34,571 nt of DNA, taken from contig CAMAQB010000034.1 in assembly GCA_945860285.1 (NCBI GenBank), positions 1 to 34,571 on the forward strand. Reading direction: 5' to 3'. Shown here piece after piece: positions 1 to 34,571 of the stretch. The notes under the pieces are model-generated. The model was not told where the DNA came from, did not search any database, and was given only the letters and a program-made list of their open reading frames with translations. Position 1 is the stretch's first letter. Every line of letters starts with the position of its first letter. This DNA is from Akkermansia muciniphila (lineage in GTDB: Bacteria > Verrucomicrobiota > Verrucomicrobiia > Verrucomicrobiales > Akkermansiaceae). The translations under genes were made by a program, and so were the position numbers.

Positions 1-875
1 GCCGGTGCCGGTCGCGGTGACATTCAGCACGGTGGTTTGGCCGCTGTTGATGGTGACCGATGCCGGATGGCTGCTGATCGCGGCGGCTTGATTGATCGAG
101 ACCACGGCGGTGTTGGAATTCGCGCCGGCACTATTCGCGACATTGGTGACCTTGACCCAATAGCTTGTCGCGGTGCTCAGTGCGGGTGTCGTGAAGCTGC
201 TCGAATTCGTGCCGACCGGTGTGGTGGTGCTGGGTGAGGTTCCCCGATACCATTGATAGGTGAGCGGGCCGGTGCCGGTCGCGGTCACACTCAACACGGT
301 GGTTTGGCCGCTGTTGATGCCCACCGAAGCCGGATGGCTGCTGATCGCGGCGGGCTGGTTGATCGAGGCCACGGCGGTGTTGGAAATGGCGCCCGAAAGG
401 TTTGCCGCATTGGTGACCTTGACCCAATAACTTGTGTTCAACGTCAACGCCGGTGTCGTGAAGCTGCTCGAATTCGTTCCCACCGGCGTGGTGGTGCTCG
501 GCGAAGTTCCCTGATACCATTGGTAGGTGAGCGGGCCGGTGCCGGTCGCGGTGACATTCAGCACGGTGGTTTGGCCGCTGTTGATGCCGACCGAAGCCGG
601 ATGGCTGCTGATCGCGGCGGGCTGGTTGATCGAGACCACAGCGGTGTTGGAATTCGCGCTCCCCCCGGTGTTGGTCACTTTCACCCAATAGCTGGTCGCG
701 ATGCTCAATGCCGGTGTCGTGAAGCTGCTCGAATTCGTACCCACCAGCGTGGTGGTGCTGGGTGAGGTTCCCTGATACCATTGATAGGTCGGTGCCGGGG
801 TGCCCGTGGCCACGACCGATAGCGTAGTGGTGGTGCCGGTGTTGATCGATGTCGATGCCGGATGCGTCGTGATGG
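1..875 (-). repeat. Ig-domain repeat array, inverted copy of the array at 32805-34118
   Basis: Tandem units of about 258-267 bases encode Ig-like domains. Read on the minus strand, unit 1 and unit 2 match units 1 and 2 of the right-hand array in the same order, including the unit-2 signature ALTLNTSYWVKVTNAANLSGA. In a 96-base stretch of unit 1 I count three differences between the copies. The similarity begins at the first Ig unit; the N-terminal domains of the two genes are unrelated. Confidence 0.9.
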
Positions 876-1407
876 CCGGAGCCGTGTTTCCCACTGCGAC
901 GACGATGGTGAATGTTCCCGTGGCGAAACCTCCGCTGAACCCGGCATTTTGCCATGCCTTGATGGTTATCGGGAAGCTGCCGGACTGCGTGGGGATGCCG
1001 TTGATGGAATTGGACTTGTTGCCAGTTGATCCGCTGTTCAAAAGGCTCAGCCCGGTCGGCAGGGTGCCGACAACCTGCCAGCTTCTCGGGGTTGTCACAC
1101 CCGTGCCGCTCGCGGTGAACAGGAAGTTCAGATTGACTCCGGTGGTGGCGTTGACTGTTGCTGAATTGACATTGGGAGCGTTTTGAGTAACGACCGTGGC
1201 ACCCGAAACCGAATCGTAGGCTCCGAGTCCCGCGAATGTGGCGATGGCCAGGGCACTGGTATTGGCGGCGGTCGCGCCGGTCAAATAGCCTGCCTCGGGG
1301 AACAACATCTGCACCAGCGGACTGCGCTGGAACAACAGCAGCAGGGAACTGGCTTTGGAAAAAAAGCGTCGAATGGCAATGGTGATTTGTTTCCTGGAGT
1401 TTTTCAT
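1..1407 (-). CDS. Ig-repeat surface protein, candidate ApbE-flavinylated protein (3' end outside window)
   Basis: The frame is open from the ATG at 1407 to the left edge (469 codons seen, C-terminus missing). The N-terminus is basic with a twin Arg (IRRFFSK, residues 12-18), then a Leu-rich stretch. It is followed by a segment with TGAT (43-46) and D-S-V-S-G-A-T (65-71), which matches the Dxx[ST]GA[ST] consensus modified by ApbE FMN transferases. Residues about 90-170 resemble a putative-Ig (He_PIG) fold (LPTGLSL ... GIPTQSGSF). From about residue 177 there are at least three Ig-like repeats of 86-89 residues with QWYQGTSPSTTT and SYWVKVTN motifs. It starts 26 bases after the DUF4266 gene and is the last visible gene of the ApbE cluster. 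The frame and repeats are seen directly; surface location and flavinylation of T71 are inferred. The export signal is not a clean Sec peptide; a Tat-like reading is possible but weak. Confidence 0.8.
   Translation of the reverse strand, partial: MKNSRKQITIAIRRFFSKASSLLLLFQRSPLVQMLFPEAGYLTGATAANTSALAIATFAGLGAYDSVSGATVVTQNAPNVNSATVNATTGVNLNFLFTASGTGVTTPRSWQVVGTLPTGLSLLNSGSTGNKSNSINGIPTQSGSFPITIKAWQNAGFSGGFATGTFTIVVAVGNTAPAITTHPASTSINTGTTTTLSVVATGTPAPTYQWYQGTSPSTTTLVGTNSSSFTTPALSIATSYWVKVTNTGGSANSNTAVVSINQPAAISSHPASVGINSGQTTVLNVTATGTGPLTYQWYQGTSPSTTTPVGTNSSSFTTPALTLNTSYWVKVTNAANLSGAISNTAVASINQPAAISSHPASVGINSGQTTVLSVTATGTGPLTYQWYRGTSPSTTTPVGTNSSSFTTPALSTATSYWVKVTNVANSAGANSNTAVVSINQAAAISSHPASVTINSGQTTVLNVTATGTG
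1195..1215 (-). other. Candidate flavinylation motif D-S-V-S-G-A-T
   Basis: These seven codons encode Asp65 to Thr71 of the Ig-repeat protein. Known ApbE substrates such as NqrC, RnfG and other extracytoplasmic flavoproteins carry [ST]GA[ST], often preceded by an Asp three residues before the Ser/Thr, and FMN is linked to the last Thr/Ser. The motif is seen; its use is inferred from the ApbE gene in the same cluster. Confidence 0.5.
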
Positions 1408-1433
1408 GACAAGCGTGGGGTTGGAAAAATTCG

Positions 1434-1661
1434 TTAGTTGCAGCCACAGCCGCCGCCGCCCACGCCGCCGCCGCCGAAGCTGGCTTCGCGGGAGAAGTAG
1501 GCGTGCTCGGTCATGGCCTTCTGCAAGGGATCGCGGTCCTGGCTCGATAGTGGACCAGAGAGATTGCCGCGTTCATAGGGTTGCACGCGGACCAGTGCCG
1601 GCGAACAACTGCTGAAGAGTCCGCCCAACAGGGCAAGAGCGAGAAATGGGCTGGGGCTCAT
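1434..1661 (-). CDS. DUF4266 Cys-rich small lipoprotein
   Basis: 75 residues. A hydrophobic leader (residues 5-16) ends in LFSSC (Cys19), a plausible if not ideal lipobox, so the mature protein is probably a lipid-anchored peptide of about 57 residues. It carries the family signature VQPYERGNL and the HAYFSREAS segment, and ends in a Gly-rich tail GGGGVGGGGCGCN with a C-x-C pair. This pattern is that of DUF4266, a family of unknown function. The gene lies 25 bases after the thioredoxin gene and 26 before the Ig-repeat gene. The ATG at 1661 was chosen because it places the leader at the N-terminus; there is no clear ribosome binding site. The C-x-C could be a substrate of the neighbouring thioredoxin or a metal site; neither is shown by sequence. 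Confidence 0.82.
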   Translation of the reverse strand: MSPSPFLALALLGGLFSSCSPALVRVQPYERGNLSGPLSSQDRDPLQKAMTEHAYFSREASFGGGGVGGGGCGCN

Positions 1662-1686
1662 GTCAGTGGCGATGTTGCGGTTGATT

Positions 1687-2172
1687 TTATTTGGCGAGAA
1701 GTTCCTCGATCTCCTTGGTGTACTGCTCTTCGGTTTTCGCGCCCTTGAAGCCGGTGTGGATGTAGCGGATGACTCCCTTGCGATCAACCAGGTAACTGGA
1801 TGGCATGGTGCTGGGACTGAAAAAGGCCGCGGCCTTGTGCTGGGCGTCGTGCACCAGTGTGAAAGGGACTTTTTCCTTCGCCGCAAATGCCTGGTGTTTC
1901 GCGGGAGCGTCATCCACGCCAATGCCGATGATCACCAGTCCTTTGCCGGAATATTTTTGGTGGAGACGGGAGAAACACGGAAACGACGCCTTGCACGGCG
2001 CGCACCAAGAAGCCCAGAAATCGACCAGCACCACCTTGCCGGTAGTGGCGGGCAGCGCGGCTCCCGGCAACAGGGTGGCGAGCTTGGGCATGGTTTGTCC
2101 CACTTCCGGTTTGGCGGATGCCATGCTGATAGTGGCGAGAACGGTAACGAATGCGGTTGTCAGTGTTTTCAT
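1687..2172 (-). CDS. TlpA/ResA-type thiol-disulfide oxidoreductase
   Basis: 161 residues with a Sec signal peptide (cleavage likely after ASA, residue 20). The thioredoxin fold has the active site WCAPC (Cys57, Cys60) in VLVDFWASWCAPC and a later cis-Pro region (TMPSSYLVD), as in the AhpC/TSA-Redoxin TlpA group. It should act outside the cytoplasmic membrane, reducing or exchanging disulfides. It lies 39 bases after the ApbE gene and 25 before the DUF4266 gene, so the Cys-x-Cys tail of DUF4266 or disulfides in the Ig protein are natural candidate partners (inference). Length and motifs are normal for the family. The partner that reduces it in turn (a DsbD/CcdA type protein) is not in the window. 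Confidence 0.93.
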   Translation of the reverse strand: MKTLTTAFVTVLATISMASAKPEVGQTMPKLATLLPGAALPATTGKVVLVDFWASWCAPCKASFPCFSRLHQKYSGKGLVIIGIGVDDAPAKHQAFAAKEKVPFTLVHDAQHKAAAFFSPSTMPSSYLVDRKGVIRYIHTGFKGAKTEEQYTKEIEELLAK

Positions 2173-2211
2173 TGGTTGATGATGTTGATGTGAATTTGTT
2201 GGAAAAAACTG

Positions 2212-3183
2212 TCATGCAGCGCGAACCTGGCGGCGGACAAACCCCGGCGTTTGTTCGATGCCTTTCTCGTCCTGGGCACTGGCATCGACCCCTGGCGCGC
2301 AGTTGGCGAACGCCAGTCCGGCGCTGCGGCCGAGCACAAATACGGTGGTGCTGTAGATCCCCGCCTGCAAACACGACGGCGCGCAGACGCTGGCGGCCCG
2401 CATCCCGTTCGCCACCGGCCAGCCGGTGCGCGGATCGAGGATGTGCCCGTAACGGATGCCGCGATGTTCGAAGCGGCGCGCATAATCGCCCGAAGTGCAG
2501 AGCGCGAAGTCCACGATCGCAACTCCACCCCAACAGGTCCCGGGATTCATGCCATCCTCCAGTCCAACGTGCCAGAAGGGATGCATGCCGTTGCCGCCCA
2601 TGCCGTAGATATCGCGGCCGAAATCCACCAGCGCGTCGACGATCCCGTAACCCCGCGCGATGGCCACGACCTGATCGACCGCATATTCCTTGCCAAATCC
2701 ACCAAAGTCCAGGCCCATGCCCTCGATCGGCAGATAAACAGCACCGTTTCGGCGCTCCACCTTGTCCCACCCGGTCAGCGTACGGGTTTTGTCGATGAGC
2801 GGTTGCTCAGGAAGAGAGGTGTGCACGGTTTTCCAGTCCCACAGTTTCAACAAGGGCAGCATGGTCGGATCGAGTATGCCATCGGTCAGCCGATACAGCT
2901 TGTCGGCGAGATCCAGCATTTCATTCATTTCCGCATCGACGGCGACGGGGCCTTTGCCTGCGGCATCATTGATTTTCGTCACCAACGAGGAGGCACGAAA
3001 ACGCGAGAATTTTTCTTCAAACCTCTCAACCCAGCCCAGCGCGTCGGCGAGAAAACACAGCGCGGTTTTTTCGTCGTCCATGCGGAACTGAATCACACAG
3101 GTGGTGCCGAGCGCGCGAAACTCCACACGCCGCACGCCACGTGCATCGGGTTTTGCGGGAGATGGCATCGCGCCTGGGTTCAT
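2212..3183 (-). CDS. apbE: ApbE family FAD:protein FMN transferase, atypical metal site
   Basis: 323 residues, family length. Typical ApbE blocks appear in order: FRALGTTCVI (about 23-32), FSRFRASSLVTKIN, GILDPTMLPLLKLWDW, GLDFGGFGKEYAVDQV, the LVDFGRDIYGMGG block, CTSGDYARRF and HILDPRTGWP. These enzymes transfer FMN from FAD to a Thr/Ser of a target protein. Two oddities are visible. There is no signal peptide or lipobox, although most ApbE proteins are exported. And where the family has ADA-x-[AS]T, with an Asp that binds Mg, this protein has A-G-I-Y-S-T-T, so the Asp is replaced by Gly. It starts 7 bases after the DUF3570 stop. The best substrate candidate is the Ig-repeat protein with DSVSGAT in the same cluster. 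Family assignment is firm; activity is less certain because of the missing Asp. Confidence 0.92.
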   Translation of the reverse strand: MNPGAMPSPAKPDARGVRRVEFRALGTTCVIQFRMDDEKTALCFLADALGWVERFEEKFSRFRASSLVTKINDAAGKGPVAVDAEMNEMLDLADKLYRLTDGILDPTMLPLLKLWDWKTVHTSLPEQPLIDKTRTLTGWDKVERRNGAVYLPIEGMGLDFGGFGKEYAVDQVVAIARGYGIVDALVDFGRDIYGMGGNGMHPFWHVGLEDGMNPGTCWGGVAIVDFALCTSGDYARRFEHRGIRYGHILDPRTGWPVANGMRAASVCAPSCLQAGIYSTTVFVLGRSAGLAFANCAPGVDASAQDEKGIEQTPGFVRRQVRAA

Positions 3184-3190
3184 GGGAGAA

Positions 3191-4363
3191 TCAAAAGGTG
3201 AGGTTGAGTCCGAAGGTCCAGATGTCGGCGGAAATGTAAGCCTGCGAAGGTGCCGTGTCGGAACCGGAACCAGTCATCTGATAGTGCTCATACGACAACG
3301 AAGCCGCGAGGGTTTCATTGATTTGCAGCCGGGTACGCATCCCGAGGCTCACGGCATCGAAGGACGCAAGTCGATAGTCGGCGGAATAGTTCGGACCCGA
3401 CCCATCGGGATAATCCGGAGGAGAGTCGATCGGTACGTCGTCGAGCGTGTTGGTGAAAAAATCCGCAGCACTTTGATGGTAGTAGCGGAAAAAGGGAGTG
3501 ACCTCGAATGCTTCGCCAATCGCCTGACGCCATTCGAGTTGTATGGTTCCGGAGACGACACCGTAATCATCATTCGAAAATCTCATCACCGCATCGAGCG
3601 CCGCGCCGACGTTTTCGAAGAGATGCGTTCCCTGCAATTGAAGGACCGCGCGCATCCTGCTGTCGGGGCGGTTTTCCGGATAGGAATTGAGCACATCAAA
3701 GCGGTTGAATCCACCCATGCCATCGGGCAGATACAAGGTTTCGGTGCGCTGGATGCTCTTGTAGGGATCGTTCAAATATCCCTCGCTGTATCCCAACGTG
3801 AGGTTCGCCGACACGTAGGTGTTTTTGTCGATCAACTGGGTGACACCGGCGAACAGGTCGTAGTTTTTCTTGTCCTGCTTGTCGATGCCCTGCACGCTGA
3901 CGTCGTCATCCAGATAGTTCAGACCGTAGGTGATCGTTGTATTTTTTTGGTTAAGACTCCACTTGTCGCTCAATGCAAGTCCGTAGGACAGGTAGTCGTT
4001 TTCCTTACTTCGCGAAAGTTCGAGTTCCACACGATGATCGCCGAGTTGGCGGGACAAAGCGCCCATGATGCCGCGGCGCACGTCCTTCAGATTGGCGAGA
4101 AAGGGCAGCTCGTCGCTGGGCATGTTCCCCGTGGGAGAAGATCCGCTGATCGCGTCGCGGAGATATTGAAAACGGAAGGAAGTTTCCGCATTCAAGGTGA
4201 TGTCCCCGCGCAGATAGTACGATTCGACACGAATTCTGTCGTCCTCTTCCTGATAGACCTGGTAGCTGGCATCGTAGCGCTGGGCATCGGGCAGATAGCT
4301 GCTTTGGCCTGCGCCCACGGAAGGGAGCAGCAAGGGCGTAAAAATGAGTGAACGGCTTTGCAT
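3191..4363 (-). CDS. DUF3570 outer-membrane beta-barrel protein
   Basis: 390 residues from the ATG at 4363, chosen because it gives a signal peptide (MQSRSLIFTPLLLPSVGA). An upstream in-frame ATG would add 28 residues that come from the end of an insertion-element remnant. The mature protein has alternating polar/hydrophobic strands (YSEGYLND, YDLFAGVTQLI, LQLQGTHLFE) and ends in FGLNLTF with a terminal Phe, as outer-membrane barrels do. The sequence has the look of DUF3570, a family of unknown function that I know to be found near ApbE, thioredoxin and DUF4266 genes. It is the first gene of the cluster and is followed 7 bases later by apbE. It probably forms the outer-membrane component of the system (inference). 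Confidence 0.85.
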   Translation of the reverse strand: MQSRSLIFTPLLLPSVGAGQSSYLPDAQRYDASYQVYQEEDDRIRVESYYLRGDITLNAETSFRFQYLRDAISGSSPTGNMPSDELPFLANLKDVRRGIMGALSRQLGDHRVELELSRSKENDYLSYGLALSDKWSLNQKNTTITYGLNYLDDDVSVQGIDKQDKKNYDLFAGVTQLIDKNTYVSANLTLGYSEGYLNDPYKSIQRTETLYLPDGMGGFNRFDVLNSYPENRPDSRMRAVLQLQGTHLFENVGAALDAVMRFSNDDYGVVSGTIQLEWRQAIGEAFEVTPFFRYYHQSAADFFTNTLDDVPIDSPPDYPDGSGPNYSADYRLASFDAVSLGMRTRLQINETLAASLSYEHYQMTGSGSDTAPSQAYISADIWTFGLNLTF

Positions 4364-4411
4364 TCTTAATTTGCAATGCAATGACCGATCATAATGTTGT
4401 CGATCTTTTTT

Positions 4412-4435
4412 GCCTCTTCCGCAAAATCTGTGGGT
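4412..4435 (+). repeat. Left terminal inverted repeat of ISL3-type remnant
   Basis: Twenty-four bases beginning GCCTCTTCCGCAAAATCTG match the reverse complement of 4848-4871 at 21 of 24 positions. They sit about 50 bases upstream of the DUF3570 start codon. No clean target-site duplication is visible outside the two ends. Confidence 0.75.
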
Positions 4436-4590
4436 AAAAAGCACCATTGTGGGAAAATAAACATTTGTGATGACGAGCGTAATTGGTAAGTCAAGTGGTC
4501 AAAAAAAACAACCATTTCGTTCGCCATCACAGTAAAAACCTACTCCGTAATTCGTGCCCGATCAAGGGCTTTCTTTTTCGCACCGTCGAG

Positions 4591-4868
4591 ATGACTGAGA
4601 GCCCCAAGAAGCTCATCAAAGTCACCATCGAGCCACGCAAAAACAACCGTGCCAAATGCTCTTGCTGCGGCAAATCCGGTCCCACCTACGACACCTCCCC
4701 CTCAGTTCGCTCATTCGACTACATTCCCCTCTGGAGTTGAATTTGAAAGTAGGCAACGCGATGAGAAGAGCCTTTGGATATAGGAACTTCGAGCATTTGA
4801 GCATTGCCCTTTACCATCAACCGGGCGACCTCCCCGAGCCGCAAGCCACCCACAGATTCTGCGGATGA
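4591..4868 (+). pseudogene. ISL3-type transposase remnant (N- and C-terminal pieces only)
   Basis: The first piece (4591-4740) reads MTESPKKLIKVTIEPRKN with CSCCGKSG and YIPLWS, like the N-terminal zinc-binding domain of ISL3 transposases (C-x2-C, then Y/F-x-PLW), and hits a TGA at 4738. The second piece, in another frame (about 4734-4868), reads RRAFGYRNFEHLSIALYHQ and ends LPEPQATHRFCG, like the C-terminus of the same transposases. The end of this piece overlaps the right inverted repeat, as is usual when the gene runs into the terminus. The middle of the gene, about 300 codons, is missing. It may be expressed as short peptides but cannot transpose. Confidence 0.72.
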
Positions 4869-4871
4869 GCC
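4848..4871 (+). repeat. Right terminal inverted repeat of ISL3-type remnant
   Basis: ACCCACAGATTCTGCGGATG and four further bases form the mate of the left end at 4412-4435. It encodes the last residues (THRFCG) of the transposase fragment. Confidence 0.75.
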
Positions 4872-4996
4872 TAAAACTTTTGTCGGAGGCCTCTCTCACA
4901 CCGTTGCGTTTGCTTTTGGAACTCGCGGAGTAAGTTCCGCACCGAGCGGTGAACATAATGTTTTGACCCGGCCCGCGATTCATTTATCATGCTGCG

Positions 4997-5503
4997 GTGT
5001 CGCAAGGGGAAACATATGAGGTCGCGAAAAACCGGATTCCTCCGGCGCGGGAAAAGCAGTTGCTGTATGAAAAAGTTGCATCGAACCTGGACTCGATGCT
5101 CGCAGGGGAAAGTGATGCCACGCTGGTGATGAGCACGATGGTCGCTGTGCTTCACCAGAGCATGCCGCATTATTTTTGGACAGGATTTTATCGGGTTTGC
5201 GGAGAAGAACTGCTCGTCGGTCCCTATCAAGGAACTCCCGCCTGTCTGCGCATCGGCAAGGGCCGCGGAGTCTGCGGCAGCGCGTGGAGCGAACAACGTG
5301 CCATCGTTGTGGCCGACGTGCATGCGTTTCCCGGACACATCGCCTGCGATTCCCGATCCGCGAGCGAGATCGTGGTGCCGTGGTTTGATGCATGCGGAAA
5401 GATCGTCGCCGTTCTCGATGTCGATTCGACCCTGCCAGCAGCGTTTGATCAAAGCGACTGCCAGGCGCTGGAGAATCTGGCGAAACGCTTTCCTCTGCAA
5501 TAA
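4997..5503 (+). CDS. msrC: Free methionine-R-sulfoxide reductase (GAF domain)
   Basis: 168 residues made of a single GAF domain. The conserved fRMsr blocks YFWTGFYRV, LVGPYQGTPACLRI, GVCGSAW and HIACDSRSASEIVVP are present, with the three catalytic/resolving cysteines at 83, 93 and 117, positions almost identical to those of E. coli YebR. The enzyme reduces free methionine-(R)-sulfoxide in the cytoplasm with electrons from thioredoxin. The start is a GTG at 4997; no ATG in the same frame gives a full domain. It is a stand-alone plus-strand gene downstream of the insertion-element remnant. It converges with the DUF1552 gene, with only 6 bases between the stops. Confidence 0.93.
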   Translation: MSQGETYEVAKNRIPPAREKQLLYEKVASNLDSMLAGESDATLVMSTMVAVLHQSMPHYFWTGFYRVCGEELLVGPYQGTPACLRIGKGRGVCGSAWSEQRAIVVADVHAFPGHIACDSRSASEIVVPWFDACGKIVAVLDVDSTLPAAFDQSDCQALENLAKRFPLQ

Positions 5504-5509
5504 ACGGGA

Positions 5510-6823
5510 TCAGCCGAGGACCAGCGCGCCGCCCTCGCAAAGTTCCTTCTTTCCGAAAAGCGGGATGTGATGGCCGAAAGCATGGGCGATGGAAAGCCAC
5601 AACCGGTTGTGGGTGACGCCGTCGAAACGCATCGCCTGACCGGATTTGAAACCGAGTCCACCACCGATGAGCACGAAGGGAATGTTGTCGAGTGTATGGC
5701 TGTTGCCCTTGCCGAGTTCGTTGGTCCACACGATGGTGGTGTGATCCAACATGCTGCCCTGACCACCCGGTTCGGGAGTAGCGTCGAGCTTGCGCGCCAG
5801 GTAGGCGACCTGTTCCGCCAGCCAGATGTTGATTTTCACCAGCTTCTCCTGGGCATCGAGATTTTCATCCGGCTGGTGGGAAAGGTGATGATGGTCGTCA
5901 TGGATATCCAGCCAGCGCATGCGGGCCTGGCCGACGCTGTTGGTGTATTGCATGGTGGCCACGCGGGTCATGTCATTGGCCAGCGCGCTGACCAGCAGGT
6001 CCGATTGCATGCGGCTGATCTTGGGGATGCCGTCGTTGTCGAGCGACACTCCCTGTTCCAAAGAGGGAGGTGGAAACAACAACTGCACGGTGCCGGAGTT
6101 TTGCAGGTCTTTTTCCATTTCCCGCACGAAGGTGGCGTGTTGATCCAGCAAATACTTCTCTTCCGGGTCCACCTGGGCACCGATCCGACGCAGGTCGTCG
6201 CAGACATCATCGAGCACGCTGCCGAGCGTTTCGCGGTCCCTGCCCTGACCGTAGAGTTTGGCAAACAGCGCGTAGGGATCGGCATTCGGAGTCAGCGGTT
6301 GGTTCGCTCCGGCATAGGAAGTGCGCGTCCAGGGATCAGCGCGATTCGGCACCGCGATTCCCAGTTCGAGCGAGCCGAAGCGGGTGGCGGTTTCGGGTCG
6401 CGACTGGAGAAATTGCCGCAATTCCTGATCGATGGAAATGCTGCGCGCCCAGCCCGCCGGAGTTTCGCCACCGCCTTGGATGTTCCCCGGCAGCAGTTCG
6501 TTCGCGGTAAGCAGACAACTCATGCCGCGCATGTGCCTGTCGCCATCGCCGTTGATTTTATTGTGCACCCCTTGCAAGGTCATCATCCGGTTTTTGAAAT
6601 CCGCCAGCGGTGCGAGGATGCGTTTGCATTGGAAGTCGAATCCAACTTGTTCGGGCCAGAACTCCGGGCCGACCGTGCCATTGGGGGTGAACAGAAAAAT
6701 GATGCGCTGCATTTTCGCCCCCGGCGATGGACAGGCGAGGGAGGGCAGCGCCGGCAGGAATGGCAAAGCGGCGGCGGACAAGCCGAGCTGGCGGAGAAAG
6801 TGGCGGCGTGTGTGGATGTTCAT
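5510..6823 (-). CDS. DUF1552 protein, Tat-exported
   Basis: 437 residues. The N-terminus has a twin-arginine signal (TRRHFLRQLGLSAAALPFL). The rest follows the DUF1552 family: an early IIFLFTPNGT block, FWPE, GGGETPAGWARSISIDQ, then DIHDDHHHLSHQ and, near the end, a HTTIVWTNELGKGNSHTLDNIP block, which recalls the alkaline-phosphatase-like DUF1501 fold. Function in the family is unknown. It is translationally coupled to the upstream DUF1592 cytochrome gene by an ATGA overlap. This pairing is standard in planctomycetes and verrucomicrobia, where DUF1552 is thought to work with the cytochrome outside the membrane, possibly on polysaccharide-linked substrates (inference). Confidence 0.92.
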   Translation of the reverse strand: MNIHTRRHFLRQLGLSAAALPFLPALPSLACPSPGAKMQRIIFLFTPNGTVGPEFWPEQVGFDFQCKRILAPLADFKNRMMTLQGVHNKINGDGDRHMRGMSCLLTANELLPGNIQGGGETPAGWARSISIDQELRQFLQSRPETATRFGSLELGIAVPNRADPWTRTSYAGANQPLTPNADPYALFAKLYGQGRDRETLGSVLDDVCDDLRRIGAQVDPEEKYLLDQHATFVREMEKDLQNSGTVQLLFPPPSLEQGVSLDNDGIPKISRMQSDLLVSALANDMTRVATMQYTNSVGQARMRWLDIHDDHHHLSHQPDENLDAQEKLVKINIWLAEQVAYLARKLDATPEPGGQGSMLDHTTIVWTNELGKGNSHTLDNIPFVLIGGGLGFKSGQAMRFDGVTHNRLWLSIAHAFGHHIPLFGKKELCEGGALVLG

Positions 6824-9129
6824 GGCGTGCTGACGTGATTTCCCTGCGCGGCCGCGAGGGTGTTGATTTCGATGAATAACCGGTGGACGTTGAATCCCGA
6901 CGACGTGAAAGTCTGATCCAGATTGTCGAGCGTGTCGAGGCCATACACTGCGGGGCTCTGCTTGATCAGCGACTGAAACATTTGACGAATGAATCCCTTG
7001 CGGGCACTGACCGATTCCACCGCGTGACGAGCCACGTCACGGGGACCGCGCAGCTGCAGCAGATCGCCCTCGATCGTGAAATATTCCGACTCGGCATTGA
7101 TCGGCTTGTCCGCCTCCGCAGTGCGGTAGCGGCCGATGGCATCGAAATTTTCCAACGAAAATCCGAGTGGGTTGATGGTATCGTGGCAGGACATGCAATT
7201 ATTATTGCGTGTCAGTTCGACAACTTTTTCGCGCATGGTCATTTGGGGATCAAAGCGGTGCTTGTCAAAAGCGATCGCCTCGGGCGGGGCTTTGAGAATT
7301 CCGCCCAGCAAATTCCGCGTGATGAAAACACCGCGATGAATCGGTGATGTGCTGTCCGCGTGAGCCAGGCGGGCGAGCAGGAAGGGATGGGTGAGCACGC
7401 CCGAGCGCGGAGCGGAATCAGATTTCACCGGTTGAAATCCCTCGCCGCCGGGCCATGGAATTTTGTAATAGTTGGCCAGGCGCTCATTGAACAACAGGTA
7501 ATCCGCCTGGATCAATTCGCGGTAGTCGGACTTCTCACTACACACCACCTGTTCGACAAAAAGTTCCAGCGAGCGCCTCAGGTCGGCGACCACAGCCGCA
7601 TCAAAACCGGGAAACTCTGTGGGATCCTTTTGCAGGTCGGCATCGCCGTCGAGTTTCAACCAGTGCTGGAAGAAACTGTTCAGCTTGGCTTTTGCGCGCG
7701 GGTCCGCCGCCATGCGCTGCGCCTGCTCGCGAATCTGCCCGCTGTCGCGAAGCTTCCCGGTTTTTGCAGCGTCCAGCAATATCGCATCGGGCAGCGAGTC
7801 CCACATCCCCAGCGCCAGGCGCGTGGCCGCAGTGAAGTCATCTTTTGCTTTTCCGATCTCGGGGTACAGAAATCGCGGCGACTCCAGCATCAGGATCACC
7901 GCACGTTTCACCGCCTGCTCGGGAGTTGCGTCGCCGGCAAAGTGTCGATCAATGTACATTTGTTTCATCGGGTCATCCAACGGACGACGGAAGGCCCGTT
8001 CGGCCAGTGTTTGCAGAAACGACTTCAGACGGGGCACGCGATCCGGATCGTTGGCGTTCAGCCCGCTCAACAGTGGCAATCGGACCAGCACCTGATTGGC
8101 GACATCGACGGCGGCGGCACTGACAGCCTCGTGCCAGGCTTTGGAAACTCCGGTGCCGCGCTCAAAACCCTCGCTGGCATCATCGGCGGGAAAATCCGCG
8201 CTGACGCAAGCCACATGACCCGCCGTCACGGGCGACAGATAAGGCGCGGCCAAAACCTCCCACGACCCCTGCGGCGCTTTCCACTCCAGCCGCACCATGC
8301 CGGTTTTTTCCTGGTACTTGAAATAATCAAATCGCAGCGGATAGGCGCGACCACCTAACAAAAAAACCCGCGCTGTTGACTCCCTGACGGTCTCGCCGGT
8401 GCTGACCCATGCATCGATCAGCGCCGGTTGGCGTTTGCTGTCGTTGTCGTCGCGCTTGTTGCCCTCGTCCTGCTGCGCTTCACCATTCAAGTACAGCCGC
8501 GCGCCGTTGGGCGTGCTGATTTTGAACTCATACCATCCGGTGGCGGGGGCGAGCAACGAACCGCTCCAGGCGATGCAGAATTGGTCCGCATTAATGCCGT
8601 CGACCGGGGCACGATCGGCGAAATCAAAGGACAATGCCTCATCCTGTCGATCCAGCACCAGCCGCTCCTTTTTGTTCATGCCCTTGGATTGATAATACTG
8701 CGCGCGCAGTCCGGTGGACTCGCCCGGAGGCAAGGGGTTCTGGAAAGAGCCGAACAGATCGGCGACCGACTCGCGGAACTGCCGGTTGGTCAGGCGGGTG
8801 AAAGCCTTTTTCGGCAGTGGCCGGGCGGCTTGCGCGGCGGTGGAGTAAAACGCTCCCATGATGTATTCCGCCACCTGGCGGGCTTCCTCGCCGTTGACCA
8901 GATGCGGCTCGTCGTCGGGCATGTTGCGATCGATGTAGCGGGCCAATGATGCCAGCGAGCGCTCGCCGCGCAGCGGCTCGTCATACTCCTCCTCGACACC
9001 CTCGCCATTTTTGCCGTGACAAGACGCACAGTGCTGATGGTAGACCGCCTCACCCGTCGATGCACCCGGCTCCGCTGACAAGGATCCAGCGAGACAAAAC
9101 GAAAGAATGATGGGAAAACACGCCTTCAT
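6820..9129 (-). CDS. DUF1592-type cytochrome c protein with PA14-like domain
   Basis: 769 residues from the ATG at 9129, which gives a Sec signal peptide (KACFPIILSFCLAGSLSA). Order of parts: a class I cytochrome c with CASCH (34-38); a DUF1587-like RLTNRQFRESVADLFG; a PA14-like module (GLRAQYYQSKG ... SGSLLAPATGWYEFKI ... NGARLYLNG); a DUF1595-like FLQTLAERAFRRPL; DUF1592; DUF1588 with a second heme motif CMSCH (645-649) followed by NPLGFSLENFD; and a C-terminal DUF1585-like part. It is the usual planctomycete/verrucomicrobial multi-domain cytochrome, extracytoplasmic, with two c-type hemes. The PA14 module suggests carbohydrate binding. It overlaps the DUF1552 gene by 4 bases and likely forms a two-gene operon with it. 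Substrate unknown. Confidence 0.93.
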   Translation of the reverse strand: MKACFPIILSFCLAGSLSAEPGASTGEAVYHQHCASCHGKNGEGVEEEYDEPLRGERSLASLARYIDRNMPDDEPHLVNGEEARQVAEYIMGAFYSTAAQAARPLPKKAFTRLTNRQFRESVADLFGSFQNPLPPGESTGLRAQYYQSKGMNKKERLVLDRQDEALSFDFADRAPVDGINADQFCIAWSGSLLAPATGWYEFKISTPNGARLYLNGEAQQDEGNKRDDNDSKRQPALIDAWVSTGETVRESTARVFLLGGRAYPLRFDYFKYQEKTGMVRLEWKAPQGSWEVLAAPYLSPVTAGHVACVSADFPADDASEGFERGTGVSKAWHEAVSAAAVDVANQVLVRLPLLSGLNANDPDRVPRLKSFLQTLAERAFRRPLDDPMKQMYIDRHFAGDATPEQAVKRAVILMLESPRFLYPEIGKAKDDFTAATRLALGMWDSLPDAILLDAAKTGKLRDSGQIREQAQRMAADPRAKAKLNSFFQHWLKLDGDADLQKDPTEFPGFDAAVVADLRRSLELFVEQVVCSEKSDYRELIQADYLLFNERLANYYKIPWPGGEGFQPVKSDSAPRSGVLTHPFLLARLAHADSTSPIHRGVFITRNLLGGILKAPPEAIAFDKHRFDPQMTMREKVVELTRNNNCMSCHDTINPLGFSLENFDAIGRYRTAEADKPINAESEYFTIEGDLLQLRGPRDVARHAVESVSARKGFIRQMFQSLIKQSPAVYGLDTLDNLDQTFTSSGFNVHRLFIEINTLAAAQGNHVSTP

Positions 9130-9219
9130 GGCCAGCAACTGCTACGTTGCAAAGCGGGGTTTTTTTCATGAAAGCTCGGCACGTGCCTGATGACGGCGTT
9201 TCTACCCGCGACACACCGA

Positions 9220-10926
9220 TCAATGAAAGATCGTATCGATGCCCATCGCCAGTTTCCTCAGGGTTTTGGGAATCAAGCGCGGATTGTGCTGGCGCAGGGC
9301 GCGGTAGAGGGCCGACAGCGCGTGCAGGGTGAAGATGTGATCCAGCACCCGGTAGCCGCGTTGTTGGCGCAACAGGAATCCGCTGAGCAGGGCGAAACGA
9401 CGCGGCGCGGGTTTCATGACATCGAATTTCGTCTTGATCCGGTAGCGGGAGCGCGACTCGGCAGGCCAGGCGAGTTTGTATTGCTGTTTGGCGTCCTCGA
9501 TTTTCTGCTGCCAGGGCAGCGGGTCCTCGGCGAAGTAGTATTCCTGCGCCATCCGCATCAATGCGAACAGGTCGCGCATATGACGGATGTCGTCCACCGG
9601 CAGGTCGAGCCGCGTGGCGAGTTCGATCATGCGCGGGAAATGATCCATCGCCCGCGAGGCATGTTCGAGCGCCAGACCGGGGTCGTCAACCCATTGCCGC
9701 AACAGGTTGCGCATCAGGGAATGCACATACAGCGAATCCCAGTAGGCGTGGATCAACGGCGGGATCCTCACGCGTCGGAAAAACCGTTTTTTCCGCGCGA
9801 AATCCTCGATGTACAAGACGTTCAGAATCACCTCGTCGCTGCGCAACAAAAACTCGCGCGCGGCAGCCAATCGCTCCAAACCGCAGAGTTCGCCGAGGCA
9901 TTCATCCACTGTCGCGCGATCGCGGAACATCCGGATCGCAAACAGGGCGTTCCAGCGAATCCACACGTCACTACCGTTTTTTTCAAGAAACGCCAGGAGC
10001 CGGAATCGATGCCAGCCGCCGGTTTGACACCAGACGGAAAGTCCGACCATGTTTTCCACACCCTCTAACAAATCCCTGAAGCGTTCACAATCGGCGGCGA
10101 TCAACGAAGGATACTCCCCCGCCCCCTCGTATTCCCGCCGCGCCTGCAACTCGAGCATCTTGTTCTGCTTGACCCGGAAAAACGCCTTGTTGAGCGGAAG
10201 ATAGCGGAAAAAATCGCTCTCCCCGTGTTTCATGCTGACGATGAAATGCGGACTGTCGATGCCCTGCAACGTGCGCTCCAGTGTCTCGCGGTGCCAGATC
10301 AGATCGCCAACCCCATGGGCACCGACGGTCCAGGTCCTGAAAATCAGCATCCTGTCGGCGGCGGCGAAAATCGGAATCAGCGAGTGCAGAAATTCGTTGG
10401 CCTGGGCCGCATTGCGCAGGAACAACTGCGAACGGATCGGATCCTTCACATCACGGGCATCGCTTTCACCAATGCGCAGCACCACGCCGGCCACGGCCGG
10501 GAAATCGCGCAGCACCCCTGCGATCATCCGTCGAAAATACGCACCGATCGCATCGGCATCATCGCAAAAATAAAGCGCCTGCGCCTCGGTCATCGGCACG
10601 GCGTCCAGCGTCAGATAGACCGCGAGATCATGGCTGCGGATCAGTGCGATCAAAGAGGCGAATCGCAAACGCCATGCGGCGATCTTTTCAGCCAGGGCTT
10701 CCTCGTGCAAGGGATGCGGGGCGAGATGGGCGAGGTCGTCGAGAGTCACGGCATTGTACCCGAGAGCCGCGACTTCCCGACAAAACACCGTCATGTCGTC
10801 GTGGATTTGCCGCCATTGCTCCTCGCTGTCGCCCAAGTGCGAGAAGGGAATTTTCGACCAGTTGATCCGCTTTTTTTCATAACCCCGGAAAAACGGCCCA
10901 ATGGCATCGATCAGAAAAAGATGCAT
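9220..10926 (-). CDS. Uncharacterised GH67-like TIM-barrel candidate
   Basis: 568 residues, no signal peptide, so probably cytoplasmic. I do not recognise a named family with certainty. The first 330 residues alternate strand- and helix-like segments like a TIM barrel: LGYNAVTLDDLAHL (55-68), HDLAVYLTLDAVP, VAGVVLRIGESD (145-156), MLIFRTWTVGA, FIVSMKHGESDFF (228-240), MLELQARREYEG (257-268) and GLSVWCQTGG. The end-of-strand pattern with RIGE, a Lys/His-rich strand and an EYEG segment recalls alpha-glucuronidases (GH67). The last 230 residues are helical and rich in Arg. A period-11 direct repeat lies 58 bases upstream of the ATG. Glycoside hydrolase is a guess from pattern; Glu154 is a candidate catalytic residue. 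Confidence 0.6.
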   Translation of the reverse strand: MHLFLIDAIGPFFRGYEKKRINWSKIPFSHLGDSEEQWRQIHDDMTVFCREVAALGYNAVTLDDLAHLAPHPLHEEALAEKIAAWRLRFASLIALIRSHDLAVYLTLDAVPMTEAQALYFCDDADAIGAYFRRMIAGVLRDFPAVAGVVLRIGESDARDVKDPIRSQLFLRNAAQANEFLHSLIPIFAAADRMLIFRTWTVGAHGVGDLIWHRETLERTLQGIDSPHFIVSMKHGESDFFRYLPLNKAFFRVKQNKMLELQARREYEGAGEYPSLIAADCERFRDLLEGVENMVGLSVWCQTGGWHRFRLLAFLEKNGSDVWIRWNALFAIRMFRDRATVDECLGELCGLERLAAAREFLLRSDEVILNVLYIEDFARKKRFFRRVRIPPLIHAYWDSLYVHSLMRNLLRQWVDDPGLALEHASRAMDHFPRMIELATRLDLPVDDIRHMRDLFALMRMAQEYYFAEDPLPWQQKIEDAKQQYKLAWPAESRSRYRIKTKFDVMKPAPRRFALLSGFLLRQQRGYRVLDHIFTLHALSALYRALRQHNPRLIPKTLRKLAMGIDTIFH

Positions 10927-10983
10927 ATATTGACGTGGGGGGAGACCATTCCGACAAGTCCGCCACCTGTCAACGAACGCGAG

Positions 10984-11000
10984 GTCACAATATTGTCACG
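10984..11000 (+). promoter_or_regulatory. Period-11 direct repeat, Pho-box-like
   Basis: GTCACA-N5-GTCACG. The two hexamers are one helical turn apart, the geometry of OmpR/PhoB-class binding sites. It lies 58 bases upstream of the GH67-like gene (minus strand). Similar repeats occur at 20785 and 24365. Confidence 0.35.
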
Positions 11001-11018
11001 CCCGCACGACTGCCGCAA

Positions 11019-11561
11019 TCATTTCACCGCTTTCGATTTCAAACTCGGCTGGCTGGCGATTTCCTCCAACAACTGTGCCCCTGCAAAAACCTGGACGTTG
11101 TAGCCATAGTATTCCTCCCCCGAGGCCGGTTTCTTCTCGGTGTGGGTCTTGTCGGGGTTTTTGCCCCTGCCGTTGACAACCGTGGTCACCGCGTGTTTGG
11201 GCGTGCCGCTGATGCGAATGACGTCGCTCTTCACCGTGGCGGTTTTCATGCCCTCCAGAGTCACCTTCGCGCTGCCGTCACCCAATGTCAGCAACTTGTT
11301 GTCCTTCATCGCGTGACCGAATATGGTCCATTTCACCGTGACGCCGGTGGAGTCCTTGTCGCGGCTGTCGAGGGCGATGACCAACTGACGCTCCTGCTTT
11401 TTGCTGCGGTCGCTCGAACCCTTGATTTTTTGATAATCATTCGAGCTTTCCACGGCAACCCGGGCGGTGATGTGATGGACCGGTTGTTCCGCCCGCGCGG
11501 GCAGGAAACACGAACTGATGGCAAAAACGAGGATCGACGCGCGCGCAGGGAAGTTTTTCAT
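11019..11561 (-). CDS. Small secreted protein of unknown function
   Basis: 180 residues from the ATG at 11561, which gives a signal peptide (MKNFPARASILVFAISSCFLPARA). The mature part is predicted to be beta-rich, with short strands (HHITARVAVES, ERQLVIALDSR, VTVKWTIFGHA, AVTTVVNGRG, YGYNVQVFAG) and a Lys-rich end. It looks like an Ig-like or beta-sandwich secreted protein, but I recognise no family. The gene stands alone between the GH67-like gene (92 bases away) and a repeat region. Its role is unknown. Confidence 0.72.
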   Translation of the reverse strand: MKNFPARASILVFAISSCFLPARAEQPVHHITARVAVESSNDYQKIKGSSDRSKKQERQLVIALDSRDKDSTGVTVKWTIFGHAMKDNKLLTLGDGSAKVTLEGMKTATVKSDVIRISGTPKHAVTTVVNGRGKNPDKTHTEKKPASGEEYYGYNVQVFAGAQLLEEIASQPSLKSKAVK

Positions 11562-11654
11562 GACAACAAGACATCTAATCCCGACAGCATCAGCTGACAA
11601 GGATCAAATCGCGTGCGCAAGAGTCGATCAACATGCAGAGCATCTCAAAGGCAT

Positions 11655-11779
11655 GGAAGTTTCTCCGAAAGTTCCGGTGGGGGAAGGATTCATAACTCTC
11701 GATGATCTTTCCTGACTCACCAGCGTTGTTGGCGAACGATAGCGTGAGGTGAAGGTAGGATGCCCGAAGGTCAGGGCAG
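11655..11779. repeat. 125-base tandem repeat, copy 1
   Basis: Shares with copy 2, 125 bases downstream, the runs TTTCTCCGAAAGTTCCGGTGG, GGATTCATAACTCTCGATG and CCTGACTCACC. It begins with a near-perfect hairpin (GGAAGTTTC-TCC-GAAAGTTCC, one mismatch). Confidence 0.8.
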
Positions 11780-11900
11780 GGAACTTTCTCCGAAAGTTCC
11801 GGTGGGCGAAGGATTCATAACTCTCGATGGTTCTTCCTGACTCACCGACGTTGTTTGCGAACGTTGACGCGGGCTGAAGGTTGGATGCGTTAAGGCGTTG
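11780..11900. repeat. 125-base tandem repeat, copy 2
   Basis: Begins with a perfect 9-bp hairpin GGAACTTTC-TCC-GAAAGTTCC, then follows copy 1 with scattered substitutions to about 11897. Downstream, at 11911-11967, an inverted and degenerate third copy of the leading part (CCCCACCGGAACGCTCGG) occurs. The whole block 11626-11967 therefore has inverted ends, like a small non-autonomous element. Confidence 0.75.
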
Positions 11901-11981
11901 TGTGGCCGCCCCCCACCGGAACGCTCGGAGAGACTTCCCTGCCTTTTGATTGCCAGGCTTGATCGCGACCCGCCGCGAAGA

Positions 11982-13301
11982 TTAGAACGAAAGTCTCGCG
12001 CCGCTCTGCCAGAGCAGGCTTTTGGTTTCGGCACCGCTGTCAAGTTCATCCTTGAACAGGGTGTATTCCAGCCCGTTGTAGATGACCATGCGGTTCTCAT
12101 ACAAATGCACATTGGCACCGAGGTAGAACGAATGGAATTCATCACCGCTGTAGATCGGTCCACTCTCGAAGAAGGGATCCGCACCGGGCCCATAGCCGGT
12201 GAGCAGGGCGTCTTTTTCATCGCTGTCGGCAAAGTGATAACGCCCCACCAGTTGAATGGTGTTGGGCATGATCCAGTAACTCGGTGTCAGGGTCATGCCC
12301 CACACCGACTTGTCGCCCTGGGCAATCGTAAATTCACCCTGGAAGCCCAGTCGATCCTGTTGAATGGTGAATCCCGTGCTGACAATCTCGCCATAGGTAT
12401 TGTTCATGGTGAGTTCGTGACGGGGAATGACCTCGCTGAAATTGCGGTCCATGTTGTGGATGTAGTTCAGATACCAGCGTGTATGCAACGGCACGCCCGA
12501 ATCCGTTTTGCTGGTTTTTTCATAGGCGACGCCCACATTGATGAATCCCTCGTTGTCAACACCGGGGATCATCTCATTGAAGTCGTTCGAGAACCAACCG
12601 AAGTTGAAAAGCCAGTCGCCCTTTTTCACATCAAACATGATGCCCAGACTGTCGGCCGGGGCGATCAGATTGGAGAGCAACGCGCGTTCGGTGGTGAGCA
12701 ATTGCGAATCGTCGATGCCGTTTTCGAGAGTCGACAGCGGGCGGAATTTGCCAATGGTGAACCCGCTGCCGTCGTCGAATCCGGTGCGTGCCTTTAGGGT
12801 TTTGATGCCGTTCATGCGCGACGGACCGGCCATTTCAGCGACGCCGGTGATTTCGGTTCGATAGAACGCCTTCATCCGCGCACCGAGTTGCGCACGGCGC
12901 AATTCGACATCGTTGGGACGATAGGTGCTGGTGCTGCCGTTGAGCGTGGTTTCGACATCGCCCCAGGCCGCGCTGGCTTCGAACAATCCGATCAGGCTGA
13001 GTTCCTGCACGTATTTGTTCTGCTCGTTTTTGATGATCGTGGTGCGCGCCCAGATCGGATCAAAGAACTGCTTTGACTGGCGGGAGTACTCCGAAGGCAC
13101 CGGTGCCACATAGGGTTTGATTACTTTTCCGTCCGTTGCGGCGGGTGTTGTCGCACCCTGGATCAATGCCGCATCCTCCGCGGGCAGGGTTACCGCCGCA
13201 CCCGGGGTGGCGTCTTTTTTGCCCTCCAATACATCCAAAGCTTCATTGGCCTGGACGCTTGCGAGCAATCCAACGAGTGATAGAAAGTAGTATTTTTTCA
13301 T
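11982..13301 (-). CDS. Phosphate-selective-type porin (OprP/OprO-like)
   Basis: 439 residues. Signal peptide MKKYYFLSLVGLLASVQA, then a linker of about 80 residues and a barrel with the OprO/OprP look: the region VELRRAQLGARMKAFYRTEI, LKARTGFDDGSGFTIGKFRPLST, an LLTTERALLSNLI block, a GIMFDVKKGDWLFNFGWFSND strand pair, and a C-terminal strand ending in ARLSF with the terminal Phe of outer-membrane proteins. It should form an outer-membrane channel, in this family often anion or phosphate/polyphosphate selective. Selectivity cannot be read from the sequence alone. It is the last gene of the DUF3450-exbB-exbD-tonB-TPR run, starting 17 bases after the TPR gene. This suggests a passive channel co-expressed with the TonB system. 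Confidence 0.85.
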   Translation of the reverse strand: MKKYYFLSLVGLLASVQANEALDVLEGKKDATPGAAVTLPAEDAALIQGATTPAATDGKVIKPYVAPVPSEYSRQSKQFFDPIWARTTIIKNEQNKYVQELSLIGLFEASAAWGDVETTLNGSTSTYRPNDVELRRAQLGARMKAFYRTEITGVAEMAGPSRMNGIKTLKARTGFDDGSGFTIGKFRPLSTLENGIDDSQLLTTERALLSNLIAPADSLGIMFDVKKGDWLFNFGWFSNDFNEMIPGVDNEGFINVGVAYEKTSKTDSGVPLHTRWYLNYIHNMDRNFSEVIPRHELTMNNTYGEIVSTGFTIQQDRLGFQGEFTIAQGDKSVWGMTLTPSYWIMPNTIQLVGRYHFADSDEKDALLTGYGPGADPFFESGPIYSGDEFHSFYLGANVHLYENRMVIYNGLEYTLFKDELDSGAETKSLLWQSGARLSF

Positions 13302-13318
13302 GGTTGATCGATTTGATA

Positions 13319-14818
13319 TTATTTCTTCTTTGCTTCCTTTTCCGCATCAGCGCGATCCGCTTCCTCGCGATCCTTGCGCAATTTTTCCCGTGCCGCAGCG
13401 CGTTGTACCCGGCTCACGTATTGCTCCAATGACTCCGATTTTTTCAAAGCCAGTGCTTTTTCCAGATAGGGAACCGCATCCATGGTTCTGCTTTCCCTGA
13501 CCAGCATCTGACCCAGGGAAAGATTGGCCTGGTAGGCGGTGGACTCCGATTTCATCGCCAGGCTGTAGTGGGTTTTCGCTTCGCCGCTGAGCTGTTTGCG
13601 CTTTTCCTCGTCCGGCTCATCCCGGGATGTTAGATCGTAGTGTTTTGCCATTTCCAACAGGACATCCGCGTTGGTCGGCGAGTCCTTGATGAGACTCGCG
13701 AGGATATCACCCACGCGCGCGGTTTGATTGAGCGATCTTGCCACTTTCAAATCGGTCAATTGGAGCTGGATGAGCTCCTCCGGCGAGAGTTTGTCGCCGC
13801 TGCTGCGGATTTTGCTGATGAGAGCGGCGGAATCTTCGGGGAATCCATAATCGTTGAGAATTTTCGCCGATTTGAGTGCCTGTGTCAGATTCAGTGTCGG
13901 GGAAAGCGCGATCGCCTCGCTGTAGGCGGCGAGAGCCGATTTCCCCTGACCTTGATCCAGATAAAGATTTCCCAACAGGTTCAGATTGCCTTCATCAGCC
14001 AGTTTCATCAAACGCAGCGTTTCCAGATTGAGAATCGCATCGTCCTTGCGCTCCATGGCGAGGTAAGCGGCGGTCTGGCGCATCCATAGTTGCTTGTCCT
14101 GTTGGTTTTCCTTGATCAGAACGCCAAAGATGCTTGCGGCTTCCGCGTTCTTGTCCTGTTGGAGCAGTGCCTGTGCCATGCCGAGTTTCCAATCGCGCGA
14201 CTCCGGATCGACCAGGTAGGCCTGGCGATAAGCGTTCTCCGCTGCCAGAGGGTTTTGTTTGGAAAGATAACAATAGCCAAGCATGCCCATGACGCGGGGG
14301 GAATTCTCCCCGAGAGTGACCGATTTTTGAAACGCCTTCAGTGCGTCGTCAACTTTGCTTTGGGCGATGTAGAGGTATCCCAGATTGGTGTAGGCCCTTC
14401 GGAACCGGGGGAAACGTTTGATCGCTTCATCGAAGGCCCGCTTGGCTTCATCGTAGCGCTCCGCCTGGAAGTAGAGGTTGCCGAGAACGAATACCATGGC
14501 CGGGCTGATCACGCCGGGGGTCTTCGCGGGATCGGTCGGACTCTCTGTTTCCTTGATGTAGGCGATGAGCAGGTTTTCGGCATCCTTGAACTTTGATTCG
14601 TTAAAAAGAACTTGCAAGCGGGTGAGCAGTTTTTGCTCGGGATCGGAAACCTGTGGTTCGATATCCGAGAGAATGCCGTAGCTGCCGACAAATTCCTTGG
14701 CAAACTGGGGCGTTTGCAATTGTGCCTTGATGACACTGGAAAAATCCTGCGCCAGTGCCGAGAACGAAACGGCAAGAGCGAGCAGGAACGTACTGAGGTG
14801 CATGGTGTGGCGAGACAT
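13319..14818 (-). CDS. Periplasmic TPR-repeat protein of the TonB locus
   Basis: 499 residues. A signal peptide follows the start (MHLSTFLLALAVSFSALA; the Met at 14803 is an alternative start). The body is a run of tetratricopeptide-like helices: FVLGNLYFQAERYDEAKRAF, YTNLGYLYIAQSKVDDALKAF and MLGYCYLSKQNPLAAENAY, and further repeats to about residue 460, then a very charged Lys/Glu/Asp tail. The gene begins one base before the stop of tonB, so it is coupled to it. TPR proteins with this position are known from the TonB2/TtpC-type systems of marine gammaproteobacteria, where they help the energy-transducing complex. The same role is inferred here. Confidence 0.88.
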   Translation of the reverse strand: MSRHTMHLSTFLLALAVSFSALAQDFSSVIKAQLQTPQFAKEFVGSYGILSDIEPQVSDPEQKLLTRLQVLFNESKFKDAENLLIAYIKETESPTDPAKTPGVISPAMVFVLGNLYFQAERYDEAKRAFDEAIKRFPRFRRAYTNLGYLYIAQSKVDDALKAFQKSVTLGENSPRVMGMLGYCYLSKQNPLAAENAYRQAYLVDPESRDWKLGMAQALLQQDKNAEAASIFGVLIKENQQDKQLWMRQTAAYLAMERKDDAILNLETLRLMKLADEGNLNLLGNLYLDQGQGKSALAAYSEAIALSPTLNLTQALKSAKILNDYGFPEDSAALISKIRSSGDKLSPEELIQLQLTDLKVARSLNQTARVGDILASLIKDSPTNADVLLEMAKHYDLTSRDEPDEEKRKQLSGEAKTHYSLAMKSESTAYQANLSLGQMLVRESRTMDAVPYLEKALALKKSESLEQYVSRVQRAAAREKLRKDREEADRADAEKEAKKK

Positions 14819-14819
14819 G

Positions 14820-15515
14820 TTAATTTTTTTTCACTTCAAATGTGTAGGGAATGATGCAGGTGGCCTGAACCTCCTTGCCGTTTCGTTTGCCGGGTTTGAA
14901 TTTCCATTTGAGCACGGCCTGCAGGGCGGAATTGTCAAGCTCACTGTAGCCCGAGCTGCCTTTGATATTGGCTTTGACAACCTGCCCCGACGTGCTGATG
15001 ACAGCCGTGATCAGAACTTTTCCGCCGATGCCCTTCTTGAGCAGTGTGCTGGGATAGATCGGTTGCGTTTTCAGCGTGGGAGAGGGTGCTTCCGAGCCCT
15101 CGGCACCTTCCATCGAATCCTCATCATCGCCGGAGGATTTCCCCCTCCTGCCAAATTTGGGGATGTCCATGATGAATCCGCCCGGGCCATCGCCGGCGGC
15201 CAAATCTCCGATGTCGATGCCGAGATCGTTGGTGGGGGCATCGGTGGGCGCGACTTCTTCCAGGACCTCCATCGGCTCGACGATTTCATCAATCTCCGGG
15301 GGGGTGTCCGGTTCATCAGGCACGGGCGGCGGGGGCGGCGGCGGGGGCGGTGTGAACTCCACAAATTGAAACTCCTCCTTCTTCTCCTCTTCCTTGCCGC
15401 CTTGGGACGTCATCATGTACGAAACGACACCGCCGATCACGACAAGCCCCAGCAAAACCGCGATGAACTTGGTTTTGCGGGATTTCTCACTGACAGGCTG
15501 ATTCAAGCGTCGCAT
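14820..15515 (-). CDS. tonB: TonB energy transducer
   Basis: 231 residues. A short cytoplasmic N-terminus, one membrane anchor (FIAVLLGLVVIGGVVSYMM, about 17-35), an acidic segment and a Pro-rich stretch (nine prolines from about 56) lead to the C-terminal TonB domain: QPIYPSTLLKKGIGGKVLI, VKANIKGSSGYSELDNSAL and AVLKWKFKPGKRNGKEV. It links the proton-motive-force complex ExbB/ExbD to outer-membrane receptors. It lies 10 bases after exbD. The natural client in this window is the receptor at 20818-24267, but TonB proteins may also serve receptors elsewhere. Confidence 0.95.
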   Translation of the reverse strand: MRRLNQPVSEKSRKTKFIAVLLGLVVIGGVVSYMMTSQGGKEEEKKEEFQFVEFTPPPPPPPPPVPDEPDTPPEIDEIVEPMEVLEEVAPTDAPTNDLGIDIGDLAAGDGPGGFIMDIPKFGRRGKSSGDDEDSMEGAEGSEAPSPTLKTQPIYPSTLLKKGIGGKVLITAVISTSGQVVKANIKGSSGYSELDNSALQAVLKWKFKPGKRNGKEVQATCIIPYTFEVKKN

Positions 15516-15525
15516 CTACGAGGTG

Positions 15526-15930
15526 TTACTTGTTAGGTTGGGTGGCCAGACCGATTTTGGTGATGCCGTTTTTACCGAGCAGGGTGACAACGGCCATGAC
15601 TTTCTGATACTGCGTGGAACTGTCACCCCTCACCACCACGGGCAGATCAGGAGTGGTGGCCACCATTCCCTCGATTTTCGATTCCAATTCCTCAAGCGAA
15701 ACCGGAGTGAGATTCAACGTGATTTTCCCCTCGGGATCGATGGTGATGGCCTGGATTTTCGGCGCGCTGATGTCGGCGGCCGCTTTGCCGCCCGCTTTGG
15801 GCAGTTCCACCTTCACTCCCTTGACACCGGCGGCGGTCATCACGATGAAGATCAGGAGAAGCACCAGATATAGGTCCACCATCGGGGTGACGTTGATGTC
15901 GTCGTAGCTTTTATCGTCTGCAGAGGCCAT
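15526..15930 (-). CDS. exbD: ExbD biopolymer transport protein
   Basis: 134 residues. The N-terminal block DDINVTPMVDLYLVLLLIFIVMTA holds the single membrane helix and the conserved proton-carrying Asp (about residue 19), followed by a periplasmic domain (VELPKAGG ... VVVRGDSSTQYQKVMAVVTLLGKNG ... IGLAT). Length and order are normal for ExbD/TolR. It forms the proton channel with ExbB. It lies 23 bases after exbB and 10 before tonB. Confidence 0.95.
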   Translation of the reverse strand: MASADDKSYDDINVTPMVDLYLVLLLIFIVMTAAGVKGVKVELPKAGGKAAADISAPKIQAITIDPEGKITLNLTPVSLEELESKIEGMVATTPDLPVVVRGDSSTQYQKVMAVVTLLGKNGITKIGLATQPNK

Positions 15931-15953
15931 GTTGTTTTAGTGTTGGCTGAATC

Positions 15954-17510
15954 TCATGAATCATCTTGATCGCTAAACTTAGGAGCGGTAGCTTCATTGA
16001 CTTGCGGGTAAAACTCTGCCATTTTTGCGACAAACTCATCGATAAACACTTTCACTTCCGAGGTTATGTTCTTGATGCGGTTGTTGAGGTAGGAATAAAC
16101 GAACAGCGCCGGGATGGCAACGATCAATCCTGCCACCGTGGCGAGCAGGGCCGAGGCGATACCCGGAGCGATGGCGTTTACGTTCACTTCCCCTTCCTTC
16201 GAAATGATCGCAAAGGTGATCATCACCCCCACTACGGTACCCAAAAGACCCACGTAAGGGCCGCCGGCAATGCTGATCGTCAGATAAACTAGTCCGTCGG
16301 TAAGCTTGTGTTGCAACTGCACCAGACCGGAATCCAGCGCGGCGCGCACCGCCTGGATCGAGCGGCCGGACAGGCCCTTGTGGCCGGAATTGGTGGCTGC
16401 AATCCGATTGGTGATCTCATCCGAGCCAATGTGATAGATTTCGTAAAACGGCGAACGTTTCATCGCCGGAGTTTCATTCAATTTGGTGGATTCCACAGCG
16501 TTGCTGTTGCGCTCCAGGGTGGTAAGATCGTTCGACACCTTGCTCCACTGTTTAAGAAATTCGCGGTTTCCTTTCTCGATGCTGTTTAGGAAGACAATCT
16601 TGCGAGCCGCCACTGTCCAACCGATGGCAATCATGAGCACACAAATTCCGATGGCGATCCAGCCGTCAAACATCATGTTTTTTGCAATGTCATTAAACAG
16701 CATGATGTGTTCCAATGCTTTGTTTTGTCCGCCGGGGTGTTTCATTTCCGCGATGATCGCCTTACCGAGGGTGCCGTCAAAAGGAAGCATGCCCACACCG
16801 GATTGAATGGTTTTCAGGATAGCTCCATTCGATTTGTTGATGGAAACAAATGCGGGAAAGTTTGATCCGGTGTCCCGCGCAGGGCATATCCCTTCAGATA
16901 GGCCATCGCTATTGGCAAAAAACACCGAGGGTCCCATGATCATGAATTTTCCGGAGATCGACTTTCCAGCAAAGCCCAGCGCTTTCCCCTCATACGTGGA
17001 TCCTCCCGATATTTCTTTTAGTCGTTTGATTCCCAATGCAAGGACTTTCGCGCGCTCCTCAATTTCCCTCACCGGTTGGTCTGCCGCGTTGAGTGCGGTC
17101 TGGTCGATGATCCCGACCGGTTCGCGGTAAAGCTGGTACTCCGACGGGTGAATGCGGGTGACAAAAGCCTTCGAATACTGATTGAGCAGTCCCGAGGTAT
17201 AGTTGAATTGATTTTTTCTGGTCTCCACTTCCTTATCCAATTTTTTACTGTTGGTGGTGCGCAACGCCTCATCACTCTCAAGCTTCCGCAATTGTTTCGA
17301 CAAGTCAATGGCTTCATCATCGAGTTGGTTGATTTCTTTGTAAAGCTGCCGTCTTAGATCGGAGTGTTCGCTTTGATACTTGGTCAGCGACTGTGCCGCC
17401 TCATCAACTTTCGCTTTTGCCTCGGCAACGGGATCACTCTGTGAATAGGAAACGCTGCTTGTCGAGGCAAGGGCGAGGAGAACTAGTGCGAATTTTTTCA
17501 TGCGGTACAT
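15954..17510 (-). CDS. exbB: Long ExbB/TtpC-like proton-channel protein
   Basis: 518 residues, about twice a classical ExbB. A signal peptide (MKKFALVLLALASTSSVSYS; the Met at 17501 is an alternative start) is followed by about 255 periplasmic residues, the first 110 strongly coiled-coil, then a globular part. TM1 lies at about 280-300 (WIAIGICVLMIAIGWTVAA). TM2 and TM3 (about 409-471) carry the MotA/TolQ/ExbB blocks GGPYVGLLGTVVGVMITF and IASALLATVAGLIVAIPAL. It resembles TtpC of Vibrio TonB2-type systems. No second short ExbB is present, so this protein probably serves both as channel and as TtpC. Its start directly abuts the stop of the DUF3450 gene. Confidence 0.92.
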   Translation of the reverse strand: MYRMKKFALVLLALASTSSVSYSQSDPVAEAKAKVDEAAQSLTKYQSEHSDLRRQLYKEINQLDDEAIDLSKQLRKLESDEALRTTNSKKLDKEVETRKNQFNYTSGLLNQYSKAFVTRIHPSEYQLYREPVGIIDQTALNAADQPVREIEERAKVLALGIKRLKEISGGSTYEGKALGFAGKSISGKFMIMGPSVFFANSDGLSEGICPARDTGSNFPAFVSINKSNGAILKTIQSGVGMLPFDGTLGKAIIAEMKHPGGQNKALEHIMLFNDIAKNMMFDGWIAIGICVLMIAIGWTVAARKIVFLNSIEKGNREFLKQWSKVSNDLTTLERNSNAVESTKLNETPAMKRSPFYEIYHIGSDEITNRIAATNSGHKGLSGRSIQAVRAALDSGLVQLQHKLTDGLVYLTISIAGGPYVGLLGTVVGVMITFAIISKEGEVNVNAIAPGIASALLATVAGLIVAIPALFVYSYLNNRIKNITSEVKVFIDEFVAKMAEFYPQVNEATAPKFSDQDDS

Positions 17511-18305
17511 TTATTTGGAAATGGGAAGATTGGTGAAGGAAACGTCTTTTTCCGTGGTGGCGGTGACGATGAGCTTTTGGATATCTAGCGCTAACTCGTT
17601 GGACTCGGAAAACTTCCAACCAGTATCGCTGGGAACTCCAATTAATGCGAATGTGCTGTCCTCATTCACAGCATAGGCAATCGCAAGGCCGAAATAGACG
17701 ACCTGCATGTTGAACTCACTGCCGTCCGACTTCTTGTGCAATTCGGGAAAAACGTTGACTCCTTGTTGGAATTTTTCCGCTTCCGCCATCAGCTCGGTGA
17801 TGTTGGCGAGGCGCTTGGCCACGTCCTCGGTCTGGCCATCCGCGGGCAGGGAGAGGTTTTTCTTGAGTGTTTCAATGCCGGTCGAGATTTTTGGCAAGCG
17901 CACGAGTGGTGGTGGCAGCAGGGGAATCAATGTGGCGAATTCCTCTTCCATTTTGCGCAGGTCGGTGGCGAGAAGTTTCTCCGCGGCGATGAATTGATCG
18001 CGTGCGGTGATTTTGTTGGCCGACTCCTGGTCGGCGGCTCCGGCAAGAACCTTGGCGTCGTCAATCTGTTTTTTGTAGGTGGCGATCTCCTTGACCAACC
18101 CCTCCTTGTAATTGGTAAGAACTTCCTGATCGTTCTTCCATTCATTGATCTCGGATTGCTCCTTTTGCTTGGTTTCAAGCCATGACCTCAATTGTTCACG
18201 TGTTTGTTCTAGTGGCGAGGGTTGCTGCGCACTTGCGGGCAGGACCAGAAGAGATAGTAGCAGAATTGTAACATTACTTATTTTTGCACGTGTCATTTGT
18301 GTCAT
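17511..18305 (-). CDS. DUF3450 coiled-coil protein of the TonB locus
   Basis: 264 residues from the ATG at 18305; another ATG nine bases later is equally possible. Signal peptide (ISNVTILLLSLLVLPASA), then a long coiled coil (TREQLRSWLETKQKEQSEIN ... YKEGLVKEIATYKKQIDDAK) and a C-terminal globular part (VVYFGLAIAYAVNEDSTFALIG). Shape, length and position directly before an elongated exbB match DUF3450, a periplasmic protein found with TtpC-type TonB systems. It likely docks on the coiled-coil periplasmic domain of the long ExbB (inference). Confidence 0.83.
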   Translation of the reverse strand: MTQMTRAKISNVTILLLSLLVLPASAQQPSPLEQTREQLRSWLETKQKEQSEINEWKNDQEVLTNYKEGLVKEIATYKKQIDDAKVLAGAADQESANKITARDQFIAAEKLLATDLRKMEEEFATLIPLLPPPLVRLPKISTGIETLKKNLSLPADGQTEDVAKRLANITELMAEAEKFQQGVNVFPELHKKSDGSEFNMQVVYFGLAIAYAVNEDSTFALIGVPSDTGWKFSESNELALDIQKLIVTATTEKDVSFTNLPISK

Positions 18306-18323
18306 TTGCTTTTCAGAATGTTG

Positions 18324-18353
18324 AAGGGCCGCCCGCGTGGGCAGGCGACCCTT
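18324..18353 (-). terminator. Hairpin between beta-helix gene and TonB operon
   Basis: On the minus strand AAGGGTCGCCTGCCC-ACGC-GGGCGGCCCTT can fold into a GC-rich stem with a small bulge. No T-run follows, so it is more likely an attenuator or an RNA-processing/stability element separating the highly expressed secreted-protein gene from the operon than a strong intrinsic terminator. Confidence 0.4.
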
Positions 18354-18381
18354 TGCTTGTTTGGTTTCTCTTGGGGAAGGA

Positions 18382-20676
18382 TTATTGATTCGGAGCCGCG
18401 GTCTCGACGCGGAAGAAGCTCTTGCCTGGGGTGGTGTCAACCGTTCCCGTCACGTTGCCGGCAGCCGTCCATGTGTTCAAGCCGGTGGACTTGAAGAGGG
18501 GCAGGGTAACCGTGGCGTTCGCGCCAGTAACCGGGCCGATCATCAAGCCATTGCCGCGAAGGTCCTGGATGGAGGTCGAGGTGTAGAGGCTGCTGAACAG
18601 GTTGGTCGGGGTGACGTTGTTCACGCCAGCACTGAAGCCCAGGCTGGTGAGAGCGCTGGTGGCTTCGAGGGTGTCATCGATTCCGTCGCCATCGGCGTCA
18701 ACAATGACAACAGGTGCCGCACCGGCGAGTACTCCCGATGTGCTGAACTTTGTCCAACCGGCAGCCCAGTTGCCGCTTGGTCCGAATGCGCCGCGATAGT
18801 TGGCAACCACAGGAGCACCAGGTGCCACTGGGCTAGTGAGCAACGGAGAACCCGCTTGCGGGATCGGGTTGATCGTGGTGAGGAAGCTGCTGCCATCACG
18901 GGTGTAGGCCGTGAACATCGGGTCGGTGTTGGGACTCGAGTTGTTGTTTACTGGAGCACCAAGAGCATTATAGACGACAAAACCAGTAGGCGCGGTGCCT
19001 TGCACGTAGGTAAGATTATCTGCTTGTACTACTGGAACAGTGACTGGACCTGTCGCACTGCCGACTACAGTGTTGGCGCTGTTGGCGGAAGTTATACCAA
19101 GTGCGGTAGCGATCGACACTTGCAAAGCTGCGTCGTTGTTTCCTGCTACTTTGTTCGTAAACACGATGGTGTGTGGAGTAATGGGTGAAACTTCAACAAA
19201 GAAGTTGGCCGTGATGCTCGGCACGGCTGCCAGAACTGCAGCAACCTTCGTGGTTACTGTTTCTCTGGAATCTCCACTCGTAATCGCCACGGAAAATGGC
19301 GAACCGGTAACTCCTGTTCCAGCAACAACAACGCTGATGTTTCCAGTACCGCTTGCAGTACCAGTTATCGTGGAGGTCTCGATTTGAGTGCGAGGTGCGC
19401 TGCCGAAACGACCAACTGTATTGTGGGAAAACTTGGCTGTCGTACCAGCACTCAGTGCGTTATCATTGTATTTGATAAATTTATCGGCGAAGTCATCAAA
19501 AACGGAATTGTAAATTTCACCGTTGAAATAGTCTTCGATGTGAAGAGCAAAGTTGCCTTTCTCCCAGTTTACCTGTCCACTGGTGTTTGGCAACCTGGTG
19601 AGCGTGCGGTCGCGGCCCGGTCCAACAAAAGTCGCGTTGTAAATGATCGGCTTGGATTGAATCGTGGAGTTTGCAGCGTTGGTCGCTCCTGGTGATCCAG
19701 TGATCGTGCCGCTCACTCCGTCCCACTCGCCACCTGCGTCGGAAATACCGGGGTTTTGAATGCAAAACCAGAATTGGTTGGTGCCTTTGTAACCCTCGTC
19801 GATGTCAAATGAGTCATCCTGGTTGAATGCCATTACCATATAGCTGGTATTGACCGTGCCGCCGAAAAACTCAATGCCGTCATCGGAGTTGGCATAGACT
19901 TCAATGTGGTCGATGACCGTTCCTGAGCCGACACCAGCCAGGGTCAGACCGTTGATTTCCTTTGCCGTGTCATACTCATAGCCGCCGTGGCGGATCGAAA
20001 TGTAGCGAAGAACGCCGCTGCTGTCAGAGGCTTCCTGAGGGAATCCCGTGCTCCCACCGTATTGCGATGCGTCGGAGATGAGGTCACCATCATTGGAAGC
20101 CGAACCAGAGGGCGCAAAACCTTCAACTTGCAAAGTTTGCACGGGAAGTCCGCCTGCATCAAGAGTGCCGATCGGGGCTCTGCCGCAAAGCACGATGCCG
20201 CCCCATTGTCCAGCGTCGGCAGATGTGGGGGCAGGACCAACGGCAGCATCGGCATCATAGGGGGAATCAACGCCGTTGATGCCTTCCCATTCACGAACCG
20301 AGGAAAAAACAATGGGATTGGCAGCAGTGCCTTCTGCAACCAATTTGCCATTGCGGGTGGCAACCAACGCACCAACTTTGTCGTCCGCTTTGTTTGCAGG
20401 GGTGCCGTTGTCATTGGTGGAAGAATAGATTTTTGTACCCGGCTCAATGGTAAGAGTCACTCCGGCAGGAATGTAAATTCGGTCGGTAATGAAGTAAGTG
20501 TTTCCACTCGTCCACGTTTGGTTTGCCGTGATAATGCGAATGTTCGTGCCGAGAAGTCCGGCAGTGGAATTCGATGTCAACGAGCCGTCAGTGAAGACGT
20601 CGATGATCGCGGCATTCAATGCAACCGGGGCAAAGAGGCCCAGCAGCAATGCGATTGTGTTTTTGGTAGTTTTCAT
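18382..20676 (-). CDS. Large secreted beta-helix-like protein next to TonB receptor
   Basis: 764 residues with a Sec signal peptide (LLLGLFAPVALNA). The N-terminal 380 residues look like a right-handed beta-helix surface protein (DRIYIPAGVTLTIEPGTKI; WGGIVLCGRAPIG; LRYISIRHGGYEY; IDHIEVYANSDDGIEFFGG). Residues about 435-545 are a separate, Thr/Ser/Val-rich module (GTGNISVVVAGTGVTGSPFS ... SGDSRETVTTKVAAVLA) apparently inserted in the helix. The C-terminus has DADGDGIDD and an LFSSLYTSTSIQDLRGNGLM segment typical of verrucomicrobial secreted proteins. Proteins of this look often sit beside TonB-dependent receptors in several phyla; function unknown. It lies 141 bases downstream of the receptor gene and has its own upstream direct-repeat motif. 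Confidence 0.82.
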   Translation of the reverse strand: MKTTKNTIALLLGLFAPVALNAAIIDVFTDGSLTSNSTAGLLGTNIRIITANQTWTSGNTYFITDRIYIPAGVTLTIEPGTKIYSSTNDNGTPANKADDKVGALVATRNGKLVAEGTAANPIVFSSVREWEGINGVDSPYDADAAVGPAPTSADAGQWGGIVLCGRAPIGTLDAGGLPVQTLQVEGFAPSGSASNDGDLISDASQYGGSTGFPQEASDSSGVLRYISIRHGGYEYDTAKEINGLTLAGVGSGTVIDHIEVYANSDDGIEFFGGTVNTSYMVMAFNQDDSFDIDEGYKGTNQFWFCIQNPGISDAGGEWDGVSGTITGSPGATNAANSTIQSKPIIYNATFVGPGRDRTLTRLPNTSGQVNWEKGNFALHIEDYFNGEIYNSVFDDFADKFIKYNDNALSAGTTAKFSHNTVGRFGSAPRTQIETSTITGTASGTGNISVVVAGTGVTGSPFSVAITSGDSRETVTTKVAAVLAAVPSITANFFVEVSPITPHTIVFTNKVAGNNDAALQVSIATALGITSANSANTVVGSATGPVTVPVVQADNLTYVQGTAPTGFVVYNALGAPVNNNSSPNTDPMFTAYTRDGSSFLTTINPIPQAGSPLLTSPVAPGAPVVANYRGAFGPSGNWAAGWTKFSTSGVLAGAAPVVIVDADGDGIDDTLEATSALTSLGFSAGVNNVTPTNLFSSLYTSTSIQDLRGNGLMIGPVTGANATVTLPLFKSTGLNTWTAAGNVTGTVDTTPGKSFFRVETAAPNQ

Positions 20677-20784
20677 GATTCGTGTAGTTTGTAGTTTAAG
20701 GTTGCAATTATTGTTACCTGCCAGCAGCAGCGTGCAGACGAGAGGAAATTATGGATGCGGTGGAAACATGTCTCTCATATACTT

Positions 20785-20801
20785 GTTACATTATTGACAC
20801 A
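20785..20801 (+). promoter_or_regulatory. Period-11 direct repeat, Pho-box-like
   Basis: GTTACA-N5-GACACA, about 110 bases upstream of the beta-helix gene start (minus strand) and inside the 141-base gap after the receptor gene. It has the same spacing and nearly the same hexamers as the element upstream of the receptor, but lies on the other strand relative to its gene. Confidence 0.38.
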
Positions 20802-20817
20802 TTGGGAAAATAGACCA

Positions 20818-23800
20818 CTAGAAGGAAATTTGAAGCTCGGTCCAGTAGCTGCGGCCAATGTTGTCGTTGCTGTAGGTTTTTCCGCGCAGCAGATAGGTAT
20901 CTTCCGCATGAAAAATGTTTTTCACTCCTGCTTTGATGGTGCAATCAGCCCCGAAACTCTGGAATGCTTTGGACAGAACCAGGTCGAAGGTGTGGATGGA
21001 CTTGCGTGTAACTTCCGCATCCTGCGGCGAAAGTTTAAGAATCGTGGGGTAGTCACCATTGAAATTGTAAACGAGGTTGGCATTGAACTGCCATGGTTCA
21101 TATTCGTATCCCAGATTCAAATTGGCCAGGTACTTGGGCTGGAAGGGCAATTGGCTGGTGACCGGTGAGGCTTCGGTTCCGACAACATTGAAGTAACTGA
21201 GCACAGCATCAATGTAGGTGAAATTACCCTTCAGGGAAAAGGGGCCTATGTCCTGAATTTCAGCCTCCAATTCGATCCCGTTGAGCGTGGCGGTATAGTC
21301 GCTTTGTAACCCAGTAACGGGATTTTTGTAGGAGTCGCTATAGCCGATAACACCATTGCTATAATATTGCACCAGTGGATTGAGCAGATTTTTATGAAAC
21401 AGACTCATGCGCAAGATGGTATCCTCATTGGGTGCAAAGATGGTTGACAGGTCAAAGTTATCGATTTGCGTTTGCCCCAGTTCGTTATTGCCCCGGCGGC
21501 CAATTCCTGAGGCTTGATCCACCGACTGCGAGGGTATGAACTCCCAAAAAGTAGGCCGGGCAACGGTTTTCGACCAAGCGATCAGAAAGCTGAGCTTGTC
21601 ATCAAACAACGAGGTTCCTGCGGTGACAGAGGGCAGGACGGATTCACTGGGGTCACGGTTTTCCCAGCCGTTCCCGGAAATCTGGTCATCCGTAAAGGCA
21701 GACAATGGAGAACCAGCGATGTCAATGTCGTAGGTTTCTTTTTCAAAGCGAACTCCGCCCGAGACAAATGTTTTACCCATTTGAAGATGGCCGCTGTAAT
21801 AATAGGCCAGCTGGTCAAGACTGGTACTGATGTTTTCCAAGCCATTACGAGTCAGCGCGTTATTATAGTAAGGCCCTTGATTGTAAGTGCCGTTGAATGA
21901 ATCTGCGATGAGATCCGGATTGGCGGCAAACTGTTCTCCGCGACCGCCAGGACCCTCCAGTGCTCCAGGAGGAAAGCCACCGAAGTTCGCCGAGTTAGCA
22001 CTAAGAACAAGGTCGTATGATCTTGCCGTAGTGGTTCTTGTTTTCGTGAGCGAGGACGCACCAATGCCAAATTCAAAGTAATGATCATCATCCGCGTCCG
22101 AGAAATAAAATGGAATCGAGCCCGAAAGTTGGCGGTGTGCCGAGTCTTCAATGGTTTTTTCCGTGCGGCGGGTGCTGATTTGTTTGCCCGGCACAGAACC
22201 ACTGTAGGTGCCATGGACGACCGTATTGACAGGGGCTTTCGTATCGTCAATCTGAAGTGCGCGTTCCGCCTCATAGTTATCATAAATTTGCATGAGGCTC
22301 GGATCAGCGTACATGACCGGCTTGATTGTTTCCCAGTTGTATGACTGCGGATCTGGAAGGCCCAGAAGGGTCGCGTACTCTACAGCCTGATTGTCCAATT
22401 CACCCTTCACACGCTCGATTTCTCCGGCCAGAGCCGTGCTCGAAAAATCAAGAATCCCATATTCGAAGTGCGTGCTGTGCGGGCGGCTTTCGACAGCTTT
22501 GCTGATTGTGTTCGACCACGACACCTTCGGTCCGCGTTCAGACCATTGGTGCTCACCCTTGAACTGGTAAATGTCCAAATCCCGGGTAAGAGGGGTAATG
22601 TCCCAAGCCGCACCATAGTAAATGGCATCGGGGCCATAATCGTTGGCAGGATTTGCAGTGGAATTCTGCAAATGATTGCCATAATTCAAATTTTCCTCGT
22701 CGTCGATGATGTTTGTTGCGTTGCTTATGTCGTCCTGGGCGATATGCTTTTTGAAAAAAGTCGCCTGAACTCTGTTTCTCTCATCAATTTCCAAAGCAAC
22801 GGAGCCATAGGCCGCCCACTCGACGCTGCGGCTGTATTCGTCTTTTAGATAAAAACGCTTCTGGTTGTTAATTTCTGATGAGTTATTGGAGTCTCCGCTC
22901 GAGCGGCTCAATGCGGTCATAACGCCGAGCTTCATGCCGTTTTCCAGTTGAAAGGTTTCCCCGTATGTCATCCCCTGCGAGTAGCCGAATTGCGCATCGG
23001 CCTGCTTTGGCAACAAGCTCTGGGACTCGTGCATGATGCGCCAACGATCTGTTAGATCCGCAGTCGTGGTATTGTTAGAGTCGATGAAATTCACACTGCC
23101 GTCGGGATTTTTTTCCTCGAGAACTCCGGGCATGGGATCTACGTCTTCTCCAAGCAGGCCGATGTCCCGATTCGGCTGCACATACATCTTTCCGTCGAGC
23201 GCGTCATTGTAGGTAATCTTGGACTGCACACTGAAAATACGCTGCTCTGGAAATGTACGGGTAATGATATCAATCGCGCCCCCGCCGAAATCACCTGGCA
23301 ACTCAGAGCTGTACGTTTTGTTGACCTGAATGCTTTCAATAGCACTGGTTGGGAAAAGGTCCAACTGCACCGCCTTGCGGGAGGGATCGGCCGAAGCAAT
23401 CTGGGCACCATTGAAAGTAGTAGAGACGTAGCGATCGGCAAGACCGCGGACGACAGCGTATTTGCCGTCGACGATGTTCGCGCCTGAAACCTTTGCAATC
23501 GCCTCACCTGCGTCGCTGACGGCGGTTTTGGCAAAGTCATCGCGGTTGACTCCGGAGGAAAGCTTGGGGGCATCCAGGCTGATGGCCAGGGTAAAATCAC
23601 CGGCGTTGGATTTCTCCTGGAACTCGCCCACGACCGTTTCCTCTTCCAGCGTCGTTTCATCGGCGGCGCCGTCGCTGGGTTTGAGTTTGAGGGAAATGCG
23701 GATGTTGAGTTTCTGACCGGGAAGGGCGGTGGCAGATTGGGTATTAGTCACGTAGCCAAGTTTTGATGCCTCGATGATGACATTGCCCGAGGGCAGGGTG

Positions 23801-24267
23801 CCGAGGTTGAACTTGCCCGATTTGTCGGTCTCGGTGGTTTTCACCGTTCCCTTGACCTCGATGACCACTCCGGCCAAGGGGTCGAGGCGGTCGTCGGAGA
23901 CTTCGCCAGCGACCTCGCAAAAGCCCTGGGGCATTGGCAGGGCATCGTTGGGCGGGGCTTCCCCGGGTGGCGTGAGTGGAATTTCACCGACATCGGACAG
24001 CTCTTTTTGAACAGGAGCCTGGGCGGAGAAATACTTGCTGGATTGTTGCTGCTGGTAAAAGTCCGCGGCGTTTTTTCCCTCCACTTTGGGAACCATGCCC
24101 TGGGATTCCGCCGCAACCAGGCCCGCTCGCTCGGGAATCCAGCCCCAGTCTTCGGCCAGCATTTCGCCATAGATGGAAGCGTGAGCGGATGGCAGCACAA
24201 GCAAGAAAAACCCCGTCATTACAAGGCGCAGCGCGGAAATTTCAAGGCTGGAGAATAATGATTTCAT
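20818..24267 (-). CDS. TonB-dependent outer-membrane receptor with carboxypeptidase-like N-domain
   Basis: 1149 residues. Signal peptide ends near SAHA (about 31). An N-terminal region of about 80 residues contains no known domain; residues about 110-195 form a carboxypeptidase-regulatory-like Ig fold (VAGEVSDDRLDPLAGVVIEV ... GKFNLGTLPSGNVIIEASKLGY). The plug domain follows (about 240-345: AIAKVSGANIVDGKYAVVRG, ADRYVSTTFNGAQI, AIESIQVNKTYSSELPGDFGGG). The rest is the 22-stranded barrel, ending in WTELQISF. This is the architecture of large TonB receptors for complex organic ligands. No TonB-box could be assigned with confidence. It is presumably energised by the tonB/exbBD genes downstream; the substrate is unknown, with a phosphorus compound one hypothesis given the Pho-box-like motif and the porin. 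Confidence 0.93.
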   Translation of the reverse strand: MKSLFSSLEISALRLVMTGFFLLVLPSAHASIYGEMLAEDWGWIPERAGLVAAESQGMVPKVEGKNAADFYQQQQSSKYFSAQAPVQKELSDVGEIPLTPPGEAPPNDALPMPQGFCEVAGEVSDDRLDPLAGVVIEVKGTVKTTETDKSGKFNLGTLPSGNVIIEASKLGYVTNTQSATALPGQKLNIRISLKLKPSDGAADETTLEEETVVGEFQEKSNAGDFTLAISLDAPKLSSGVNRDDFAKTAVSDAGEAIAKVSGANIVDGKYAVVRGLADRYVSTTFNGAQIASADPSRKAVQLDLFPTSAIESIQVNKTYSSELPGDFGGGAIDIITRTFPEQRIFSVQSKITYNDALDGKMYVQPNRDIGLLGEDVDPMPGVLEEKNPDGSVNFIDSNNTTTADLTDRWRIMHESQSLLPKQADAQFGYSQGMTYGETFQLENGMKLGVMTALSRSSGDSNNSSEINNQKRFYLKDEYSRSVEWAAYGSVALEIDERNRVQATFFKKHIAQDDISNATNIIDDEENLNYGNHLQNSTANPANDYGPDAIYYGAAWDITPLTRDLDIYQFKGEHQWSERGPKVSWSNTISKAVESRPHSTHFEYGILDFSSTALAGEIERVKGELDNQAVEYATLLGLPDPQSYNWETIKPVMYADPSLMQIYDNYEAERALQIDDTKAPVNTVVHGTYSGSVPGKQISTRRTEKTIEDSAHRQLSGSIPFYFSDADDDHYFEFGIGASSLTKTRTTTARSYDLVLSANSANFGGFPPGALEGPGGRGEQFAANPDLIADSFNGTYNQGPYYNNALTRNGLENISTSLDQLAYYYSGHLQMGKTFVSGGVRFEKETYDIDIAGSPLSAFTDDQISGNGWENRDPSESVLPSVTAGTSLFDDKLSFLIAWSKTVARPTFWEFIPSQSVDQASGIGRRGNNELGQTQIDNFDLSTIFAPNEDTILRMSLFHKNLLNPLVQYYSNGVIGYSDSYKNPVTGLQSDYTATLNGIELEAEIQDIGPFSLKGNFTYIDAVLSYFNVVGTEASPVTSQLPFQPKYLANLNLGYEYEPWQFNANLVYNFNGDYPTILKLSPQDAEVTRKSIHTFDLVLSKAFQSFGADCTIKAGVKNIFHAEDTYLLRGKTYSNDNIGRSYWTELQISF

Positions 24268-24364
24268 TGGTGCATACGGCCAGCACCCGCACTTTTTTCA
24301 GAGCCGGAACAGGAAAGCCGAAGAAGTTGATAGGTGATGAGCCGCGGAATCAGAACGCTCCGAT

Positions 24365-24381
24365 TGTGACACAATTGTAAC
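24365..24381 (-). promoter_or_regulatory. Period-11 direct repeat, Pho-box-like
   Basis: Read on the minus strand: GTTACA-N5-GTCACA, 98 bases upstream of the receptor start and 114 bases upstream of the divergent ketoacyl synthase. Two hexamers 11 bases apart are the form of PhoB-family operators. The E. coli Pho box (CTGTCAT repeats) is only partly similar, so the regulator is not identified. Confidence 0.4.
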
Positions 24382-24494
24382 CTGAAATTTTGCAAGCGAC
24401 CCCGAAAGCACTGCCCACAGAGGTATTGGACTTTTGATTTCCCCTGTCCCGGCCTTGTGCTAAGGTGCGCGGCCATGCTTCCGGCCATTTCCCC

Positions 24495-25616
24495 ATGAAC
24501 TATTCCATCCGCGGACTAGGCGCGCTCTCGTCAATGGGAGAGGACGCCGCCTCCCACTACCAGTCAATTTCCCGGCAGTCCCTGCCTTTCCGACCCCTGG
24601 GGGAATTCATGGAGTGCGACTATCCTGAACTTCCCGCCGCGTGGATTGCCAATCGCCGGTTGTTGAAACACCGGAAATGGTCCCCCGCAGCGATGGCGGG
24701 ATTGCACGTCGCCCGACAGGCCGTCGCCCAGGCCGGATGGTCGGCGGCGGAACTCGGCGATGCCGTGCTGGTGATGGGCACCTCGCGCGGCGGCGTGGCG
24801 GACTGGCTGCATCCCTGGTCGGAGCGCAGGGCCCTGCCGCTGATGGCGGCGAGCAATGCCATGCACGGCGAAGCGGCCGCGGCGATCTCGATCGAACTCG
24901 GCATCCGCGGTGCCTATCAAGTGATCTCCACCGGATGTTCGGCGGGAATCGATGCGATGGGCATGGCGGCGATGCACCTGCAATGCGGCATGGCCGAGCG
25001 GGCTCTGGTCGTCGCTGTGGATCTGCCATTGGTGAAAGTCTTGATGGACAGTTATGCGTCGACCGGAATTCTCAGCAAGGACGGCAGAAACGATCCCTAT
25101 CATCCGCAAACATCGGGCATTTTCCCCGCGGAAGCCGCTGCGGCGCTGACTTTGGAAGTCGGCGATGCAAAAGACGCGCCATGCATGTTCGGCTATCTGG
25201 CCAATTCGGATGCCCGCGACCCGCTCGCGCTCTCCGCCGAATGCGGGCAGCTCGTGAATCTGCTGACCCGCGCTACCGACATGTTCGGGGCGCCGCAGGC
25301 GCTCTGTCCGCACGCGACCGGAACCGCCTCACACGCCGCTGCCGAAGCGGCCTGCCTCACGAGCGCCTTTCCTAACGAAAAACCGAGCCTGCACCTGCTC
25401 AAACCCTTTCTCGGCCACGGCATCGGCGCGGGATCACTGCTGGAAACCGTGGTTCTCGTCGAATTCCTGCGTCAGCGATATTTGCCCGCCAATCTCGCGG
25501 GACTCTTCGGTCCCGATGGATTTGCATTACCGGAACAGGCACTAGCCGCAGCCGGACCGATCTTCAAAATCGCGGCTTCACTCGGTGGACACAACGCGCT
25601 GGTGGCATTGCGGTAG
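24495..25616 (+). CDS. Stand-alone beta-ketoacyl synthase
   Basis: 373 residues, a little shorter than FabF/FabB. It has the thiolase-fold condensing-enzyme triad: Cys148 in ISTGCSAGIDA, His273 in PHATGTASHAAAEA (the usual HGT is HAT here) and His308 with Lys303 in LLKPFLGHGIGAGS. The complete set suggests an active decarboxylative condensing enzyme using acyl-ACP and malonyl-ACP. The start at 24495 begins with the typical MNYSIRGLGALSSMG; a GTG 30 bases upstream is possible. No acyl carrier protein, ketoreductase or acyltransferase is nearby, so its pathway is open: fatty acid, aryl polyene or other. It is divergent from the receptor gene. Confidence 0.88.
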   Translation: MNYSIRGLGALSSMGEDAASHYQSISRQSLPFRPLGEFMECDYPELPAAWIANRRLLKHRKWSPAAMAGLHVARQAVAQAGWSAAELGDAVLVMGTSRGGVADWLHPWSERRALPLMAASNAMHGEAAAAISIELGIRGAYQVISTGCSAGIDAMGMAAMHLQCGMAERALVVAVDLPLVKVLMDSYASTGILSKDGRNDPYHPQTSGIFPAEAAAALTLEVGDAKDAPCMFGYLANSDARDPLALSAECGQLVNLLTRATDMFGAPQALCPHATGTASHAAAEAACLTSAFPNEKPSLHLLKPFLGHGIGAGSLLETVVLVEFLRQRYLPANLAGLFGPDGFALPEQALAAAGPIFKIAASLGGHNALVALR

Positions 25617-25642
25617 CGTAATTTGAAACGAATCATTCTCCC

Positions 25643-25813
25643 TGCCACAACGTGGCAATGGCTCATAGCCTAGGGTGATTTTTTTCATGAAAATCACTCT
25701 GGGAAAAATGATCCAAAAAATCCTTCCACCCTGAAGGGAATCCAAGCCATGATTCCTCCGCAACTGGCCCTAACAGGGCCAACGGTGATAGCGAAGGGTG
25801 CCGCGAGGCACCC
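25643..25813. repeat. Cluster of perfect short palindromes
   Basis: Perfect stem-loops are seen: TGCCAC-AAC-GTGGCA (25643-25657), GTGATTTT-N7-AAAATCAC (25675-25697), TGGCCCT-AAC-AGGGCCA (25765-25781) and GGGTGCC-GCGA-GGCACCC (25796-25813). Between them, near 25724, lies CCTTCCACCCTGAAGG, a partial hairpin. Such sets resemble the dispersed intergenic repeats of planctomycete and verrucomicrobial genomes. The second, AT-rich one lies 59 bases after the ketoacyl synthase stop and could act as its terminator. Confidence 0.7.
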
Positions 25814-25978
25814 CGGAGAATTCCATTCGAAACCACGCGGGTCATCGGATCATCGTTCCGTGCGCCGCCGTTGGGGCGCGCTTGATTTTTTACGGCATGA
25901 TACCAGGGTTATCCCTATAGGGATTTCACTTCGCTATACCCGCCGTCACCATCATTTATGATTCTGTTGTTTGGTATG

Positions 25979-26053
25979 TCAAAACGGATGACAAGCAAAG
26001 AAACAGGCTGGAAGCCTGTTTGCCGAGACAGGCGAGGACGCCTATCTTCCCAA
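25979..26053. repeat. 86-base-period tandem repeat, copy 1
   Basis: A 75-base unit with a perfect hairpin ACAGGCT-GGA-AGCCTGT (26003-26019) and a smaller one AGGCG-AGGA-CGCCT. It agrees with copy 2 at all but three positions, the last 59 bases being identical. Confidence 0.9.
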
Positions 26054-26064
26054 TGTTTGGCTTT

Positions 26065-26139
26065 TCAAAATGGATGGGAAGCAAAGAAACAGGCTGGAAG
26101 CCTGTTTGCCGAGACAGGCGAGGACGCCTATCTTCCCAA
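26065..26139. repeat. 86-base-period tandem repeat, copy 2
   Basis: Second copy of the same hairpin-bearing unit, starting 86 bases after the first and ending at TCTTCCCAA. The near identity suggests a recent duplication of a dispersed element. Confidence 0.9.
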
Positions 26140-26212
26140 ATTATGATGACGATCAGTATATCTCCGGCAACCGGATCGTTGCGCAATAACAGAAAAAGAA
26201 ACCAATCAGGCT

Positions 26213-27502
26213 CTAGCGGGCCATCAACTCCTCGATTTCATCGGCCTCGATCGGGATGTTGCCCATCATGTCGAAGTTGCCATCCTTGCCGATGATGAAA
26301 TCGTTTTCCAAGCGCACGCCGAGATTTTCCTCGCGGATGTAAATCCCCGGCTCGATCGTGAAGACCATGCCTTCGACAAATGGTTCGTGCGGCGGTGCGA
26401 CATCGTGAACATCGATCCCGAGGTGATGCGATGTTCCGTGCATGAAATACTTTTTCACCAGCAGTTTTTCGGGACCTTGTTTCTTGGCTTCCTTGGCATC
26501 GATCAGGTTCAGACCGATCAATTCCTCCTCCATGATCTCGACCACCTGCTTTTGATAATTCATCAGCGTATTGCCGGGACGGAGGATCTCATTGGCGGCG
26601 CGGACCACCCGCAGCACGGCATTGTAGACATCGCGCTGACGCGGGGTGAAGCGGCCGTTGACCGGGATCGTCCGCGTCAGGTCCGAAGCCCAGCCGACGT
26701 ATTCGGCGGCGACATCGAGCAACAGCATGTCGCCATCCTGGCAAATGCGGGTGTTGGTGTTGTAGTGCAGCACACAGGCGTTTTTGCCGGAACCGATGAT
26801 CGGTTGATAGGCGAAACCGCGCGAGCCGCGACGCACGAATTCGTGGATCAATTCCGCCTCGATCTCCCATTCGCCGACGCCGGGTTTGACGAAGCCCAGC
26901 AGGCGGCGGAAACCCGCTTCGGTGATGTCGCAGGCGCGCTGCATGATCGCGATCTCCTGAGGTTCCTTGATCATCCGCAGCCGGTGGACCAGCGGTGCCA
27001 GCCGTTCGTAACGATGCAGCGGATAGCGGTGCTGGCATTTGCGGATGAAGCGGTCATTGGCGGTCTCCACAGCGACCACCGCGCGCATGTGCTCGTTGGT
27101 GGTGAGAAAAATATTGCTGGCCTGGGGAATCAACTGATGAAGCATCGCTTCAAACGCCGAAAACCATTCGATCCGCTCGATACCCGTGGCGGCGCGGGCC
27201 TGCTCCTTGGTGAGTTTTTCGCCGTCCCAGATCGCGATCATCTCGCTGGTTTCCTTGGTAAACAGGATTTCCCGCTGCTTCGGATCCTTGGCACCCGGCA
27301 TCAGCACCAGCGCCGTTTCCTCCTGGTCAACTCCACAGAGATAAAACAGGTCGGAATTCTGCTTGAAGGGCATCGTGCCATCCGCGTTGGTGGGCATGAT
27401 GTCGTTGGCAACGACAATCACAATGCTGTCCGGAGGCAGAAGGTCGACGAGTTTTTGACGGTTGCGGACAAACAATTGTGGATCGATGGCATCGTAACGC
27501 AT
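26213..27502 (-). CDS. pepP: Xaa-Pro aminopeptidase (aminopeptidase P family)
   Basis: 429 residues from the ATG at 27502 (RYDAIDPQLFVRNRQKL). The N-terminal creatinase-like domain (FKQNSDLFYLCGV, ETALVLMPG) is followed by a pita-bread M24 catalytic domain. Dinuclear metal ligands are seen in LLLDVAAEYVGWASDLTRTI (two Asp), GTSHHLGIDVHD (His), FTIEPGIYI (Glu) and GVRLENDF (Glu). It should remove the first residue from peptides with Pro in position 2, in the cytoplasm. It is the last gene of the run gcvT-gcvH-nadK-pepP, 64 bases after nadK. All metal ligands are intact and the length is typical. Confidence 0.94.
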   Translation of the reverse strand: MRYDAIDPQLFVRNRQKLVDLLPPDSIVIVVANDIMPTNADGTMPFKQNSDLFYLCGVDQEETALVLMPGAKDPKQREILFTKETSEMIAIWDGEKLTKEQARAATGIERIEWFSAFEAMLHQLIPQASNIFLTTNEHMRAVVAVETANDRFIRKCQHRYPLHRYERLAPLVHRLRMIKEPQEIAIMQRACDITEAGFRRLLGFVKPGVGEWEIEAELIHEFVRRGSRGFAYQPIIGSGKNACVLHYNTNTRICQDGDMLLLDVAAEYVGWASDLTRTIPVNGRFTPRQRDVYNAVLRVVRAANEILRPGNTLMNYQKQVVEIMEEELIGLNLIDAKEAKKQGPEKLLVKKYFMHGTSHHLGIDVHDVAPPHEPFVEGMVFTIEPGIYIREENLGVRLENDFIIGKDGNFDMMGNIPIEADEIEELMAR

Positions 27503-27566
27503 GCGAAAAACTAAATCAAAGCACGTCTCAAACTCCAACAAAAAATATGGTCAGCAACGGGATAAA

Positions 27567-28418
27567 TCATCCGCGCCAACCAAGCTTCTGCCGCAATGCC
27601 TTGTAGAATGAACGATTTTTCAGAATCAACAAATGGAAGGTGCGATGCGATTTCTTCACCATCACCCTGCTACCGGCGAATATCGGCACGATATCGCGGC
27701 CATCAACGGTGAAAAACATCGCTTCATCGCTGTTGCCTTCGGGCACGATTTCGACCACCGAGGAGTCATTGACGACCAGCGAGCGGTAGCTCAAGGAATG
27801 GGGGCAGATCGGCGTGACCACGAATACCGCGCAGTCGGGGCTGATCAGCGGACCACCGGCGGAGAGTGAATAGGCGGTCGAACCGGTGGGCGTGGCCACG
27901 ATCAGGCCATCGGCACGGTAGTGGTTGAGCAGTTCGCCGTTGATGCGCGCCATCAGGTTGACCAGTTTGCCGGTCTGGCCGCGGGCAAGCACGATTTCAT
28001 TCAGCGCGGAGTACTCCGCCGTGCAGCCGTCAGGATGGGTGATTTCCGCATGCAGCAATACCCTCTCGCTGGTGCCGAAGTCGCCCCTGACCAGCGCGTC
28101 GGCGAACAATTCCAACTCGCCATCGGTGCAACTTGTTAGAAATCCAAGCGTGCCGATGTTGATGCCCGCCACCGGTTTGTCGCAGGTGCCGAGTTTTTCC
28201 ATCGCCGCGAGCATGGTGCCGTCGCCACCCAGCACCGCAATGACATCAGCCTGCCTGCCCAGTTCTTCGGCATCAAAAAAGCCATCGAGCTGCATCAACA
28301 CCGCTGCATCCCGGTGCAACAGAACCTCGATGTCGCGGGTACGCAACACGTCGACAAGTGCTCCAACCGCGGCTCGCGCGTCGGGTTTGCGCTCGTTGAC
28401 CATGATTCCGACTTTCAT
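27567..28418 (-). CDS. nadK: NAD kinase
   Basis: 283 residues from the ATG at 28418 (MKVGIMVNERKPDA). Family motifs: GGDGTML (64-70), INIGTLGFLT, the NE-I-V region ALNEIVLARG, and DGLIVATPTGSTAYSLSAGGP. It phosphorylates NAD to NADP in the cytoplasm. It lies 81 bases after gcvH and 64 before pepP, probably in the same transcript. Nothing unusual apart from the company it keeps. Confidence 0.96.
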   Translation of the reverse strand: MKVGIMVNERKPDARAAVGALVDVLRTRDIEVLLHRDAAVLMQLDGFFDAEELGRQADVIAVLGGDGTMLAAMEKLGTCDKPVAGINIGTLGFLTSCTDGELELFADALVRGDFGTSERVLLHAEITHPDGCTAEYSALNEIVLARGQTGKLVNLMARINGELLNHYRADGLIVATPTGSTAYSLSAGGPLISPDCAVFVVTPICPHSLSYRSLVVNDSSVVEIVPEGNSDEAMFFTVDGRDIVPIFAGSRVMVKKSHRTFHLLILKNRSFYKALRQKLGWRG

Positions 28419-28499
28419 GCACGATATATCGTTTATTTTGCCGGTGCTGGCAACCAGGGAAATCAAAATCCCCGCGCGCGCCGCTACTCGGTCTGTCGA

Positions 28500-28877
28500 T
28501 CAGGAAATCATCGCCTGATAGGCAGCGGCATCCATCAAGCGGGAAACCGCCGCAGGATCGGTGAGGCGGATTTTGAAAATCCAGCCCCGGCCATACGGGT
28601 CGGTATTCACCAATGCGGGGTCGGCCTCGACTTCGGCATTGCCGGCAACGACTTCACCGGAGAGCGGCGCGTAGATGTCGCTGGCCGCCTTGACCGACTC
28701 CACCACCGCTGTAGGATCGCCGGCATCGACGGTTTTTCCTACAATGGGAAGCTCGACGAAAACCACATCGGTCAGTTCGGCTTGTGCATGGTCGGTGATG
28801 CCCACGGTCGCGATGTCGCCCTCGAGGCGCAGCCATTCATGGGAATTGTTGTAGTGCAGATCGGCGGGAATGTTCAT
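28500..28877 (-). CDS. gcvH: Glycine cleavage system H protein
   Basis: 125 residues, the usual length. The lipoylation site is Lys63 in [14 protein letters not shown], and the [19 protein letters not shown] and [11 protein letters not shown] blocks are conserved. It carries the aminomethyl group on its lipoyl arm between the P, T and L proteins of glycine cleavage. It follows gcvT by 13 bases, so the two are surely co-transcribed. gcvP is not in the window. Confidence 0.97.
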
Positions 28878-28890
28878 CGGTGTGCAAAAG

Positions 28891-29988
<1,098 letters not shown>

Positions 29989-30021
29989 TCCACGCGCACA
30001 GTGACATGACATCGATCAATG

Positions 30022-30903
30022 TCAACCCCGCAGGCTGAAATGGCTGCCTGCAAACCATTGCCCGAGCGCCTCGCACCAGCTTGCTGCGGGAGTCGGCAAC
30101 AGCGAACACAAGCGCGCATTGTCCATCGCCGTGTGCACGGGCCGACGGGCGATGAAGGCATCGATGTCCCGCAGTAGCTTCGCTGCAATCGCCCGCCGCT
30201 CCGGTATCAAACCGCGATTTTCTAACAATTCCTGCACCGCCACCGCCAGACCGTGCCACGAAACCGGCTCACCGCCGTGACAGGCGTGAACGATGCCTGA
30301 AATTTTTTCATCGGACAGTAAACCGGTCCATTCACAAAGATCGGTCATCCAGGTGGGGATCGACCATTTGTCCGCCACGGCTTCCAGTTCATGGCCCGCG
30401 ATGATTTTTTGCGCAATCTGTTCCACAAACGCCGGCTTTTCCGCACCGAAAACCCAGGACACCCGCATCACCAACGCCTCGGGACATGCTTGCAGCGCAG
30501 CGATCTCGCCGTCGCGTTTGCTGCGACCATACACGTTCACAGGCAATGTTTCGTCGGACTCGTTAGGCCGAATCGGCATTTCACCGCCAAACACGTAATC
30601 GGTGCTGAAATGAATGAATTGTTTACCGCGCCGCGCGCAACATTCGGCCATCGCCGCAGGTGCCTGGGTGTTGACCAAATAGGCAAGCCCGGGGTTTTTC
30701 TCGCAATCGTCCGGCGAGGACAGCGCTGCGGGATTGATTAGGACATCGAAATCACAAGCCCCGAGGATCGGCGGCAGCGATGACAAATCGCGCAGGTCCA
30801 TGGCCTGTCGGTTCAATTCAATCACTACATCGCCGCGACGGCTGAAATAGGCCGCCAGAGCGGCTCCCACACGACCTCCCGTGCCGGTGATCGCGATTTT
30901 CAC
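30022..30903 (-). CDS. rfbD: dTDP-4-dehydrorhamnose reductase-like (RmlD) protein
   Basis: 293 residues, GTG start at 30903 overlapping the stop of the upstream gene. An extended SDR Rossmann fold: GTGGRVGAAL (7-16), NPAALSSPDDCEKNP, FSTDYVFGG, YGRSKRDGE with the catalytic Tyr/Lys, and MRVSWVFG. These fit RmlD/RfbD, which reduces dTDP-4-keto-rhamnose to dTDP-rhamnose. No other rml gene is here, so a related sugar-nucleotide reductase role is possible. Cytoplasmic. Confidence 0.85.
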   Translation of the reverse strand: MKIAITGTGGRVGAALAAYFSRRGDVVIELNRQAMDLRDLSSLPPILGACDFDVLINPAALSSPDDCEKNPGLAYLVNTQAPAAMAECCARRGKQFIHFSTDYVFGGEMPIRPNESDETLPVNVYGRSKRDGEIAALQACPEALVMRVSWVFGAEKPAFVEQIAQKIIAGHELEAVADKWSIPTWMTDLCEWTGLLSDEKISGIVHACHGGEPVSWHGLAVAVQELLENRGLIPERRAIAAKLLRDIDAFIARRPVHTAMDNARLCSLLPTPAASWCEALGQWFAGSHFSLRG

Positions 30904-31211
30904 AGCAGACCCTGCTCGCGCAATTCCGCATCGACATCGTGCATGCCGACGGCACCGGCTTCACGGATCGAACGCAGCCGGCGCATCGCACCGCGCTTGG
31001 TTCCCGGCGCATTGATGCGCTGCTTTATTTCCCCCACCGTGAAGGGCGCAAGCGCCGCAATCCCCAGCACCAGCAGCCCGAATGCCAGTCCGCGACGGGC
31101 ACCGCGATGCATCATCTCCCCCAGCAACAATCCGGCGGCGGTTCCCATCAATGCGGGAGCCACCATCGCCGTGTTATCGGTCCAATCGCGCTGTTCCATC
31201 TTTTCTGCCAT
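30900..31211 (-). CDS. Small membrane protein of unknown function
   Basis: 103 residues from the ATG at 31211. Two hydrophobic segments are visible (MVAPALMGTAAGLLLGEMM and GLAFGLLVLGIAALAPFTV), separated by a basic turn, followed by a basic/acidic cytoplasmic tail with Arg-rich KRGAMRRLRSIREAGAVG. I recognise no family. It shares a 4-base overlap with the RmlD-like gene and so heads the gcv-nadK-pepP run. Confidence 0.68.
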   Translation of the reverse strand: MAEKMEQRDWTDNTAMVAPALMGTAAGLLLGEMMHRGARRGLAFGLLVLGIAALAPFTVGEIKQRINAPGTKRGAMRRLRSIREAGAVGMHDVDAELREQGLL

Positions 31212-31261
31212 GTCGGAATCTAGCAAAGATCACAGGGCATTGCAACGCCTGCGGTGAAAAA

Positions 31262-31624
31262 TTATCGCGAACCCGGGCAGCAAAAAAACACTTGTCCGCA
31301 GGCATGTTTTTGTCGAAAAGCGAAGTCCGCTCTCGCCTGCTGCCGATGTTCGGGCCACTTCAGCATTTCCAGAAACGCGGCGCGCGATTCCATCACATCA
31401 TTTTTCAGGCCGGGACGGGCGAAGTCCGCGACCTGTGACCAGGTGGTGTTGCGGACTTCCTGCATGGAGCGCAGCTTCAGCGTCAACCATTTGTCGGCGA
31501 CGGCATCGTCGACCCCATGCTCCTCCCTTTTGGCGGGCTTCTGGTGTTTCAGCGGATCAACTCCGAAAAAATTCTCACGTGGCATGATCTGCGGGTCGAT
31601 GGAACGATGGGCCAGGTTGAGCAT
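31262..31624 (-). CDS. Hypothetical protein
   Basis: 120 residues, no signal peptide, no recognised domain. The start at 31624 is supported by a good Shine-Dalgarno (AGAGGA) six bases upstream, one of the few in the window. The protein is polar, with a Lys/Arg/His-rich body and a Cys-containing end (KHACGQVFFCC). Codon use looks like the neighbours, and the frame is not a shadow of another gene. Its stop is 50 bases from the start of the small-membrane-protein gene. Function unknown. Confidence 0.65.
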   Translation of the reverse strand: MLNLAHRSIDPQIMPRENFFGVDPLKHQKPAKREEHGVDDAVADKWLTLKLRSMQEVRNTTWSQVADFARPGLKNDVMESRAAFLEMLKWPEHRQQARADFAFRQKHACGQVFFCCPGSR

Positions 31625-31757
31625 ACTTTTTCCTCTTGATTGACCTGAAAGATTGCATTTGTGACAAAAAAATGAGGGATGGGAAAATTTTAAAAATTTG
31701 TGTTTAACATGAAATAGGAGCTTGTGCTCGGTGGAAGTTTTTGTATTGTTTGGCGTC
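31625..31757. promoter_or_regulatory. AT-rich divergent intergenic region
   Basis: 133 bases between the divergent hypothetical gene and the CAP-Ig gene, with long A/T runs around 31665-31700, well above the AT content of the surrounding coding DNA. It must hold the promoters of both genes, but no exact boxes could be assigned. Confidence 0.4.
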
Positions 31758-34526
31758 ATGACACGTCTAAAAACGTTTTGCTTGCTCGTGATTGCATTGG
31801 GGACGGGTATCCCGATAACCGCCTCTGCTGCAACGGGCACATCGCAACCGACTGAAGCGGAGCAATACCTGTTGCAGGTCCTCAACCGGGCTCGTGCGAA
31901 CGGCACTACGGAGATGGTGCTACTGGGTAATACGGGCAGCGCGGCCAATGTCAATGAAGGCCCTCCCACAGTCGGGGGCGAATCCTGGACAATCCAAATT
32001 CCCATACCGCCGGTGGCATGGAATACGGCACTGGCCAGTGCCGCACAATCGCACTGCAACAATCTGCAATCGGTCGACTGGTATTACAATCAGTCGACCT
32101 ATGGTGCCAACCCACACAGTATTTCCAACCCCTCGTTTCCGGGAGGGGCGACAACAGCGGCCGGGCGGATCGCCGCCGCAGGATTTGTGAACACTTACTT
32201 TGGTGCTAGACGCACTACAGGTGGCTCCGTTCCCGGGCCAGAGAACGTCGGCGTGTTTCAAGAGTCGCCCAGCAACGGTTGGACCAATGCAGAGAGCTTG
32301 AAAGGTTACAACACCGCGCACCAGGGCCTTTTCCAAGACTTCGGCCCAGGCTTCAGCGTCCCTGGGCGGGGACACCGCTGCATCATGATGTATGAATGGT
32401 ATAATGAAGTCGGCTTCGGCTCCAATCTGGCAACGGACCTGGAGTCTCCGGGCGTGGTGATGGATTCCTTTTATCTGGTCCAGGACTTCGGCCGTTCCTC
32501 GACCAGCAACAATCCGTTTCTCACCGGCATGGCCTACACCGATGTCGACAACAACCAATTCTTCACACCCTTCAATACAGAGACGATCGCCGGACTAACG
32601 GTGCAGGCGCTCCAGGCGGGCAGCGTCATCAGTTCCGTCGCCGCCTTCGACACCGGTGGATACTCGCTGCGCCTCGCGCCAGGCACCTATGAAATCCGTT
32701 TTGTGAAAGCCAACGGCAGCAATTACAGCGCGGGCAACGTGGTGCTGGATAGCCAGAACGTTGAACTCAACGTGCGGAATCCGTTGTTTGTCAGCCCCGT
32801 TTTTCCGGTCATCACGACGCATCCGGCATCGACATCGATCAACACCGGCACCACCACTACGCTATCGGTCGTAGCCACCGGCACCCCGGCACCGGCCTAT
32901 CAATGGTATCAGGGAACTTCACCGAGCACCACCACGCCGGTGGGCACGAATTCGAGCAGCTTCACGACACCAGCACTGAGCATCGCGACCAGCTATTGGG
33001 TGAAAGTGACCAACACCGAGGGGAACGCCAATTCCAACACCGCCGTGGTCTCGATGAACCAGCCCGCCGCGATCAGCAGTCATCCGGCTTCGGTCGGCAT
33101 CAACAGCGGACAAACCACCGTGCTGAATGTCACCGCCACCGGCACCGGACCTTTCACCTATCAATGGTACCAGGGAACTTCGCCGAGCACCACCACGCCG
33201 GTGGGGACGAATTCGAGCAGCTTCACGACACCGGCGTTGACCTTGAACACAAGTTATTGGGTCAAGGTCACCAATGCGGCAAACCTTTCGGGCGCCATTT
33301 CCAACACCGCCGTGGTCTCGATCAACCAGCCCGCCGCGATCAGCAGCCATCCGGCATCGGTCACCATCAACAGCGGCCAAACCACCGTGCTGAATGTCAC
33401 CGCGACCGGCACCGGCCCGCTCACCTACCAATGGTATCAGGGAGCTTCACCGAGCACCACCACGCCAGTGGGGACGAACGCGAGCAGCTTCACGACACCC
33501 GCATTGAGCACCGCAACCAGCTATTGGGTCAAGGTCACCAATGTCGCAAACAGTGCCGGCGCGAATTCCAACACTGCCGCTGTCTCGGTCAATCAACCCG
33601 CCGCGATCAGCAGCCATCCGGCTTCGGTGGGCATCAACAGCGGACAAACCACCGTGTTGAGTGTCACCGCCACCGGCACCGGCCCGCTCACCTACCAATG
33701 GTATCGTGGAACTTCACCCAGCACCACCACGAAGGTGGGCACAAACTCGAGCAGCTTCACGACACCCGCACTGAGAACCGCGACAAGCTATTGGGTCAAG
33801 GTCACCAATGTCGCGAATAGTGCCGGCGCGAATTCCAACACTGCTGTGGTTTCGATCAATCAAGCCCCTGCGATCAGCAGCCACCCGGCTTCGGTTGCTA
33901 TCGGCAGCGGGCAGAGCACCGTGTTGAATGTCACCGCCACCGGCACCCCGGCACCGTCCTATCAATGGTATCAGGGAACTTCACCGAGCACCACAACACC
34001 GGTGGGCACGAACTCGAGCAGCTTCACGACACCCGCATTGAGCACCGCGACCAGCTATTGGGTCAAGGTTACCAACACTTTTGGCAACGTCAATTCCAAC
34101 ACGGCTGTGGTCTCGATCATGGCTCCCTACGATGCCTGGAAAACCTTCTACTTCACACCCGCGCAGTTGGCCAATCCTTTGTTCTCGGGTCCCACTGCGG
34201 ATCCCGATGGCGATGGTGCCTCGAATGACAACGAATATGTTTTTGGCACTGTTCCGACTGTTTCCGAAACAGCGTTCAACCCGGTTCTAACGAAAACAGC
34301 AATCCAATTCACGCTCGGGTTCACCGCGCGCAGCGCCACCGGTACGGGATATGCCGGCAAGACCCGCCATTATGCCATCGAGAGTGCCACTGATCCCTCG
34401 CAAGCCGTGTGGCCGCTGGTCGCAGGATATGAGGACATCGTCGCAACCGGCCAAAACGTCAGCTACACCGCCCCGATCACCCCCGGGAAAAAAATCTTCC
34501 GGCTGAAGGTGTGGCTGACACCCTGA
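31758..34526 (+). CDS. Secreted CAP-domain protein with five Ig-like repeats
   Basis: 922 residues from the ATG at 31758, which begins a Sec signal peptide (MTRLKTFCLLVIALGTGIPITASA); TTG/GTG starts 36 and 27 bases upstream are possible. A CAP/SCP domain (about 34-222) shows the LLQVLNRAR helix and the likely site residues His99 (AAQSHCNN), Glu162 (GPENVGVF) and His206 (GRGHRCIM). A beta-sandwich like SdrD-B/carboxypeptidase-regulatory follows (GMAYTDVDNNQFF ... GGYSLRLAPGTYEIRF). Five Ig-like repeats of 86-89 residues run from about 350 to 787. The C-terminal part has ADPDGDGASNDNEY, calcium-binding-like and typical of verrucomicrobial secreted proteins. It faces outward, like the Ig gene at the left edge, and shares the Ig array with it but no N-terminal homology. 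The ligand is unknown. Confidence 0.9.
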   Translation: MTRLKTFCLLVIALGTGIPITASAATGTSQPTEAEQYLLQVLNRARANGTTEMVLLGNTGSAANVNEGPPTVGGESWTIQIPIPPVAWNTALASAAQSHCNNLQSVDWYYNQSTYGANPHSISNPSFPGGATTAAGRIAAAGFVNTYFGARRTTGGSVPGPENVGVFQESPSNGWTNAESLKGYNTAHQGLFQDFGPGFSVPGRGHRCIMMYEWYNEVGFGSNLATDLESPGVVMDSFYLVQDFGRSSTSNNPFLTGMAYTDVDNNQFFTPFNTETIAGLTVQALQAGSVISSVAAFDTGGYSLRLAPGTYEIRFVKANGSNYSAGNVVLDSQNVELNVRNPLFVSPVFPVITTHPASTSINTGTTTTLSVVATGTPAPAYQWYQGTSPSTTTPVGTNSSSFTTPALSIATSYWVKVTNTEGNANSNTAVVSMNQPAAISSHPASVGINSGQTTVLNVTATGTGPFTYQWYQGTSPSTTTPVGTNSSSFTTPALTLNTSYWVKVTNAANLSGAISNTAVVSINQPAAISSHPASVTINSGQTTVLNVTATGTGPLTYQWYQGASPSTTTPVGTNASSFTTPALSTATSYWVKVTNVANSAGANSNTAAVSVNQPAAISSHPASVGINSGQTTVLSVTATGTGPLTYQWYRGTSPSTTTKVGTNSSSFTTPALRTATSYWVKVTNVANSAGANSNTAVVSINQAPAISSHPASVAIGSGQSTVLNVTATGTPAPSYQWYQGTSPSTTTPVGTNSSSFTTPALSTATSYWVKVTNTFGNVNSNTAVVSIMAPYDAWKTFYFTPAQLANPLFSGPTADPDGDGASNDNEYVFGTVPTVSETAFNPVLTKTAIQFTLGFTARSATGTGYAGKTRHYAIESATDPSQAVWPLVAGYEDIVATGQNVSYTAPITPGKKIFRLKVWLTP
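32805..34118 (+). repeat. Ig-domain repeat array (five units)
   Basis: Units start near 32805, 33063, 33330, 33598 and 33865, each 258-267 bases, all with YQWYQ/R-GTSPSTTT and SYWVKVTN. Units 1 and 2 have clear counterparts in the left array (1-875) in the same order and opposite orientation. Units 3-5 are more alike to each other, which suggests local gene conversion. Confidence 0.93.
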
Positions 34527-34571
34527 TCGCCCCGCGCGCAGAGTTCGGAACGATTGTTATTGTTCGGGCTG

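Follow-up and report, generated by a model that had tools for sequence, protein, structure and literature searches.

An Ig-repeat protein as a probable second flavin carrier in a Verrucomicrobial DUF3570/ApbE/thioredoxin/DUF4266 cluster

At one end of a 34,571-nucleotide stretch of Akkermansia muciniphila DNA (the window, a term used here for this whole stretch), a gene for an ApbE-type FMN transferase shares an apparent operon with a gene for an Ig-repeat protein bearing the sequence D-S-V-S-G-A-T, raising the question of whether this protein is flavinylated and, if so, what place it holds in the cluster. A sequence-only reading of the locus had proposed a flavin-based surface redox system with the Ig protein as its flavinylated component. 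Here, we read the cluster as the Verrucomicrobial form of the DUF3570/ApbE/thioredoxin/DUF4266 system, of which the Ig protein would be an integral fifth part and, with a probability of about 0.65 on the sequence evidence, a second ApbE substrate.

A five-gene cluster with a described four-gene core

The five genes lie co-directionally on the minus strand in the order DUF3570, ApbE, TlpA, DUF4266 and Ig protein, with intergenic gaps of 7, 39, 25 and 26 bases; open reading frames and frames are as the earlier reading described them, and all five products have Pfam matches above cut-off. DUF3570 (3191-4363, or from a start at 4447; Pfam 4.6e-69) belongs to an established ApbE substrate family of outer-membrane beta-barrels, and the FMN transferase (2212-3183; Pfam 3.6e-66) is of a probably cytosolic type. 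The thioredoxin-like gene (1687-2172) encodes a TlpA/ResA-like protein with a WCAPC motif and a signal peptide, for which AhpC-TSA is the best Pfam model (2.9e-20), with ResA/DsbE models also matching and PF13899, the thioredoxin type of the described four-gene system, falling below cut-off at 0.014. The DUF4266 lipoprotein (1434-1661; Pfam 6.3e-18) starts with a lipobox, recognized by eye, and ends in a C-terminal CxC, GGGGCGCN; the lipobox Cys and the C-x-C are invariant in the class alignment. The N-termini of DUF3570 and TlpA are likewise signal-like by eye. The Ig-repeat protein (1-1407; Pfam Ig_7, Ig_3 and I-set) is incomplete, cut off inside its repeat array because contig C34 begins at base 1 of the window.

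Elsewhere in the 3.7 Mb host genome, searches revealed no further ApbE or DUF3570, the single copy of each lying in the cluster, and the Ig protein's N-terminus also occurs once. FMN_bind (PF04205) matches neither the Ig protein nor anything else in the host genome, ruling out an FMN_bind-type substrate encoded elsewhere in it. The only DsbD_TM gene is on another contig (C136), outside the cluster.

Clusters of ApbE, DUF3570, thioredoxin and DUF4266 genes were already described by Méheust et al. 2021 (PMC8238504), with 285 flavinylation clusters containing DsbD, 316 four-gene clusters without it, and iron suggested as the acceptor for DUF3570 clusters. In the same work, DUF3570 of Chlorobium luteolum was flavinylated at two [ST]GA[ST] sites upon co-expression (PMC8238504); within the paper library searched, no other paper names DUF3570 or DUF4266. 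The match to this gene set supports a flavin-based redox cluster, and it overturns the earlier statement that DUF3570 has no assigned function, given that the family is an experimentally shown ApbE substrate (PMC8238504). DUF3570 is thus the first candidate flavin carrier in the window, and the Ig protein would be the second.

The window cluster shares with the ‘DsbD system’ of Méheust et al. (PMC8238504) its four genes, the CxC end of DUF4266 and the known site in DUF3570. It differs in having a fifth conserved gene with a motif of its own, and in carrying one DUF3570 site (SGSS in the window) where the described system has two. Moreover, the usual order here is DUF3570-ApbE-TlpA-DUF4266-Ig rather than TlpA-DUF4266-DUF3570-ApbE. 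DsbD, an optional member, is linked in part of the described clusters and in some relatives (L128 among them) and is unlinked in the window genome. Since its DUF3570 lacks the two sites, we class the window cluster as a variant of the known system instead of an ordinary member.

The AlphaFold2 model of DUF3570 is an 18-strand barrel (mean pLDDT 92.9) that resembles OmpG, FadL, OprO and AlgE in Foldseek searches; a barrel is not mentioned for DUF3570 in the text of Méheust et al. 2021 (PMC8238504). The homologue of the flavinylation site, DAISGSSPTG (4127-4156, minus strand), assigned from sequence, alignments and motif biochemistry (PMC8238504), sits at the end of strand 3 and adjoins an 11-residue loop in the model; its core reads SGAT, SGAS or AGAT in most relatives. 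With an N-terminus facing the periplasm, which is the arrangement of other barrels, this site would be on the outer side.

A conserved N-terminal module linked to the cluster

To follow the linkage of the Ig protein, a profile built from its N-terminal 86 residues was searched against 236 Verrucomicrobiae genomes. The module was present in 32 of the 36 genomes bearing DUF4266 and in none of the 200 lacking it, while DUF3570 is found in those 36 genomes and one more. ApbE, found in 133 of the 236 genomes overall, is encoded in 36/36 DUF4266 genomes and co-occurs strictly with the module (32/32). Outside Verrucomicrobiae, no match to the module was obtained in a phylum-wide draw of genomes. Among 111 Verrucomicrobial clusters with sufficient downstream DNA (loci that include duplicates of the same genome), the motif lies no more than 600 bases downstream of DUF4266 in 77 and farther downstream in 19; the remaining 15 were missed by the first profile, with divergent copies later found in four. 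A further 80 loci, from 387 screened genomes of the window's taxonomic order, gave the same picture. Linkage is kept even where genes are reordered, as in loci L354 and L358-L359 (DUF4266-NT-DUF3570-ApbE), and in loci L134-L136 ApbE lies directly beside the Ig gene with DUF3570 absent. From these sequences, the Verrucomicrobiae cluster nearly always has the Ig protein as a fifth conserved partner, a feature that is new.

The expectation that DUF3570/DUF4266/ApbE clusters in general include an [ST]GA[ST]-bearing partner accordingly holds for Verrucomicrobial clusters and fails beyond them: in 13 testable clusters of Proteobacteria, Chlorobi and others, all with enough DNA, the Ig partner is absent (0/13), and DUF3570 itself often bears two sites there. 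The window DUF3570 has one variant site (SGSS) rather than two [ST]GA[ST], and two strict sites occur in none of 153 DUF3570s from Ig-linked loci versus 10 of 43 from Ig-less ones. These counts suggest that the second flavin may be carried by DUF3570 in some other lineages and by the Ig protein in Verrucomicrobiae.

The N-terminal module (1195-1407, minus strand) spans about 66 residues and comprises two hydrophobic helices and the motif. In the alignment, helix 1 has a near-invariant Gln27 and an invariant Pro30 (QR.P), and a linker separates it from helix 2, which leads into the motif; neither Pfam nor NCBIfam has a model for this region. AlphaFold2 places the first strand of the first Ig-like domain (residues 72-171; 895-1194, minus strand) straight after Thr71, at residue 72, and the domain resembles Ig-like folds such as the S-layer protein SbsC in Foldseek searches. 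The putative site thus has hydrophobic helix 2 on one side and the first Ig-like strand on the other, and the model contains only the Ig fold after it, with no flavin-binding pocket.

What follows the module may be nothing, one Ig-like domain or an array of up to about 25 Ig domains, so the conserved unit is the module plus the first Ig-like domain. The array itself, considered as a defining feature, was rejected because divergent members lack it. The proposal that the array positions the flavin away from the cell is not borne out either, as the site directly follows helix 2 and the array ranges from none to about 25 domains; judging by the model, the flavin would adjoin the membrane-side helix instead. 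A second candidate site in the Ig protein, TGAT at residues 43-46, was discarded because relatives lack it.

Flavin acceptor, cleavage site or sorting signal

The motif D65-S-V-S-G-A-T71 (1215-1195, minus strand) stands where it had been reported, just before the Ig array, with Thr71 as the proposed acceptor and the first Ig-like strand next. Its designation as the ApbE target consensus applies to the window protein, which fits the strict form D-x-x-[ST]-G-A-[ST], and to only 29 of 170 distinct homologous copies. The last residue, in contrast, is Thr or Ser in all 170. Counting back from this invariant acceptor, position -1 is Ala in 152/170 copies, Gln in 17 and Val in one, with Thr or Ser still following; -2 is Gly in 160; -3 is Ala, Ser, Thr or Val in 169 (81 of them Ala); and 72 copies have His at -6.

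This arrangement also fits another explanation, namely that signal peptidase I cuts at [SAV]-G-A-[TS], where a long signal peptide of two parts would end. The Ig protein would then be one more exported surface protein of the operon, and DUF3570 alone would be flavinylated. The position of the motif right behind helix 2, whose hydrophobicity is signal-like, the start of the first Ig strand at residue 72, and the small residues at -3 (169/170) and -1 (Ala in 152/170) are all consistent with cleavage. However, the peptidase requires neither the Thr/Ser at +1 (170/170) nor the Gly at -2 (160/170), and signal peptidase I does not accept the Gln or Val found at -1 in 18 copies, although the cleavage site may have shifted in the Gln clade. 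Furthermore, the module is conserved like a mature domain (1.69 bits per column for the whole module versus 1.67 for the Ig domain), with the motif columns as its most conserved segment (mean 2.7 bits). The signal peptides of the same operon, in contrast, retain only about 40% of the conservation of their mature parts, at 0.93 versus 2.31 bits in TlpA and 1.21 versus 3.06 bits in DUF4266.

Variation in the motif additionally parallels that of the DUF3570 site, an observation that speaks against cleavage. Ala and Val occur at -3 in DUF3570 sites too (25 AGAT, 4 VGAT), and the two proteins tend to match at this position, with V/V in 3/4 and A/A in 21 of the 23 DUF3570 sites that have Ala. This covariation (Fisher 6.7e-5) weakens to p = 0.03 when correlated evolution is modelled along the tree and is therefore taken as supporting evidence only. 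Similarly, SG[ME]T in DUF3570 is paired with SGQ[ST] in the Ig protein in 15/15 cases, a parallel limited by shared ancestry, since the copies with the Gln motif come from essentially one genus. Taken with the conservation of the module and of its Thr/Ser and Gly residues, and with Gln and Val at -1, the parallel variation favors flavinylation and leaves a mere cleavage site as a less likely, though serious, rival.

A less probable explanation still is that the module directs sorting or membrane docking and is recognized by some other component, such as DUF3570 in the role of an exporter, with the motif as a flavin-free recognition element. One module heading passengers of none to about 25 Ig domains, the presence of as many as four modules in one genome, not all of them at the cluster, and the constraint on Pro30 and Gln27 in helix 1 would all suit such a signal. 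Yet the motif fits the ApbE consensus and tracks variants of a site in an established substrate, leaving this role improbable. As for a chance match, which a short motif in a Ser/Thr/Ala/Gly-rich protein with a further, non-conserved TGAT might invite, it is refuted by an expectation by composition of only 0.003 for D..[ST]GA[ST] in 469 residues, set against an acceptor that is Thr/Ser in 170/170 copies and, with its neighbors, forms the most conserved columns across the class.

Flavinylation of the Ig protein thus remains the preferred reading: operon conservation and the invariant Thr/Ser make it a probable ApbE target, as first proposed, but as the second flavinylated component beside DUF3570 rather than the only one. 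Counting against it are the small share of strict-consensus copies, the absence of a flavin-binding pocket from the model and the lack of a known precedent for the cytosolic modification of an exported protein by ApbE. Known ApbE substrates comprise FMN_bind, NqrB/RnfD, DUF2271, DUF3570, Flavodoxin_4 and FMN_red. The Ig protein resembles them in its D-x-x-[ST]-G-A-[ST] motif, its Thr/Ser acceptor at the last position and its ApbE gene neighborhood. Unlike them, it bears its site in a module outside Pfam and NCBIfam families, flanked by a hydrophobic helix and an Ig-like domain. A seven-residue motif is sufficient for ApbE, within which an Asp-to-Ala exchange has a minor effect and a Gly-to-Ala exchange leaves about half of the labelling (PMC12052999).

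An atypical transferase and a possible two-flavin path

The window ApbE owes its family assignment to a PF02424 match above cut-off, and its TSG and GHILDP motifs lie at the right spacing to provide the catalytic Ser and His (Ser241 and His257 of Vibrio cholerae ApbE). Alignment to solved structures shows that the residue corresponding to Asp285 of V. cholerae ApbE and Asp301 of Listeria FmnB is a Gly in the window enzyme, and this catalytic Asp position is Gly in 184 of 186 aligned ApbEs, almost all of them cluster-linked. The same Gly also occurs in an ApbE of Chlorobaculum, a relative of a species whose ApbE has been shown to be active.

A hydrophobic N-terminal stretch, as in a signal peptide or lipobox, is absent from the window ApbE and from 174 of 182 aligned ApbEs, and the enzyme is therefore probably cytosolic. 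Cognate ApbEs without export signals and the catalytic Asp would imply flavinylation before, or during, export. Tat export of a folded flavoprotein was rejected, as inspection of the module alignment by eye revealed no conserved twin-arginine. We found no precedent for a cytosolic ApbE that modifies an exported protein. The cytosolic ApbE of Klebsiella pneumoniae likewise lacks a signal peptide, but its substrate is a soluble cytosolic fumarate reductase (PMC12052999), whereas the presumed substrates here are exported.

In the proposed mechanism, ApbE would use FAD to load FMN onto two acceptors, Thr71 of the Ig protein and Ser76 of DUF3570 (the DAISGSS site), either in the cytosol or while the proteins are being exported. 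Once exported by Sec, DUF3570 would fold into its barrel in the outer membrane and hold its FMN close to one rim. The Ig protein would stay attached through its hydrophobic N-terminus and carry FMN at the junction of helix 2 with the first Ig domain, with the array as a variable spacer or adhesive part that does not define the system. Electrons could then pass from DsbD to TlpA, on to the CxC lipoprotein DUF4266, through the two flavins and finally to an acceptor outside, for instance a metal ion. A fuller version of this scheme is tentative, and we put it at somewhat less than even odds: the module would define a substrate class new for ApbE, a carrier anchored in the membrane that is given its FMN in the cytosol by an atypical ApbE prior to export and that forms with the flavinylated barrel a two-flavin envelope path fed by DsbD and thioredoxin.

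Should the Ig protein carry FMN, the substrate classes of ApbE would gain a class-wide family that lies outside the domain libraries. To the DUF3570 system it would add a second carrier as well as a topology, with one flavin at a membrane anchor and another in an outer-membrane barrel, while an ApbE devoid of export signal and catalytic Asp raises the question of whether flavinylation comes first and export afterwards. The donor side of the proposed electron path finds support in locus L128, a relative with linked DsbD, in which the DsbD gene lies within the cluster, between DUF4266 and the Ig gene.

Sequence features of the DUF3570-linked ApbE

The ApbE flavin transferases encoded beside DUF3570 genes, comprising that of the window (2212-3183) and those of the related loci L093-L360, share departures from the expected enzyme sequence, with glycine occupying the position of the catalytic aspartate in 184 of 186. 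Moreover, the GGxxKxYAVD motif of these proteins carries Lys-Glu where Lys-Gly is expected. Judged by sequence, the DUF3570-linked enzymes may form a distinct ApbE subfamily. No signal peptide was found in the window ApbE, nor in 174 of the 182 aligned ApbEs, whereas the presumed substrates are exported proteins.

Motif variants and additional sites

Within the window's family, one genus (g272; loci L330, L333-L335, L337-L341, L343-L345, L350-L353 and L356) pairs a DUF3570 motif that is mostly SG[ME]T with a partner protein that reads SGQ[ST], altering the Ala position of the accepted ApbE consensus in both. Two [ST]GA[ST] sites, 11-40 residues apart, are frequent in non-Verrucomicrobial DUF3570s (L255, L256, L260, L265, L232, L262), and the Ig partner is absent alongside these. 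The window's Ig-repeat protein has a further TGAT at residues 43-46 (1270-1281), in the linker between its two N-terminal helices; this TGAT is not kept in relatives of the protein.

DsbD in related clusters

Some families place DsbD, the proposed electron source for TlpA and the DUF4266 lipoprotein, between DUF4266 and the Ig gene. A full DsbD (DsbD_N, DsbD_TM and thioredoxin domains by Pfam scan) lies there at L128:6632-8332, and thioredoxin-like ORFs in L123, L125 and L132 resemble it, the Pfam assignment being that of L128 only.

Contig end and neighbouring genes

At base 1 of the window the contig ends within the Ig repeat array, leaving the Ig protein partial, probably through an assembly break. 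Beyond the cluster, an open frame with Cys-x-x-Cys (4483-4740) resembles a fragment of the zinc-finger region found in transposases and had no Pfam match. By eye, the sequence of the GAF-domain protein at 4997-5503 resembles that of a free methionine-(R)-sulfoxide reductase; the protein had no NCBIfam match. Additionally, a DUF1552 protein adjoins a large cytochrome c/DUF1592/DUF1588/PA14 protein (5510-9138), a pairing that is typical of Planctomycetes and Verrucomicrobia.
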